Shown: piece by piece, positions 1 to 64,000 of the stretch
Numbering within the stretch: position 1 is the first letter of the stretch
How the letters are laid out: each line of letters starts with the position of its first letter
Assembly: GCA_021851865.1 (NCBI GenBank)
Contig: JAJZBU010000007.1
Coordinates: 1 to 64,000, forward strand
Direction: 5' to 3'
DNA length: 64,000 nucleotides
Source of the DNA: Pseudomonadota bacterium
GTDB taxonomy: Bacteria; Pseudomonadota; Gammaproteobacteria; Pseudomonadales; Moraxellaceae
Position numbers and translations under genes: made by a program
Notes under the pieces: generated by a model
Seen by the model: only the letters and a program-made list of their open reading frames with translations
Told to the model about the DNA's origin: nothing
Databases searched by the model: none

Positions 1-146
1 TTCTCCTGATACACCGAGGATGCAGGTCGCCGGTGACACCCGGTGCAACGGCCTATCCATGCCTTGCATGGTGGCTCTATTGACCGTGGGCTGTCCTTAG
101 CTTGCGCAAGGTCAGGCAGTCTGGGGTGCGAGTGGACCGTGGCGGG

Positions 147-671
147 TCAAGTTAAGAATCGCGGTCGTCGCCATCGAAAGATAATTCGACCTTCAGCCAC
201 CGGCGACCTGCCCTTCAACCTTACCGCCGATGCGCCCACTGCGCAGCAGAGTGACACCGTTTTCATGCTCGGGGGCGTCGGCCTGCCTTCATGGCAGTTA
301 AGAGGAAGCTCTTCAGCACGAAGATTCAGCGCCTCTGCGATTTTTCCAGTGAAGTGCTTGATCACCTCGAAATCGTCGGCGGCAATAAATGCATCCGCCC
401 CGTCGAGTTCCTTCCTTTTCAGCGCTTCCGCTGCATCAGCGCTTAGTTTTTCTCGGGGGGGGCATTTCGCACCCCCTTCCCCGCGCACAGCGCGGCGGGG
501 CGCGCCTTCGCGGGCGATGCGGTCAATGACGTCTGCGCGATAGCGCACAGCTGCGCCCACAACAACGAACTGAATGAGTCCGTCGCGGCGCAGGCGATAC
601 AGGGTGGTACGGGAAACGGCGAGACGGGTTTGGGCTTCCGGGTCGGAAAGTAGTGTGACGGGTCGAGACAT
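147..671 (-). CDS. AlpA/excisionase-like helix-turn-helix protein
   Basis: A 174-residue protein whose first 60 residues resemble the MerR/AlpA excisionase-type DNA-binding fold: a helix-turn-helix ending SRTTLYRLRRDGLIQ, followed by a short beta-wing and RADVIDRIAREG. Such proteins help excise integrated elements or regulate them. The remaining ~110 residues match nothing I recognise and the last 50 look weakly coding, so the true end is uncertain. I chose the ATG at 671 because AAAGGA lies 7 bases upstream; an in-frame GTG at 689 is less likely. A perfect hairpin lies directly upstream. The gene sits on the 3' side of a tRNA-Ser gene, a common integration site, but no integrase is visible here. 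Confidence 0.5.
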   Translation of the reverse strand: MSRPVTLLSDPEAQTRLAVSRTTLYRLRRDGLIQFVVVGAAVRYRADVIDRIAREGAPRRAVRGEGGAKCPPREKLSADAAEALKRKELDGADAFIAADDFEVIKHFTGKIAEALNLRAEELPLNCHEGRPTPPSMKTVSLCCAVGASAVRLKGRSPVAEGRIIFRWRRPRFLT

Positions 672-688
672 GGCGGCATCCTTTGACA

Positions 689-711
689 CGCCAGCTTCTT
701 TTTAGCTGGCG
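689..711 (-). repeat. Perfect 8-bp hairpin upstream of the AlpA-like gene
   Basis: CGCCAGCT and AGCTGGCG flank a 7-base loop. On the minus strand the repeat ends just before the ribosome-binding site of the AlpA-like gene, so it could be an operator or a leader hairpin. No U-tract follows, so it does not look like an intrinsic terminator. Confidence 0.55.
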
Positions 712-1063
712 AATCTCTGGACGCCCGGTCGATGCTCGGCGTCTACCGATCTCTACCTCCGCGCCTTGAGCGCGGCTGCTGACATTGCGCCAGCAGGCAG
801 ACTGTGGACGAGCTACAGGCGGTTATGTCCTTCCGCCCGAGCCCCCCGACGCATCACTACGCCGGCGGTCTGCAGTTCGTCGAATAACCGCAGCGGTCCT
901 GGTTTTGAGAATTACAGGTCGCCGCACGGATTTACGACACAAATAAAAATATATCAGAGGATTTCCCGATATGCCAATATCCCCATGCAATTTTGGGGCC
1001 ATTTTGTGACTATTGCGCCGAGCGCCTTAAAAAGTAGCAAAATCAATAACTTAGGAGAATTCT
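712..1063. other. Non-coding stretch, possible island boundary
   Basis: No convincing gene is seen on either strand. Roughly 930-1060 is clearly richer in A and T than the rest of the window, with runs such as AAATAAAAATATAT. It lies immediately 3' of tRNA-Ser, where integrative elements often insert. On the minus strand a 32-codon open stretch near 820-915, ending in a TAG, could be the tail of a decayed gene but matches nothing I know. Confidence 0.4.
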
Positions 1064-1152
1064 TGGCGGAGGCGGTGAGATTCGAACTCACGGACGGCGG
1101 AACCGTCGCTGGTTTTCAAGACCAGTCCATTCAACCACTCTGGCACACCTCC
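1064..1152 (-). tRNA. tRNA-Ser (anticodon UGA)
   Basis: On the minus strand the sequence folds as a class II tRNA. The 7-bp acceptor stem is GGAGGTG paired with CGCCTCC, the discriminator is G and CCA is encoded. The anticodon stem CTGGT/ACCAG holds the loop CTTGAAA, giving anticodon UGA. The long variable arm is GCGACGGTTCCGCCGTC and the T arm contains GTTCGAATC. It reads UCA codons and related serine codons. Confidence 0.97.
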
Positions 1153-1316
1153 ATCGCGGCGATGGTATCACCACAGACCGCGATCCTCTGGAGCCTTGTG
1201 TGATCTGTCTAGGACGTCATCACGCGGCGCGGACAGGAACTGTCCTTTTCCAGGCCACCAGGAGATCGCTGGGTGCGTTATGATAACAGCATTGTTCGAG
1301 CTTGAGCAGAGCCTGC

Positions 1317-1691
1317 ATGAAGAGGGTGGATGGTTTGAAGGTCGCAGTCATGGTCGGTGTCCCGCCGGGAGCCAGCATCGCCTATCACGCCCTGCGCTTT
1401 TGTGAGACGTTGCTGCCGATGGGCGGGGAGTTGTCCCAGGTCTTCTTCTATGGCGAGGGCGTCTACCACGCGCTCGCCCACGCCAATCCGCCCGCGGATG
1501 AGTTGCAGGCTTTGCCGCGCTGGCAGGCGTTGGCGCAGCGCGGCGTTGAGCTCGGCGTCTGTTCGGCGGCAGCGGAGCGGCGCGGCGTAGTGCAAGCATG
1601 TCTGGCCGAAGGTTTCGTCTGGATGGGTTTGGCAAGTTGGGTGATTGTGAGCGCAGCCGCCGATCGGCGCTTGATTTTTCGGGTTCCCTGA
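1317..1691 (+). CDS. tusD: Sulfurtransferase TusD (DsrE family)
   Basis: Subunit of the cytoplasmic TusBCD hexamer, which accepts persulfide sulfur from TusA and passes it to TusE for 2-thiouridine synthesis at the tRNA wobble base. About 124 residues, the usual DsrE/TusD length. The family active-site cysteine is visible in the segment VCSAAAERRGV near residue 82. The start MKRVDGLKVAVMV is taken over an in-frame ATG five codons upstream because it fits the family N-terminus. It is the first gene of a tightly packed operon and overlaps tusC by one base. Order and length make the call firm; DsrE of sulfur oxidisers is a close relative and cannot be excluded on sequence alone. Confidence 0.88.
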   Translation: MKRVDGLKVAVMVGVPPGASIAYHALRFCETLLPMGGELSQVFFYGEGVYHALAHANPPADELQALPRWQALAQRGVELGVCSAAAERRGVVQACLAEGFVWMGLASWVIVSAAADRRLIFRVP

Positions 1692-2026
1692 TGAAGGCCT
1701 TGATGATCTTTCGTGCTTCACCCATGCTCAGCTGCTCGATGCAAGAAGGGCTCGATCTGGCCCTGGTCATGGCTCTCATGGAGCAGCCGATCAGCATCCT
1801 TCTGCAGGATGCCGCCGTTCATGTTCTGGCCGACGCGCAGCCGCAGGTGCAGGGTCGGCGACACCTCGGCAAGCTGCTCGCTTCCTTGCCCCTGTATGGC
1901 ATCGAGCGTCTGTATCTGTCGCCATCTCCCCAGTTTTCTGTGCAGGTCGAGGCGCCCTGGCAGATTGTCGATGCGGCGATGGTGGCGCAGTTATGGCAGG
2001 AGCACGATGAGGTGTGGCTATGGTGA
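1691..2026 (+). CDS. tusC: Sulfurtransferase TusC (DsrF family)
   Basis: Second subunit of the TusBCD sulfur relay complex, 111 residues. It has the DsrF/TusC pattern: a short beta strand (MKALMIFRASPM), the loop LSCSMQEGLDLALVMA, then ISILLQDAAVHVL. The start overlaps the tusD stop (ATGA), indicating translational coupling, and is preferred over an upstream in-frame ATG inside tusD. The segment after residue 60 contains the variable region of the family. Its role is structural within the complex rather than catalytic in the enterobacterial homologue. Confidence 0.88.
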   Translation: MKALMIFRASPMLSCSMQEGLDLALVMALMEQPISILLQDAAVHVLADAQPQVQGRRHLGKLLASLPLYGIERLYLSPSPQFSVQVEAPWQIVDAAMVAQLWQEHDEVWLW

Positions 2027-2259
2027 AGACCCTGTATCTGCAGATTTCGGGACGCCCCCTGCCACCTTTGCAGGCAGGTGATGCGGTGTTGTTGCTCGCT
2101 GATGCGCTCTTGCAGTCGCTACCTGCTGGTGCTGAGGTGTTTGTACTCGCCGACGATCTGTGCCTGCTCGGTCTGCCGGCGCCTGCCGGTGTGCGGGTGA
2201 TCGATCACCGTGCATGGGTCGATCTCGTCGCTCAGCTCGATCGTTGTGTGAGCTGGTGA
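2020..2259 (+). CDS. tusB: Sulfurtransferase TusB (DsrH family)
   Basis: Third TusBCD subunit, 79 residues. The N-terminal strand MVKTLYLQISG and the region DAVLLLADALLQ fit DsrH/TusB, as does its position after tusC. The ATG at 2020 is preceded by GAGG with 7-base spacing; a GTG two codons upstream is possible. The gene overlaps the tusC end and its own stop overlaps the tusE start. I do not see a cysteine near residue 20, where DsrH of sulfur oxidisers has one, which favours the Tus assignment for this subunit. Confidence 0.82.
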   Translation: MVKTLYLQISGRPLPPLQAGDAVLLLADALLQSLPAGAEVFVLADDLCLLGLPAPAGVRVIDHRAWVDLVAQLDRCVSW

Positions 2260-2549
2260 TGAGTACGGAGAGCGCCTGGGTGGCGGATTGGGATCTCGAC
2301 TGGGGACGGCGCCAGGCGCAGAGCGAAGGGCATGAACTCGATGCTGAAGCGCTGCAGCTGTTGCAGTTGGCGCGCCGCTATTATGAACGCTTCGGTCATC
2401 CGCCGAGCATGCGGCCATGGATACGTTTCCTGCAGCAGGAGTTCGACCCGGCTTATGACAGCGTGCGGCTCGCTCTGTGCATCCCATTGCCGAGTTTGCG
2501 CACTTTGTGTCGCTGGGCGGGGCTCCCGAAACCGCCACATTGCCTGTGA
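2259..2549 (+). CDS. tusE: TusE/DsrC family sulfur carrier with two C-terminal arm cysteines
   Basis: A 96-residue sulfur carrier of the TusE/DsrC family that would take persulfide from TusBCD. The C-terminal arm AGLPKPPHCL carries the invariant penultimate cysteine (Cys95). A second cysteine, Cys84, lies exactly 11 positions earlier. That pair defines DsrC of dissimilatory sulfur metabolism; as I recall, enterobacterial TusE has only the penultimate one. The start overlaps the tusB stop by one base, and 33 codons of upstream open frame are excluded as tusB overlap. Context (tusDCB before, trpD2 after) favours a tRNA thiolation role, but the two-cysteine arm leaves a DsrC-like redox role open. 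Confidence 0.88.
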   Translation: MSTESAWVADWDLDWGRRQAQSEGHELDAEALQLLQLARRYYERFGHPPSMRPWIRFLQQEFDPAYDSVRLALCIPLPSLRTLCRWAGLPKPPHCL

Positions 2550-2554
2550 GCACG

Positions 2555-3526
2555 ATGATGAAAGAACATCCTTTTGCCGAGTTTTTGCGTATTTTGGGCA
2601 AGGGCCGCCACGGCCACCGTGACCTCGAGCGCGATGAAGCCGAGCGGGCGATGCGTATGCTCCTTGAGGAGCAGGTCGATCCCGTGCAGGTGGGTGCCTT
2701 TCTCATGCTGCTGCGTGTCAAGGGCGAGTCGGTGGATGAACTGGCCGGGATGCTGCTGGCCGCGCGCGCGTCCTTGCCGGTGAGCGATCTTGAGTTTGAT
2801 CTCGACTGGCCCGCCTACGCTGGCAAGCGCCGGCACCTGCCCTGGTATCTTCTCGCGGCACGAGTGCTGGCGCAGCAGGGCGTGCGTATCCTGCTGCATA
2901 CGGCGTCCGTTGAAGATCGCCTGCAAGTGCACGATCTGATCGACACCTTGCATTTGCCCTGGGCGACCCATTGGGGTGAACTCGCCGCCCAGGTCGACGC
3001 GCATGCCTGGGCCTGCATCGACCTGGCCACGATCCAGCCGCGCTTGGCGCAGATGCTCCAGTTGCGCGCTCTGCTCGGCGTGCGTTCACCGCTACATTCG
3101 CTGGTGCGTCTGCTCAACCCTGGCCGTGCTGCGGCGATGCTGGTGCCCATCTTCCATCCGGCTTATCGCGAGACGCATCGTGCCGTGTTGCAGTCCCTGC
3201 AGCAGCCCTGTGCCTTCGTGTTCAAGGGCGAGGGCGGAGAGGCGGAACGTAATCCCGATGCTCTACTTAGGATCAGCGCTACCCACTCAGGACAACCCTG
3301 GGATGGGCAGTGGCCGGCCTTGTTTGAGCAACGGCATGCCAGTGAAGAGTCCCTCGATCCGCGGCGTCTGGAAGACTTATGGCGGGGCGATAGCGTCGAT
3401 GAATACGCCACCGCCGCCGTCTGTGGCACCTTGGCGATCGCCCTGTTCTGCCTTGGCCGCGCCACAGATGAAGTGACGGCGCATGAACTGGCGCGGCATT
3501 ACTGGCAGCAGCGACAGATCTACTGA
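2555..3526 (+). CDS. TrpD2/YbiB-like glycosyltransferase-family protein
   Basis: A 323-residue protein of the anthranilate phosphoribosyltransferase fold, YbiB/TrpD2 branch. The N-terminal helical domain reads DEAERAMRMLLEEQVDPVQVGAFLMLLRVKGES, the typical start of this fold, and the nucleoside phosphorylase-like domain follows. YbiB is not a tryptophan enzyme; the E. coli protein binds nucleic acids. The glycine-rich phosphoribosyl-diphosphate loop of true TrpD is not apparent; the equivalent region reads HTASVEDR. It starts 5 bases after tusE, so it is the last gene of the tus operon, a pairing also found in other gammaproteobacteria. Its 3' end overlaps the convergent DUF5666 gene by 7 bases. 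Confidence 0.78.
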   Translation: MMKEHPFAEFLRILGKGRHGHRDLERDEAERAMRMLLEEQVDPVQVGAFLMLLRVKGESVDELAGMLLAARASLPVSDLEFDLDWPAYAGKRRHLPWYLLAARVLAQQGVRILLHTASVEDRLQVHDLIDTLHLPWATHWGELAAQVDAHAWACIDLATIQPRLAQMLQLRALLGVRSPLHSLVRLLNPGRAAAMLVPIFHPAYRETHRAVLQSLQQPCAFVFKGEGGEAERNPDALLRISATHSGQPWDGQWPALFEQRHASEESLDPRRLEDLWRGDSVDEYATAAVCGTLAIALFCLGRATDEVTAHELARHYWQQRQIY

Positions 3527-5100
3527 TCGATGCTGACACTCTGTGCCAAGTGCGGCAAGCTGGTGCTGAACTCAACTTCGACGTTGCTGCCGTCACTCAG
3601 GCTGCCGCCTCCGACCTGAACACCATTGAGCTGGATGGTCAGGTTGTTGATCATAAAGCTACCCTGGGTCGGATCGTAGTTGTAGATCGCTCCTTGCGTC
3701 AGCAGGACCTGGCTACTGGTGCTTGGGGCGAGTGTCGGACTGATGCTGTTGACCACATACGTGCCATCGCTTTGCAACTGGGCTTCGACATTGAGGTAGT
3801 TGCCGGGGGTGAGGCTGCTCAGGTTGCTGCCTTCGACGACGAGGTGGCTGGACAGTTGCATGGGCAGGCTTTGGCCGGCGTTGGAGACCGATATTCTGTT
3901 CTGGGGGATATCGATCGATTGCAGACTACCGCTGAAATCGATGATGGCCAGGGGCGGTGCCTGAGTCAGGACCTGTATCTGGGTGGCTTGCAGAATATTG
4001 CCCTGCACGTTGCCGTGGATGATGACGAAGGCGCCATTACCCATGAGGGACGTGCCACTGATCGTCGCTTGACTGGCATCGACACTGACGCCGCGGACGG
4101 TGAAGCTGCTCATGCCGACATAGTGGGTGATGCTGCCTTTGAGAACGGGCATGAGATCAAGAGCGTGCAGTGACTTCAGGCTCTGCGCCTGCACTTGCTG
4201 CTGACTGATGGTGCCCTGAACCTGCACGAAGTCGCCATTTTGCACCCCCTGGCTGAGGCTGCCGGCGTTGACGCTGATGCCTTGCAGCATGAGGGAGCCG
4301 CCTTGTAGACCATAGACGACGCCGCCTAGGGTCATGTTCGTGCTGCCGGCATCGGGCGTGTAGACATGGATGGTATCGACCAATCCGGTCGCTGAGGCGG
4401 CGTGCAGGGTGACCAGTTCGCCGACCTGCAAGCTGGTGCCGGACGGATGGATGGCCAGGGTTCCGCTGAGGTTGACTGGAGCGCTTTGGCCATAGAGTTG
4501 CAGGCTCGCAGCCTGGATCGATTGGATGCGACCGGTCCACAGATGGGCTCCTGCCAGATCGCGCAGAGTGATGCGCGAGGCCAGCAGATAAGGGCCCTGG
4601 GCGTCTTCGCCATAACTGCCGTAGATGACGACGGACTGTTGCAATTGCAGGCCGGAAAAGTCAGGAACGCCGCGATAGGTGGTCATCGGTCCGTTGCCCT
4701 GCGGCGTGCTGATGGTCAGGATGCGCATGCCGTCAACAAGGAAACTTTTTTGACTGCTGTCGATACCATTGATCAGCCCGGCGGCTTGCGCCTGAATGGC
4801 AACCGAGATGACTTGTCCTTGAGAGTCGAAGCGCAGGTTGACCTGGTGTCCCAGATGCAACTGTGTCGCGGCGATGGTGGTGGCGATGCCACTGGCGTCG
4901 GTGCGTGAAAAAGAGGCTTGCGCGGCATCGAATTCCTGCTGATCGTCGAGAACGATGCTGGCGAGGCCGATCACCGGACCTGCTGCGCTGCCGGTGCCGC
5001 CGGAACCCACACCGGAGCTGGCGATGCCGCCGCCACCACAGGCGGCGAGCAGGCAATAAAGTGTGAAGAGGATTGCAGAACGCAGCATCCTGATCTTCAT
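3520..5100 (-). CDS. DUF5666 repeat lipoprotein
   Basis: A 526-residue predicted lipoprotein. The signal peptide is residues 1-20 with lipobox LAAC (Cys21), followed by a glycine/serine-rich tether. The rest is made of repeated beta-rich modules of about 60-70 residues with the DUF5666 pattern (a strand pair such as GLINGIDSSQKSFLVDG, then VIIHGNVQGN), like small OB-type barrels. The function is unknown; attachment to the inner leaflet of the outer membrane or the cell surface is inferred. The start overlaps the stop of the DUF6502 gene by 4 bases (ATGA), so the two form an operon. A second operon of lipoproteins runs divergently. Confidence 0.8.
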   Translation of the reverse strand: MKIRMLRSAILFTLYCLLAACGGGGIASSGVGSGGTGSAAGPVIGLASIVLDDQQEFDAAQASFSRTDASGIATTIAATQLHLGHQVNLRFDSQGQVISVAIQAQAAGLINGIDSSQKSFLVDGMRILTISTPQGNGPMTTYRGVPDFSGLQLQQSVVIYGSYGEDAQGPYLLASRITLRDLAGAHLWTGRIQSIQAASLQLYGQSAPVNLSGTLAIHPSGTSLQVGELVTLHAASATGLVDTIHVYTPDAGSTNMTLGGVVYGLQGGSLMLQGISVNAGSLSQGVQNGDFVQVQGTISQQQVQAQSLKSLHALDLMPVLKGSITHYVGMSSFTVRGVSVDASQATISGTSLMGNGAFVIIHGNVQGNILQATQIQVLTQAPPLAIIDFSGSLQSIDIPQNRISVSNAGQSLPMQLSSHLVVEGSNLSSLTPGNYLNVEAQLQSDGTYVVNSISPTLAPSTSSQVLLTQGAIYNYDPTQGSFMINNLTIQLNGVQVGGGSLSDGSNVEVEFSTSLPHLAQSVSIDQ

Positions 5101-5900
5101 GATGAAATCTCTTGATGGTAGAAATAGCTGGAAAAGCGCATGCGATAGCGTTTTTCCCCGGGCGGGAGTTGCTGGTCGCGTTCGTGACAGTGACTGGCAA
5201 GACGGAGCATGGCTTGGTGCGCTTGTTGCCAGAGCTGGCGCGAGAGGGCATCGAGCTCAGCGATGGAGGCTTGGCTCAGCGGCTCGGCAAAGACACCTTG
5301 TTCGAGATGGCAAGGGCCAAGGCGCAGATTTTCGACGACAGCAGCCACGTGATCGGCGAGATTGCCGGTCAACATGCTCCAGGCCTCAGCGCTGTCGGCG
5401 GGCGGAATGAAAGTGTCGCGCAGGCGACGCACCTGATCGCCTTGCGCGTCGCATTCAAGTTCGACCAGACGCAAGCGGATCAGCTCATTGAGCAGGCTGT
5501 GCGGATGCACGTCGCGGCTGACGCTTTGCACCAGGGCTTCGAAGCTGCCGGTGCTGCCATGCCGTGGCAGGGTGGCGGCGGCAAAGCGCGGATCGTGCAG
5601 CCAGCGCGAAAAAACCTGGTTGGCCAGACTCGGTCCCTGGCGGGAGGGCAGTTGCTGGGCGTGTTCGCGCCAACGCCGGACGTCTTTGCGGTGGACGCCG
5701 CTGATGAGGCTGAGCGCTGAATCGGTGACGCGCAGCTGACGGAGCTGTAGCTGTGCGTAGGCCGCCTGCAGCAGCCAGTCTTTCAAGCGCTCCTGCAGCA
5801 CGCCATAGGCGACGCCTTGGTCGAGCAACCAGTCCAGCCAAGGACGCAGCACGGCGGCGCTGGTCTCGAGGACGGCTTCACTGGAGGAGGGCTCAGTCAT
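5097..5900 (-). CDS. DUF6502 family protein, possible DNA-binding regulator
   Basis: A 267-residue soluble protein with the DUF6502 signature. Near residues 58-78 the segment VTDSALSLISGVHRKDVRRW has the spacing of a helix-turn-helix, and the C-terminal part (about residues 100-260) is helical. The start at 5900 is chosen because the open frame upstream runs through the divergent promoter. It is the first gene of an operon with the DUF5666 lipoprotein and is divergent from the DUF4382 lipoprotein operon; a perfect 17-bp palindrome lies 60 bases upstream, inside the divergent promoter. I infer, without proof, that it may regulate both operons. No enzyme motif was seen. Confidence 0.72.
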   Translation of the reverse strand: MTEPSSSEAVLETSAAVLRPWLDWLLDQGVAYGVLQERLKDWLLQAAYAQLQLRQLRVTDSALSLISGVHRKDVRRWREHAQQLPSRQGPSLANQVFSRWLHDPRFAAATLPRHGSTGSFEALVQSVSRDVHPHSLLNELIRLRLVELECDAQGDQVRRLRDTFIPPADSAEAWSMLTGNLADHVAAVVENLRLGPCHLEQGVFAEPLSQASIAELDALSRQLWQQAHQAMLRLASHCHERDQQLPPGEKRYRMRFSSYFYHQEISS

Positions 5901-5954
5901 GACAGAAGCTCTGTTTGAGTCGCTATGAAGGGATCTTATCACGTTTGAAAATAT

Positions 5955-5983
5955 TTGACATGGGAAAATTTCCCATTCATGAT
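5955..5983 (+). promoter_or_regulatory. Sigma70 promoter with a perfect palindrome in its spacer
   Basis: A consensus -35 TTGACA at 5955-5960 is followed after exactly 17 bases by CATGAT at 5978-5983 (4 of 6 -10 bases). The perfect palindrome ATGGGAAAATTTCCCAT (5960-5976) fills the spacer. A protein bound there would block RNA polymerase, so it is a strong operator candidate. It lies between the DUF6502 operon (minus) and the DUF4382 operon (plus) and could act on both. Confidence 0.72.
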
Positions 5984-6101
5984 GAGGCCGTGTGATGCAA
6001 GGATCGGTCGGGCATGGTGCTCGGTGGCTTGCATCGGAGCGCGGGCGCCGTCGGACAGGAAGGCGCTGGGCGATCATGGCGATCATGAAAGGAGCGAGAA
6101 C

Positions 6102-7853
6102 ATGAAAGAAGTACCGGCGAAGGATCTCTATGGATGGCGGTTTTCGTGGCAGAAAAATATGCAGCATCTGCGCAAGCAGCGAGGCGTCTTGCTGGTGGGG
6201 GGGATGTCGGCACTTCTGGTCGCTTGTGGCGGAGGAAGTTCGGGTTCCGCGTCACCCGTGGGGTCGAGCACTGCGGCGGTGCAGCTGACGGATGCTCCTG
6301 GTGATTTTAGTCACGTATGGGTGACGGTGCGCAAGATTGCCTTTCACAGCAGTGCTACCCAGACCTGGTCAGCTTCTGATTCTACTTGGCAAACCTACAC
6401 CCTGCCGGCGCCGGTGACCCTGGATCTGGCGGCCTTGAGCAATGGTCAACTGCAGAACGTATTCAGTTCCATCCAGCTACCGGTCGGGGTCTATCGGCAG
6501 ATGCGCCTTTTCCTGGACGGACCTGCCAGTGCCCTGGATAGTTCAGCGCAAGCGTTACAGGACTCCAATGGCAATGCCCTGCAATGGAACGATCAGGTCG
6601 AGCGCAATGAAAATGGGCAGTGGGTGGAATATTCCCTCAATGTTCCCTTCGCCGCCGCCGGGATTCGTTTGGGCGGCACCTTCAATGTGGCCGCTGGCAG
6701 CAACCTCAACCTGGCCGTCGACATCAACCTGAACAAATCCATCGTTGCCTATCATCGTGGGCAGAACCGCGGATATATCCTCAATCCCTGGCTGACTTAT
6801 TTTGATATGGCGCAAGTTGGTGCTATTGCTGGGTCTCTCGACCCTTCCCAGTTGTGCCCGCTGAATGGTCAGGGTCAGCCTATGCCCGCGGCGACGTGTG
6901 TCTACAATGTCGTCGTCAAAGCGGAAGCTTTTGACAAGACCCAGAATCGTTACGCTTCCTTGCGTACGACGGTGGTCAGACCCGATGGTACCTTTCTCCT
7001 CTATCCCGTTTCGGTGCAGGACGCCGGTGGCAATACCATTGACTACCATGTGCTGATTCGTGGCCGGAATATGGAAACGATGGTGGTCAAGCACGTGCCC
7101 GTGGTCGCGGGGGCCTCAGCGCAGAGCAATGCCACGCTTCTGCCGCAACTGATGGCGACCGTCAATCCCGGTGAGTATGTGGCGCAGTGGGCCAGCCCGC
7201 TGGCGCCGTTGACCTCAGGCTATGCAGTGTTCATGCAGACCGATCCCAGTGAATCTGCACCCTACTCCGTGCGTTATCGAGCGACGGACCCGAGCACGGG
7301 GACGTATTATGACCCGTTGCCGCTGGAAAACTCAGGCTTGTTGACGGCCACGTACAGCAGTGGCGCGACAGCACTGAACTTTGTTGCGGTCACGCCCAAG
7401 GAAGGGATGGGAAATTACAGTGTTGGTGTCGACGATTTTGGTGATTATCTGATGAACACCAATTTCACCACCTTGCAGGCGCCGGCGACGGGCAGCAGCG
7501 CCATGTTCAGCTTCACGACGCCGCAGGCGGGCAACCAGCAGGCGGGGGCACTCGCCGGCAACCTCGCCATCAGTGCGCAGGTCGCGAGCCAGTATCAGCA
7601 CATGATGCTCTATGTGGCGAATGCGTCGAATGTGCTGACAAGCCAGGACTTGAGCGCTTCTCTAGCGTCATCTTCAGGCAGTATCGCATACTCGGTGAAT
7701 GGGCTGAGCTCGGGTAGTCCATGGAATGTCTATTATGTATACCTTAGGTTGTGGAGTAACACGAATCCGCGTGGCGAGTTGATCGCCCTGCCAGGATTCG
7801 CCAACTTGAGTCAGCAGGCGACGGCAACGTTAAATGGAACTATTGCTCACTAG
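6102..7853 (+). CDS. DUF4382 domain lipoprotein
   Basis: A 583-residue predicted lipoprotein with lipobox LVAC (Cys42) after a long N-region; the ATG at 6102 has AAAGGAG 7 bases upstream. Residues ~55-210 form the DUF4382 domain, recognisable from VQLTDAPGDFSHVWVTVRKIAFHS at its start, a carbohydrate-binding-like beta fold. Further beta-sandwich-like segments follow (about 250-350 and 380-580), with no catalytic motif that I recognise. The gene begins about 118 bases after the palindromic promoter and is followed 12 bases later by another lipoprotein gene, so they form an operon. A role at the cell surface is inferred only. Confidence 0.8.
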   Translation: MKEVPAKDLYGWRFSWQKNMQHLRKQRGVLLVGGMSALLVACGGGSSGSASPVGSSTAAVQLTDAPGDFSHVWVTVRKIAFHSSATQTWSASDSTWQTYTLPAPVTLDLAALSNGQLQNVFSSIQLPVGVYRQMRLFLDGPASALDSSAQALQDSNGNALQWNDQVERNENGQWVEYSLNVPFAAAGIRLGGTFNVAAGSNLNLAVDINLNKSIVAYHRGQNRGYILNPWLTYFDMAQVGAIAGSLDPSQLCPLNGQGQPMPAATCVYNVVVKAEAFDKTQNRYASLRTTVVRPDGTFLLYPVSVQDAGGNTIDYHVLIRGRNMETMVVKHVPVVAGASAQSNATLLPQLMATVNPGEYVAQWASPLAPLTSGYAVFMQTDPSESAPYSVRYRATDPSTGTYYDPLPLENSGLLTATYSSGATALNFVAVTPKEGMGNYSVGVDDFGDYLMNTNFTTLQAPATGSSAMFSFTTPQAGNQQAGALAGNLAISAQVASQYQHMMLYVANASNVLTSQDLSASLASSSGSIAYSVNGLSSGSPWNVYYVYLRLWSNTNPRGELIALPGFANLSQQATATLNGTIAH

Positions 7854-7865
7854 AGGACTTATGCC

Positions 7866-9500
7866 ATGACGACACAGCAAATGTCGGTGCAAAAAAAAGC
7901 TGATTCACGATCAGCGATCTTCAAATTCAGCTGTTTCGGCCTGGCGATGAGCATGGCCTTGGTGGGTTGCGGTGGCAGCGGCGGTGGTGGCTCTTCTGCG
8001 GGAGGCAGCAGCAGTCTCTCCGGCGCCGTCATTGACGCCGCCATCCCAGGCGCACAGGTGACGATCACGCTCAATGCGCCGCTTGGGCAGTCGGGGGCAC
8101 AGACGATCGGCAGCATCAGCGCCGATGCGCAAGGTCAGTTCACGGTCAATGTTGCCTTGCCCAACACGAACGCTCCGGTTTTTGCCAATGCCAGTGATCC
8201 TGCTCACCCGAGCACGGTGTTGAGCAGCTATCTCGGTGTCGCGAGCCAGTTGCTGGCAGCGGGGACGCTGAGTTCATCGCAGCTGCCTGATCTCGACATC
8301 ACCCAGGTGACGACGGCAGCCCTGGCCTTGTACGCCAGTCAGAATGGCGGTAGCTATGCCTCCTTGACGCCTGCGACCTACGGCAACCTGTTGAACGCAC
8401 ACCGCGACGACATTCTACCGCTGGCGGCCGGCATTCAGGCGGTGGTCGATGGTCATTGCGGCATGCCGGCGGGCATCTTGCATACGGATGATCTCGCCGA
8501 TGCCATCATCAAGGCGAGCACGCTCGCAGGTGGCTCTTCGGGCGTGCTGAGCGCGACCGCGACGATGATGGGGGGGTCCTGTCAGGCGACCTTGCAGAAC
8601 CTGATGCAGAGCATCGCCGCCAACAGCATCTGGGCACCACAGATGGAGAGCAATGATCTCACCAGCCAGACCCTGGTGCCGGCCGGCAGCTATGACTTGC
8701 AGGGGGTGCTGGCGCAGATGAGCGCTTACGCCGCCGGCACCAGTTCGGCCAGCGTCGCTCTGCCTGCGCCGGAAGTCTTTCATGATGCGCAGATCCAGGT
8801 GAGCAGTACGGGACAAGTCACCTCGACCGATGGTCTGGTCAGTGGCCAGATTCAGGGACATTTTCTGCAGTTGACCCTGACGGACAGCAGCGGTCAGTCC
8901 TATGCCATCGGTGGACATTTGGCGCCCCTGCCGAGCACCGAGGTGAACGGTCCAGCGGTGGTGTATTCCCTGCGCAGCGGTGGCAGCAGTCAGAGCTCCA
9001 ATCAACCGGCGCGATTTGACGCCGTCCTGGTTCCAGCCGGCGAAACGCCGCTGTGGACGGGATTGAACAACAGCAGTGATCAGGGTGTCGCCTGCAGCAC
9101 CGGCTTTGGTGTGCGCATGATGACCATGGGGCCGACCATCGGCGGTATTTCCGCGGGTATCTGCGTGTTGCCATCGGCGACGGGTCTGACCTTGACCCCG
9201 GCTACCGGCAGCATCAGCAATCAGGAGGACAGCTTGTTGAGCATGCCGTCGTCGTTGACGTCCCTGTTCACCGCGATTCAGCTGTCTGAAGTGTTGCTGC
9301 CAGGCAGTGCGGTGTCGAGTACCCCCTTCATCCTCTCGGCGCAGGCGGCGATGACGACACCGACTGTCAGCGGTCAGGGCGCGCTCTACTACGTCATGGG
9401 GGCGGACGACGTGCTGTTTCAGGTCAGTACTGCGGCGATGACGCTCAACGGCTCCTTGCTGGTCAGTAACCAAAATCTCGGCGATCTCATCGACCACTAG
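7866..9500 (+). CDS. Lipoprotein of unknown function, 544 residues
   Basis: A predicted lipoprotein with lipobox LVGC (Cys35), then a Gly/Ser-rich tether (about residues 36-50). After it, residues ~50-100 resemble a carboxypeptidase-regulatory-like beta domain (LSGAVIDAAIPGAQVTITL), as in many surface lipoproteins. Residues ~110-260 are helical and the rest beta-rich. I do not recognise the family. It lies 12 bases after the DUF4382 gene on the same strand and is surely cotranscribed. A perfect 11-bp hairpin follows its stop. Two cysteines in the middle region (near GHCGMPAG and GGSCQATL) could form a disulfide. Confidence 0.72.
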   Translation: MTTQQMSVQKKADSRSAIFKFSCFGLAMSMALVGCGGSGGGGSSAGGSSSLSGAVIDAAIPGAQVTITLNAPLGQSGAQTIGSISADAQGQFTVNVALPNTNAPVFANASDPAHPSTVLSSYLGVASQLLAAGTLSSSQLPDLDITQVTTAALALYASQNGGSYASLTPATYGNLLNAHRDDILPLAAGIQAVVDGHCGMPAGILHTDDLADAIIKASTLAGGSSGVLSATATMMGGSCQATLQNLMQSIAANSIWAPQMESNDLTSQTLVPAGSYDLQGVLAQMSAYAAGTSSASVALPAPEVFHDAQIQVSSTGQVTSTDGLVSGQIQGHFLQLTLTDSSGQSYAIGGHLAPLPSTEVNGPAVVYSLRSGGSSQSSNQPARFDAVLVPAGETPLWTGLNNSSDQGVACSTGFGVRMMTMGPTIGGISAGICVLPSATGLTLTPATGSISNQEDSLLSMPSSLTSLFTAIQLSEVLLPGSAVSSTPFILSAQAAMTTPTVSGQGALYYVMGADDVLFQVSTAAMTLNGSLLVSNQNLGDLIDH

Positions 9501-9511
9501 TTGATCATGCT

Positions 9512-9538
9512 TGCCGGCCATGTGATCCATGGCCGGCA
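9512..9538. terminator. 11-bp hairpin between convergent genes
   Basis: TGCCGGCCATG and CATGGCCGGCA form a perfect 11-bp stem around a 5-base loop, between the convergent lipoprotein and plsB stops. There is no clear U-tract on either side. It probably serves as a shared, possibly bidirectional, transcript end. Confidence 0.55.
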
Positions 9539-9543
9539 GGCCT

Positions 9544-12039
9544 TCAACCTGATTCTTTCTGATCCAGTGCTGCCGCCAGCTCGACGTCATCGATACGGGT
9601 GAGCTGGGTGATGGTGTGGCGGATGCCCGCGTCGAGAATGGCTTGTGCTTCCGCCGCCACCTGTGTCAGCCGATCGTCGAAGCTGAGGCGTTGCTGTTCA
9701 TCCAAGGTGATGAGCTGGATGCGCAGCATGGTGACGATGAAGTTACGAAACAGAGTCTTGTCAAAAAATTCGGGCGCATTGAACTCATGCAGGATAGATA
9801 GCTTTTGTGCCAGCAAGGAGCACAGGTCCTCGAGTTGTTTTTGCGTGACGCTGCCCGATCCCATGTGGCCGAGCAGGGCGACGGTCATGAAATAGCGTTC
9901 CAGATTGGGATTGATCGCTGCGCTTAGAACCGCCATGCGCTCGTATTCGGTGCTGTGCAGATGGGGTAGGGCGACGGCCTCGCCTTCGGTGCACAAAAGG
10001 CCCTGACCGATCAGCACGTCGATATGGCGATGCACGACCTGAGGGATCTCCTCCTCACTCCAGCGCATGAAGAGTTCATTGCGCAGGAAAGGATAGATGC
10101 GCAGCACCATATCGATCAGCGTCGTGCGCTGTAGGCGGCGGCGATGCTGTACAAAGCAGACGATGAGAGCGGGCAGGGTGAACAGGTGCAGGGTGTTGTT
10201 ACGGAAATAGGTGAGCAGGACGGCGCTCTCTTCGTGCAGATAGGCGATGTCGCCGAGCGGATGCCGTTTGCGCTGGACGACCTTGAGGCGCTCGCCATAA
10301 GCGATGATCTCAGCGCCACTGAGACGCGTGACGCTGACGTAGGCGCTGTAGGGAGCAAGCTTGAGCAGGTCCTTGTAAAGATCGATCTGCTGCGCCAAGG
10401 CATCCATGTCCATGGCATTTTTCGGCGTCGACAGCAGCGCGAGGGCGATCAGATTCATCGGATTGACCACAGCGGTGGCATTGATGCGGGTCGCGATCTC
10501 GTGCGCGAGCTTGGTGACGATGTCATGCACCCAGGGCGCCTGCATGTCGTCGAGGGTACGCCACGCTGGCTGCTCCTGGTCGAGGACCTGTTGCAGATGC
10601 AGAGGTTCACCAAAGCTGAGATGCACTTTGCCGAAGGTTTTTTTCAGGCGACGAATGGACTGTAGAACGCCGATCAGTGACTCCTTGCGTTTCGGTTGAC
10701 CGAGCAGTTCGCCGACATAGGTGCGTCCCTCCATGAGCTTTTCATAGCCGATGTAGGCGGGGACAAAGACCATGGGCCGGTTGTGATCGCGCAGATAGCT
10801 GCGCAGGGTCATGGCGAGCATGCCGGGGCGGGGATTGAGGAGACGGCCGGTGCGGGAACGTCCGCCTTCGATGAAGTATTCGATGGAAAAGCCCTTGCTC
10901 ACCATCTGATGCAGGTATTCGGTGAATACTTCGGCGTACAAGGGATTGCCTTTGAAAGTACGGCGCAGGAAGAAAGCACCACCGCGGCGCAGAATCGGGC
11001 CGAGCACCGGCATGTCGAGATTGGCGCCTGCCGCTATATGCGGGGTCATCAGGCCGCGTTGAAAGATCACGTAGGACAGGAGGAGATAGTCGATATGGCT
11101 GCGATGGCAGGGCACGTAGATGATTTCATGATCTTGTGCCAGATCGACGATCTGATCGAGATGCTGCACTTCGACGCCATCATAGAGGCGGGTCCAGAGC
11201 CAAGTCAGAAAGAGCTCATAGAGACGGATGATCGGATAACTGTAGTCGGCGGCGATTTCCTGGACGTAGTGACGCGCCTTGCGCTCAGCCTCATCGAGGC
11301 TGATTTTCGTGCGATCGGCGGTTTCGAGCATGCTTTTTTGCACATCTTCGGCGCGCAGGATGGCGTTGACCAGGGTCCGTCGATGCGAGAGATCGGGGCC
11401 GATGGCCATTTCCCGTTGACGGCGAAAATGGACGCGCAGGACGCGCGACAGTTTGCGCAGGGCCATGTCGCCGTTTTCAGCGCTATCGGCCATCTGCCGC
11501 AAGGAAATGGCCTCGCTGAAGCGCACCATGGTGTTGCGGCCGTGGATGAGGATGGCGATGAACTGTTTGAAGGCCCCCGGCGTCGCCCAACTGTCAGCGA
11601 AGAGGATCTTGAGGATGGAGTTTTCTTTGTCCGGGGCGCGCCCCCACAAAATGGTCACGGGCACTAGTTGCACATCGAGTTCGGGATGGAGTCGAACGGC
11701 TTCCATCAGGCGCAGCAGGCGCGGTGAGTAGACGAAGCGGTTCTGTCGCAAAGGCCCGGCGTGGTCGCCGCGCAGAAGAAAAAAAGCGGCGCGGGGCTCA
11801 TGCAGCCAGATGCTTTGCATGGGTTTCATGGCGCGTGGCAGAAGGAGGTTGCGGGTGACCGTGTCGACGACGAGGAGGTTGGAGAAAAAGCGGGTCTGCA
11901 GGACGTAGCAGACGGGCTTGCTGAAGTCGATGTTCAGTTCTTCGAGATTGCGCGGGAAAACCGTAGCGCGCACCCAGAGAAAAAGGAGCTTGCGAGCCAG
12001 CCAGAAGAACAGGTCACCGAGTTTGGAGAGTGGGTGCAT
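9544..12039 (-). CDS. plsB: Glycerol-3-phosphate acyltransferase PlsB
   Basis: Inner-membrane enzyme that acylates position 1 of glycerol 3-phosphate, the first step of phospholipid synthesis. At 831 residues it has the usual PlsB length. The catalytic HX4D motif is HRSHID (His312-Asp317). The substrate-binding motifs GGAFFLRR and FIEGGRSRTGRLL follow, with VFVPAYIGYEKLMEG further on. The start at 12039 gives the normal PlsB N-terminus. The HSL-family hydrolase gene lies 47 bases upstream on the same strand, so it may be cotranscribed. All motifs are intact. Confidence 0.96.
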   Translation of the reverse strand: MHPLSKLGDLFFWLARKLLFLWVRATVFPRNLEELNIDFSKPVCYVLQTRFFSNLLVVDTVTRNLLLPRAMKPMQSIWLHEPRAAFFLLRGDHAGPLRQNRFVYSPRLLRLMEAVRLHPELDVQLVPVTILWGRAPDKENSILKILFADSWATPGAFKQFIAILIHGRNTMVRFSEAISLRQMADSAENGDMALRKLSRVLRVHFRRQREMAIGPDLSHRRTLVNAILRAEDVQKSMLETADRTKISLDEAERKARHYVQEIAADYSYPIIRLYELFLTWLWTRLYDGVEVQHLDQIVDLAQDHEIIYVPCHRSHIDYLLLSYVIFQRGLMTPHIAAGANLDMPVLGPILRRGGAFFLRRTFKGNPLYAEVFTEYLHQMVSKGFSIEYFIEGGRSRTGRLLNPRPGMLAMTLRSYLRDHNRPMVFVPAYIGYEKLMEGRTYVGELLGQPKRKESLIGVLQSIRRLKKTFGKVHLSFGEPLHLQQVLDQEQPAWRTLDDMQAPWVHDIVTKLAHEIATRINATAVVNPMNLIALALLSTPKNAMDMDALAQQIDLYKDLLKLAPYSAYVSVTRLSGAEIIAYGERLKVVQRKRHPLGDIAYLHEESAVLLTYFRNNTLHLFTLPALIVCFVQHRRRLQRTTLIDMVLRIYPFLRNELFMRWSEEEIPQVVHRHIDVLIGQGLLCTEGEAVALPHLHSTEYERMAVLSAAINPNLERYFMTVALLGHMGSGSVTQKQLEDLCSLLAQKLSILHEFNAPEFFDKTLFRNFIVTMLRIQLITLDEQQRLSFDDRLTQVAAEAQAILDAGIRHTITQLTRIDDVELAAALDQKESG

Positions 12040-12086
12040 GGTGTGAGGGCTATCGTCAGTGGAGAGTCATTTTAGCAGATAGACGG

Positions 12087-13001
12087 TCAGTGCGCCGGCA
12101 GGTGCGCGGTGATGAAGGCGGCGATGTCGTCGACGGCGTGATCCGCTTCCGGCAGCCAGCGGCAAAACAGCTGAAATACGTGCATCATGCCCGGCCTGAT
12201 CTGACGTTCGACGATGACACCGGCGGCTTCAGCGCGAGTGGCCCACTGCAGTCCATCATCGAGCAGGACCTCGCTGTCGCTGACCTGCAGCAGCGTCGGT
12301 GGCAACCCGCGCATATCGCCATAGAGGGGCGAGAGACCAGGATCATCGAGGGCATGTGCGCGCGCATGATAGCGTCCCAGCTGTGTCAGGCTGGCGACGT
12401 CCAGCATGGCATCGAAAGGCGCGAGCAGGCGCATCGACGCGCTCTGGCAGTGCATGTCGGTCCAGGGCGAGAGAAGAACCAGGGCGGCAGGCATGGGGCG
12501 GCCTTCTTGTTGCAACTGCAAGGCGCAGCTGAGCACCAGATTGCCGCCGGCCGAGTCACCGGCGAGGATGATCTGATCGGCGCCATAACCTTGCGCGAGG
12601 AGAGCGTCGTAGGCGGCGATGGCGTCATCGCGCCAGGCGGGAAAACAGGCTTGCGGCGCCAATCGATAGTCGAGAGTGAGGACGCACAGGCCAGTTTTGT
12701 GCGCCAGACTCGCCGTCAGGTCGCGATGGCTGGCGGGTGAGCCGATGATGTAGGCGCCGCCATGCAGATAGAGGACGACCGCATTGGAGCGTTGCCGGTG
12801 CGGTCGCAGCCATTCACCGCGCAGGTCACCGCCCCGCCAAGCTTGTACGTCGACATGGCGGGGGCGCGGCAAGAAGCTGACCCAGCGTTCCAGGCGTTGC
12901 TGTGCACGCAACAGATCCGCCGCACGGACTTCGACGCTCAGGAGTGGTCGCAAAAAACGACGTACCGCCTGTTCCAGTAACCAGGCGCGTAGACTGGGCA
13001 T
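12087..13001 (-). CDS. Alpha/beta hydrolase, hormone-sensitive lipase family
   Basis: A 304-residue esterase/lipase-type hydrolase. The oxyanion-hole motif HGGAY is at residues 80-84 and the nucleophile motif GDSAGGN has Ser150. The probable acid is Asp242 in SDSEVLLDD and the base is His274 in MMHVFQ, so the full triad is present. There is no signal peptide, so it should be cytoplasmic. It probably cleaves short or medium acyl esters; the true substrate cannot be read from the sequence. It sits between plsB and fabB, all on the minus strand, a lipid-related neighbourhood. Confidence 0.85.
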   Translation of the reverse strand: MPSLRAWLLEQAVRRFLRPLLSVEVRAADLLRAQQRLERWVSFLPRPRHVDVQAWRGGDLRGEWLRPHRQRSNAVVLYLHGGAYIIGSPASHRDLTASLAHKTGLCVLTLDYRLAPQACFPAWRDDAIAAYDALLAQGYGADQIILAGDSAGGNLVLSCALQLQQEGRPMPAALVLLSPWTDMHCQSASMRLLAPFDAMLDVASLTQLGRYHARAHALDDPGLSPLYGDMRGLPPTLLQVSDSEVLLDDGLQWATRAEAAGVIVERQIRPGMMHVFQLFCRWLPEADHAVDDIAAFITAHLPAH

Positions 13002-13102
13002 GCACCGGATCTCCTTATCGTGGTGATCTTACCAGCATGGCCGCGCCGGCCGCGCTCCGCCATGGCTTGGCGGGCCGTTTTCCCTGCCGAGCGGGCCAGG
13101 TC

Positions 13103-14317
13103 TCAGTCGAGGCGGCGCAACACCAGGGTGGCATTGGTGCCGCCAAAGCCGAAGCTGTTGCTCATGATCGTGCGCGGGCTGACATTTTCCTCGGTCTGAC
13201 GCAGGATGGGCAGTCCTTCGGCGGCGGGATCGAGGGTGTCGATATGCGCCGATCCGGCGAGGAAGCCATGCCGCATCATCAGCAGACAATAGATGAGCTC
13301 ATGCACACCAGCCGCGCCGAGGGAGTGTCCGGAGAGCGACTTGGTCGAACTCAGGGGCGGGCAGCGGTCGCCAAAGACTTCACGCACGGCGCGTAACTCC
13401 GCCAGATCTCCGACCGGGGTGCTGGTGCCATGGGTGTTGAGATAGTCGATTGGCGTATCGACGCCCTGCAAGGCGATGCGCATGCAGCGAGCGGCGCCTT
13501 CGCCGCTTGGAGCGACCATGTCATGGCCATCCGAGCTGGCGCCGTAGCCGATCAGTTCGGCGTAGATCGGCGCTCCTCGGCGCAAGGCATGCTCATAATC
13601 CTCGACGACGACGATGCCACCACCGCCAGCGATGACAAAACCATCGCGCTGCGCGTCATAGGCGCGCGATGCCACTTCTGGACGGTCGTTGTACTTGCTC
13701 GACAAGGCGCCCATGGCGTCGAAGAGACAGGCCATTTCCCAGGACTCCTCCTCACCGCCGCCGGCAAAGACGATGTCCTGCTTGCCCATCTGGATCAGTT
13801 CCATGGCGTTGCCGATACAGTGGGCGCTGGTGGCGCAGGCCGAGGCGATGGTGTAGCTCAGGCCGCGGATGTGCGCAGCTGTCGCCAAGCAGGCCGAGAC
13901 CGTGCTGCTCATGGTGCGCGGCACATAGTAGGGGCCCATGCGCTTGACCCCCTTGCTTCGGGCGATGTCGGTCGCTTCCGTATGATGGAAGCTCGATGCG
14001 CCACCGGAGCCGGCGATCAATCCCGTGCGCTCATGCGAGACCATGGATTCGGGCAGTTGCGCGTCGGCGATGGCCTTTTGCAGGGCCACGGCGGCGTAGG
14101 CGGCGGCATCCCCCATGAAGCGCATGGACTTGCGGTCGATGTAGCCACTGACGTCGATGTCGGGGCGGCCGCAGACCTGGCTGCGCATGCCGGCTTCGGC
14201 GTAGCGCGGATTGAAGCGCAGTCCGCTGCGCTGCTCACGCAAGGAGCGAGCGACGCTGTCGGTGTCATTGCCCAGGCAGGAAACGATGCCGAGACCGGTG
14301 ATGACTACTCGTCTCAT
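13103..14317 (-). CDS. fabB: 3-oxoacyl-ACP synthase I FabB
   Basis: Condensing enzyme that elongates acyl-ACP and is essential for unsaturated fatty acid synthesis with FabA. At 404 residues it is full length. The catalytic cysteine is Cys161 in SACATSAHC. The two histidines are in [11 protein letters not shown] and [11 protein letters not shown], and the C-terminal NSFGFGGTN is intact. The start [10 protein letters not shown] at 14317 matches the family, so 38 upstream codons are excluded. It follows fabA by 28 bases in the classic fabAB operon. Confidence 0.96.
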
Positions 14318-14345
14318 GAAAGAGCCCTCTCTAGTCGGTACGCGA

Positions 14346-14882
14346 TCAAAAATTGTCGGTGAGGGTGAACAGGCCGACACGCAGATCCTGTGCCGTATAA
14401 ATTTCACGACCATCGACGCTGATCGAGCCATCGGCGATGCCCATGACCAGCTTGCGCTCGATGATGCGTTTGAGATGCAGCTGGTAGTTGACCCGACGCG
14501 CCTCGGGCAGCACCTGTCCGGTAAACTTCACTTCGCCGGCACCGAGAGCGCGACCACGCCCGGGGTTGCCGCGCCAGCCCAGGTAGAAACCGAGCAATTG
14601 CCAGAGGGCGTCGAGGCCGAGGCAACCGGGCATCACCGGGTCTGATTCAAAATGACATTGAAAGAACCAGAGGTCGGGGCGGATGTCGAGTTCGGCGCGA
14701 ATTTCGCCCTTGTCGTAGAGGCCGCCTTCACAGGACAGCAGGGTGATACGGTCCATCATCAACATCGGTGGCAGGGGCAGACGCGCATTGCCTGGTCCAA
14801 AAAGTTCTCCGCGCGCGCACTGAATCAGTTCATCGTAACCATAAGACTGCTGTTTGCTCACACTCATATCCATGTTCGTCAT
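14346..14882 (-). CDS. fabA: 3-hydroxydecanoyl-ACP dehydratase/isomerase FabA
   Basis: Bifunctional enzyme that dehydrates 3-hydroxydecanoyl-ACP and isomerises trans-2 to cis-3-decenoyl-ACP, the branch point to unsaturated fatty acids. At 178 residues it has typical length. The active-site histidine is His77 in [21 protein letters not shown], with the partner aspartate at 91. Three in-frame ATGs lie within six codons (14882, 14873, 14867); GAGGG just upstream favours the first. It leads the fabA-fabB operon. A 12-bp palindrome lies 42 bases upstream of the start codon. Confidence 0.95.
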
Positions 14883-14923
14883 CGGCCCTCACGATCGGCA
14901 GGGTAGTGTAACGCGTTGCATGT

Positions 14924-14935
14924 GACAATCTTGTC
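14924..14935. promoter_or_regulatory. 12-bp palindrome upstream of fabA
   Basis: GACAATCTTGTC is an inverted repeat with 5-base arms and a 2-base centre, 42 bases before fabA. It could bind a regulator of unsaturated fatty acid synthesis, but it does not match an operator I can name. A repeat this short can occur by chance. Confidence 0.3.
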
Positions 14936-14991
14936 GTTCTGACGCGATGCATTGTTTCCAAATATGTAATGAAGTCTTGCTGTTCAAGGTC

Positions 14992-15005
14992 TTGATCTGG
15001 ATCAG
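14992..15005 (+). promoter_or_regulatory. FNR/ANR-like box upstream of ccmF
   Basis: TTGATCTGGATCAG matches the FNR/ANR consensus TTGAT-N4-ATCAA at nine of ten defined bases. It is 105 bases before the ccmF start. A weak -10-like CATACA at 15034-15039 would place the box close to -45, compatible with activation. Oxygen-dependent control of cytochrome c maturation is a known pattern in gammaproteobacteria. Confidence 0.62.
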
Positions 15006-15109
15006 GCCCAGGGGGCTTGCCGAAACTGTTCACCATACAGGCATGGACATTCACGGCGAGGAACGTATCATGGCCAGCGATAACGGCTGTGTGAGAGCGA
15101 GGTGTCGCA

Positions 15110-17062
15110 TTGATCGTTCCTGAGTTGGGCCAGTTCGCCCTGGGTATGGCCCTGGTGGTCGCCTTCTTTCAGGCCCTGCTACCTTGGTGGGGCCTGCGTC
15201 TTGGGCATGCCGGGTTGCAGGCGTGTGCGCGCTCGGCTGCCTTGACCCAGGCGGCTCTCGTGGCGGCGTCTTTCCTCGCCCTCGAATACGCCTTCATCAA
15301 CAATGACTTCACGCTCAGCTATGTGGTCGAGAACTCGAACACCCGCCTGCCGTTTTACTACAAGATCTCGGCGGTCTGGGGCGGGCATGAAGGCTCTTTG
15401 CTGCTTTGGGTGCTGGTTCTGTCCTTGTGGACGGCAGCGGTGGCCTTGTTCTCGCGTTCCCTGCCGCGCCCGTTGCTGACCCGGGTGCTGGCGGTCATGG
15501 GAGCAGTGAGCGTCGCATTCATCGCCTTCATCCTCAAGACCTCAAACCCCTTCAATCACGATCTGCCCTTCTTTCCGCCCGACGGCAATGACCTCAATCC
15601 CTTGTTGCAGGATCCCGGGCTGATCATGCATCCCCCGATGCTCTACATGGGCTATGTTGGATTTTCAGTGCCTTTTGCTTTTGCTATGGCCGGTCTCCTC
15701 AGCGGTCGCCTCGATTCCGCCTGGGCGCGCTGGTCACGTCCATGGGCGGTTGTCGCTTGGTGCTTCCTCAGTTTGGGGATCGCGCTCGGAAGCTGGTGGT
15801 CCTACTATGTTCTCGGCTGGGGTGGTTGGTGGTTCTGGGACCCGGTCGAAAATGCCTCCTTCATGCCCTGGTTGGCGGGGACGGCCTTGTTGCATTCGCT
15901 GGCGGTGACCGAGAAACGCGGTGTTTTCAAAGCCTGGACCGTGCTTCTCGCCATCTTGACCTTCGCCTTGAGTGTGCTTGGAACCTTTCTTGTGCGCTCA
16001 GGCGTCCTCACCTCGGTGCACGCTTTTGCTTCCGATCCTTCGCGCGGCATGTTCGTCCTCGGCATCTTGACCCTGATGGTCGGCGCTGCCCTCGTCCTCT
16101 TTGCTTGGCGGGCGCCTTTGCTGGTGAGCGAGAGCCGCTACCTCCTGTTGTCGCGTGAGACTTTCATCCTGGCCAACAACGTGTTGCTGGTGATCGCCTG
16201 TTGTGTCGTCTTTCTCGGCACCTTGTTCCCCCTCGTCAGCGCGGCCTTGCATGCCGGCAAGATCTCGGTCGGCCCGCCTTACTTCAATTTCGTCTTCCGC
16301 CCCCTGTGCGATGTTCTGCTCGTCTTCATGGCGGCGGGCAGTCTGCTGCAGTGGAAACAGCAGTCTTTCGACAGCGTGTGGCGACAATTGCGTCAGCCGG
16401 TCCTGGCGGCGCTGATCGCTTTGCCGGTGGTGTATTGGGCGGGTTGGCATACGCTGGTGGCGCTCAGCCTCTTCCTGATCCTGGCGGTGGCTTTCAGCAT
16501 GCTCGCCGATATCCTGCGTAAGGTCGCCAAGTCGAAGCAGGGCGCCTGGGCTGGCTTCTGGCGCTTGTCGCGCAGCTACCGCGGCATGCAGTTGGCGCAT
16601 TTCGGCTTCCTCGTCGCCCTGACCGGCATCGTCCTGACGTCTTATTACAGCGACGAGCATGACCTGCGCATGCAGGTCGGTGAGCACGTACAAGTCGGAC
16701 CGTACAGCTTTGAATTTCGTGACGTGCGGGATGTACAAGGGCCCAATTATACCAGCCAAGTCGCCGATTTCGTCGTGCGTCAGCACGATCGTGTCGTGCG
16801 GCATATGCGGCCGGAGAAGCGTCTCTACACCGTGCGCCAGCAGGCGATGGCCAAGGTCGCTCTGTCGCCGGGCTTGATCCGTGACCTTTATATCGCCCTC
16901 GGTGACGCCGTCGGAGCGAAAGCATGGGCCGTACGCATCTATTACAAACCCTTCGTGCGCTGGATCTGGCTGGGAGCCCTGCTGATGGCCGCCGGTGGCC
17001 TCCTGGTGATCCGCGATCCACGCTATCGTCTGCGTGGCCGGGCATTGGATGCGAACAAGTGA
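15110..17062 (+). CDS. ccmF: Heme lyase subunit CcmF
   Basis: Multi-spanning inner-membrane protein of the System I cytochrome c maturation pathway; it receives heme from holo-CcmE and attaches it to apocytochrome c. At 650 residues it is full length. The tryptophan-rich WWD motif GWGGWWFWDPVENASFMPW is near residue 240. I read a TTG start because MIVPELGQFALGMAL fits the family N-terminus and no in-frame ATG fits; a weak AGCGAGG lies upstream. The genes ccmA-E do not precede it, so the ccm genes are split in this genome. ccmG follows 7 bases later. Confidence 0.94.
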   Translation: MIVPELGQFALGMALVVAFFQALLPWWGLRLGHAGLQACARSAALTQAALVAASFLALEYAFINNDFTLSYVVENSNTRLPFYYKISAVWGGHEGSLLLWVLVLSLWTAAVALFSRSLPRPLLTRVLAVMGAVSVAFIAFILKTSNPFNHDLPFFPPDGNDLNPLLQDPGLIMHPPMLYMGYVGFSVPFAFAMAGLLSGRLDSAWARWSRPWAVVAWCFLSLGIALGSWWSYYVLGWGGWWFWDPVENASFMPWLAGTALLHSLAVTEKRGVFKAWTVLLAILTFALSVLGTFLVRSGVLTSVHAFASDPSRGMFVLGILTLMVGAALVLFAWRAPLLVSESRYLLLSRETFILANNVLLVIACCVVFLGTLFPLVSAALHAGKISVGPPYFNFVFRPLCDVLLVFMAAGSLLQWKQQSFDSVWRQLRQPVLAALIALPVVYWAGWHTLVALSLFLILAVAFSMLADILRKVAKSKQGAWAGFWRLSRSYRGMQLAHFGFLVALTGIVLTSYYSDEHDLRMQVGEHVQVGPYSFEFRDVRDVQGPNYTSQVADFVVRQHDRVVRHMRPEKRLYTVRQQAMAKVALSPGLIRDLYIALGDAVGAKAWAVRIYYKPFVRWIWLGALLMAAGGLLVIRDPRYRLRGRALDANK

Positions 17063-17069
17063 TGGAATC

Positions 17070-17609
17070 ATGGCGATGAAAAAGCTGATTTTTATTTTGC
17101 CCCTCCTGTTGTTTGTTGCGGCCATGCTCTTTCTGGCGCGGCAGAATGGGCGCAATCCGGATGTCGACACCTTTTCCTTGCTCAACCAGCCACTGCCGAA
17201 CTTTTCCCTGCCGGATCTGGCACAGCCGCAGCAGCGCGTATCGCCAGCGGCTTGGCGTGGGCATGCTTATCTCCTCAATATCTGGGCGACCTGGTGCACG
17301 GCCTGTGCCCAGGAGCATGCACAACTGATGCATATGGCCGGGGAGCAGGTGCCCATCTACGGCGTTCTCTACAAAGACCAACGCAGCGCCGGCCTCGATG
17401 ATCTGTCACGCCGCGGCAACCCCTATCGCCAGGTCGTCGATGACGCGGCCGGTGACCTGGGTGTCGATCTCGGCGTCACCGGTGCTCCCGAGACGCTGAT
17501 CGTCGATGCGCATGGCATCATCCGCGACCATATGGATGGTCCTATCGATGAACGCATCTGGCAGCAGCGCCTGCGGCCTCTCCTGCAGCACTGGAGCGCG
17601 CAGCCATGA
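17070..17609 (+). CDS. ccmG: Thiol:disulfide interchange protein CcmG/DsbE
   Basis: Membrane-anchored periplasmic thioredoxin-like protein that reduces apocytochrome c or CcmH before heme attachment. About 179 residues. A single N-terminal membrane segment (LIFILPLLLFVAAMLFLA) precedes the thioredoxin fold, whose active site is WCTAC (cysteines near 76 and 79). The cis-proline-type loop GAPETLIVDAHG matches the family. The start MAMKKLIF at 17070 is preferred over upstream ATGs inside ccmF; MKKLIF two codons later is also possible. It overlaps ccmH by 4 bases. Confidence 0.92.
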   Translation: MAMKKLIFILPLLLFVAAMLFLARQNGRNPDVDTFSLLNQPLPNFSLPDLAQPQQRVSPAAWRGHAYLLNIWATWCTACAQEHAQLMHMAGEQVPIYGVLYKDQRSAGLDDLSRRGNPYRQVVDDAAGDLGVDLGVTGAPETLIVDAHGIIRDHMDGPIDERIWQQRLRPLLQHWSAQP

Positions 17610-18073
17610 TCCGACGTTGGCTGCTGCTGTGCGTGCTCGCCGGTTTCGCTTATTGCGGGTGGGCCAACATCGACGCCTACACCTTCTCTTCGCCCCAGCA
17701 GGAGGCGCGTTTTCGCCACTTGACCGAGGAGTTGCGCTGCCCTCGTTGCCAGAATGAGTCCCTGGCGGGCTCGGACGCACCGATCGCCCGCGATCTCAAG
17801 GACCGCACTTATCTGATGCTGCAGGAGGGCAAGAGCGATGCGCAGATCCGTCAGTTTCTCATCGCTCGCTATGGCGACTTCGTCTCCTATCGTCCGCCCT
17901 TGCGGCCGAGCACATTGATCCTGTGGTGGGGTCCATGGATCTTGCTGGCGAGCGTCGGTCTGCTCCTGTGGTCGCACATTCGGCGTAAAAATCGACAGCT
18001 GGCCAAGCCTCTCGACGCTGTTGAACAGGAACGCTTGCGGCAACTGCTCTCATCGACTTCGAACAGGAATTGA
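17606..18073 (+). CDS. ccmH: Cytochrome c maturation protein CcmH
   Basis: Periplasmic-facing thiol oxidoreductase of the CcmF/H/I heme lyase complex. 155 residues. A signal sequence/anchor spans residues 4-20, the redox motif LRCPRC is at residues 43-48, and a C-terminal membrane segment (TLILWWGPWILLASVGLLLWS) is near 102-122. This is the short CcmH form; the TPR part is encoded separately by the next gene, as in Pseudomonas. The start overlaps the ccmG stop (ATGA). Confidence 0.94.
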   Translation: MIRRWLLLCVLAGFAYCGWANIDAYTFSSPQQEARFRHLTEELRCPRCQNESLAGSDAPIARDLKDRTYLMLQEGKSDAQIRQFLIARYGDFVSYRPPLRPSTLILWWGPWILLASVGLLLWSHIRRKNRQLAKPLDAVEQERLRQLLSSTSNRN

Positions 18074-18074
18074 T

Positions 18075-19319
18075 ATGTTCTTTCTCGCTGTGCTGATCCT
18101 TGCGGTGTTGTCGGCGCTCATGGTGACTTGGCCTTTGTGGCGCGGGCAGGGGCATGAAGTGCTCAGTGCCATGCAACTCGATCGTTCCGTCTATGAAGAT
18201 CGTCGTGCCGAACTCGACAACGATCTGCGCGCTGGCGATCTGAGTGCACAAGAACACGCAGCCCTCGTCGAAGAGTTGGCGCGCACCCTGCTCGCGGATG
18301 AGCGTGCCGGCGAGTCGGCCGTGGCCGCCTTGCATCGTCATGATCGGGTGTGGGCGGCGGCGCTCTCGTTCGCGCTCTTGTTGCTTGGTCTTGCCGTGTA
18401 TGGCGCATGGCTGTATGACCCGGCCCTTGGAGCTTGGTGGAAAGTCGAGGCCTTGGTCGGACCCGACGTCGATCGCGTGATCACCGGCCAGGCGCCGCAA
18501 AACAGTCAGAGCTATGGTCTGCCCGACTTTGTGCGCGTGCTACAGACGCGTGTGGCGGCTGATCCGGAGAGGGCCGATTTGTGGGCCGGTCTTGGCATGA
18601 GCTACGAGCAGATGCATGTGCCCGATATCGCCGCTCTCGCGTTTGCTCACGCCAATCAGTTGCACCCGGGGCAGGTGACGATCGAACTGGCCCTGGCGCG
18701 TGCGCAGATAGAGGCGAACGAAGGGCAACTCGACATCCCGACGCGCGATCTTTTGATCGCCTTGCTTAAGCAGTCGCCGACACTGCTGCCGGCGCAATTG
18801 ATGTTGGCGGAAGGTTCCTATAACAGTGGTGATTACGCACGTGCCGTGCCGCTTTACGACGCTGTGCTGGGCGCGCCTGACAGCGGTCTCGACGCTGCCG
18901 ATCGGACGACCCTCATGGCGCATCGTCAGGATGCGGCGGCACGGGCTCAGGCGGATCGCAGCGCTGCGCGGTTGCAGACGCGGATCGCGGTGACGCTCGA
19001 CATTCCGGCGGCGGTGCGCGAAGCCGCCGCCGGAGCGACCTTGTTCGTCTACGCCAAGGCCGAGCAAGGGCCGCCCATGCCCCTGGCCGTGGCGCGTTTC
19101 CCTCTGGCATCGGCGCCAGCGCAGGTGTTGCTCGACGACTCCATGGCGATGATGCCGGCTTTGCGCCTGTCCAACTTTACGCAGGTCAAGGTGGCGGCAC
19201 TGATCTCGCGCCATGGGCAGGCCAAGGCACAACCGGGGGATTGGACCTGTGCCCCGGTCGTCGTCAGTACCCTCGGCGAGCAGCAGTTGCATCTGCGTCT
19301 GGATCAGGCCGTGCCTTGA
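18075..19319 (+). CDS. ccmI: Cytochrome c maturation protein CcmI
   Basis: Membrane protein with a periplasmic tetratricopeptide domain that holds apocytochrome c for the heme lyase. 414 residues. Two membrane segments are near 1-18 and 92-112. The cytoplasmic loop between them has the CcmI pattern YEDRRAELDNDLRAGDLSAQE. TPR-like helices (ADLWAGLGMSYEQM, ALAFAHANQLHPG) occupy roughly 155-300, followed by a beta-rich tail. It starts one base after the ccmH stop and ends the ccmFGHI operon. Confidence 0.92.
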   Translation: MFFLAVLILAVLSALMVTWPLWRGQGHEVLSAMQLDRSVYEDRRAELDNDLRAGDLSAQEHAALVEELARTLLADERAGESAVAALHRHDRVWAAALSFALLLLGLAVYGAWLYDPALGAWWKVEALVGPDVDRVITGQAPQNSQSYGLPDFVRVLQTRVAADPERADLWAGLGMSYEQMHVPDIAALAFAHANQLHPGQVTIELALARAQIEANEGQLDIPTRDLLIALLKQSPTLLPAQLMLAEGSYNSGDYARAVPLYDAVLGAPDSGLDAADRTTLMAHRQDAAARAQADRSAARLQTRIAVTLDIPAAVREAAAGATLFVYAKAEQGPPMPLAVARFPLASAPAQVLLDDSMAMMPALRLSNFTQVKVAALISRHGQAKAQPGDWTCAPVVVSTLGEQQLHLRLDQAVP

Positions 19320-19337
19320 AGCGAGCGCAGCGTTCCG

Positions 19338-19367
19338 TGATGGCGCGGCACGCCAGTCGCGCCATCA
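19338..19367 (+). terminator. 10-bp hairpin after ccmI
   Basis: TGATGGCGCG and CGCGCCATCA form a perfect 10-bp stem with a 10-base loop, 18 bases after the ccmI stop. No U-tract follows, so it is a possible transcript end or RNA-stabilising hairpin rather than a classic intrinsic terminator. Confidence 0.45.
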
Positions 19368-19885
19368 GGCACCGTCGTCAGCTGCTGGTGGGCTGACGGT
19401 GACGTGATCCTCGATGAGAACGGCAAGACGCTCTCCAGCCCGGTCTTTCCATAGCGAAAGAAGCAACGGTTTCATCATCGGGATGATTGTTGCGATGTCT
19501 TGCGTGAGTCCTCAGGGTCGCCACAGGCAGATAGCGATCGTCAACGTTCGTCAAGATGGCGTCAATCAACAGTCGGCCTTCTGCTCGGCGATGCAGGCCT
19601 GCAACGCTTGGGTTTCATGAATCACCTTCTGTTTCTTGGCCGGGGCAGCAGACGTCGCGATTCTGCCGCAGTCCCGCGTCCGTGCAGGTTGCACCTTCCG
19701 TCGCATGCTGAATGATGTCTCGCCGCGTGCGGGGGCAAGGCGTCATTCGCTCAGGGGAGCGTATGGGCAAGGTTCGAGACGAGACAACACGTCGACCATG
19801 AAGGACGCAAGAGCATACAAGGAGGTATCGTTCATCAGCATCATCCCATCGAGACGACGCGTCGAAGGGGAGGAAAGCGAGAGAT
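19368..19885. other. Intergenic stretch with no supported gene
   Basis: About 520 bases between the hairpin after ccmI and tRNA-Val. The short open frames on both strands lack family resemblance and good ribosome-binding sites. One minus-strand frame (19566-19706, 46 codons, Lys/Gln/Ala-rich C-terminus) is the least implausible but is not called. Confidence 0.5.
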
Positions 19886-19962
19886 TGGTAGGCGATATTG
19901 GATTCGAACCAACGACCCCCACCATGTCAAGGTGGTGCTCTAACCAACTGAGCTAATCGCCT
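19886..19962 (-). tRNA. tRNA-Val (anticodon GAC)
   Basis: The minus strand folds as a 77-base class I tRNA with encoded CCA. The acceptor stem pairs AGGCGAT with ATCGCCT. The D arm has TAGCTCAG, the anticodon loop TTGACAT sits between CCACC and GGTGG giving anticodon GAC, and the T arm contains GGTTCGAATCC. It reads GUC and GUU valine codons. Confidence 0.97.
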
Positions 19963-20096
19963 GTCTCAGAAGAGGCGTGCATTTTATGAGCTCGATTTTC
20001 TTTTGTCCAGTTTTTTTTGTTGGCGCCGCGCGGCTGGTTTCTCGCCACGGCAGGATGCGCTAGCATACGGCTTCTGCTCACGCCGAGAGGTGGACT

Positions 20097-21728
20097 ATGT
20101 CGTATCAGGTGCTGGCCCGACAATATCGGCCGCGCAATTTCCGTGAGCTCGTTGGACAGGAGCACGTCGCTCGCGCCCTGATCCATGGCCTTGATCAGGG
20201 ACGCCTGCATCATGCCTATCTGTTCACCGGAACGCGCGGTGTCGGTAAAACGACGATCGCTCGCATACTGGCGACCTGCCTCAATTGTGAGACCGGCATC
20301 AGCTCGCATCCCTGCGGTCAGTGCGCGACTTGTCGTGAGATCGTCGAGGGTCGCTACGTCGACCTCATCGAGATCGATGCGGCTTCGCGCACCAAGGTGG
20401 AAGACACGCGCGAGATTCTCGATAATGTGCCTTATGCGCCGACACGCGGGCGTTACAAGGTTTACCTCATCGATGAGGTTCATATGCTGTCGACGAGCAG
20501 TTTCAATGCTCTGCTCAAGACGCTGGAAGAACCACCGCCACACGTCAAGTTTCTGCTGGCGACGACCGATCCGCAGAAGCTGCCGGTGACGATACTCTCG
20601 CGTTGTCTGCAGTTTGCGCTCAAGCCGATGACGCAGGATCGTATCGTCGCTCACCTCGCGCAAATCCTTGACAAGGAAATGATCCGCCATGAGGAGCCGG
20701 CCTTGCGTCTGTTGGCGCGCGCAGCAGAAGGCTCGATGCGTGACGCCTTGTCGCTGAGCGATCAGGCCATCGCCTACGGTCACGGCCAGCTGCAGACGGC
20801 GGATGTCGCGGCCATGCTCGGTGTTCTCGATCGCCATCGCACCCTGGCTTTGTTGCAGGCCGTCGCCGACGCCGACGCCAGCGCCGCTTTTGCGGTCGTC
20901 GTGAGCATGGCCGAGCAGTCGCTGGACTGGTCCACGGTGCTGGCCGATGTGCTCGATCTTCTCCATCAGCTCTCTTTGGCGCAGTTGCTGCCAGAGCGCG
21001 CGCAGGATGAGAATATTCGCGATCTGGCGGCGCGTTGGGCGGCCGAGGAGCTACAGCTGATGTATCAGATCGTCCTGCAGGGGAGGCGCGATCTGCCTTT
21101 TGCCTACGACGCGCGCTCAGGCTTTGAGATGACGCTGCTGCGCATGCTGGCGTTTCGCCCCTTGTCCATGGAACCGGTCGACGAGGGGCAACGTTCGACG
21201 CCGTCTCCGCGCGCGACGTCGGCGCAGACCGGCGGCGGGGGAGCAGCACAGCCGACGTCTTCAGCGCGCGCACAGGACTTAGCAGCTCCCCTGGCCGAGC
21301 TTCCGGCGCCCAGTGTCGAGGTGGCGTCGCCGGCTGACGTCTGTACGCAGTGGGCGCAGATGATTCCGCGCCTGAAACTCGACAGCCCGCTCCTCGCCGT
21401 CGCCATGCAGAGTCTCCTGCTCTCGCAGGCGCAGGGGTGGTTGTTGCAAGTGCCGCAAGCGATGAGCAGTTTCTTGACGACTGAGATGCAGGTGGCGTTG
21501 CAGGAACAGCTGCGTCGGCAGCGAGGTGGCGCAGGTGATTTGCAGATCGTCTATGTCGATGGCTTGACCTCGACACCGCGGAAATTGCAGGAAGATGCAC
21601 AACGCGCGGAACAGGCGCTGCGCTGGCAACAGATCGAGGCTGACGCGATGGTCAGGGCTTTTCAGGAACATTTTGGGGCGCAGGTCCTGCGTGATGGACC
21701 GCGTCTGGATGAATCGGGTCGGGCTTGA
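20097..21728 (+). CDS. dnaX: DNA polymerase III subunit tau/gamma DnaX
   Basis: ATPase of the sliding-clamp loader. 543 residues. The AAA+ domain has Walker A GTRGVGKT (near 45-52), a zinc-binding cysteine set in CLNCETG...CGQCATC, DEVH as Walker B, and LLKTLEEPP with sensor 1 after it. Lid and collar domains follow to ~360, a flexible Ala/Thr-rich linker to ~410, then the polymerase-binding tau-specific domain. I see no A-rich slippery heptamer near the linker, so a frameshifted gamma form is not supported. It starts the dnaX-ybaB-recR cluster. Confidence 0.96.
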   Translation: MSYQVLARQYRPRNFRELVGQEHVARALIHGLDQGRLHHAYLFTGTRGVGKTTIARILATCLNCETGISSHPCGQCATCREIVEGRYVDLIEIDAASRTKVEDTREILDNVPYAPTRGRYKVYLIDEVHMLSTSSFNALLKTLEEPPPHVKFLLATTDPQKLPVTILSRCLQFALKPMTQDRIVAHLAQILDKEMIRHEEPALRLLARAAEGSMRDALSLSDQAIAYGHGQLQTADVAAMLGVLDRHRTLALLQAVADADASAAFAVVVSMAEQSLDWSTVLADVLDLLHQLSLAQLLPERAQDENIRDLAARWAAEELQLMYQIVLQGRRDLPFAYDARSGFEMTLLRMLAFRPLSMEPVDEGQRSTPSPRATSAQTGGGGAAQPTSSARAQDLAAPLAELPAPSVEVASPADVCTQWAQMIPRLKLDSPLLAVAMQSLLLSQAQGWLLQVPQAMSSFLTTEMQVALQEQLRRQRGGAGDLQIVYVDGLTSTPRKLQEDAQRAEQALRWQQIEADAMVRAFQEHFGAQVLRDGPRLDESGRA

Positions 21729-21749
21729 CCCTGTCTGGCAAGAGGTGAC

Positions 21750-22082
21750 ATGGTGAATCTACAAGAAATGATGCGGCAGGCGCAGCGCATGCAAGAACAG
21801 ATGCAGAAAAAGATGGCGGCGGCGCAGGAAGAGCTGGCGGCGCTCGAACTGATCGGCGAATCGGGAGCGGGTCTCGTCAAGGTGCATATGAATGGTCGCC
21901 ACGATGTGCGGCGTGTTGCCCTCGATCCTGCGTTGCTGCAGGAAGATCGTGAGTTCGTCGAGGATCTGATCGCAGCCGCCATCAATGATGCCGTTCGCAA
22001 GGTGGATGAACAGAGTCGCCAGCGCATGGAACAGGTGGGTGCTGGCATGGGATTGCCAGCGGGCTTTAAGTTGCCTTTCTGA
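21750..22082 (+). CDS. ybaB: Nucleoid-associated protein YbaB/EbfC
   Basis: Small DNA-binding dimer, 110 residues, with the family pattern: an N-terminal amphipathic helix rich in Met and Gln ([19 protein letters not shown]), then the beta strands [22 protein letters not shown], then a long C-terminal helix ending [10 protein letters not shown]. The start is the ATG at 21750, with AGAGGTG just upstream; the GTG at the next codon is possible. It lies between dnaX and recR as in most proteobacteria, and its stop overlaps the recR start by one base. Confidence 0.94.
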
Positions 22083-22687
22083 TGAGTCCATTGATCAACG
22101 AACTCGTCCAGGCCCTGCGCGTATTGCCAGGCGTCGGCCCACGCTCAGCGCAGCGTGCCGCACTCTATCTTTTGCAGCGGCAGCGCGCCGGTGGCCTGCG
22201 TCTGGCGCAAGTGCTGGAAAAGGCCATGCGCGAGGTCGCCTACTGTGAGTGTTGCCGCGACTTCAGCGAACATCCTCGCTGCTTCTTGTGTCAGGATGCG
22301 GAGCGACAGCAGGAGCAGCTTTGTGTCGTCGAGACGCCCATGGATGTGCAGGCGATCGAGGCCAGCGGCATCTACCGCGGGCGCTATTTCGTCCTGCACG
22401 GGCATCTGTCACCGCTCGATGGTGTTGGACCTAGCGAGCTCGCCTTGCCCCTGTTGCTGGCGCGGGTTCGGGAAGAGAAGATCGAAGAGTTGATTTTGGC
22501 GATGCACGCGACGCTCGAAGGAGAGACCACGTGTCTGTATCTACGTGATGCTCTCGCCGGTCTTCCCGTGCGCCTGACGCGTATCGCACAGGGGGTTCCG
22601 ATGGGCAGTGATCTCGATACCCTCGACAGCCATACCCTGGCGCATGCATTGCAAGGGCGCCAGCACTGGTCCACGCCGCAGGAATGA
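22082..22687 (+). CDS. recR: Recombination mediator RecR
   Basis: Member of the RecFOR system that loads RecA at single-stranded gaps. 201 residues, full length. The helix-hairpin-helix is LPGVGPRSAQRAALYLL near residues 15-31. The zinc-binding cysteines are in CECCRDFSEHPRCFLC near 55-70. The Toprim domain has CVVETPMDVQAIEASG and GHLSPLDGVGP. The start overlaps the ybaB stop. The convergent hydrolase gene ends 7 bases after recR. Confidence 0.96.
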   Translation: MSPLINELVQALRVLPGVGPRSAQRAALYLLQRQRAGGLRLAQVLEKAMREVAYCECCRDFSEHPRCFLCQDAERQQEQLCVVETPMDVQAIEASGIYRGRYFVLHGHLSPLDGVGPSELALPLLLARVREEKIEELILAMHATLEGETTCLYLRDALAGLPVRLTRIAQGVPMGSDLDTLDSHTLAHALQGRQHWSTPQE

Positions 22688-22694
22688 GGCGCCT

Positions 22695-23810
22695 TTAAGC
22701 GCGGAGCGCACGCAGCAGGCCATTCCAGACATGGCTTCCGTCCCATTGCTGTTTATTCGGTTTCTCGCCGATGCGCAGAGCGACGAGACGCTCACGGCGG
22801 CTGATGAAGATCGTCTGCTGGTGCAGACCCTCGAGATAGATGGTGTCCGGATCGAGAAAGTCCTCGCTGGCGTAAAAATGCTCCGTCTTGGGAATGCCGC
22901 GTACACTTCGCTTGCGGTGGGCTTTGAGCCAGATGTGATAGCCGTAGTCAGCGTCGGCATTGCGCGGTTGTTCCATGCGCTCGAACCAAGCCGCGGGAAT
23001 GAGCTGTTGGCCGCCATGTTCGCCACGATGACGGATCAGTTCCGCCAATCGCAGCCAGTCGTGCGGGCGCGCGAGCAGCGCCGTGAAGGTATGCGCCTGC
23101 CCCTGTGGGCGATCCAGATAGATGTCGGCATCGGAGCAGCCGAGGGGGCGCCAGAGCTTTTCACTGAGATAGTCGGCGAAATTCCTGCCGGTGGCGCGTT
23201 CGAGGATGATCCCCAGGATCTGCGAGTTGACGTTGTTGTACTCCCAATAGGCGCCGGCGTCGGCGACGGCGGGGACCGAAAGCGCCAAACGTGCGATGTC
23301 ACTGCCCATGAACAGGGGCAGGATGTCGGGCAGGCCATAGCGGCCAGGCCAATGCAGATCGCTGCGCAGCCCAGACTGCATGGCGAGCAGGTCGGCGATA
23401 GCGATCTCGCGGCGACGGTCGTGTCGCCACTCGGGCAACCACTCAGCCGCCTTCGCCGTGATGTCGAGTTTTCCATCGGACTCGGCTATGGCGAGGAGCA
23501 GTGCCAGGACCGTCTTCATCATCGACATGGAATTGCTCTGGTGCTGGCGCGAATAGTCACGATAGCGTTCGAGCACCAATTGGCCGTCGAGCAAAACCAA
23601 AAAAGCATGGGTTGGCTGGGCAAAGACGCTGGCGAGCAGAGGCTCAAGATCACGCGTCGCGAAGGGGTGAGCGCTACTCATCATGAATGCCGGGGCCTGC
23701 GGGCAACCGGCGACCTTGATGCGTGGAGCGTACCAATGGACATCGGCAACAGGACGAATGCCCGGATAGCTGAGAAGACGTTGCAGGAATTTCAAGGCAT
23801 GCGATGGCAT
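22695..23810 (-). CDS. Beta-lactamase-fold serine hydrolase
   Basis: 371-residue member of the class C beta-lactamase/esterase family (Pfam Beta-lactamase). The nucleophile motif SMMK is Ser96-Lys99, and the Tyr motif YNN lies in WEYNNVNSQILG near residue 190. The third-motif HTG/KTG equivalent is not obvious. I see no convincing signal peptide; the N-terminus (MPSHALKFLQ) may be over-extended, with MMSSAHPF 42 codons later as an alternative. Related proteins act as esterases, D-amino-acid peptidases or amidases; the substrate is unknown. It is convergent with recR. Confidence 0.78.
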   Translation of the reverse strand: MPSHALKFLQRLLSYPGIRPVADVHWYAPRIKVAGCPQAPAFMMSSAHPFATRDLEPLLASVFAQPTHAFLVLLDGQLVLERYRDYSRQHQSNSMSMMKTVLALLLAIAESDGKLDITAKAAEWLPEWRHDRRREIAIADLLAMQSGLRSDLHWPGRYGLPDILPLFMGSDIARLALSVPAVADAGAYWEYNNVNSQILGIILERATGRNFADYLSEKLWRPLGCSDADIYLDRPQGQAHTFTALLARPHDWLRLAELIRHRGEHGGQQLIPAAWFERMEQPRNADADYGYHIWLKAHRKRSVRGIPKTEHFYASEDFLDPDTIYLEGLHQQTIFISRRERLVALRIGEKPNKQQWDGSHVWNGLLRALRA

Positions 23811-23929
23811 AGGGAACCGATGACAAGAAGGACTAGAGATGTGGGTTTCGGCCTGATCCTAGCATGGAAGGCTGTGAGTGTACGAGTGTATTCTGAGGCG
23901 CAGGCGTCCGTGCCTGCATCACACGGCTT

Positions 23930-24472
23930 TTAGCCCTGGATCAGGGATAAAAACTCTTCGCGCGTACGTGCGTCATTGCGAAAACGTCCGAGCATGACCG
24001 AGGTCTTCATCGACGAGGCCTGCTTTTCGACGCCACGCATCATCATGCACAGGTGACGGGCTTCGAGCACCACGCCAACGCCACGCGCTTCGGTCACCTG
24101 CATGATCGCCTCAGCGATCTGCAAGGTGAGATCTTCCTGAATTTGCAGGCGGCGTGCGTACATGTCGACGATACGAGCGATCTTGGACAAGCCGAGAACC
24201 TTGCCGGACGGCAGATAGGCAACGTGAGCCTTGCCCAGGAAGGGCAGCAAGTGATGCTCACACAGCGAATAGAACTCGATGTCCTTGACCAGCACCATCT
24301 CATCATTTTGTGAAGGGAAGATGGCGTTGTTGACGACGCCAGCGAGTTGCTCGTGATATCCCTGGGTGAGATAGCGCATCGCTTTGGTGGCGCGCGCCGG
24401 TGTGTCTTTCAGGCCGGGACGGGTCGGGTCCTCGCCCAAGGCCGTAAGTATGTCGCGGTAGGATGATTCCAT
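23930..24472 (-). CDS. folE: GTP cyclohydrolase I FolE
   Basis: Converts GTP to 7,8-dihydroneopterin triphosphate, the first step of folate synthesis. 180 residues. The zinc ligand and active-site segment [20 protein letters not shown] is near residue 70, with [21 protein letters not shown] and the catalytic-site [13 protein letters not shown] following. All hallmark residues of the type I enzyme are present. No downstream gene is on the same strand, so it seems monocistronic. Its closeness to smrB and prmB resembles the Pseudomonas gene order. Confidence 0.95.
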
Positions 24473-24574
24473 GCTATGCCCTCGTCAGGTGCACTAAGCT
24501 AATCAATCGTCGGTGCGATGTAAACGACGCCGTCATAGAAAGTCGTTTCTTCTGCGATCGTCGTGTCGGTGAGA

Positions 24575-26920
24575 TCAGGTGGATTGGGGAGTGCTCAGAT
24601 AGTGCTGCAGATGATTTTGTAGCTTCTCGAGGGTGATGGGTTTGGTCAGATGATCGTCCATGCCCGCCGCCAAGCAGTTGTCGCGGTGATAAGGCATGGC
24701 GTGTGCGGTGAGCGCCAAAATAGCGCAGCGTGGGCGTTGCCGATCTTGTTCCATGCGACGGATGCGGCGTGTCGCTTCATAGCCGTCCATCACTGGCATT
24801 TCACAGTCCATGAGGATCAGATGTACGGGATGGGCTTGCACGTAGCTGACGGCCTGCAGGCCATTTTCCACGACGGCCGCCTGAAGTCCCATTTTGCGGA
24901 GCATGCCGAGGACCACCATCTGATTCACCTTGTTGTCTTCCACCAACAGGATGCGCCCGACTTGCCGTGGCGCGTCGCTCGCCGTGCTGCGATGCGTCGG
25001 CGTCGTGGTGTGCGGACGACTGGGGTCGATCTGCAGCAGGACATTGAAATGAAAGCAAGCTCCTTGCTGGGGTTGACTCTCGACGCTGATGCCTCCGCCC
25101 ATCAGTTCGGTCAACTGCTTGCAGATGGCCAGTCCGAGGCCGCTGCCGCCATAACGGCGCGTCGTCGAGCTATCGGCTTGCCGGAAATATTGGAAAAGGA
25201 GCGGAATCTGTTCAGCGCTGATGCCGCAGCCGGTGTCCTGAACGCTGCACTCGAGGCGCACCTTGTGGGCATTGAGGATGATCGTGCGCAGTTTTAGTGT
25301 GATCTTGCCGCTGTCGGTGAACTTCAGGGCGTTGCTCAGGAGGTTGAGCAGGATCTGGCGCAGGCGCAGGGGGTCTCCGCGCAGTTCGGTGAGCGTGCCT
25401 TCGGCGAACTCGATGATGATGGGAACTTTCTTGTCGCGACTTTGCTGGGTGAAGATGGCGACACATTCATGAACCAGGGATTCCAGCTCGAAATGCGTCG
25501 ATTCCAGTTCCAGGCGACCGGCCTGAATTTTCGAGTAGTCGAGGACGTCATTGATGATGGCGAGCAGGGTCTGGCCGGAGTTGTAGATGGTGTTGACGTA
25601 AGTCTTTTGCTGCGCGCTCAGGGGCGTGTCGCGCAAGAGCTCGATGATGCCGAGCACACCATTCATCGGTGTACGGATTTCATGACTGATGGTCGCGAGA
25701 AAAGCTGATTTGGCCTCATTCTCTGCCAGGGCATGGCGGCTGCGTCGATCGCTCGATGCCACCTGTGCCTCGATGTGGCGCATATGCAGCACGATCAGGA
25801 AGGACAGGATGAGGTGCTGTACGATCAGCGCCCACTGCAGATCCTCGGTCAGAGGCGGATGATCGATGAGTCCAAGAGCGATCAGGATCTGTCCGAGACC
25901 GAGCAGGCTGATCGGGGTCCAGGCCAAGAGGGCATACCAGGCTCGCACCTGACCGGCGTGTATGCGCCACAGGCACAGACTGATGCAGGCGAGCAGGCAG
26001 AGAACGACATAAAGGATGCAGGGTGAGGCGACCCAGGCGACGGGGATGGGCCAGAGGGGGAGGCAGGCGAGGAAGAAGCCTATTGCCGCCAGTGCCCACG
26101 AAAAACGCCGTAGAGCGGTAGAGATCTTCAGTTCGAGGAGACTGATCAAGGAAACGAGGCCGCTGTAAGCGCTGATGATGATGAGCAGATGATCGGCCAA
26201 ACTGGGAGGGCAATTGAGCCTGGTGAGCAGAGGGTCGAGCAGGGACTGCTGCTGTGCGATGTATAGCCAGCAGGCGCCGAGGTAGACTTGATAAGCGATG
26301 CGCTGTCGACGCGGCAAGGCGATCCACAACAGGAGATGCAAGGCGAAGAGCGTCGCCCCGACGCCATAGAAGCCGCCATTCCAGACTTGCGCGTCGGCGG
26401 CGTGAGCGAGCGTCTGATCAAAACTGGTGGCGTTTAAGCCGAGGCTCATGTAGGTGCGTGAGCGCACTTTCAGCCAGAGGTCGATCTGTGCGTCACTGGC
26501 CGCCTCGATCAGGACATAATGGTGGCGCTGTGACCAGGCAAGTTTCAGGGGGGTCTGCACATCCCACTGAAAGTGCTGTTGTTTTCCGGATGTCTGCAGT
26601 ATGGCCTCGATATGGTCGGCATTGGGAATGTCGACGTGGATCGCCCAACGCGCCATCTGTGTGGACAGATTGTGGAGGGCGACGTGGAACCAGCAGGACT
26701 GATCGGAAAAGCCGAGGTTGATGCGGTCGTGGTCACCGGTATAGATCAGGCTGTCCAGGGAGGGGGGTGTTTCCTCCGGCGAGGAGGGGGCCAGGCAAGC
26801 GTATTGCGCGAAAGGCACCAGATCGATGGTGCTGCTGTGGTCGAGAAGGTCGACGGCGTCGCCATGCGCCAGCCATGTGCACAAGCAACACAACAGGAGC
26901 AGCAGGCGCCGACTGTTCAT
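24575..26920 (-). CDS. Hybrid sensor histidine kinase with 7TMR-DISM input
   Basis: A 781-residue kinase. A signal peptide (residues 1-20) precedes a periplasmic 7TMR-DISM extracellular beta domain (about 25-175), then seven membrane segments (about 190-390). The HisKA domain has the phosphoacceptor in SHEIRTPMNGVLG (His near 413). The ATPase domain has LLNLLSNALKF, DTGCGIS and GSGLGLAI. A C-terminal receiver domain has LLVEDNKVNQ, the acceptor Asp in LMDCEMPVMDG (near 706), and TKPI. The start overlaps the smrB stop (ATGA), so 141 codons of upstream open frame are excluded. DISM domains are thought to sense carbohydrates or small ligands; none can be named. No response regulator gene is adjacent. 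Confidence 0.9.
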   Translation of the reverse strand: MNSRRLLLLLCCLCTWLAHGDAVDLLDHSSTIDLVPFAQYACLAPSSPEETPPSLDSLIYTGDHDRINLGFSDQSCWFHVALHNLSTQMARWAIHVDIPNADHIEAILQTSGKQQHFQWDVQTPLKLAWSQRHHYVLIEAASDAQIDLWLKVRSRTYMSLGLNATSFDQTLAHAADAQVWNGGFYGVGATLFALHLLLWIALPRRQRIAYQVYLGACWLYIAQQQSLLDPLLTRLNCPPSLADHLLIIISAYSGLVSLISLLELKISTALRRFSWALAAIGFFLACLPLWPIPVAWVASPCILYVVLCLLACISLCLWRIHAGQVRAWYALLAWTPISLLGLGQILIALGLIDHPPLTEDLQWALIVQHLILSFLIVLHMRHIEAQVASSDRRSRHALAENEAKSAFLATISHEIRTPMNGVLGIIELLRDTPLSAQQKTYVNTIYNSGQTLLAIINDVLDYSKIQAGRLELESTHFELESLVHECVAIFTQQSRDKKVPIIIEFAEGTLTELRGDPLRLRQILLNLLSNALKFTDSGKITLKLRTIILNAHKVRLECSVQDTGCGISAEQIPLLFQYFRQADSSTTRRYGGSGLGLAICKQLTELMGGGISVESQPQQGACFHFNVLLQIDPSRPHTTTPTHRSTASDAPRQVGRILLVEDNKVNQMVVLGMLRKMGLQAAVVENGLQAVSYVQAHPVHLILMDCEMPVMDGYEATRRIRRMEQDRQRPRCAILALTAHAMPYHRDNCLAAGMDDHLTKPITLEKLQNHLQHYLSTPQST

Positions 26921-27489
26921 CAGTGGTCTCGACGACGCAGTAGAACATAGAGGGCACCGCGTCCGCCATGACGCGGCTGGGCGCTGCACAGGGCGAGGAT
27001 GGCGGGATGTTGCATGAGCCAGCCGGTGGCGTGCGTTTTCATCGGTGCTGTGCGTTGTGGATGGCCTTTGCCATGGATGAGCAGGGCCTGAGTGTGTCCT
27101 TGCGCCTGCAACTGGTCGACCCATTGTAAAAGCACGCTGCGCGCGGCGTCGAGACGCAAGCCATGCAGGTCGAGGTAGGGCAGGGGGGGCTGCCCCGGAT
27201 GCGGTCCTTTGGCCAGTTGCCGCAGATGACGCTGCGAGATGCCCGGGCGATGGAAGCGAACTTCCTCTTCGCCCATCAAGGCCAGCGCCGCTGCCTGGGT
27301 GTCGGAAATTGGCGGTAGTGAGGCCGCCGTGAATTCCTCGCATCGCCGTGGCAGCCGCTGCCGGATCGACAGCGTGCGCAGCGGCAGCGGCTGCGGTTCC
27401 CAGGCGTCGACGTCCCGCACGGCGGCAAGAAACAGGGCGTGATCGTCCTCAGGGTCGCGATCTTGTGGATGGTCCGGCGGCGTCAGCAT
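26920..27489 (-). CDS. smrB: Smr-domain endonuclease SmrB
   Basis: 189-residue protein whose C-terminal Smr domain (about residues 103-187) has LDLHGLRLDAAR and IHGKG, the catalytic DxH and HGxG motifs, and GGRGALYVLL. The preceding segment VRFHRPGISQRHLRQL matches SmrB, which in E. coli cleaves mRNA between collided ribosomes. It is divergent from prmB, as in E. coli. An alternative is SmrA, but the N-terminal region and locus favour SmrB. The stop overlaps the start of the histidine kinase gene by 3 bases (26920-26922), an unusual coupling. Confidence 0.85.
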   Translation of the reverse strand: MLTPPDHPQDRDPEDDHALFLAAVRDVDAWEPQPLPLRTLSIRQRLPRRCEEFTAASLPPISDTQAAALALMGEEEVRFHRPGISQRHLRQLAKGPHPGQPPLPYLDLHGLRLDAARSVLLQWVDQLQAQGHTQALLIHGKGHPQRTAPMKTHATGWLMQHPAILALCSAQPRHGGRGALYVLLRRRDH

Positions 27490-27642
27490 GGTCGGTAGAT
27501 TCGGGACCTCATCGGCTTTATGGCTATAGTCGCATTGCCATCATCAACCGGCAAGCCATGCGTCTTCGCGCCAGACAAAATAGGACGTGTGCAGGCAAAC
27601 TGATATACTGCGCCGGCCAACGGGACAATGCGGGAAAGGACG

Positions 27643-28593
27643 ATGAACGAGATCAGGATTCACCATAGCCTATACGAAGAGGCTGAATGGGAGTTGCACA
27701 GCATTCGTGACTTCATCCGCTTTTGCGTCAGCGAGATGGCGGCGCAGGACGTCTTTTTCGGGCATGGCACCGAGGACATCTTTGCGGAGGCGACGGCCCT
27801 GGTGATGGGTAACCTGAATCTGGAGTGGGACGCCGATCCCGAGATTCTCGATGCACGTCTCCTGTCGGTGGAGAAGAAAAAGATCCTGACCATGCTGCGT
27901 CGCCGTATCGAGGAGCGCATTCCTCTCGCTTATCTCCTCAACACGGCCTACTTCTGCGGTCTGCCGTTTTATGTCGATGAGCGGGTGCTGATTCCACGCT
28001 CACCCATCGCCGAGATGATCGAGGCGCGCATGGCGCCATGGCTGCAGCAGGACCCTGAGTCCATTCTCGATCTTTGTACGGGCAGCGCCTGCATCGCCAT
28101 CGCCTTGGCGCAGGTCTTTCCGAATGCATGGGTACACGCCGCCGACATCTCCGAGGAAGCCCTCGAGGTGGCGGCGATCAACGTCGAGCATCACGAGGTG
28201 GAGGCTCAGGTCGATCTGATCCAGAGCGACCTCTTCGGGCATCTCAACCAGCAGGTCTATGATCTCATCGTCTGCAATCCGCCGTATGTCGATGCCGGCA
28301 GCATGGCCGATTTGCCGCAGGAGTTCACTTATGAGCCGGAGCTGGCACTGGCGGCAGGGCGCGACGGCCTCGATCTGGTGCGGCGCATTCTGGCGGAAGC
28401 GGCGGAGCATCTGAGCGAACAGGGCGTGCTCGTGCTCGAGGTCGGCGAGTCGCGCTGGAATGTCGAGCAGACCTATTCAAAGATCGATTTCGAATGGATC
28501 GAATTTGCGCGTGGTGGTGAAGGCGTCCTGGTCGTCAGGCGCGAGCAGCTCGTGCAATATGACGACGTTCTGATGCGCGCCTTGCAGGGTTGA
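27643..28593 (+). CDS. prmB: Ribosomal protein uL3 glutamine methyltransferase PrmB
   Basis: SAM-dependent enzyme that N5-methylates a glutamine of ribosomal protein uL3. 316 residues. The catalytic motif NPPY is in [16 protein letters not shown], and the SAM-binding motif I is [16 protein letters not shown]. An N-terminal helical domain (residues 1-110) includes [12 protein letters not shown]. The ATG at 27643 has AAAGGA upstream and is chosen over an ATG five codons earlier. aroC begins 11 bases after the stop. Confidence 0.95.
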
Positions 28594-28604
28594 AAGGAGT
28601 GGGT

Positions 28605-29711
28605 ATGGCTGGCAATAGTGTGGGTGAGCTTTTTCGCGTCACGACTTTTGGTGAGTCGCACGGCGCAGCGCTTGGCGCCATCGTCGATGGTTGTCCACCG
28701 GGACTCGCCCTGAGCGCAGCTGATCTGCAGGTCGACCTCGATCGGCGTAAGCCGGGCCAGTCTTCCTTTACCACGCAGCGCCGCGAGGACGACGTCGTCG
28801 AGATTCTCTCCGGTGTTTTTGAAGGTTATACCACCGGTACGCCGATCGGACTTCTCATCCGCAATACCGATCAGAAGTCCAAGGATTACCAGTCGATCGC
28901 CCACACCTTTCGTCCCGGACACGCCGACTACACCTACACGCAGAAGTATGGTCGCCGTGATTATCGTGGCGGTGGCCGCTCTTCCGCGCGCGAGACGGCG
29001 ATGCGGGTGGCGGCGGGAGGCATCGCCAAGAAATACCTGCGCGAGCATGCTGACGTGCTCGTACGCGCTCATCTCGAGCAGATGGGGCCGGTGCGTGCCG
29101 AAGCGCTCGATTGGGATGAAGTCGGGCGCAATCCATTTTTTTGCGCCGACGCGGCCGCCGTGCCAGCGATGGCGGCGCTCATCGATCAGCTGCGCCGTGA
29201 AGGCAGCAGTTGCGGTGCGCTGTTGCGCATCGTCGCGAGCGCTGTTCCGGTGGGTCTTGGCGAGCCGGTCTTCGATCGTCTCGATGCCGACATCGCGCAC
29301 GCCATGATGAGCATCAATGCGGTCAAAGCGGTGGCCATCGGCGATGGCTTCGATGTGGTCGATCAGCGCGGCCATCTGCATCGCGATGAGATCACACCGC
29401 AAGGTTTTACCGCCAATCACGCCGGCGGCATACTCGGCGGTATCTCCAGTGGTCAGGACATCATCGTGCGTATTGCGCTCAAGCCGACGGCCAGCATCAT
29501 CACGCCTGGACGCAGTATCGATGACCGCGGGCAGCCGGTCGAAGTGGTGACCAAGGGACGTCATGATCCTTGTGTCGGCGTTCGCGCCGCGCCCATCGCC
29601 GAGGCGATGCTGGCCATCGTTCTCATGGATCATCTGCTACGTGATCGTGCACAAAATGGTGAGGTGGACAAGCCGCTACCGATCATCCCGGCGCGGCCGA
29701 CGACGGCATGA
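28605..29711 (+). CDS. aroC: Chorismate synthase AroC
   Basis: Makes chorismate from EPSP in the last step of the shikimate pathway, using reduced FMN. 368 residues. The signature GESHG (residues ~14-18) is present, with [22 protein letters not shown] around 118-135, and IGRGDG-like regions. The start [10 protein letters not shown] has AAAGGAG 7 bases upstream and matches the family. It follows prmB closely and its stop overlaps the MFS gene by 4 bases. Confidence 0.97.
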
Positions 29712-30853
29712 GGGAGACGGTTCCCTGGCATCTGCTGGGCTTGTTCTATGCTTTTTATTTTGCTCTTGTCGGTTTGATGATGCCGTATTGGCCCCTCTAT
29801 CTGGCACAGTGGGGACTCGATGCGGTGCATCTGTCATGGATGGTCATGGCCGCTGCCATGACCCGTATCGTCGCCCCCAATCTTTTGGCTTGGTGGGCCG
29901 ATCGCCATGGTCGTTACTTGTACAGTGTGCGCTCCGCCGCTCTCGCGGCCGGCGTCGCTGCCGGTGTTTGGTCGCTCCTGCCGAGATCGCCGCTCCTGCT
30001 CCTTGTCATGCTGGTGTTCTGTTTTTTTCAAAACGCCATGCTCGCCCAGTTTGAGGTCGTCGCCCTGCATCTGCTCGGTCGTCAGCATCATCGCTATGGT
30101 CATGTGCGTCTCTATGGCTCGCTCGCCTTCATGCTCGCCAGCCTGCTCTGGGGGGCTTGCATGGCCAAGCGTATGGCGTGCTTGCCGTGGGCCTTGTGCG
30201 CGCTGTGTCTGGCCTTGTACCTGCTTTGCTTAAAAGTGCCGGAAGTCCAGGGCGTCGTCACGTCGCGACGGCCGGCCCTGCGATGGTCCTGGAATCCTGC
30301 GCTCGTGGTATTTTTTACGGTCAATTTCCTGCATCAGAGCGCACACGGGGCTTACTACACTTTCTACTCTCTGTACCTGCAGGACTGTGGGCATGGACTA
30401 CCTTTCATCGGCTTTGCCTGGGCCCTGGCCGTCGCTGCCGAGACGCTTTTGTTTGCACTGTTGCCAAGACATATCGCCGCCATCAGCGATCGCCGTTTGT
30501 TGAACTGGTGTCTCGCTCTCAGCCTGGGACGCTGGCTGCTCATCGCCGTGGCGCAGTCCTGGGCTCCCCTGCTGCTCCTGGCGCAACTGCTGCATGCCGC
30601 GAGTTTTGCCGGATTTCACCTGGCCGGTATACGCTACGTGCACCAGCACTTTGCATCGGGTTCGCAGGGGCTTGGACAAGCGCTGTTCAGCGCCACCGGC
30701 TTTGGTCTCGGCGGCGTGTTGGGGGCGGCCTGGGCGGGGTGGATGTGGGGGCATGGCGAGTCCTTGACCTTTGTCGTGGCGGCCTTGATCAGCGCTGCCG
30801 CCTGGGGTTTGTGGTGGTGCTGCGGTGTCGAGGGGCAAACAACGACGGCGTGA
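29708..30853 (+). CDS. MFS transporter, HcaT/YcaD-like
   Basis: 381-residue major facilitator with about 12 hydrophobic segments. The N-terminus resembles the 3-phenylpropionate transporter-like branch (MFS_1_like): [26 protein letters not shown], then a loop-2 motif AWWADRHGR of the GxxxDxxGRR type. The substrate cannot be told from sequence. The gene overlaps the aroC stop by 4 bases (ATGA), so it is cotranscribed with aroC, as in related Pseudomonas loci. Confidence 0.82.
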
Positions 30854-30902
30854 GTCGTATGCCGACAATCTTGGCCGCGACGGCCGTCACGAGGAGTGAG
30901 CG

Positions 30903-31802
30903 ATGGAGGCGAGGCGCAAGGCGTATCTACAAGTGGCACTGACCATACTCATCTGGTCGGGCTTCATCATGGTCTCGCGCTTGGCGGGGCGCAGCGTGCT
31001 CAGTTTCTGGGATGTCACCGCCCTGCGCTTTGGCACCGCCACCTGCTTGCTGCTGCCGGCGATCTGGTCTTGGCGCCATACTTTGTGGCAGTGGCGCATG
31101 CTGGCCCTGGCGCTGACCGGAGGTCTTGGCTACTCCCTGCTCGTCTATGCTGCTTTCGCGCGCGCTCCGGCGACGCATGCGGCGGTGCTGCTGCCGGGTA
31201 TGATGCCTTTTTTGACCACCTTGGTGGCTTTTCTACTGTTGGCGGAGCGACCTGATCGTCATCGCCGCATCAGTCTGGTCCTGGCGGCGCTCGGCTTGGC
31301 TTGCATGATTTACAGTCTGTGGCGGGCGGGAACGCCGCTGGCGGCGGGTGATCTTCTCTATCTCTCGGCCTCACTCAGCTGGTCGATCTACACCGTGCTG
31401 TTGCGTCGCTGGCAGATCCCACCCTGGCAGGCGACCACCGGCGTGGCCTGTTTGTCGGCGGCCATCTATTTGCCGATCTATGTCCTGTTCCTGCCGCATC
31501 ACCTGCACGTGGCGGCGTGGTCGGCCATCCTCCTGCAGGCGGGTTATCAGGGATGTCTGGTGGTGATCGTGGCGATGATCCTGTACACCCGCGCCGTCAG
31601 CATTCTCGGCGCTGTACGCGTCGGTATGTGCATGGCTCTGGTGCCGGGGTTGGCCGCGCTTCTGGCCGTCCCCCTTCTCGGTGAAAGACCGAGTGGAGGA
31701 CAGCTTCTGGCTTTGGCGCTGATCATCATTTCGGCTTTGCAGCCGTGGACCTGGATGGGGTCGCGCTCCCGGATCGCCTCTGCGGATACGGAAGCGGCTT
31801 GA
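30903..31802 (+). CDS. EamA/RhaT family (DMT superfamily) transporter
   Basis: 299-residue membrane protein with about ten hydrophobic segments forming two EamA repeats. Segments such as ILIWSGFIMVSRLAGRSVLSFWDVTALRF and PATHAAVLLPGMMPFLTTLVAFLLLAERP are typical of drug/metabolite exporters (PAO4161-like proteins). Substrates are unknown; amino acid or metabolite export is usual. GAGG just upstream of the ATG supports the start. It lies 49 bases after the MFS gene on the same strand, so it may share its transcript. Confidence 0.85.
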   Translation: MEARRKAYLQVALTILIWSGFIMVSRLAGRSVLSFWDVTALRFGTATCLLLPAIWSWRHTLWQWRMLALALTGGLGYSLLVYAAFARAPATHAAVLLPGMMPFLTTLVAFLLLAERPDRHRRISLVLAALGLACMIYSLWRAGTPLAAGDLLYLSASLSWSIYTVLLRRWQIPPWQATTGVACLSAAIYLPIYVLFLPHHLHVAAWSAILLQAGYQGCLVVIVAMILYTRAVSILGAVRVGMCMALVPGLAALLAVPLLGERPSGGQLLALALIIISALQPWTWMGSRSRIASADTEAA

Positions 31803-31805
31803 GTC

Positions 31806-32732
31806 TCAGGCTTGCGCGCGCGTCTGGCTGGCGGCGAGCGGCACGCCGCCCAGCAGGGCTTGCAAATCGGCTTGCGGCAGCTTCTCGATCCAGAGCGATT
31901 CCGTCAGGAAAGGCAGCGACGTTCCGGCGAGGTAGGCGAAGCGCAGGCGCAGACGGTCGCCGGCCTGCAGGAAGATGGGCTCGGGCAAAGGCAGGACGAG
32001 GTAGGGGCTGAGCCAGTCGATCGAACGCTGTTCGGCGGCCTGGATGGCGAGCAGGTGCTTGCTGATGAAGCGCAAGGCATTGAGGCGGCCGTCGGCCTGG
32101 GCGGCAAAGACGAAATCGGCGCGCATCAGGCGTGAAGCCGGCAGATGGTATTCGACGATGTGATAGATGGCCGGATCACCGAGACCGGTGGTGCGGGTCT
32201 GCTGAATCTCCGTCTCCTGGTAGAGCGCCTGCGGGATCGTGCAACCATAAAAATCGTAGTCCTGTTCCACTGGCTGCACGGCGAGCAAGCTGGTGTCCGG
32301 CAGGAAGCGCGGTGTACGTCCGAAGCGCTGTGCATGGCGTTGCCGGAAGTCGTCGGCGAGAGCGATCTGTGGGGCCTCGATGAGAGCAGGATGCAGATGA
32401 TCGCAGAGGACGATGTCGACGGCCTCCTGCACGACGTCGTCGCGATAGTCGGCCTGTACCCAGCGGATATTCGCCTGCGCCGGAGAAGACTGGATGAGGG
32501 CGCGCGCGAGAGAGAGAGCGTCGCCGTGCGGATCGATGCAGGTGACTTGTGCGCCGCATTGCGCCGCCCACAGCGACAAAAGGCCGCTGGCGCCGAGTTC
32601 GACGACCTGGTCACCAGGTCGTACAGTTTCGCGAATGGCGTGCTGAAAGGCCCGCAGCCGGTCCTCATCAGCGAGTCGACGGCTCTGTTCCTGGAGATGG
32701 GCGAGGCAGTGTGAAGCGGGTGCTGATTTCAT
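31806..32732 (-). CDS. PRMT-like SAM-dependent methyltransferase
   Basis: 308-residue class I methyltransferase with a layout like arginine methyltransferases. Motif I is VVELGASGLLSLWAAQCGA (near residues 43-61), followed by VTCIDPHG. The double-acid loop DIVLCDHLHPALIEAPQ has Asp and Glu where PRMTs have two Glu. A C-terminal beta-barrel-like region (about 190-295) ends with LVLPLPEPIFLQAGDRLRLRF and similar strands. PRMT-type enzymes are uncommon in bacteria; the substrate is unknown. It is convergent with the EamA gene (3 bases apart). Confidence 0.7.
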   Translation of the reverse strand: MKSAPASHCLAHLQEQSRRLADEDRLRAFQHAIRETVRPGDQVVELGASGLLSLWAAQCGAQVTCIDPHGDALSLARALIQSSPAQANIRWVQADYRDDVVQEAVDIVLCDHLHPALIEAPQIALADDFRQRHAQRFGRTPRFLPDTSLLAVQPVEQDYDFYGCTIPQALYQETEIQQTRTTGLGDPAIYHIVEYHLPASRLMRADFVFAAQADGRLNALRFISKHLLAIQAAEQRSIDWLSPYLVLPLPEPIFLQAGDRLRLRFAYLAGTSLPFLTESLWIEKLPQADLQALLGGVPLAASQTRAQA

Positions 32733-32795
32733 GATGGTTTCCTGACACTGGGGATAGACCTCATAAAAAAAGCAAATAGCGGGCCAACCAGCGAT

Positions 32796-33992
32796 TCACG
32801 AGCGCTGGTTGACCAAGTTCAAGACACAGGCATTCAGGCGGGGCAGACGCAGATCACCCATGGGCGTACCACTGCCGCAGTTGACCGTCATCGCCAAACT
32901 CAGTCGTCGCGACGGATCAGCCCAGGCACCGCTGCCGCCATAGCCAAAGTGGCCGTAGGCGTGGGTGGGCTGGCGTCCGATGCTGAAGACGCGGTGATAG
33001 CCGAGGCGCCAGTGCAAGGGAATGGCGATGACCCGGCCCATGCCACGGTGATGGACGCGTTGGATTTGCTCGATGATGCGCGTATGCAGCAGGGTTTCGC
33101 CGCGCCATACGCCGCCCTCCGCAAACAGGGCGTAAACGCGCGCCAGGGAACGTGCGGTAAAGATGCCATTGGCGGCCGGGATGCAGGCGCGTCGCACGGC
33201 CGTGCTGTTGAAGTCGAAGTGCTGGATGCCCCGCGGCTCGAGGCCGGCGGCGATCGATTCCGTTGGGAAGCCGATCATCTGATGTAGGCCGTGGACGCCA
33301 CGTTTTTGTGTTTCATGCCACCAGCTACGCCAGGGTGAAGTCCCGGGGTGAGGGGGACGCGCTGTCTTGAGCAGGTCGGCGCAACGATGACTTTCAAGCT
33401 CAGGTAGTCCGAAATAGCAGCCATCGAGGGCGAGCGGCGCCGTCACCCAGTCGTGCATCAGGGCTGCAAGAGAGTGTCCGGTCGCGCGTTCAGCGAGGTG
33501 TCCGAGCAACCAGCCGAGGGTCAGGGCATGGTAGCCCCAGGTTTGCCCGGGGGGATGCTCGGGTCGTGCGGCGGCCAGGCGTTGCACCATCGCGGACCAA
33601 TCGAGCATGTCATGCGCGTCATCGGTCACCGCCCGGATGCTGTACAGGCCAGCTTCATGGCAGAGGAGGTGGCGAAGGGTGACCGTGGCTTTGCCGTTGG
33701 CGGCAAATTCTGGCCAGTACTGGCAGACCGGGTCGTCATAGTGCAGCAGGCCGGCGTTGACGAGACGATGAAGGAGCAGAGCGAGAACGCCCTTGCCGGT
33801 GGAGTAGGACAGGGCCAGGGTCGACGCTTGCCAGGGCTCACCCTGCGCCGTGGCGACGCCGCCCCAAAGATCGACGACTTTTTCGCCGCGATGATAGACG
33901 CAAAGAGCGGCGCCGCCACCGTGGGTGAGGATCTGTCTCTCCAGCAGGCGAGCCAGGGGGCGGAAATCCTCGTGCAAATGACCGTGTAGCAT
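32796..33992 (-). CDS. Beta-lactamase-fold esterase (EstB-like)
   Basis: 398-residue serine hydrolase of the family VIII esterase/class C beta-lactamase group. The nucleophile motif is STGK (Ser64-Lys67) in LSYSTGKG, the Tyr motif is YHA in WGYHALTLGW, and the terminal HFGYGGSGAWADP resembles the third motif. The ATG at 33992 is chosen because GAGG lies 7 bases upstream; in-frame ATGs at 34004 and 34010 have no such site. It is divergent from the ABC permease gene 59 bases away. Esterase activity is likely; physiological role unknown. Confidence 0.82.
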   Translation of the reverse strand: MLHGHLHEDFRPLARLLERQILTHGGGAALCVYHRGEKVVDLWGGVATAQGEPWQASTLALSYSTGKGVLALLLHRLVNAGLLHYDDPVCQYWPEFAANGKATVTLRHLLCHEAGLYSIRAVTDDAHDMLDWSAMVQRLAAARPEHPPGQTWGYHALTLGWLLGHLAERATGHSLAALMHDWVTAPLALDGCYFGLPELESHRCADLLKTARPPHPGTSPWRSWWHETQKRGVHGLHQMIGFPTESIAAGLEPRGIQHFDFNSTAVRRACIPAANGIFTARSLARVYALFAEGGVWRGETLLHTRIIEQIQRVHHRGMGRVIAIPLHWRLGYHRVFSIGRQPTHAYGHFGYGGSGAWADPSRRLSLAMTVNCGSGTPMGDLRLPRLNACVLNLVNQRS

Positions 33993-34051
33993 GATCGGCC
34001 TCATCTCCATCTTGGTGTAGTATCGCAGGTCTTGGCAGGGAGGGTGGAGCA

Positions 34052-34993
34052 TTGCGCAAAAACTGGCGTGGACTTCTGGCGCTGCTCATCCTCCTGGCGC
34101 TGCTCGGTGGGTCTTTGCAGATTGGGCCCGCCGGCTTCCTCTCCTGGCAAGATGACGGTCCACTCATGCACTTGCGCGTGGCGCGCACCATCTTGGCTCT
34201 GGCGGAAGGCTCCGGCCTGGCCTTGTGCGGCCTGATTCTGCAAGGTTTGTTCCGCAATCCCCTCGTCGACGCCAGTCTGCTCGGCGTGGCGCCGGCCACC
34301 TGTCTCGGCGGCTTGCTCGTGTTGCTGCTCGGTGCCCCCGGGTGGCTTCTGCCCCTGGCGGGGAGCGTGGCGGCCCTCGTCGTGCTGTCGCTGTTGCTGC
34401 TCAGCCTGCGCCGACGCTCCGCGCTGTCGTCGGTCCTGCTCATGGGGCTGGCGCTCAATGCCGTGCTCGGTGCCTGTTTGCAACTGCTGCTGGCGGTGTT
34501 GCCCGCGGATCGTCTGGCGGGAGCCTGGGCCTGGCTGCAAGGTAGCTTTGCGCAGAGTCGAAGCAGCATGGCCCTGGCCCTGCTGGTCACGGTCATGCTC
34601 GCCTATGCGGTGGTTTGGCACCAGCGCCGGGCGCTCGACTGGCTGCTCCTTGGCACACAGGCGGCGCGCAGTGCCGGTATCGACAGTGTCGCCTTGCAGC
34701 GCCACCTCATCGTCTTGGCAGCGGTGCTGACGGCGGCTTTGGTCAGTCAGGCGGGCGTGGTCGGCTTCATCGGCATGATGGCTCCAGCCCTGGTGCGCTG
34801 GGGCTTGCCGGGAGGGCATGCGCGCTGGTTGCCGTGGAGTGTCGCCGTGGGTGGTTTTTTGGCCCTGTTCGCCGACATTCTGGCGCGTGTGCTGCTGGCG
34901 CCGGCAGAAGTGCCGGTAGGCGTGGTCAGTTCCCTGCTCGGGGCACCGGTCTTTTTGTGGTTGCTCATCGGCCAGCGCGGAGCGCTGCGATGA
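34052..34993 (+). CDS. FecCD/BtuC-type ABC transporter permease
   Basis: 313-residue membrane protein of the iron-siderophore/heme/cobalamin permease family. The start is read as TTG at 34052 (MRKNWRGLLAL), with GGAGGGTGG upstream. About ten hydrophobic segments and the motifs GSGLALCGLILQGLFRNPLVDASLLGV and GFIGMMAPALVRW are typical of BtuC/FecD. The ATPase gene follows with a 4-base overlap. No periplasmic binding protein or TonB receptor gene lies in this window, so the substrate (B12, heme or siderophore) cannot be told. Confidence 0.88.
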   Translation: MRKNWRGLLALLILLALLGGSLQIGPAGFLSWQDDGPLMHLRVARTILALAEGSGLALCGLILQGLFRNPLVDASLLGVAPATCLGGLLVLLLGAPGWLLPLAGSVAALVVLSLLLLSLRRRSALSSVLLMGLALNAVLGACLQLLLAVLPADRLAGAWAWLQGSFAQSRSSMALALLVTVMLAYAVVWHQRRALDWLLLGTQAARSAGIDSVALQRHLIVLAAVLTAALVSQAGVVGFIGMMAPALVRWGLPGGHARWLPWSVAVGGFLALFADILARVLLAPAEVPVGVVSSLLGAPVFLWLLIGQRGALR

Positions 34994-35709
34994 AATTGCA
35001 ATTGCCGAGGAGCAGCCTGTGGCGGGGACGGCGCCAACTCTTGCAAGGCCTGGATGTGAGCATCCAACCTGGGCAATGCTGGGCCCTTCTGGGTGAAAAT
35101 GGCAGTGGTAAGAGCAGCTTGCTGCTCGCTCTCGCTGATGCGGAAGCGGATCTGCGCTTTGTCGGTGCGCCGCAGTGGCAGCCGGCTCTGGAGGGCCTGC
35201 GGGAAAAGGCCTTGTGGCGATCGCTGGCGCGTCAGCAGGTCGATCCAGCGCCAGGCCTGCGTGTGTTCGATGTGCTGGCGTTGGCCAGTACGGCGGTGCC
35301 GGCCTGTGCCCGTGCTTGGCGACTCGAGGGGCTCTTGTCATGCCGTTTGAGTGAACTGTCGGGTGGACAATTGCAGCGCCTCGAACTGGCCCGCAGCTGG
35401 GCGCAGATTGAGGCACGCGCCGGGCTGTGGCTGCTCGACGAACCGTTCAATCATCTCGATATGCGCGCACAGATCGATCTCAGTCAGCATATTCGCGCTT
35501 ATTGTCAGGCGGGTGGCGCGGTCATGTTCAGCAGCCATGCCCTGGCCCCCGCCCGGCGCCTGGCCAGCGCCGTGCTCATGCTGGCGGCGGGGGAACAGCT
35601 GGCCTGTGGCGATGTCCGCCTGCTCACCGATGCAAGACTGCTCGAGCGCCTCTACGGGGTGGCCGAAGAGGAGCTGGCGACACTCAGAGGAAGTGGACTT
35701 GCGCACTGA
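34990..35709 (+). CDS. ABC transporter ATPase, BtuD/FecE type
   Basis: 239-residue ATP-binding subunit for the preceding permease. Walker A is GENGSGKSS (near residues 35-43), the Q-loop is LARQQVDP, the signature is LSGGQ, Walker B is LWLLDEPFNHLD, and the H-loop is SSHA. It is complete and should be active. The start overlaps the permease stop (ATGA). Its 3' end overlaps the convergent MaoC gene by 26 bases. Cofactor or iron import is inferred from family only. Confidence 0.9.
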   Translation: MKLQLPRSSLWRGRRQLLQGLDVSIQPGQCWALLGENGSGKSSLLLALADAEADLRFVGAPQWQPALEGLREKALWRSLARQQVDPAPGLRVFDVLALASTAVPACARAWRLEGLLSCRLSELSGGQLQRLELARSWAQIEARAGLWLLDEPFNHLDMRAQIDLSQHIRAYCQAGGAVMFSSHALAPARRLASAVLMLAAGEQLACGDVRLLTDARLLERLYGVAEEELATLRGSGLAH

Positions 35710-36538
35710 GGTGAGGCTTGCCGGTGGCGTGATCATGCAGGGCGAACTCCAGGCCCAGCGCTTGCCGCTGATGGCTGAAATCGACGCTGGCAGGGAGCAG
35801 GATCGGCAGTTTGAACTGCACATCGACGCTATAGGCGGGTGCCAGTTCTGCGTCGAGAGCCGCTAGGCAACGCGCTTTGCTCCACATGCCGTGGGCGATG
35901 GCGCGATTGAAGCCGAAGAGGCGGGCGCTGAGGGCGTGCAGGTGGATCGGGTTGTAGTCGCCGGAAGCACGGGCGTAACGCCGCCCTAAGTCTTCGTCCA
36001 GGGCCCAGGTCGCTTGACTCGGTGGCGGCGGCAGTGGCGCTTTACGCGCGCTGGCGCTGATGCTGCTCTTGCCGCGATGCAGCATGCTGCTCTGACTCTC
36101 CCAGAACTTCTCACCATCGATGTGAGCCTGCGTGATGATGCTGAACACCCGCCCCTTCTCATGCTCCTGCTCGGCACCGAAATAGCATTCGATGTCGATG
36201 CCCTGTTGTGTCGGCAGGGGACGATACTGTTCGATGCGATTGGCGATGTGCACGAGTCCGAGTAGGGGGTAAGGAAAGTTATGCTGCGTCATCAGCGCCA
36301 TGTGCAGAGGAAAGGCGAGCATGTGCGGATAGGTGACCGGCAGATACTGGCTGTTGCTGAAGCCGCAGACACGACGATAGCGCTCGAGATGTTCGGCCTG
36401 CGGGCGGACGCCGGCCAAGCGTAACCCATCCGTCGGCAGGCTCTGGTGCTTGCGGGGCAGCAGGCTGTTGATCAGGGCGCGTGGGTAGAGGGTCAGAACC
36501 TGTGGTTGACTGGACAGCTCTTCGATCAGCATGTTCAA
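35684..36538 (-). CDS. MaoC-like (R)-specific enoyl-CoA hydratase/dehydratase
   Basis: 284-residue protein with a C-terminal hot-dog domain carrying the MaoC signature YARASGDYNPIHLHALSARLFGF followed by AIAHGMW, containing the catalytic Asp and His. The N-terminal half resembles a second, degenerate hot-dog unit. It probably hydrates enoyl-CoA or enoyl-ACP in fatty acid or polyhydroxyalkanoate metabolism. The start overlaps the FabG4-type reductase stop by 4 bases, so both form an operon. The pairing of FabG4 with a MaoC protein is common in Pseudomonadales. Confidence 0.85.
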   Translation of the reverse strand: MNMLIEELSSQPQVLTLYPRALINSLLPRKHQSLPTDGLRLAGVRPQAEHLERYRRVCGFSNSQYLPVTYPHMLAFPLHMALMTQHNFPYPLLGLVHIANRIEQYRPLPTQQGIDIECYFGAEQEHEKGRVFSIITQAHIDGEKFWESQSSMLHRGKSSISASARKAPLPPPPSQATWALDEDLGRRYARASGDYNPIHLHALSARLFGFNRAIAHGMWSKARCLAALDAELAPAYSVDVQFKLPILLPASVDFSHQRQALGLEFALHDHATGKPHLSAQVHFL

Positions 36539-37941
36539 GCTCCCAGCAGGCTTTGACCGCAGACGCGCACGACGTTGCCCTGCAGGCCGCCCGATGCGGG
36601 ATTGGCGAACCAGGCGATGGCCTCGGCGACGTCCACCGGCAGTCCGCCCTGCGACATCGAGTTCATGCGTCGTCCCGCCTCACGGATGGCGAAGGGAATG
36701 GCAGCGGTCATCGCCGTTTCGATAAAGCCAGGTGCGACGGCATTGATGGTGATGCCCTGTTCGGCATAGGCCTGGGCGTGGCTTTGCACCATGCCGATGA
36801 CGCCCGCCTTCGAGGTCGCATAGTTGGTCTGACCGAGGTTGCCAGCGATGCCACTGATCGACGAGACGCAGATGATGCGAGCGTTGTGGCGCAGGGCTCC
36901 CGCCGCCAACAACGCGTCATTGATGCGCTCTTCGCTGGCGAGGTTGACGTCGATGACCATGTTCCACAGATCGCGGTTCATGCGGCCGAGAGTCTTGTCG
37001 CGGGTGATGCCGGCGTTGTGGACGATGATGTCGAGCCCCTGATGCTGGGACATGACTTGCGCGGCGATCTGCTGCGGCGCTTTCGCATCGCAGATATTGA
37101 GCATCATCGCCGAGCCGTGCACGGCCTCGGCCACGGCGCGCAACTCTTTTTCAGCCTGAGGCACGTCGAGGCAGATGACGTGTGCCCCATCGCGAGCCAG
37201 GGTGTGGGCGATGGCGGCGCCGATACCACGCGAAGCGCCGGTGACCAGGGCGACCTTGCCGGCCAGCGGTGTTCGCCAGTCGACGGCCGCGAGATGATTG
37301 CTGGCGTGGATGCGCACCACCTGGCCGGAGACATAAGCGGATTTCGGCGACAGGAAAAAGCGCAGCGACGACTCCATCTGCTTCTCGGCGCCGATACCGA
37401 CATAGATCAGTTGCGCCGTCGCGCCTTTGCGGATTTCCTTGCCGAGCGAGCGGGTGAAGCCTTCGAGGGCGCGCTGCGCGGTACGCGCTGCGGCATCGTC
37501 GAGCTGCTCCGGGATCTGACCGAGGATGACGATGCGGCCACATTCGGCGATCTGCCGGATGATCGGGTGGAAGAAACGGTGTAGTTCCTGAAGCTGGGCG
37601 CTATCGGCGATGCCGCTGGCGTCAAAGACCACGGTCTTGAGACGCGTGCCTTCCATGCTCTCCGTGCGCAGGATCTGTGCCTGCAATTCGCAGGTGGCGA
37701 TAGCCGCACGTGCCGGATCCTGGTCGAGGATCCAGACGGTCTGATTCTGTGCCGCCAGGATGTGGCCGGCCTGTTCACACAGACGCCCGCCCGGCGCCAT
37801 GCCGATCAGGCTATCGCCCACTGAAAAGGCGGGTTGGCCGGCGGTGTAGCGCTCGAGCACGGGCGGACGCGGCAGGCCCAGGCCTTCAACGAGAGCGCGA
37901 CCGAGGGCCGAGTTGGCAAAAGCCAGATAGTGATCATTCAT
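36535..37941 (-). CDS. High-molecular-weight 3-oxoacyl reductase (FabG4 type)
   Basis: 468-residue reductase with two parts. Residues ~1-245 form a flavodoxin-like nucleotide-fold domain without a clear active site. Residues ~255-468 are a complete short-chain dehydrogenase: TGASRGIG cofactor motif, HNAGITRDKTLGRM, catalytic Ser in SSISGIAGNLG, and YATSK. It reduces 3-oxoacyl-CoA or -ACP with NAD(P)H. The start is the ATG at 37941, with 56 upstream codons rejected. It is first in an operon with the MaoC gene and is divergent from the thiolase gene, which suggests a joint role in beta-oxidation-like or acyl-chain synthesis. Confidence 0.9.
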   Translation of the reverse strand: MNDHYLAFANSALGRALVEGLGLPRPPVLERYTAGQPAFSVGDSLIGMAPGGRLCEQAGHILAAQNQTVWILDQDPARAAIATCELQAQILRTESMEGTRLKTVVFDASGIADSAQLQELHRFFHPIIRQIAECGRIVILGQIPEQLDDAAARTAQRALEGFTRSLGKEIRKGATAQLIYVGIGAEKQMESSLRFFLSPKSAYVSGQVVRIHASNHLAAVDWRTPLAGKVALVTGASRGIGAAIAHTLARDGAHVICLDVPQAEKELRAVAEAVHGSAMMLNICDAKAPQQIAAQVMSQHQGLDIIVHNAGITRDKTLGRMNRDLWNMVIDVNLASEERINDALLAAGALRHNARIICVSSISGIAGNLGQTNYATSKAGVIGMVQSHAQAYAEQGITINAVAPGFIETAMTAAIPFAIREAGRRMNSMSQGGLPVDVAEAIAWFANPASGGLQGNVVRVCGQSLLGA

Positions 37942-38018
37942 CGTGACAGTCTCCCTGAACGGCCTATGTCGGCCTACGTATGGATGAAGAACCGCCATCA
38001 CTGGCGTCGGGTCTTCGC

Positions 38019-38039
38019 TGATGCTTGAATTTTGCATCA
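38019..38039. promoter_or_regulatory. Inverted repeat in the reductase/thiolase divergent region
   Basis: TGATGC and GCATCA flank 9 bases in the 232-base gap between the two divergent lipid-metabolism operons. It could be a shared operator for a fatty-acid-responsive regulator. Arms of six bases are weak evidence. Confidence 0.28.
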
Positions 38040-38173
38040 AATGCGTGAAGATTGCTTGACCCACATCCGGTACGATGCGAGTCACTCCTGCCAATGTCGC
38101 GGCCATCATCGATCGGCATGATGCCGCTCTGATACCGGATCCCGATCATCGATCATGCCTGAGGAGGCTTCTG

Positions 38174-39454
38174 ATGAGTCTTAATGTGCGTAAAGTGGCC
38201 ATCGTCGCCGCCAATCGTATCCCCTTCGCCCGTTCCAACGGGGTCTATGCCGAAGCCTCCAATCAGGACATGCTGACGGCGGCTCTGCAGGGACTGATCG
38301 AACGCGCCGGCCTGCAGGGACAGCGTCTCGGAGAGGTCGTCGCCGGTGCCGTGCTCAAGCATGCGCGCGATTTCAATCTCACCCGGGAGACCGTGCTGTC
38401 GACGACCTTGGCAGCGGAGACGCCGGCCTACGACATCCAGCAGGCCTGTGGCACGGGTCTGGAAGCAGCCATTCTGGTCGCCAACAAGATCGCGCTCGGA
38501 CAGATCGAAGTGGGTATCGCCGGTGGCGTCGACACCACCTCGGATGCCCCCCTGGCGGTCAATGATCGTCTGCGCAAACTGCTGCTCGAGATCAATCGTG
38601 CCAAAACTTTGCAGGATCGTCTGAAAGTAGTGGCGCGTCTGCGTCCGGCCATGCTGGCGCCGGAGATTCCGCGCAATGGTGAGCCGCGCACCGGACTGTC
38701 CATGGGCGATCATTGCGCCCTGATGGCGAGCGAATGGCGTATTCCGCGCCAGGAACAGGATGCCTTGGCCGTCGCCAGCCATCGGAAATTGGCAGCAGCC
38801 TATGAATCCGGCTTTTTCAAGGATTTGATGACGCCTTTCCGTGGCCTGCAGCGTGATCAGAATCTGCGTCCGGATTCTTCCATGGAAAAGCTGGCGACGC
38901 TCAAGCCCTGTTTCGGGGAAGGCGCCGATGCCACCATGACCGCCGCCAACTCGACGCCGCTGACCGATGGTGCCTCCTGTGTGCTCCTGGCGAGTGAGGA
39001 GTGGGCGAAGGCGCATGGTCTGCCGATCTTGGCTTGGTTTGTCGGCGCTGAAACGGCAGCGGTCGACTTTGTCGAGAAGAAAGAAGGCCTGCTCATGGCG
39101 CCGGCCTACGCCGTCCCGCGCATGCTGGCGCGGCATGGGTGGAAGCTGCAGGACTTTGATTACTATGAAATTCACGAGGCCTTCGCGGCGCAAGTCCTGT
39201 GCACGCTCAAGGCCTGGGAAGACGAGAAGTTCTGCCGTGAACGCCTCGGCCTGACCCAAGCTCTCGGTGCCATCGATCGCAGTAAACTCAATATTCACGG
39301 CTCTTCACTGGCCGCCGGTCATCCTTTCGCCGCCACCGGTGGCCGCATACTCGGCACGCTCGCCAAGATGCTGCATGAAAAGGGGCAAGGACGTGGCCTG
39401 ATCTCCATCTGCGCTGCCGGAGGGCAGGGCGTGGTGGCGGTCATCGAGCGTTAA
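38174..39454 (+). CDS. Acetyl-CoA acyltransferase (FadI-type thiolase)
   Basis: 426-residue thiolase. The nucleophile is Cys92 in QQACGTGLEAA; the histidine motif is EIHEAFAAQ and the final cysteine lies in SICAAGGQG, with AAGHPFAATGGR before it. All three catalytic positions are therefore present. It cleaves 3-oxoacyl-CoA in beta-oxidation or runs in reverse; it is closest in layout to FadI. The ATG at 38174 has GAGGAGG 7 bases upstream, so 33 earlier codons are rejected. It is divergent from the FabG4/MaoC operon. Its end overlaps the convergent DUF302 gene by 14 bases. Confidence 0.88.
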   Translation: MSLNVRKVAIVAANRIPFARSNGVYAEASNQDMLTAALQGLIERAGLQGQRLGEVVAGAVLKHARDFNLTRETVLSTTLAAETPAYDIQQACGTGLEAAILVANKIALGQIEVGIAGGVDTTSDAPLAVNDRLRKLLLEINRAKTLQDRLKVVARLRPAMLAPEIPRNGEPRTGLSMGDHCALMASEWRIPRQEQDALAVASHRKLAAAYESGFFKDLMTPFRGLQRDQNLRPDSSMEKLATLKPCFGEGADATMTAANSTPLTDGASCVLLASEEWAKAHGLPILAWFVGAETAAVDFVEKKEGLLMAPAYAVPRMLARHGWKLQDFDYYEIHEAFAAQVLCTLKAWEDEKFCRERLGLTQALGAIDRSKLNIHGSSLAAGHPFAATGGRILGTLAKMLHEKGQGRGLISICAAGGQGVVAVIER

Positions 39455-39863
39455 GAGGCGCGCCCGGGCCCTGTTGCGACAGGGCTTCGATGACTTGGCG
39501 CAGTTGTTGTTGAACCGCTTGTGCGATATCGGCCAGGGCTGGGTTGGCGACCGCCTGCATGGACGCCATCGGATCGATGGCGCTGACCTCGACGCGGCCA
39601 TCCTCCTGCTGTTGCAGGAGGACGTTGCACGGCAGCATGGTGCCGATGTGCGCCTCGGCGAGAATGGCCTGATGGGCGTAGTGCGGCTGACAGGCGCCCA
39701 GGATTAGATAAGGCCGAAACTCGATACCGAGTTTTTTGCGCAAAGTTTGCGCGACATCGATTTCGCTGACGATACCAAACCCGGCGCTCTGCAGAGCAGC
39801 GCGCACGCGTTCTTGCGCCTGCTCCCAGGAGGTGGTGAGGTGGGTTGAAAAATGGTAGCTCAT
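39441..39863 (-). CDS. DUF302 domain protein
   Basis: 140-residue protein spanning one DUF302 domain, recognisable from EIDVAQTLRKKLGIEFRPYLILGACQPHYAHQAI and LPCNVLL. Members are small alpha/beta proteins of unknown function, often near thiosulfate or copper genes. There is no signal peptide. The start overlaps the upstream dehydrogenase gene by 4 bases, so it is the second gene of an operon. Confidence 0.85.
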   Translation of the reverse strand: MSYHFSTHLTTSWEQAQERVRAALQSAGFGIVSEIDVAQTLRKKLGIEFRPYLILGACQPHYAHQAILAEAHIGTMLPCNVLLQQQEDGRVEVSAIDPMASMQAVANPALADIAQAVQQQLRQVIEALSQQGPGAPLNAR

Positions 39864-40762
39864 GGGGCATCTCCCTGTTGTAGTCGAGTCAGCAGGCTGG
39901 ACATGTCCCAGCGCCCGCGGCCGCGGTTTTGCAAATCGGCGAGGAATTGATCGACCAGGGCGGTCACCGGCAACGTCGCACCGGTACGGCGCGCCTCATC
40001 CAGGCACAGACCGAGGTCCTTGCGCAGCCAATCGACGGCAAAACCATGCGCATAATCACCCCGCTGCATGCTGTCATGGCGGTGTTGCATCTGCCAGGAA
40101 CTGGCGGCGCCCTGGCCGATGGCGGCGAAGACCGCGTCATGATCGAGGCCCACCGCCGCGGCAAAATGAATCGCCTCGGCGAGCGACTGCAGGAGACCTG
40201 CGACACAGATTTGGTTGACCATCTTGGTCATCTGGCCACTGCCGCAGTCGCCCATATGGCGGCGATGCCGGGCATAGCAGGCGAGGACGGGCTCCACGTG
40301 TTGCCAAGCGCGGGCGTTGCCGCCCGCCATGAGCGTGAGTTCACCGGCGATCGCTCCGGGTTCGCCACCACTGATCGGGGCATCGAGATAGTCGACGCCG
40401 ATCTCGGCGAGACGGGCGTGGCAACGACGCGCCTGCTGCGCTGAAATGGTGCTATGGTCGACGACGATGGCGCCGGCGGCGAGGGCGCTGCTGGCGCCGG
40501 ACGTTGAAAAAAGAACCTCTTCGACGGCACGGTCGTCGCCGACGCACAGACAGAGAATCTCGGCGCCGGCGGCAGCCGCGGCCGGTGAGTCGGCGACGCG
40601 GCTGCCCGGATGCGCTTGGTGCCAAGCGTCGCGGCGTTCAGGGTTGCGATTATAGGCGCAGAGTCGATGGCCAGCGCGCCAGAGGTGACCGGCCATGGGA
40701 CCGCCCATCGTCCCCAGTCCGATAAAGGCGAGGTCGCGCACAGGATGAGAGGCTTGCGACAT
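39860..40762 (-). CDS. NAD(P)-dependent beta-hydroxyacid dehydrogenase
   Basis: 300-residue enzyme of the 3-hydroxyisobutyrate/tartronate semialdehyde reductase family. The Rossmann motif FIGLGTMGGPMA is at residues ~13-24. The substrate-binding loop DAPISGGEPGA is near 126, and GSGQMTKMVNQ with the catalytic lysine is near 172. A C-terminal helical domain completes the family fold. Substrates may be 3-hydroxyisobutyrate, tartronate semialdehyde or succinic semialdehyde. It is the first gene of an operon with DUF302. Confidence 0.85.
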   Translation of the reverse strand: MSQASHPVRDLAFIGLGTMGGPMAGHLWRAGHRLCAYNRNPERRDAWHQAHPGSRVADSPAAAAAGAEILCLCVGDDRAVEEVLFSTSGASSALAAGAIVVDHSTISAQQARRCHARLAEIGVDYLDAPISGGEPGAIAGELTLMAGGNARAWQHVEPVLACYARHRRHMGDCGSGQMTKMVNQICVAGLLQSLAEAIHFAAAVGLDHDAVFAAIGQGAASSWQMQHRHDSMQRGDYAHGFAVDWLRKDLGLCLDEARRTGATLPVTALVDQFLADLQNRGRGRWDMSSLLTRLQQGDAP

Positions 40763-40835
40763 GTCGGGAGATCTCGCTCAGGTCTGTCGTCGATCATAGG
40801 CGGGGCGGTCGCAGGCAGCAAGCCCCTGACATGAC

Positions 40836-40857
40836 GACGGGGCCATGCGGCCCCGTC
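40836..40857 (-). terminator. 9-bp hairpin after gltA
   Basis: GACGGGGCC and GGCCCCGTC form a perfect stem around a 4-base loop, 22 bases after the gltA stop on the minus strand. No U-tract is seen. It could end transcripts from gltA. Confidence 0.5.
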
Positions 40858-40879
40858 CGGTGTTGCGTCGCTGTCGAAC

Positions 40880-42163
<1,284 letters not shown>

Positions 42164-42278
42164 GAATCTCTCCTCGTCTTCTGCGTCAGACCGGGCTGGC
42201 GTCGCCAGGACGGAGCCTGACCGGTCGTGTAAGGATGGAAGTGCACCCTCGCGCTTTTGCTGCGCTGGATGTGCGGCC

Positions 42279-42308
42279 ATTATAGGGGTGATACCGGGCC
42301 TTCGCCAA
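42279..42308 (-). promoter_or_regulatory. gltA sigma70 promoter
   Basis: On the minus strand a perfect -10 TATAAT (42279-42284) is preceded, after 18 bases, by TTGGCG (42303-42308; 4 of 6). It lies about 115 bases upstream of the gltA start. The untranslated leader would be near 110 bases. Confidence 0.6.
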
Positions 42309-42380
42309 GACACAGGTAGGCCGATTTGTCCTAGGTCAATGGCAGGTAAACAAAACTTCACGACGGCCGCTGGGGGTGGT

Positions 42381-42409
42381 TTGTATTCTGTGCAGGGCAA
42401 GATTATACT
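42381..42409 (+). promoter_or_regulatory. sdhCDAB sigma70 promoter
   Basis: TTGTAT (42381-42386) and TATACT (42404-42409) with an ideal 17-base spacer. It is about 120 bases before the sdhC start and should drive the sdhCDAB-suc genes. Confidence 0.65.
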
Positions 42410-42529
42410 CGTCGCACCTTGCAGTGACTCTTCATGCCCACGCAGTTTCGTTGTCGTGTTGGGTTCTGTCAGGATCCTGCTCCAGTCATCCCGCAGCACG
42501 CCCTCAGGGGCTCATATAGGAAATTGGTC

Positions 42530-42922
42530 GTGAAGAGCAATAGACCCGTCAACCTTGATCTAGGCCAGGTGCTCGCAGTCAACCTCAAAAATCCGGTGGC
42601 CATCGTATCGATTCTGCATCGCCTCTCCGGTGTCCTGGTTTTTCTGCTGATCCCTGTATTTCTTTATCTCCTGCAGGTGACCTTGGCGTCGCCGGCGTCT
42701 TTTCATACCGTCGTTCAGACTTTTGCCGACAGTATTTTCTGGCGCCTTCTGGTCTTTGTCGCTCTGGCGGGACTCACCTACCACTTCTGGGCGGGTTGCA
42801 AGCACTTGCTGGCTGATCTTGGCATCGGTGAAAGTCTTGAAGCGGCACGTGTTCTGTCGGTGCTGGTGGTGCTGGTGGCGGCTCTTTTCATTCTCCTTGG
42901 CTTCTGGTGGGTGGTGTTATGA
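42530..42922 (+). CDS. sdhC: Succinate dehydrogenase cytochrome b556 subunit SdhC
   Basis: Membrane anchor of complex II that helps bind heme b and ubiquinone. 130 residues, three membrane segments (near 35-55, 70-95 and 105-128). The heme/quinone segment SILHRLSGVLVF, with the HRxSG motif and heme-ligand His, is intact. I chose the GTG at 42530 (MKSNRPVNLDL), with AGGAAA 8 bases upstream, since that N-terminus fits the family. The stop overlaps the sdhD start. Confidence 0.94.
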   Translation: MKSNRPVNLDLGQVLAVNLKNPVAIVSILHRLSGVLVFLLIPVFLYLLQVTLASPASFHTVVQTFADSIFWRLLVFVALAGLTYHFWAGCKHLLADLGIGESLEAARVLSVLVVLVAALFILLGFWWVVL

Positions 42923-43281
42923 GTGGTAGTGCAACGAGTTATAGCCGGTCGGGGCTCGCCGACTGGATCGTGCAGCGGTTGAGCGCTGTCATTCTCGCCG
43001 CCTATTTCCTGGTCATGGTGGCCATCTGGCTGGGACATCCCGATTATGCCAATTGGCATGGCGTGATGATGGCGACGCCGATGCGCATCTTCTCCCTGCT
43101 GGCCTTGTTCGCTCTCGCCGCCCACGCTTGGATCGGGATGTGGACGGTTCTGACCGACTATGTCACGGCGCGCCATATGGGGCCCTTGGCGGATGTGATG
43201 CGCTGGTTCCTCGAAGTGTTGTTTGCGCTGGCTCTTTTCGTTGAAGTGGTCTGGGGTATCCAGATTCTCTGGGGGTTGTGA
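42919..43281 (+). CDS. sdhD: Succinate dehydrogenase membrane anchor SdhD
   Basis: Second membrane anchor of complex II. 120 residues with three membrane segments. The segment FALAAHAWIGMWTVLTDYV contains the heme-b ligand histidine and the Asp-Tyr pair near the quinone site. The start MSGSATSYSRSG overlaps the sdhC stop by 4 bases; an upstream in-frame start lies inside sdhC and is rejected. sdhA follows 3 bases after the stop. Confidence 0.94.
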   Translation: MSGSATSYSRSGLADWIVQRLSAVILAAYFLVMVAIWLGHPDYANWHGVMMATPMRIFSLLALFALAAHAWIGMWTVLTDYVTARHMGPLADVMRWFLEVLFALALFVEVVWGIQILWGL

Positions 43282-43284
43282 TTC

Positions 43285-45054
43285 ATGGCGAATATTCCTG
43301 TCCATACATTTGATGCCGTCATCGTCGGCGGTGGTGGCGCCGGCATGCGCGCTTCCTTGCAATTGGCACAAGCCGGCTTGAAAGTCGCCGTCCTGACCAA
43401 GGTCTTCCCGACACGTTCGCATACGGTGGCGGCGCAAGGTGGTATCGGGGCTTCGCTGGGCAATATGAGTGAAGACAACTGGCACTATCACTTTTTTGAT
43501 ACGGTCAAAGGCTCCGACTGGCTGGGTGATCAGGACGCCATCGAGTTCATGTGTCGTGAGGCGCCCAAGGTCGTCTATGAACTCGAACACATGGGCATGC
43601 CCTTCGATCGCAACGCCGATGGCACGATTTATCAGCGTCCTTTCGGCGGGCACACCAGCAACTATGGTGAAGCGCCGGTGCAACGCGCCTGTGCCGCCGC
43701 CGATCGCACCGGACACGCCCTGCTGCATACCCTGTATCAGAACAATCTGCGCGCCAAGACGCAATTCTTTGTCGAGTGGATCGCTCTCGACCTGATTCGT
43801 AATCAGGCGGGTGAGGTGCTCGGCGTGGTCGCGCTCGATCTCGAGAGCGGTGACACGGCGGTCTTTCAGGCCAAGGCCACCCTCTTCGCGACGGGTGGGG
43901 CCGGCCGTATCTACGCCGCTTCCACCAACGCCTATATCAATACCGGTGATGGCCTGGGTATGGCGGCGCGTGCCGGGATTCCTCTTCAAGACATGGAGTT
44001 CTGGCAGTTCCATCCGACCGGCGTCGCCGGTGCCGGCGTGCTGCTCACCGAAGGTTGTCGTGGTGAAGGCGGCATTCTGCGCAACAAGCAGGGTGAGCGC
44101 TTCATGGAACGCTATGCTCCCAACCTCAAAGATCTGGCGCCGCGCGATTTCGTCTCCCGCTCCATGGATCAGGAGATCAAAGAAGGGCGTGGTTGTGGAC
44201 CGCACGGTGACTATGTGGTGCTCGATCTGACCCACCTCGGCATCGAGACCATCATGAAGCGTTTGCCTTCGGTCTATGAGATCGGCAAGAAGTTTGCCAA
44301 TGTCGATTGCACGCGTGAACCGATCCCCGTGGTGCCGACCATCCATTATCAGATGGGCGGGATTCCCACCAACATGCATGGCCAAGTCGTGGTGCCGGAT
44401 GCATCCGGACAGCCCTCGATCGTGCCGGGCTTCTATGCGATCGGCGAGTGCTCCTGTGTCAGCGTTCATGGTGGCAATCGCTTAGGCACCAACTCCCTGC
44501 TCGACCTCATCGTCTTTGGCAAGGCCGCCGGTGAGCACATCGTCGAGATGGTGCGCAAGTCGCCCTCTGGACATGCGCCGCTGCCGCTCGACGCCATGGA
44601 TCTCACCCGTTCGCGCCTGGCGCGCCTGGATGCCTCGACGCAGGGCGAGTATGCCCAGGACATCGGCAATGACATGCGTCGCGAGATGCAAAGCCATGCC
44701 GGCGTCTTCCGGACGCAGTCGCTGATGGATGAAGGCGTGAAAAAGATCCTCGAGATCGAAAAGCGCGTCGCCAACATCCACCTCAATGACAAGTCCAAGG
44801 TTTTCAATACGGCGCGTATCGAGGCGCTGGAGATTGAAAACCTCATCGAAGTGGCCAAGGCGACGATGATCTCGGCAGCGGCGCGCCAGGAAAGCCGTGG
44901 TGCGCATGCCCATGATGACTTCCCCGAACGCGATGATGTTCACTGGATGAAGCATACGCTGTGGTACAAGGATGGCAATCGTCTGGACTACAAACCGGTT
45001 CAGCTCAAGCCCTTGACGGTGGAGAGTATCCCACCGAAAAAGCGCACGTTCTGA
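43285..45054 (+). CDS. sdhA: Succinate dehydrogenase flavoprotein SdhA
   Basis: Catalytic subunit that oxidises succinate to fumarate with covalently bound FAD. 589 residues. The FAD motif VIVGGGGAGMRASLQLAQAG is at residues ~12-31. The flavinylation segment is TRSHTVAAQGG with its histidine near 46. HPTGVAGAGVLLTEGCRGEGG and the catalytic HxxGG-type region IHYQMGGIPTN follow. It is intact and in the usual sdhCDAB order. Confidence 0.97.
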   Translation: MANIPVHTFDAVIVGGGGAGMRASLQLAQAGLKVAVLTKVFPTRSHTVAAQGGIGASLGNMSEDNWHYHFFDTVKGSDWLGDQDAIEFMCREAPKVVYELEHMGMPFDRNADGTIYQRPFGGHTSNYGEAPVQRACAAADRTGHALLHTLYQNNLRAKTQFFVEWIALDLIRNQAGEVLGVVALDLESGDTAVFQAKATLFATGGAGRIYAASTNAYINTGDGLGMAARAGIPLQDMEFWQFHPTGVAGAGVLLTEGCRGEGGILRNKQGERFMERYAPNLKDLAPRDFVSRSMDQEIKEGRGCGPHGDYVVLDLTHLGIETIMKRLPSVYEIGKKFANVDCTREPIPVVPTIHYQMGGIPTNMHGQVVVPDASGQPSIVPGFYAIGECSCVSVHGGNRLGTNSLLDLIVFGKAAGEHIVEMVRKSPSGHAPLPLDAMDLTRSRLARLDASTQGEYAQDIGNDMRREMQSHAGVFRTQSLMDEGVKKILEIEKRVANIHLNDKSKVFNTARIEALEIENLIEVAKATMISAAARQESRGAHAHDDFPERDDVHWMKHTLWYKDGNRLDYKPVQLKPLTVESIPPKKRTF

Positions 45055-45074
45055 TCACAGCGAGGACCGTATTG

Positions 45075-45782
45075 ATGAGCACTCAACGCATTTTTGAAAT
45101 CTATCGCTACAACCCGGATACCGATGAAGCGCCGTACATGCAGCGCTACGAGATCGAACTGAGCGGCAAGGAGCGCATGCTCCTGGACGCATTGATCGCC
45201 TTGAAGAAGGTCGATGAGAGTTTGAGTTTCCGTCGCTCCTGTCGTGAGGGCATCTGTGGCTCCGATGGCGTGAACGTCAATGGTAAGAATGGCCTCGCCT
45301 GTTTGATGAATATGCAGGATCTGCCGAAGACCATCGTCATCCGCCCCTTGCCGGGACTGCCGATCATTCGCGATCTGGTGGTGGACATGAACATGTTCTA
45401 CCAGCAGTATGAGAAAGTTCAGCCTTATCTGCTCAATGATCAGCCGCCACCACCGCGTGAGCGCCTGCAGGCCCCCGAAGACCGTGAGAAGCTCGACGGT
45501 CTTTATGAGTGCATACTCTGCGCCTGCTGTTCGACGAGTTGCCCTTCATTCTGGTGGAACCCGGAGAAGTTTCTCGGCCCTTCCGCTTTGATCCAGGCTT
45601 ACCGTTTTCTGGCGGACAGTCGCGATACCAAGACGGCGGAGCGACTCGCCCAGCTTGACGATCCGTTCAGCGTTTTCCGTTGCCGAGGCATCATGAATTG
45701 CGTCAGTGTCTGCCCGAAGGGACTCAACCCGACGAAGGCGATTGGCCATATTCGTACGATGTTGTTATCGCAGGGAGCGTAA
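45075..45782 (+). CDS. sdhB: Succinate dehydrogenase iron-sulfur subunit SdhB
   Basis: Carries electrons from FAD to ubiquinone through three iron-sulfur clusters. 235 residues. The [2Fe-2S] ligands are in SCREGICGSDGVNVNG and NGLACL. The [4Fe-4S] and [3Fe-4S] ligands are in CILCACCSTSCPSFWW and CRGIMNCVSVCPKGLNP. The ATG at 45075 (MSTQRIFEIYRYNP) is chosen over an upstream frame overlapping sdhA. A 235-base gap separates it from sucA. Confidence 0.97.
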   Translation: MSTQRIFEIYRYNPDTDEAPYMQRYEIELSGKERMLLDALIALKKVDESLSFRRSCREGICGSDGVNVNGKNGLACLMNMQDLPKTIVIRPLPGLPIIRDLVVDMNMFYQQYEKVQPYLLNDQPPPPRERLQAPEDREKLDGLYECILCACCSTSCPSFWWNPEKFLGPSALIQAYRFLADSRDTKTAERLAQLDDPFSVFRCRGIMNCVSVCPKGLNPTKAIGHIRTMLLSQGA

Positions 45783-46017
45783 TTCGCTATCGTCAGCTAG
45801 CATGAACTTGCTTTGGGCATCTTGACCGGTGCCCGTGTCGTCGCTGGCCGGCATGCCCGACCGGCAAGAGGTGACTCTCGGGGCCTATCGTCCTGAGGGT
45901 AGAGGACGTCCTGGCTTACAAGGCTGGGATGAATGATGCGATACGAGCGAGAGAATGTCGACCGCCCTGAGTGGCCCTGGGTCGTGGGGGTTCGCATCTC
46001 TGCTAGGGATGACATTC

Positions 46018-48846
46018 ATGCAAAAGAGCCTAATGCAAAAGCTCCTGGAGTCTTCGCAACTGTCGGCTGAGAACGCCGCTTATGTCGAAGCTCTTTATGA
46101 GGAGTATTTGGTGGCCCCATCCTCGGTGGCTGAGGATTGGCGGGCTTATTTCGATAAATTGCCGCGTGTCAGCGGAGTTCTGCGAGAGACGCCGCACGCG
46201 GCGGTGCGCGAGCAGTTCATCCATCTGGCGCGCAATGCCGGGCGATCGCAGCCTTTGCCGGCCTCGTCGGTGAGTACCCAGCACGAACGTCGCCAGGTGG
46301 CGGTGCTGCAGCTCATCGCTGCCTACCGTAATCGTGGGCATCAGAAGGCTCAGCTCGATCCTCTCGGTCTGATGGTGCGCGCGCCGGTGCCCGACCTCGA
46401 GTTGTCGCATCATGGCCTGACGCCGGCTGATCTCGATACAGTCTTTCAGACCGGCAATCTGCGCATCGGCAAGGATGAGTGCAGCCTGCGCGAAATGGTC
46501 GTCGCCATGGAGTCCATCTACTGTAAGTCGGTGGGCGCCGAATACATGCACATCGTCGACACCACGGAGCGAGCCTGGTTGCAGCAGCGCCTGGAATCGG
46601 TGCGCGGCACGCCCTCGATTTCGCGCGAAGGCAAGCTGCATATCCTCGAGCGCCTGACGGCGGCGGAGGGTCTGGAAAAATATCTCGGTTCGCGTTTTTC
46701 CGGTGCCAAGCGTTTTGGTCTTGAAGGTGGCGAAAGTCTGATCGCCATCGTCGACGAGATCATCCAGCGAGCGGGCACGATGGCGACCAAGGAGATCGTC
46801 CTCGGCATGGCGCATCGCGGTCGTCTCAATGTTCTCGTCAATACCCTGGGTAAGAATCCGGGAGATCTTTTTGATGAGTTTGAAGGCAAGATGCAGGTCA
46901 AGACCGGCTCCGGCGACGTCAAATACCATCAAGGCTACTCCTCGAATGTGATGACGGCGGGTGGCGAGATCCATCTGGCCATGGCCTTCAATCCTTCGCA
47001 TCTGGAGATCGTCTCTCCGGTCGTTGAAGGCTCGGTGCGGGCGCGTCAGGATCGTCGCGGCGATGATCAGGGACGCTTGGTCCTGCCCCTGCTGATCCAC
47101 GGTGACGCAGCCTTCGCAGGCCAAGGCGTCGTCATGGAAACTTTCCAGATGTCGCAGACGCGTGCCTATCGTACCGGCGGCACGGTGCACGTCATCGTCA
47201 ACAACCAGGTCGGTTTTACCACCGATCGGCGTGATGATGCGCGTTCGACTGAATACTGCACGGACATCGCCAAGATGGTGCAGGCGCCCATCTTTCACGT
47301 CAATGCCGATGATCCCGAGGCGGTGGTCTTCGTCACGCAGCTGGCGCTCGATTTCCGCATGGAGTTCAAGAAAGACGTCGTCATCGATCTCTTCTGCTAC
47401 CGCCGGCGTGGACACAATGAGGCCGATGAGCCGAGTGGCACGCAGCCGTTGATGTACCAGATCATCAGCAAACTGCCGACGACGCGCCAGATCTATGCCG
47501 AGCGGCTCATCGCCGAGGGTGTCCTGGATGGAGCTCAGGCTGAGGCTATGGTCGAGGATTATCGGCGCGCCCTGGACTCGGGTGAGCACGTCGTCAAATC
47601 CCTGGTCAGAGCGCCGAACAAGAGCTTGTTCGTCGACTGGACTCCCTATATCGGCCACGCTGTCGTCGATGACTGGGCGACCGGCGTCGAAGTGCGCGCT
47701 CTGCAGGATCTTGGGCAACGCATGGATCAGATGCCGCAGGGACTGGTGTTGCAGCGGCAGGTGCAAAAAGTGGTCGAAGATCGCAGCAAGATGTTCGCCG
47801 GTTCGATGGAGCTCAACTGGGGTGCAGCCGAGAATCTCGCTTACGCCAGCTTGCTCGATCAAGGCATCATGGTGCGCCTCACCGGTCAGGACGTCGGACG
47901 CGGCACTTTCTCGCATCGTCATGCCGTGCTGCACAGCCAAAAAGATGGAGAACTGCACGTCCCCTTGCAGCATCTGGGTGAGAAACAGGGGCCGTTCGCC
48001 ATTTACGATTCGCTGTTGTCGGAAGAGGCGGTGCTGGCCTTTGAGTATGGCTATGCCACGACGACACCACAGGCCCTCGTCATCTGGGAAGCGCAGTTTG
48101 GTGACTTCGCCAATGGCGCGCAGGTGGTGATCGATCAGTTCATCTCTTCAGGCGAGACCAAGTGGGAGCGTCTGTGCGGCCTCGTCATGCTCCTGCCGCA
48201 CGGCTTTGAAGGTCAGGGGCCTGAGCATTCTTCGGCGCGCCTGGAGCGTTATCTGCAGTTGTGCGCCGAGCAGAACATGCAGGTGTGCACGCCGACGACG
48301 CCGGCACAGATCTTCCATCTGTTACGTCGGCAGGCGGTGCGCCCCCTGCGCAAACCTTTGATCGTGATGTCGCCGAAGAGCTTGCTGCGTCATCGTCTGG
48401 CGGTGTCGCAGCTCGATGAACTGGCGCAGGGTCGCTTCCAGACCGTCATCGGTGAGCAGGAACTGGATCCGGCGAAGGTGAGCCGCATCGTTCTCTGCGG
48501 TGGCAAGGTCTACTACGACCTGCTCGAGAAGCGACGTGAACTGAACGAAACGCGCACGGCTCTGGTGCGCATCGAACAGCTCTATCCTTTCCCGGAACAG
48601 GCTCTGGCGGATGCACTGGCGCCTTTCGTCGCCGCCGACAGCGTCGTCTGGTGTCAGGAAGAGCCGCAGAATCAGGGTGCCTGGTACTGCTCGCAGCATC
48701 ATATTCATCATGTCGTCAAGCAATGGCGAGCGGATCTACGCACCGGCTTTGTCGGTCGTCCGCCGGCGGCAGCGCCGGCTTGTGGTTCGCCTTATCTGCA
48801 TGCCCAACAGCAGGCCGATCTGGTTATGGAAGCCTTGCAGGCCTGA
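46018..48846 (+). CDS. sucA: 2-oxoglutarate dehydrogenase E1 SucA
   Basis: Thiamine-diphosphate-dependent E1 that decarboxylates 2-oxoglutarate and passes succinyl groups to the SucB lipoyl arm. 942 residues. The N-terminal E2-binding segment (YVEALYEEYLVAPSSVAEDWRAYF) and TPP-binding segments GMAHRGRLNVLVN (near 266-278), GDAAFAGQG and the NNQVGFTT loop are present. AGGGA 8 bases upstream supports the ATG at 46018; an ATG three codons upstream is too near that site. The 5' leader after sdhB is 235 bases long. Confidence 0.96.
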   Translation: MQKSLMQKLLESSQLSAENAAYVEALYEEYLVAPSSVAEDWRAYFDKLPRVSGVLRETPHAAVREQFIHLARNAGRSQPLPASSVSTQHERRQVAVLQLIAAYRNRGHQKAQLDPLGLMVRAPVPDLELSHHGLTPADLDTVFQTGNLRIGKDECSLREMVVAMESIYCKSVGAEYMHIVDTTERAWLQQRLESVRGTPSISREGKLHILERLTAAEGLEKYLGSRFSGAKRFGLEGGESLIAIVDEIIQRAGTMATKEIVLGMAHRGRLNVLVNTLGKNPGDLFDEFEGKMQVKTGSGDVKYHQGYSSNVMTAGGEIHLAMAFNPSHLEIVSPVVEGSVRARQDRRGDDQGRLVLPLLIHGDAAFAGQGVVMETFQMSQTRAYRTGGTVHVIVNNQVGFTTDRRDDARSTEYCTDIAKMVQAPIFHVNADDPEAVVFVTQLALDFRMEFKKDVVIDLFCYRRRGHNEADEPSGTQPLMYQIISKLPTTRQIYAERLIAEGVLDGAQAEAMVEDYRRALDSGEHVVKSLVRAPNKSLFVDWTPYIGHAVVDDWATGVEVRALQDLGQRMDQMPQGLVLQRQVQKVVEDRSKMFAGSMELNWGAAENLAYASLLDQGIMVRLTGQDVGRGTFSHRHAVLHSQKDGELHVPLQHLGEKQGPFAIYDSLLSEEAVLAFEYGYATTTPQALVIWEAQFGDFANGAQVVIDQFISSGETKWERLCGLVMLLPHGFEGQGPEHSSARLERYLQLCAEQNMQVCTPTTPAQIFHLLRRQAVRPLRKPLIVMSPKSLLRHRLAVSQLDELAQGRFQTVIGEQELDPAKVSRIVLCGGKVYYDLLEKRRELNETRTALVRIEQLYPFPEQALADALAPFVAADSVVWCQEEPQNQGAWYCSQHHIHHVVKQWRADLRTGFVGRPPAAAPACGSPYLHAQQQADLVMEALQA

Positions 48847-48875
48847 TGTCAACGTATTGAAGAGGAATCATCGAG

Positions 48876-51532
<2,657 letters not shown>

Positions 51533-51654
51533 GACGGTGGGCGAGGTGCTGATCCAGCATCGATCGCGCATCGGGGAGTGCGGCGGAGCATCTCGGTCGT
51601 CGCGCATGAGCAGTGCAGTGATCCTGCATTCCATAAAGTGACCAAGGTAGACGA

Positions 51655-52824
51655 ATGAACCTTCATGAGTATCAGGGCAAACAATTGTTTGCCGAGTATG
51701 GGTTGCCCGTATCGAAAGGCTATGCCGCCAAGTCGCCGGCAGAGGCGCGCGAAGCGGCCCTCAAGATCGGTGGCGAGCGCTGGGTGGTGAAAGCGCAGGT
51801 GCACGCGGGTGGGCGTGGCAAGGCTGGCGGTGTCAAGCTGGTCTCTTCGCTCGAAGAAGTCGAGGCTTTTGCACAGAGCAAGCTCGGGACACGCTTGGTC
51901 ACCTATCAAACGGATGCCCAGGGGCAGCCGGTCACGAGCATACTCGTCGAATCTTTGACCGACATCGCCAAGGAACTCTACCTCGGCGCCGTCGTCGATC
52001 GCGCCTCGCGTAAGGTGGTCTTCATGGCTTCCACCGAAGGTGGTGTCGAGATCGAAAAAGTGGCCGAACAGACGCCGGAGAAGATCTTCAAGGCGACGAT
52101 CGATCCACTCCTCGGAGCCCAGGCTTTCCAGGGTCGTGATCTGGCTTATCAGCTGGGTCTGAACGCCAGCCAGGTGAAGGAATTCGTCAACATCTTCCTA
52201 GGCCTGAGCAAGATGTTCGATGATCTCGATCTGGCTTTGCTCGAGATCAATCCCCTGGTCATCACCCAGGCCGGGCATTTGCACTGCCTCGATGCCAAAG
52301 TCGTGATCGACTCCAATGCCCTGTATCGTCATCCGCGCCTCAAGGCCATGGATGACCCCAGCCAGATCGATGAGCGTGAGCGTCGTGCGGCGGAGTGGGA
52401 GCTGAACTACGTCGCTCTCGAGGGCAACATCGGTTGCATGGTCAATGGCGCTGGTTTGGCTATGGCGACCATGGACATCATCAAGCTCAAGGGCGGTCAG
52501 CCGGCCAACTTCCTCGATGTCGGTGGCGGCGCGACGCGTGAGCGAGTGACGGAGGCCTTCAAGATCATCCTGTCGGATCATCATGTGCAAGGTGTTCTGG
52601 TCAACATTTTCGGCGGCATCGTGCGCTGTGACATGATCGCCCAGGGCATCATCGAAGCGGTCAAAGACATCGGCGTCAAGGTGCCGGTGGTCGTGCGTCT
52701 CGAAGGCAATAATGCCGAACTCGGTGCGCAGGTATTGCGGCAGTCGGGTCTCAATATCATTCCCGCTGCTTCTTTGAATGAGGCGGGCGCGGCGATCGTC
52801 AAGGCAGTGGGGGCAACAGCATGA
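51655..52824 (+). CDS. sucC: Succinyl-CoA synthetase beta subunit SucC
   Basis: Nucleotide-binding subunit of the enzyme converting succinyl-CoA to succinate with formation of ATP or GTP. 389 residues. The ATP-grasp fold starts [18 protein letters not shown] and has [18 protein letters not shown]. The C-terminal domain carries [16 protein letters not shown]. It overlaps sucD by 4 bases. A 122-base gap follows lpd. Confidence 0.97.
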
Positions 52825-53699
52825 GCGTACTGATCAATCGCGATACCAAGGTCATCTGCCAGGGTATCACCGGCTCGCAGGGGAGTTTTCATACCGAGCA
52901 GGCTCTCGCCTATGGTACGCAAATGGTGGGTGGAGTGACGCCAGGCAAGGGTGGTAGTACCCATTTGGGGCTGCCGGTCTTCAATACGGTCAAAGAAGCG
53001 GTGGCGGCCACGGCGGCCGACGCCAGCGTCATCTATGTGCCGGCTCCCCTGTGCAAAGATGCCATCATCGAAGCTATGGATGCGGGCATCAAGTTGATCG
53101 TCTGCATCACCGAGGGCGTGCCGACGCTGGACATGCTCTACGTCAAAGAAGCCATTCTGCAGCGCGGTGATGTGCGTCTGATCGGCCCGAACTGCCCAGG
53201 CGTCATCACGCCGGGACAGTGCAAGATCGGGATCATGCCGGGACACATCCACCAGCCGGGTAAGGTCGGCATCGTCTCGCGCTCTGGCACCTTGACCTAT
53301 GAAGCGGTCAAGCAGACCACCGATCTCGGCTTCGGCCAATCGACCTGCATCGGCATCGGTGGTGATCCCATTCCCGGGACCACTTTCATCGATGCGCTGC
53401 GCCTCTTCCAGGACGACCCACAAACCGAGGCGATCATCATGGTCGGCGAAATTGGTGGTTCGGCGGAAGAAGAAGCTGCGGCCTTCATCAAGGCGCACGT
53501 GCGCAAGCCGGTGGTGTCCTACATCGCCGGGGTGACGGCACCGGCGGGCAAGCGTATGGGACACGCTGGCGCCATCATCTCGGGTGGGCATGGTACGGCT
53601 GCCGAGAAGTTTGCTGCACTTGAAGCGGCGGGCGTGCGCACCGTGCGTAATCCTGCCGAGATGGGCAAAGCTCTGGCCGAATTGACGGGCTGGCGCTGA
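52821..53699 (+). CDS. sucD: Succinyl-CoA synthetase alpha subunit SucD
   Basis: CoA-binding subunit that carries the phosphohistidine intermediate. 292 residues. The CoA-binding Rossmann region is [20 protein letters not shown] near residues 12-31. The phosphorylated histidine lies in [17 protein letters not shown] near residue 249. The start overlaps sucC. A strong hairpin 7 bases after the stop ends the TCA block. Confidence 0.97.
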
Positions 53700-53705
53700 G
53701 TCTGC

Positions 53706-53736
53706 GGGCCTCGGCGCCATCGCGTCGCTGAGGCCC
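53706..53736 (+). terminator. 11-bp hairpin after sucD
   Basis: GGGCCTCGGCG pairs with CGCTGAGGCCC (one G-U pair) around a 9-base loop, 7 bases after sucD. A pyrimidine-rich but not U-rich stretch follows. It is the likely end of the sdh-suc transcript. Confidence 0.6.
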
Positions 53737-53767
53737 TCATCCCTCGATCGGGTGGCTGGATATTGCT

Positions 53768-53786
53768 AATGATATTGTTTATCATT
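53768..53786 (+). promoter_or_regulatory. Fur-box-like site upstream of the DUF2788 gene
   Basis: AATGATATTGTTTATCATT matches the 19-base Fur-type sequence AATGATAATCATTATCATT at 16 positions; its seven-base outer arms are perfectly complementary. It is 32 bases before the DUF2788 start. Iron repression is likely but the promoter elements around it are not clear. Confidence 0.65.
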
Positions 53787-53818
53787 GCGATCATCGTTGT
53801 CCATCTGGAGGGATGCTC

Positions 53819-54019
53819 ATGTTGACCGAACAAAATCTCACCTGGATCGGCACGCATCTTCTGATGCCGGGCTTGGTGTTGTTCATGCTGTTCATCGTTG
53901 GCGATCTCGCCTATCGCGCCAAAGCCGGGCGTTTCGGGACCTTGGTGCTGTTCGGCGCCCTCGGCATGGGCATGTTGGGCTTTGTCATCAAGTGGGTCCT
54001 CTCCCGCTACCTGGTCTGA
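53819..54019 (+). CDS. DUF2788 small inner-membrane protein
   Basis: 66-residue protein with two membrane segments (about 12-30 and 42-60) and a short positive loop AYRAKAGRFGTLV between them, the DUF2788 pattern. Its function is unknown. The start at 53819 has GGAGGG 6 bases upstream; an ATG two codons earlier abuts that site. A Fur-like box lies just upstream, and it is followed by a convergent GGDEF gene. Iron-linked expression is inferred. Confidence 0.85.
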   Translation: MLTEQNLTWIGTHLLMPGLVLFMLFIVGDLAYRAKAGRFGTLVLFGALGMGMLGFVIKWVLSRYLV

Positions 54020-54026
54020 GGCATGA

Positions 54027-55517
54027 TCAAGGACGGGTGATGTGGATGCCGCCGCGACCGTCGTTTTTAGCATGATACATGGCGGTATTCCCTTCCGTGA
54101 TGAGCAAGTCGACGCCGCTGTGCGTATGCGCGCCGATGATGACGATGCCCATGCTGATGCGCAGACGTGACGGACGACCGGCGATGCGCGTTGGCTGATC
54201 GAGCTGGCGGATGATCTTGTCGGCGATACGGCGGGCGTCGGCCTCAGGTTGCTCCAAAGCTTCGAGGATGATGGCGAATTCATCGCCGTCGATGCGCGCG
54301 GCGAAGTCGGTGGCGCGTATGCTGGCGTGGAGGACGCGCGCCAGATGCTGCAGGACCTGATCACCGTACTCCATGCCGAAACTCTCGTTCAGCATGCGCA
54401 TGCCGTCGACCCCGAGATAGAGCAGGGCCATGCCGCGACCGCTGCGTGAGCGGCGCGACATGGCGGCGCGCAAGCTCTGCATGAAACTGTGCCGATGCGG
54501 CAGCGCTGTCAATGCATCGTGCGTTGTTTCGAGGGCGTGTGTATTGTCCTGACGGCGATGCTCACTGATGTCGTGGGCGATGAGATAGATGCCGCAGACG
54601 CGGCCTTCTCTTGGCCAGGGAAGAACCTGGAACTCGACGCGTTTCTCGCCCTGATGTGTCGGCAGGTCCGCCTCAACGCGCGCACTCTCACCGCGTTGGG
54701 CGCCCCGCAGCGGAGCTTGCAGGCGAGCTAGGGTGATCTCGTCCAGTACTTCCTCCAGGGCTTGCCCGACCAAGGCCTGACTTGGGATTTTGAACCAGAG
54801 ATGATGCAGCTGATTGCCGAAGAGATAGCGGTAATCGGTGTCCAGGACCGCCACCAAGCTGGGCAGATGGTCGATCAGGAGGTGCAGATGGCCTTCATGG
54901 ATGCGCGCCTGCTCCTGCCAATGCCGCAAGGCACGCGGATCTTCGAGAAAGAGTGCGCGCACCGCCGACGACAGCGTCGGGTGGGGGACGAGATAAGCGG
55001 TCAGCTGAAAAGACTGGCCATCGCCGCTGCAAACCTCCAGCGCCTGTGCCGCCGTGGTATCGGCGCAGTGCGCCAGACCCGGCAGCATGACTTTGGCAGG
55101 TAAGCTGCAAAGTTCCGCGCGAGTGCTCTGTAGCAGCCTGGCGGCGGCCGCGTTGGCGGCGAGAATGCGTTCACGCTGAATATCGATCAGCAACAAGGCC
55201 TGTGGGCTGTGCTCACACAGGGCTGGCAGATGCGGAGATGGCCATTGTTGCAGCCAGGCGGCGAGCAGGCTGCACAGCAGAGGCAAGGTGGCTGCGTTCT
55301 CGTCGCTGGCGTGCAGTAAGTGAAAGCCGGTGCCGGACAGTGGCGTGGCGATCAGGCTGCTGGTGGCGGTGAAGTTGGGATGGGCGCACAGTCGCTGCGT
55401 TGCACCGGTGGTGTCGATGGAGACGAGCGCCCAGGGAGAGCGCAACAAGGGCTGAATCAGGGTGACGAGGTGGTTGAGGGTCGCATCGTCGGGCTGGGTC
55501 AAAGGGGCATCCTGCAC
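54027..55517 (-). CDS. PAS-GGDEF protein (diguanylate cyclase-like)
   Basis: 496-residue cytoplasmic signalling protein. A GAF-like or unassigned N-terminal part (1-95) is followed by two PAS domains (about 98-200 and 215-320) and a GGDEF domain (about 330-495). The active-site motif is DGDEF (Asp410-Phe414) rather than GGDEF. The usual DxDxFKxINDxxGHxxGD region reads GVDGMRMLNESFGMEYGD, so a histidine is replaced. It may be a weak or inactive cyclase or a c-di-GMP/GTP sensor. No EAL domain is fused. No membrane segments are seen. Confidence 0.82.
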   Translation of the reverse strand: MQDAPLTQPDDATLNHLVTLIQPLLRSPWALVSIDTTGATQRLCAHPNFTATSSLIATPLSGTGFHLLHASDENAATLPLLCSLLAAWLQQWPSPHLPALCEHSPQALLLIDIQRERILAANAAAARLLQSTRAELCSLPAKVMLPGLAHCADTTAAQALEVCSGDGQSFQLTAYLVPHPTLSSAVRALFLEDPRALRHWQEQARIHEGHLHLLIDHLPSLVAVLDTDYRYLFGNQLHHLWFKIPSQALVGQALEEVLDEITLARLQAPLRGAQRGESARVEADLPTHQGEKRVEFQVLPWPREGRVCGIYLIAHDISEHRRQDNTHALETTHDALTALPHRHSFMQSLRAAMSRRSRSGRGMALLYLGVDGMRMLNESFGMEYGDQVLQHLARVLHASIRATDFAARIDGDEFAIILEALEQPEADARRIADKIIRQLDQPTRIAGRPSRLRISMGIVIIGAHTHSGVDLLITEGNTAMYHAKNDGRGGIHITRP

Positions 55518-55568
55518 GCCATCGTCTCCTGATTACCGTGGGTCGGTCACTGCCCCAACTATAGTCGC

Positions 55569-56462
55569 TCAGGGCGAGGTCTGCAGGCAGCTCGGATAAG
55601 GCGGCTTCTCTTGCGTCAAGGCGCACAGACGGACAGGCATCAGCTGGGCCAGCCGCTGTAGCCAGAGCTGGGTGTCGATGGCGTGCGGGGTGTCGTAGGC
55701 CGCGCCGCGTTCATCCCAACGGATGGTATAGATGTCATCGCTGCCCTTGAGCGCGAGAATGAGCGAGCTTTCGCTGCTCTGCGGCGCGTCCGGGGTGTGG
55801 CCACAGCTCTGGACGGCGGCGTAGACCTGTTCCTGGGCGATTTTTTCCAGGGGCAAGGCGCTGAAGCTGAAACTACCGGCGCACTGACTGGCGGCTTGCT
55901 GGATACCAAAATTGATCAGCTTTTCCAGGGACAAAGCCGGCATGCGCGCCTGGTTCTCGCTACCGGTGATGGTCAGCATCTGCGTCCAGTGTTCGAGACT
56001 TTCACTCTGCGGCAGGGAAATGCGCAGGTAGTCGCCGTGCTCGCTGCGCTCATAGCGCGCTTTCGGCGCGAAGGTCGCTGGCCAGCGCATCAGCAACAAT
56101 TGATGGAAGATGGGGGTGATGCTGAAGGCCTGCTCGCCATGATGGATCAGATGATTGAGCTGCTCCGGGGTGATCGCCTGAAAACCGGATTTGAGCTGCG
56201 CCGGGCAGGGATAGGCCTGCGCGAGAGCATCGATGGTCTGAGCCGGCGACAACAATCCCATGAGTTCGAGATGGGCACGGTTATAGCGGTCGATGGCCGC
56301 CTGCAGATCCGACAGCGTTGCCAATTGCGGGGCACAAAAGCTGCGCCCATTCTCCTGCATGGCGAGGGCTTTGAGGTCGTCATGGCCAGTATCGTCAGCC
56401 TGGGCCGGTGGGATGAGTGCAACGATAAGGATACACAGCAGGGAGAGGGAGAGCCTGGACAT
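55569..56462 (-). CDS. Secreted protein of unknown function
   Basis: 297-residue protein with a Sec signal peptide (LLCILIVALIPPAQA, cleaved near residue 22). The mature protein has six to eight cysteines spread along its length, consistent with periplasmic disulfides, and no motif I recognise. The small 70-residue gene ends 8 bases upstream on the same strand, so they are cotranscribed. Confidence 0.65.
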   Translation of the reverse strand: MSRLSLSLLCILIVALIPPAQADDTGHDDLKALAMQENGRSFCAPQLATLSDLQAAIDRYNRAHLELMGLLSPAQTIDALAQAYPCPAQLKSGFQAITPEQLNHLIHHGEQAFSITPIFHQLLLMRWPATFAPKARYERSEHGDYLRISLPQSESLEHWTQMLTITGSENQARMPALSLEKLINFGIQQAASQCAGSFSFSALPLEKIAQEQVYAAVQSCGHTPDAPQSSESSLILALKGSDDIYTIRWDERGAAYDTPHAIDTQLWLQRLAQLMPVRLCALTQEKPPYPSCLQTSP

Positions 56463-56470
56463 GCTGGCGT

Positions 56471-56683
56471 TCAGCGACTGACAAAGCGGCGTACGCTGAT
56501 GCCGCCGATGCTGGCCATCTGGCAGCGTATGCCGCGGCGTTCAAACTCGCTCTGTAGTTCCTGGATGATCATCTTCTCGACCTCGGCCTCAACATCGGTC
56601 ACCAGTTTGCCGATGATGGCGGTCAGGGGCCCCCGATGTTCCTTGACCACTTCGTCGAGGTTGGTGATTTCAATGGTAATCAT
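56471..56683 (-). CDS. Small hypothetical protein, 70 residues
   Basis: A charged alpha/beta protein: strand MITIEITNLDEVV, a long amphipathic helix (LTAIIGKLVTDVEAEVEKMIIQELQSEFERRG), then a strand GIRCQMASIGG. No signal or membrane segment. It starts the short operon with the secreted protein. I do not recognise the family; its codon use and position support that it is real. Confidence 0.55.
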   Translation of the reverse strand: MITIEITNLDEVVKEHRGPLTAIIGKLVTDVEAEVEKMIIQELQSEFERRGIRCQMASIGGISVRRFVSR

Positions 56684-56793
56684 GGTAAGGGCTCATTAGG
56701 GCGCGGCTCTCATCATAAGCTGAGCCGGAAGGCGCTGTATAGATGGTAGAAAATCGTCGCGCAGGCCTTGCCCGCAGGTCATCGCGGAGGTGT

Positions 56794-57531
56794 TCAGGCA
56801 TGGCGGCGACGCAGGACGAGGTAGAACAGAAGCAGTAGCAGAGGCAGACGAAAAAGATCGTGCATGCTCAGTTTCGTCGGCAAAGTTGACATCGATACGA
56901 GGACGATCATCAGCGCCATGATCAGGGCATCGTCGCGGCGCTCGCGGCGCAGGCTCAGCATCTGCTCGGCGAGGAGGGATTGTTGCCGATCGAGATGGCC
57001 GTTGATCTGGCGCATTTGCTGCAGGGTATCGCGAAGGAGACCGGGTAGCGGCGTCAGGTCCTGCAGCCAGGAACTGTCTCTGTTGCGGATCTTCTGCAGG
57101 ATTTCGCCGAGATTGAGGTGCTGGCGCAGCCACTGTCGCGTCGCGGTGCGTAGATCATAATGCCGTGCGATCTCGCTGAGTGCCCTGATCTTGTCGTCCT
57201 GCCCCCAGATTTTCCATTGTCCGGGTGGATGGGAGAGGCCCATCGCACGCCGGCCGAGTGCATACAAGGTGCAATTGATGCGAATATCGGCGTGTCCCGG
57301 GTATTCGTCACGGATCTCGATGCCATCGCTGTCGAGAATCAGATAGATCACCTGGTAGGGTTCGCGGATCTTCAGCTTGATGACCGTGCCGGCGAAGGCA
57401 GCGAGAGCCTCGAGAGAAGGCGCGTCGAGACCGATCATGCCATTGACCAGGGTTTCCAGCAGGCCTAGTGTCATATAATGGCCTAGGCTGTGCTGATGGT
57501 CGTCGAGTGTCGTGTCAGAGGTGTCCGCCAT
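56794..57531 (-). CDS. SCP2/UbiJ-like protein with a C-terminal membrane hairpin
   Basis: 245-residue protein. Residues ~15-120 fit the SCP2 lipid-binding fold as in UbiJ (LETLVNGMIGLDAPSLEALAAFAGTVIKLKI, then DIRINCTLYALGRRAMG). A coiled-coil-like helical region follows to ~200. Two adjacent hydrophobic segments (ALIMALMIVLVSMS and LFRLPLLLLLFYLVLR) end the protein. UbiJ itself works in ubiquinone synthesis but normally lies between ubiE and ubiB and has no such segments. Here it is isolated, so the role is open. Confidence 0.62.
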   Translation of the reverse strand: MADTSDTTLDDHQHSLGHYMTLGLLETLVNGMIGLDAPSLEALAAFAGTVIKLKIREPYQVIYLILDSDGIEIRDEYPGHADIRINCTLYALGRRAMGLSHPPGQWKIWGQDDKIRALSEIARHYDLRTATRQWLRQHLNLGEILQKIRNRDSSWLQDLTPLPGLLRDTLQQMRQINGHLDRQQSLLAEQMLSLRRERRDDALIMALMIVLVSMSTLPTKLSMHDLFRLPLLLLLFYLVLRRRHA

Positions 57532-57727
57532 CGGGGGTCACTGTCGTCCGTGGGTATCGTCCGCCATTATGCCGTGTCCTGAGGCGGCTGTCTTGACCGG
57601 CGTATCCGCTGTGAGTGGTAGAAATGGCCAGTGTGATCGGGTGTTCGAGCTTCTACAATCGACGAGATGACCGTATGATGACCGCTGGCAGGCCATCGGT
57701 GTAAGGTGGCGATGAGGGGGTAGGGAT

Positions 57728-58828
57728 GTGGCCTTGAGTACGCCAGCGCAGGCAGGGGTGTTGCTGTTGCCGGCGTTCCTGACGATCGCCTCCGGCGTGC
57801 TTTTTCGTTGGCTGCTGTTATCTCCGGCGCGGGCGCGCACATGGTGGCCTTGGGCGGGATTCCTCATCGAGCGTAGTGATGAGCGTATTTTGCCCTGGCT
57901 GCGTGAGCGGCTCGCCGGTGGCGCCGCGACTTGGTTTGAGAGCATGCAGCCTGAGTGGATCGCGGCCTATCTGGCGCGGCGAGCGCAGGAAAGGCTGGAG
58001 TGGATCCTGGAGCAGGCGCTTGCGCCTGAGGACCTCGTGCTTTGGGAGAACTTGCCGCGCTGGGCGCGTGAGCGGGTGATGCAGCGCCTGCGTGAGGATC
58101 TGCCGGCGACGATCGATAACATGATCGAAGATCTCGCCGCAGAGCTCGATCATTATGTGGATCTGTCGGTTGTCGTTGCCCGCGCCTGGGCAGCGCACGC
58201 TGACGATCGCAGCCTGTATGCCCGCCTCTTTCCCCTCAATCGCGCCTTTATTCTCTTCTGGGGCGGATGTGGTCTGGGGCTGGGCATCCTGCTTCTGGCG
58301 GGAGGTTTGCCGGCGGCCATTCGTATCGCCGTCCTGCCCATCGCTCTTTTGCTCCCCTGGTGGGGCAGCAAAAGGCTCTGGCATCACCTGCCGCTGGCAT
58401 CCGACCTCGACGTCAAACTCGAGTCGGTGCTGGTGGAGCAAGTGCAGGCCCGCACCCTCATGGCGACAGCCTTGGCGGGAGAGGGTGAGGATGCTATGCG
58501 CGCGATCCTGGCGGGCCATATCGATCGCCTGTTGCAGCAGGCCTTGACGACGCGCGCTTTCGTGCGTCTGCTCGGCGTCGGTGGCCTGCAGCGGCTGCGC
58601 CAGCGCGCGCATCACCTGGCGCGCCCCATGCTGCTGTCCTGCCTGAGTGAAAGCGGTCTGCAAAAACACGTTCAACCTTTGGTGCGGGCGCGCTTGCAGC
58701 GCCTGGCGCCGTCGCCGCAGTGGTGGCGGCGCTTGCAGGGGCAGGTCCTGGGGTATTCGCATGCTTGGCTGATGCTGCCGCCTGCCGTGATGGCGGCGCT
58801 GTTGGTTTGGCTTTGGAGTGGCATTTGA
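57728..58828 (+). CDS. Membrane protein of unknown function, DUF445-like layout
   Basis: 366-residue protein with an N-terminal membrane segment (LLPAFLTIASGVLFRWLL), two central ones (near 175-215) and a C-terminal one (LLPPAVMAALLVWLWSG), with helical charged regions between. The alternation resembles DUF445-type proteins, but I cannot assign it firmly. Start choice is unsure: GTG at 57728, or TTG at 57734 with AGGG 8 bases upstream. It is divergent from the SCP2-like gene. Confidence 0.6.
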   Translation: MALSTPAQAGVLLLPAFLTIASGVLFRWLLLSPARARTWWPWAGFLIERSDERILPWLRERLAGGAATWFESMQPEWIAAYLARRAQERLEWILEQALAPEDLVLWENLPRWARERVMQRLREDLPATIDNMIEDLAAELDHYVDLSVVVARAWAAHADDRSLYARLFPLNRAFILFWGGCGLGLGILLLAGGLPAAIRIAVLPIALLLPWWGSKRLWHHLPLASDLDVKLESVLVEQVQARTLMATALAGEGEDAMRAILAGHIDRLLQQALTTRAFVRLLGVGGLQRLRQRAHHLARPMLLSCLSESGLQKHVQPLVRARLQRLAPSPQWWRRLQGQVLGYSHAWLMLPPAVMAALLVWLWSGI

Positions 58829-58833
58829 GCGGT

Positions 58834-58861
58834 TTGCCGTGATCGCCAGATGCATTAGACT
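58834..58861 (+). promoter_or_regulatory. Sigma70-like promoter of the phasin gene
   Basis: TTGCCG (58834-58839) and TAGACT (58856-58861) with 16-base spacing, 28 bases before the phasin start. Each hexamer matches 4 of 6 consensus bases. Confidence 0.45.
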
Positions 58862-58888
58862 ATTTTTCCGTATCTTGAGGAGTGAGCG

Positions 58889-59302
58889 ATGACGGAAACG
58901 ACACGCAAGGGTCGGCAGCGCCCGAAATGGACCGGCTCGCCGGGGGAGTTGCGCCTTTACACCAAGCAGATCTGGCTGGCGGGCCTGGGTGCTTTTTCGC
59001 GTAGCGAGGAGGACGCCGAGACCTTCTTCAATACCCTGGTCAAGGCCGGTGAGGAGATCGAAAATCGTACGCGCGAAGCGGCGGGCATGGTCGAAGAGGT
59101 GCGTGATCGTGTGCGCGAGAAGGCATCGGGGACCCTTGAGCGGGTCGAGCGTGTGCTCGATGACGGCTTGGCCACGACTTTGGGGCGCATCGGCATCCCT
59201 TCGCAGCGTGACATCGATGCCATCCATGCGCGGCTCGATGCGCTGACCGCGGTTCTCGAGGAGTTGCGCACACAACTGCCGCGACCAGCGGCGAAAAAGT
59301 GA
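58889..59302 (+). CDS. Phasin, PhaI/PhaF type
   Basis: 137-residue polyhydroxyalkanoate granule-associated protein. The family signature YTKQIWLAGLGAFSRSEED is near residues 25-43, followed by an amphipathic coiled-coil-like helix (residues ~60-105). The C-terminus has IPSQRDIDAIHARLDALTAVLEEL. It coats storage granules and influences their number and size. GAGGAG upstream supports the start. No PHA synthase gene lies in the window. Confidence 0.85.
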   Translation: MTETTRKGRQRPKWTGSPGELRLYTKQIWLAGLGAFSRSEEDAETFFNTLVKAGEEIENRTREAAGMVEEVRDRVREKASGTLERVERVLDDGLATTLGRIGIPSQRDIDAIHARLDALTAVLEELRTQLPRPAAKK

Positions 59303-59429
59303 AGAGGCTTGTGAAGTCCTTCATGTTTTACGGAAATTGTCGTGGGCGATCGGTGATTTACGGTTTTTTGGCGTTATAGTATTGACATATCGCCGACTCT
59401 CCACGATGAGTGATCATCAGGGGTGGATG

Positions 59430-60650
59430 ATGAGCTTAGAAATGCGTAAATTGCCTGTCGAGCGTCTAGCGTTGGGCATGTTCGTCTCCAAACTGGATCG
59501 TTCCTGGATTGAGACGCCATTTCCGTTACAGGGTTTTTATATTCGCAACCATGAAGAGATTCTGGCTCTGCGCAAGTATTGCCGTGAAGTCTATATCGAT
59601 GTGCGGCGTAGCGATCGCGGGGTGATGGATCCGCTCGCCGCGAATGAAGCGGCGGCCAAACGTTCGAAGCTGCCCCTCTATCCGACCCTCGTGGCTATGC
59701 CCGAGGAAGTGCGCAGCGGGGAAATCGTCTTTGATGATCTGCAACGCACGGTGGCGGAACTCTTCACCGAAATGCGGCATGGTCGCATCGATCACCTGCA
59801 AGCTGCTTCGGGTGTGGCTTCACAGATGGTGGATTCGGTGATCCGCAATCCTGACGCCATGGTATGGCTGGCGCGCATGCGCGATCGTGATGGTTATAGC
59901 TATGCGCATGCCATACGCAGCAGCTTGTGGGCCATCGTTTTCGGGCGCCATCTGGGTTTGAGCAAGATCGCCCTCGACAGTCTGGCTTTGTCAGTGCTTC
60001 TCATGGACGTCGGCAAGATTCGATTGCCGGCGAGCCTGCTGCAAAAGCCGCGTCTCGAGGCGGCGGAGCGCTCTCTGATCGAGGCGCACGTGCAGCACAG
60101 CCTCGACATCCTCGGCTCCCTGGGCTTCATGAATGCCGACATGCTCAAGGTGGTGGCGCAACACCACGAGCGTTTTGACGGTTCCGGCTATCCGCATGCC
60201 CTGGCCGGTCCAGCGATTTGCCCCATGGCCAAGATCGCCGGCATCGTCGATACCTATGACGCCATGACCAGCCCGCGGCAGCATAGTCTGGCCTTGACCT
60301 CGGTCGAGGTGGTGTCGCGGCTTTATGAGCTGCGCAACAAGGCCTTTCAGGCGCGTCTCGTCGATGAGTTCATCCAGGCGATCGGGGTCTATCCGACGGG
60401 CACGCTCGTGCGCCTGAGTTCAGGTGAGGTGGGCATCATCACCGAACAGAATCCCTCGCGCCGCCTGCGCCCCAACCTTCTCCTGCTGCTCGATGCGGAA
60501 AAAAACCGCCTTTCCAAGCCGCGACTCCTGCGTCTCGATCAATGCACCCACGACATCGCCGGTGAACCCCTCAAGATCGCTTCCAGTCTTCTGCCCGGAA
60601 GTTACGGTCTCTACGCTGAGCAGTGGCAACTGGACATGGCCGCCGCCTGA
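59430..60650 (+). CDS. DUF3391/HD-GYP protein lacking the HD histidine
   Basis: 406-residue cytoplasmic c-di-GMP signalling protein. The N-terminal DUF3391 domain (MRKLPVERLALGMFVSKLDRSW) spans about 1-110. The HD-GYP domain runs from ~150 to 340. The GYP loop HHERFDGSGYP (245-255) is intact, but the HD motif reads LLMDVGK, with Met192 in place of the metal-binding histidine. A beta-rich tail follows. The ATG at 59430 has AGGGG spaced 6 bases; earlier ATGs are rejected. It may be inactive or use altered metal binding. Confidence 0.85.
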   Translation: MSLEMRKLPVERLALGMFVSKLDRSWIETPFPLQGFYIRNHEEILALRKYCREVYIDVRRSDRGVMDPLAANEAAAKRSKLPLYPTLVAMPEEVRSGEIVFDDLQRTVAELFTEMRHGRIDHLQAASGVASQMVDSVIRNPDAMVWLARMRDRDGYSYAHAIRSSLWAIVFGRHLGLSKIALDSLALSVLLMDVGKIRLPASLLQKPRLEAAERSLIEAHVQHSLDILGSLGFMNADMLKVVAQHHERFDGSGYPHALAGPAICPMAKIAGIVDTYDAMTSPRQHSLALTSVEVVSRLYELRNKAFQARLVDEFIQAIGVYPTGTLVRLSSGEVGIITEQNPSRRLRPNLLLLLDAEKNRLSKPRLLRLDQCTHDIAGEPLKIASSLLPGSYGLYAEQWQLDMAAA

Positions 60651-60658
60651 ACTCACCC

Positions 60659-61306
60659 TCAGGGGTGAGCGGCTGCTGGGGTGTGGGGCGGCGCGCTGGT
60701 CGTGGTCGCAGTGGTCGTGGTGGTCTTGTCATCGACGTAATCGACGATCTTGATAATTTTGTGAATGCCACCGATGTCCTTGATCAGGTCGACGGCGTGA
60801 TCGGCTTCGCTGTGGCTGATTTTGCCCATGATGTAGACGTCGCCGTCGTCGACCACGGCTTTCATGCGGGCGTAGGGGATGCCATCGGCAAACATCAACC
60901 GTGAGCGGATGCGCGCGGCGATGACCTCGTTGCTGGCGCGTGCCAGATAGTAGTCGCTGCCGGTGACTTTGAGCTGGTCATAGATGTGCGTCACCCCGCT
61001 GATCTGATTGACGACGCGTTCGGCCGTGGGCTTGAGATCCTGGGCTGGCACCTGGCCATAGAGCAGGACCGTGCCGAAGAAACTGACGACGTGAACATTG
61101 GCGTCACGAAAGCGGGAGTCGGCCTTGTAGATGTCGATGTTGGCACTGTTCTCGATTTCGAGATCGGCGACGCTTTGGCTCAAGGTGCGGTCATAGGTGG
61201 GGCGAATCGCCGGTCCTGGTCCGCTGGCGGTGGCCAGCAGGCTGGTGCAGGCGCTCAGGCTCAGGCCGGCGATGAGCAGGCACGCCGTGGATATGAATCT
61301 ATTCAT
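60659..61306 (-). CDS. dolP: BON-domain lipoprotein (DolP-like)
   Basis: 215-residue outer-membrane lipoprotein with lipobox LSAC (Cys20). Two BON domains follow: the first near 60-125 (SANIDIYKADSRFRDANVHVVSFFGTVLLYGQV), the second near 130-195 (NEVIAARIRSRLMFADGIPYARMKAVVDDGDVYIMGKIS). DolP binds anionic lipids and protects envelope integrity in E. coli. The tail is Thr-rich (KTTTTTATTTS). The start overlaps the diaA-like stop by 8 bases, matching the diaA-dolP order of E. coli. Confidence 0.88.
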   Translation of the reverse strand: MNRFISTACLLIAGLSLSACTSLLATASGPGPAIRPTYDRTLSQSVADLEIENSANIDIYKADSRFRDANVHVVSFFGTVLLYGQVPAQDLKPTAERVVNQISGVTHIYDQLKVTGSDYYLARASNEVIAARIRSRLMFADGIPYARMKAVVDDGDVYIMGKISHSEADHAVDLIKDIGGIHKIIKIVDYVDDKTTTTTATTTSAPPHTPAAAHP

Positions 61307-61898
61307 CTTCGACTCCAAAAAGTTGCTCATCGATGAGATGAGCCATACAGTGCAAGATGGCATGATGGGCCGTATGGATGGCGGCATGACGATCAAAGGG
61401 TATGTGGATCTGGATGTCGGTCTCGTGCAACATGCGGGCGATGTCGTCGCCTTCGTACCCGGTCAGGGCCACCACCCGCATCTCGCGATCATGCGCGGCG
61501 TCGATGGCCTGCAAGATGTTGATCGCCTGCCCTGTCGCCGACATACATAACAGGACGTCGCCGCGCTGTCCATAGGCGCGCACCGGGCGTGCGTAAACAT
61601 CGGCAAAAGAAGATTCTCCGACGATGGCGCTGAAGGTCGGGATGTCCGGGGTGAGCAGATGTGCCGGCAAGGGCGGGCGCTCACGCTGGTAGCGATGAAT
61701 CATCATGGCGACGAAGGATTGGGCGTTGGCAGAGGAGCCGCCATTGCCGCAGACCAGGACGCGGTGCCCGCTGACCATGGCCTCGACGATGAGTTCGACG
61801 CTCGCAACGAGAGGCGTGCCGCAGGCCAGAAAGCTGTGCTGCATGCGTTCGCTCGCGAGATCAAACCAGATCGCTGCGCGTTCGAGCATCTCGCTCAT
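61299..61898 (-). CDS. diaA: SIS-domain protein DiaA-like
   Basis: 199-residue phosphosugar-binding SIS protein. CGNGGSSANAQSFVAMMIHRYQRERPPLP matches DiaA, which binds DnaA and times replication initiation in E. coli; GmhA-type isomerases are the alternative. Residues near DVLLCMSATGQAINILQAI and VALTGYEGDDIARML also fit DiaA. It overlaps the lpoA-like stop by 4 bases and dolP by 8 bases. The usual yraN gene between lpoA and diaA is absent here. Confidence 0.82.
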   Translation of the reverse strand: MSEMLERAAIWFDLASERMQHSFLACGTPLVASVELIVEAMVSGHRVLVCGNGGSSANAQSFVAMMIHRYQRERPPLPAHLLTPDIPTFSAIVGESSFADVYARPVRAYGQRGDVLLCMSATGQAINILQAIDAAHDREMRVVALTGYEGDDIARMLHETDIQIHIPFDRHAAIHTAHHAILHCMAHLIDEQLFGVEDE

Positions 61899-63001
61899 GG
61901 CTGCTCCATCGGCAAGGGGCCGGCGTCGGTCATATGGCTGAGGTTGAGCTGGCGCAGCAGACGGCCCTGGGCGTCGTCGATCAGGCCGGTGCCGCCGGGC
62001 AGGGGCCAGCCGGGGGTATCGTTGACGAGTTTTTGCGCCAAGGTCCAGCTGTCCATGCCGAGCGCAAAGAGGCGTTGGTCAGAGCTGTGTGTCGGCTGTA
62101 GGGCGCTGAACAAACGCAGATCGGCGGGTGGTTGCAGCAAGGCGGGTATTTCGGCATAGATGACCCCCTGCAGATCATGCAGCTGCGCGATATGCCCCTG
62201 CAGATCGACTGCCGTAGACAGGGCATAGAGAGGGATGTCGCGATGCAGGTGGACGAGAAGCGGATAGATCTGCGTGCCGTGCTGGCGACCACAGGCGAGA
62301 AAGATCGCGTCGAAGGGGCGAGCCTGCAGCACCACGTGGTGATGTCGATGCCGGCCGTGCCCGGTGGTTTGCTCACTGCTCGTAAACAGCAGGGCGCTCA
62401 AGGTCTTGAGCAGAGGCTGTCGTTCGGCGAGGGCAGCCTCCGCCGCGACATCACCGCTCTCGGCGCGCCAAGCCTGCGCCCACTGTGAGGCGCGTAGGCT
62501 ATCGCTGGGATCGTCATCGTGCAGGATGAGTACATGCTGCAGTCCGGCGCGGTGGGCGGCGGCGACCAGGGTGGGGATTTCATCTTCGGGTGACAGGGAA
62601 AGTTGCCAGCTCTGTGGCGGCGCCGGCAGACTCGAGCGATTGAGCAGCAGGGTTTTGACGGGCAGGCCATGGGCGTCACTGAGCAGGGTGTCGACTTTGT
62701 CCTTCTCGATGGGGCCGATGACCAGGGTCGCGCCATTGGCGACGGCCTGATCGTAGAGGGTGCGGATATCGCCGCTCGAGCTATCGAAAAAGCGCAACTC
62801 AGGGGCGTCAGCGACGCCGGCTTCCTGGGCTTGATAGGCGGCGATCAGGCCGAGGCGGACGTCGGCGCCGGCGCGCGCCCAGGGGCCCTGTTCGGGCAGG
62901 AGGACGGCGTCGAAAGCGCTGGCCAGCGTAGGTCCGATGAGCAGCAAGCTGGTCAGCAGCAGGCGAAGAACATTGCAAGCTGTCTGGCCTGGCGCGCTCA
63001 T
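61895..63001 (-). CDS. LpoA-like (LppC) protein, C-terminal domain only
   Basis: 368-residue periplasmic protein corresponding to the C-terminal periplasmic-binding-fold domain of LpoA, the activator of PBP1a: FDAVLLPEQGPWARAGADVRLGLIAAY and ATLVIGPIEKDKVDTL. It lacks the N-terminal TPR domain of the ~600-residue LpoA and has an ordinary cleavable signal (LLIGPTLASA, cut near residue 29) without a lipobox cysteine. It should therefore be soluble. It is divergent from rsmI and upstream of diaA and dolP, so the locus is that of lpoA. Confidence 0.78.
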   Translation of the reverse strand: MSAPGQTACNVLRLLLTSLLLIGPTLASAFDAVLLPEQGPWARAGADVRLGLIAAYQAQEAGVADAPELRFFDSSSGDIRTLYDQAVANGATLVIGPIEKDKVDTLLSDAHGLPVKTLLLNRSSLPAPPQSWQLSLSPEDEIPTLVAAAHRAGLQHVLILHDDDPSDSLRASQWAQAWRAESGDVAAEAALAERQPLLKTLSALLFTSSEQTTGHGRHRHHHVVLQARPFDAIFLACGRQHGTQIYPLLVHLHRDIPLYALSTAVDLQGHIAQLHDLQGVIYAEIPALLQPPADLRLFSALQPTHSSDQRLFALGMDSWTLAQKLVNDTPGWPLPGGTGLIDDAQGRLLRQLNLSHMTDAGPLPMEQP

Positions 63002-63069
63002 GCTATCCTCCTCCTGGGTGATATGGGATCGTGGTGTCGGGACGCCACACCGCGCATCAGGTGAGACGC

Positions 63070-63906
63070 ATGACGGCAGGTGTACTTTATGTTGTGGCGA
63101 CCCCGATTGGCAACCTTGGGGACATCAGCGCACGTGCGTTGCGGGTCTTATCCGAGGTCGCGGCTATCGCCGCCGAGGATACACGACATACCGCCCAACT
63201 CTTGCAATATTTTTCCATTCAGCGCCCCCTGATCGCCTTGCATGAGCACAATGAGGCGACGCAGGCCGGTGTCCTCATCGAGCGTTTGCGCGCCGGCGAC
63301 AGCCTCGCCCTGGTCAGCGATGCCGGCACGCCGCTGATCAGCGATCCGGGATTTCGTTTGGTCAGCGCCGCACATGCAGCCATGTTGCCGGTGCGCGCCG
63401 TGCCGGGCGCGAGCGCCGCCATGGCGGCGCTCAGTGTCGCAGGTCAAGCCAGTGATCGTTTTGTCTTCGAGGGCTTTCTGCCGGCGAAATCGGCGGCGCG
63501 CCGAGCCCGGCTGCAGGAATTGGCGCCGGAACGCCGCAGCCTTATCTTTTACGAAGCGCCGCATCGTCTGCAAGAGACCCTCGATGACATGCGCGCAGTC
63601 TTTGGGCGACGCTCGATCACCCTCTGCCGCGAACTGACCAAGGCTTTCGAGACCGTCTTGCGCATGGACCTCGCCGAGCTGTGCGAACGCGTACGCCAGG
63701 ACGAAGATCAACGACGTGGTGAGATCGTGCTCGTCCTTGAAGGTTGCGCGCAGGCACTGACGCCGGTCGACGAGCATCGTCGGGTGCTCGACATTCTTCT
63801 GCAGGATCTGCCGGTGAGTCAGGCGGCGAGTCTGGCCGCGCGTTTGACCGGAGGTCGGCGTAAATGGTTCTACGAGGAGGCCTTGGCGCGTGAGAACAGG
63901 ACTTGA
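63070..63906 (+). CDS. rsmI: 16S rRNA 2'-O-ribose C1402 methyltransferase RsmI
   Basis: SAM-dependent ribose methylation of C1402 in 16S rRNA. 278 residues. The tetrapyrrole-methylase fold begins MTAGVLYVVATPIGNLGDISARALRVL; AEDTRHTAQLL and VSDAGTPLISDPGFRLV follow. VPGASAAMAALSVAG and FYEAPHRLQETLDDM complete the family pattern. The ATG at 63070 fits the family; 13 upstream codons are rejected. Its 3' end overlaps the next gene by 17 bases. Confidence 0.95.
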   Translation: MTAGVLYVVATPIGNLGDISARALRVLSEVAAIAAEDTRHTAQLLQYFSIQRPLIALHEHNEATQAGVLIERLRAGDSLALVSDAGTPLISDPGFRLVSAAHAAMLPVRAVPGASAAMAALSVAGQASDRFVFEGFLPAKSAARRARLQELAPERRSLIFYEAPHRLQETLDDMRAVFGRRSITLCRELTKAFETVLRMDLAELCERVRQDEDQRRGEIVLVLEGCAQALTPVDEHRRVLDILLQDLPVSQAASLAARLTGGRRKWFYEEALARENRT

Positions 63907-64000
63907 AAGGATAGGGCACTGGTTGCTGGCTGTGAGTTTGAGTCTCGGATTGTCGGGCTGTGAGTCTCTGGCTTACTACCAGCAGGGTGTACGTGGCGAG
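63890..64000 (+). CDS. Lipoprotein aminopeptidase (COG4324-like), partial
   Basis: The first 37 codons of a gene cut by the window edge. The GTG at 63890 has GAGGAGG 9 bases upstream. A signal peptide ends in the lipobox LSGC and is followed by ESLAYYQQGVRGE, which resembles the start of COG4324 predicted aminopeptidases (YYAQAVRGQ-like). The overlap with rsmI suggests coupling. Only the N-terminus is seen, so the family call is tentative. Confidence 0.55.
   Translation, partial: MRTGLERIGHWLLAVSLSLGLSGCESLAYYQQGVRGE

Follow-up and report, generated by a model that had tools for sequence, protein, structure and literature searches.

A perfect 17-bp palindrome lies between two divergent lipoprotein operons in the 64,000-nucleotide stretch of DNA analysed here (the window). 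We propose, with a probability of roughly 80 %, that DUF6502, the protein encoded beside it, is an autoregulated dimeric repressor and that the palindrome is its operator, through which both operons would be silenced; this reading is drawn from sequence comparison and structural models. A DUF6502 homodimer would read the two GGGA half-sites with its helix-turn-helix (HTH) and, once bound, would cover the whole spacer between the -35 and -10 hexamers of the DUF4382 promoter together with the -35 region of the divergent DUF6502 promoter, which would shut RNA polymerase out of both. The outcome would be a negatively autoregulated switch over two lipoprotein operons, and some signal would release DUF6502 from the operator. 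We infer dimerisation, binding, repression rather than activation and the release by a signal; negative autoregulation combined with co-repression of lipoprotein operons is the simplest reading.

If the proposal holds, DUF6502, named in Pfam (PF20112) as a family of unknown function, would gain a proposed function and a DNA target. The arrangement also points to a single regulon for DUF4382 and DUF5666 lipoproteins. In many Proteobacteria, the DUF6502 family probably switches off its own gene and neighbouring genes.

Anatomy of the intergenic site

The features on which the proposal is built are listed by their positions in the window.

3520..5100, minus strand: DUF5666 lipoprotein, second gene of the DUF6502 operon (4-bp overlap with DUF6502)
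5097..5900, minus strand: DUF6502 protein of 267 aa, proposed dimeric DNA-binding autoregulator (PF20112; model pLDDT 87)
5661..5723, minus strand: predicted helix-turn-helix of DUF6502, residues 60-80 (G68, H70, R71, K72, D73 and V74 invariant in 81 sequences)
5933..5938, minus strand: putative -10 TAAGAT of the DUF6502 promoter (4/6 consensus; 17 bp from ATGTCA)
5956..5961, minus strand: putative -35 ATGTCA of the DUF6502 promoter (by inspection; 4/6 consensus)
5955..5960, plus strand: -35 TTGACA of the DUF4382 promoter (sequence and promoter scan, 10/12)
5960..5976, no strand assigned: operator candidate, perfect 17-bp palindrome ATGGGAAAATTTCCCAT (arms of 8, centre A, GGG-N7-CCC half-sites)
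5961..5977, plus strand: 17-base spacer of the DUF4382 promoter (sequence)
5978..5983, plus strand: -10 CATGAT of the DUF4382 promoter, weak (several relatives have TATAGT here)
6102..7853, plus strand: DUF4382 lipoprotein, first gene behind the operator-bearing promoter (PF14321, 91.3 bits)
7866..9500, plus strand: lipoprotein-like gene, second of the DUF4382 operon (12 bases after the DUF4382 gene)

A first-pass annotation of the window had described TTGACA and CATGAT at a distance of 17 bases with the palindrome filling the spacer, and its letters and coordinates were confirmed, only the last A of the -35 being common to palindrome and hexamer. On the minus strand, the putative -35 ATGTCA overlaps both the plus-strand -35 and the edge of the operator, and TGA precedes the putative -10 TAAGAT (extended -10). 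The minus-strand combination ATGTCA-17-TAAGAT was absent from the promoter scan output for 3000-9000. The product of 7866-9500 gave no Pfam match above cut-off. PADLOC returned no match.

Taken singly, palindrome and promoter are each ordinary. The window holds eight perfect palindromes with arms of at least 8 and 0-2 central bases, two of which are merely extensions of others, where 20 first-order Markov sequences gave 4.9 on average. Promoter-like sites scoring at least 10/12 numbered seven in 64 kb, and the scan of 3000-9000 found one versus 2.1 in shuffled sequences. What exceeds chance is the exact overlap of palindrome and promoter together with its recurrence in relatives, and since such palindromes are not rare alone, the weight of the finding lies in the comparison with relatives. 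Within the 2.44-Mb genome from which the window comes, the palindrome at 5960-5976 is the sole copy at up to two mismatches, the next copy having three. A further TGGGAN5TCCCA in this genome (contig C42) falls within open frames and was taken as a chance occurrence rather than a real site.

A search of the text of papers, mostly from outside subscription journals, found neither DUF6502, PF20112 nor the letters of the operator. Over the same range, the earlier remark that no described operator of this sequence is known came out the same way.

Recurrence beside DUF6502

The case made in the first-pass annotation hinged in part on whether close relatives that retain the locus also keep the palindrome, and both genomes of the same genus have the two. 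G002 carries the exact palindrome at its DUF6502 locus. G001 carries two copies at DUF6502, with one mismatch each. A third copy, which is exact, stands at an unlinked DUF4382 gene whose product shares 38 % identity with the DUF4382 protein of the window over 513 aa; there the palindrome again lies in a promoter spacer (TTTACA-17-TAGACT). The DUF6502 contig of G001 combines the two copies with a divergently oriented gene that is a 64 % identical homologue of 7866-9500, and DUF4382 is on another contig. In G001 the operator follows the lipoprotein gene, as expected for the target of a trans-acting protein. A counter-example is the second DUF4382 lipoprotein gene of the window's own genome (L246, contig C51, 2001-3743), which has no operator-like site, the best candidate showing four mismatches.

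The exact G001 site at a gene unlinked to DUF6502 would also suit a different explanation, namely that another regulator owns the operator and DUF6502 is merely one of its targets, which we consider quite unlikely. It is favoured, too, by the several DUF6502 genes that are without the motif and by the fact that binding by DUF6502 is only inferred. The distribution of copies across genomes argues against it. DUF6502 occurs in 15 of 97 genomes, the window's own genome counted in. Copies with 0-1 mismatches occur in nine of the 97, and six of these nine are among the 15 with DUF6502, leaving three among the 82 without it. In two of the latter three (G057 and G077) the copy is inside a gene; in G025 it is between genes.

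A GGG-N7-CCC palindrome precedes DUF6502 in the window's genome and in seven family relatives of this locus type (G001, G002, G004, G005, G019, G020 and G030); another five DUF6502 loci within the family (L040, L042, L044, L047 and L051) showed none. Further families of the order likewise have the motif, GGG-N7-CCC around an A/T-rich centre, ahead of DUF6502 genes. At L047 a different palindrome, AAATGTTAAAATTTAACATTT, is situated ~300 bp upstream of the DUF6502 match, the DUF6502 of that genome being without the GGG type.

Across the order, 58 of 390 sampled genomes contain DUF6502. The exact form TGGGAAN3TTCCCA was located at 59 sites in these 390 genomes, 15 of which are just upstream of DUF6502 by hand count and 44 away from it. 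Nine of the 44 were inspected and placed by a reading of the open frames: five are within genes (L091 and L094-L097), and the remainder (L090, L092, L093 and L098) are between genes or at gene edges. L090 is a site in G420 at which TGGGAATATTTCCCA occurs without mismatch (about 3030-3044), immediately ahead of a gene and apart from the DUF6502 gene of that genome.

The DUF6502-DUF4382 link recurs in two families besides that of the window. Genes for DUF4382 lie divergent from a canonical DUF6502 (defined in the next section) at L247, L248 and L249, in G389 and G148 (both f16) and G121 (f22). Other neighbours were noted by eye: in L079-L089 (family f44), DUF6502 is separated from a divergent alpha/beta hydrolase-like gene by one to three operators, and L050, L107 and L103 have three operators and a divergent gene resembling a trypsin-like protease.

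Farther afield, named genomes were searched with a pattern containing HRKD, which yielded at least 575 related stretches. The best 80 of these comprise 56 from Betaproteobacteria (34 Burkholderiales), one from Pseudomonadales (the G020 contig) and 23 not assigned below phylum; six are contigs already among the G genomes, and without them 74 further loci remain. TGGGAN5TCCCA was present in 37 of the 80 regions upstream of DUF6502 (-300..+40) versus six matches in 706,608 bases elsewhere in the same loci, a background from which 0.23 upstream matches are expected. The looser GGGWWN3WWCCC gave 39/80 versus 15 background matches. Four of the six background matches to the stricter form (L126, L128, L170 and L192) precede genes whose products, judged by eye from their N-termini, resemble secreted proteins or lipoproteins. 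Of the 74 further loci, which are mostly betaproteobacterial, 31 have the exact form and 43 are without it.

We also scored these 74 loci with a matrix built from 44 sites of the order to which the window belongs; 944 control windows served for comparison. Fifty-eight loci were at or above the 99th percentile of the controls, some of them with poor matches, and 35 exceeded all controls; 16 stayed below the 99th percentile. Two of three loci titled Ferrovum were among those below, and the third (L158) passed with a poor match. By these counts (37/80, 31/74 and 58/74) the motif occurs at the gene of its proposed regulator beyond background, the counts not being independent events because the loci are related. 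Of the 80 loci, 75 encode a relative of the window's DUF5666 protein, in nearly every case immediately after DUF6502.

Half-site spacing and promoter geometry

Half-site spacing was compared with DUF6502 relationships in 88 loci, made up of 76 of the 79 order-wide rows (one at a contig end and two fragments were left out) and 12 loci from the 97-genome scan alone. A split at E = 1e-40 separated 46 canonical from 42 divergent DUF6502 genes. GGG-N8-CCC preceded 31/46 canonical and 0/42 divergent genes. GGG-N7-CCC preceded 28/42 divergent genes and four of the 46 canonical ones (L034, L060, L064 and L205), all four being readable as N8 too, with a poor match in L060. Other spacings from 3 to 11 reached at most five in either group. 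Of the best 80 among the at least 575 loci, 41 contain TGGG-N7-CCCA, and no other spacing between 3 and 11 was seen in more than three.

We then placed the spacings on a FastTree tree of 125 proteins, consisting of the 88 and every second of the 74 (37 rows). For this purpose the search for N8 was confined to the last 60 bases, a row readable both ways counted as N8, and scoring of the 37 additional rows covered N7 alone. On this tree N7 (44 rows) and N8 (29 rows) need one change, on a branch with a local support of 100; 52 of the 125 rows carry neither spacing and were not counted for this change. The motif variants therefore follow the phylogeny of the proposed regulator, with a single transition between N7 and N8.

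Twelve genomes carry several DUF6502 genes. In G066, G207 and G325, N8 is found at one gene and N7 at another; G081 likewise has N8 and N7 at different DUF6502 genes, though its N8 site is also readable as N7. The other eight have at least one copy without a site. Two spacings distributed by paralogue within one genome would be unlikely to come from a single outside regulator, which points to DUF6502 itself as the reader. We regard this paralogue-specific spacing as the strongest sign that DUF6502 reads the site, and it weighs, with the single step on the tree, against ownership of the operator by another regulator. The earlier suggestion that DUF6502 is the binder is likewise backed by the clade-specific half-site spacing and by the HTH-type domains predicted in structural models. 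The clade-specific N7 and N8 spacings amount to a natural experiment on operator length as determined by dimer geometry.

In canonical DUF6502 genes the N8 site often lies close to the coding sequence. In 27/46 genes it was located in the 30 bases ahead of the chosen start codon. Among 21 loci listed (including L052, L054, L064, L067-L075, L078, L099 and L100), 18 have it at position -18 precisely, and a TATAAT-like core is frequent. Judged from these positions, the operator of canonical DUF6502 genes may enclose the -10 box, and their mRNA may lack a leader.

Promoter geometry was examined at 81 N7 sites from 61 loci, with a promoter threshold of 8/12 and comparison of 17-bp spacers only. On the divergent strand, a promoter was positioned exactly around the palindrome, as in the window, at 23/81 sites, and any other offset occurred at most four times. 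Toward DUF6502, the best offset was seen at 11/81 sites, with the arm TTCCCA serving as -35, and other offsets at most five times. The idea put forward in the first-pass annotation that one bound protein could reach both operons fits the overlapping divergent promoters and the divergent-strand geometry at 23/81 sites, as far as predicted promoters go. A spacer of 17 bp is the optimum for promoters, and an operator that fills such a spacer predicts exclusion of polymerase.

The position within the spacer, together with the weak -10 CATGAT in the window, could instead be taken to mean that DUF6502 activates the DUF4382 promoter from the spacer in the manner of MerR, perhaps repressing only its own promoter. 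MerR-type activators have their operator in an overlong spacer of 19-20 bp. The DUF4382 promoter of the window differs from promoters of such spacer regulators in having a spacer of 17 bp, which is not overlong (relatives were compared at 17-bp spacers only), and we judge activation of this kind improbable. That the palindrome works at the RNA level, as a hairpin or terminator, or is a product of chance is highly improbable: perfect palindromes with arms of 8 are common, as the count of eight versus 4.9 illustrates, but the terminator predictions do not list this one, both predicted transcripts would start beyond it, and many genomes have it again at the equivalent position, with a spacing that depends on the clade. 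Repression by a DUF6502 dimer is the reading we retain.

The DUF6502 protein

The window protein matched the PF20112 profile with 41.3 bits (cut-off 27) over profile positions 8-260 of 268. The stretch G-x-HRKDV is invariant in 81 DUF6502 sequences, an invariance that stems partly from selection because the pattern used to search for relatives includes HRKD. In the AlphaFold model of the window protein (pLDDT 87), helices 60-67 and 71-80 form a predicted HTH; a second unit (120-159) contains two strands, and long C-terminal helices follow. A model of a second DUF6502 member showed a similar plan. Sequence searches for relatives of solved structure gave nothing significant.

Structure comparison of the window model with Foldseek placed HetR in the top five rows (E 3.8e-3 to 9.5e-3) over nearly the whole chain, with TM values of 0.28-0.36 and rmsd of 12.6-13.4. 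VIA aligned the three-domain fold of HetR with 212 residues of the window model (Z 7.5, 10.7 A) and with 216 residues of the second model (Z 6.4, 11.1 A); HetR was the only near whole-chain VIA match among the matches listed. HetR is the cyanobacterial master regulator of heterocysts. In two papers (PMC4192349, PMC4649674), HetR of heterocyst-forming cyanobacteria is described as a dimeric autoregulated factor with an HTH that requires GGG/CCC half-sites, binds a 17-bp inverted repeat strongly and needs GGG-N5-CCC. Measured against that description, the proposed DUF6502 system resembles HetR in its GGG/CCC half-sites, its 17-bp inverted repeat and its proposed HTH dimer, and differs in spacing, DUF6502 genes having N7 or N8 where the HetR operator has N5.

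GGG-N5-CCC within 300 bp was found at 1/46 canonical and 0/42 divergent DUF6502 genes, and TGGG-N5-CCCA at 0/80 of the wider loci, so the HetR spacing is all but absent from these DUF6502 genes. With the HetR side limited to one or two sequences, hhalign of HetR and DUF6502 returned probabilities of 0.1 and 0.3 percent, and in a decoy comparison, again with one or two HetR sequences, 51 of 201 decoys scored as high. A likeness of short HetR and DUF6502 stretches noticed by eye was dropped, as hhalign did not bear it out. HetR relatives for a deeper profile were found neither in plasmids nor in viral contigs, and PF03574 matched neither the window's own genome nor 14 controls, a result with no bearing on absence. 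Foldseek with the second DUF6502 model did not bring up HetR among the best 50 matches listed. Because HetR needs N5, the profiles give no support and the best 50 Foldseek matches listed for the second model are without HetR, we do not class DUF6502 as HetR. That DUF6502 is a widespread proteobacterial HetR relative, a dimer of the same plan that likewise reads GGG/CCC half-sites and in which dimer geometry sets the distances (N5 in HetR, N7 and N8 in the two DUF6502 clades), seems to us unlikely.

At the level of single domains, residues ~33-84 of DUF6502 matched TetR-type HTHs and residues ~90-165 MarR-type or other winged helices, with middling Z values of 6 to 8. The TetR-like HTH fold stayed below the level of a clear match in VIA for both the window model (Z 7.5, 52 residues, 2.0 A versus 5ovy) and the second model (Z 7.1, 55 residues, 2.1 A versus 2of7). 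TetR or MarR models of Pfam and NCBIfam did not match the window protein up to E 0.1. A scan of 81 members to E 10, in the best 25 of 44 families, brought up a TetR C-terminal model as the only TetR model, for one member at E 0.078. Within this range no TetR DNA-binding model was matched, so that sequence gives no support for membership of the TetR family.

Among HTH repressors of the TetR and MarR type there are autoregulated ones with an operator common to divergent genes. The locus described here is like theirs in that a palindromic operator candidate lies over two divergent promoters and adjoins the gene of a predicted HTH protein. Unlike them, DUF6502 in the models joins HTH and winged-helix modules to long C-terminal helices.
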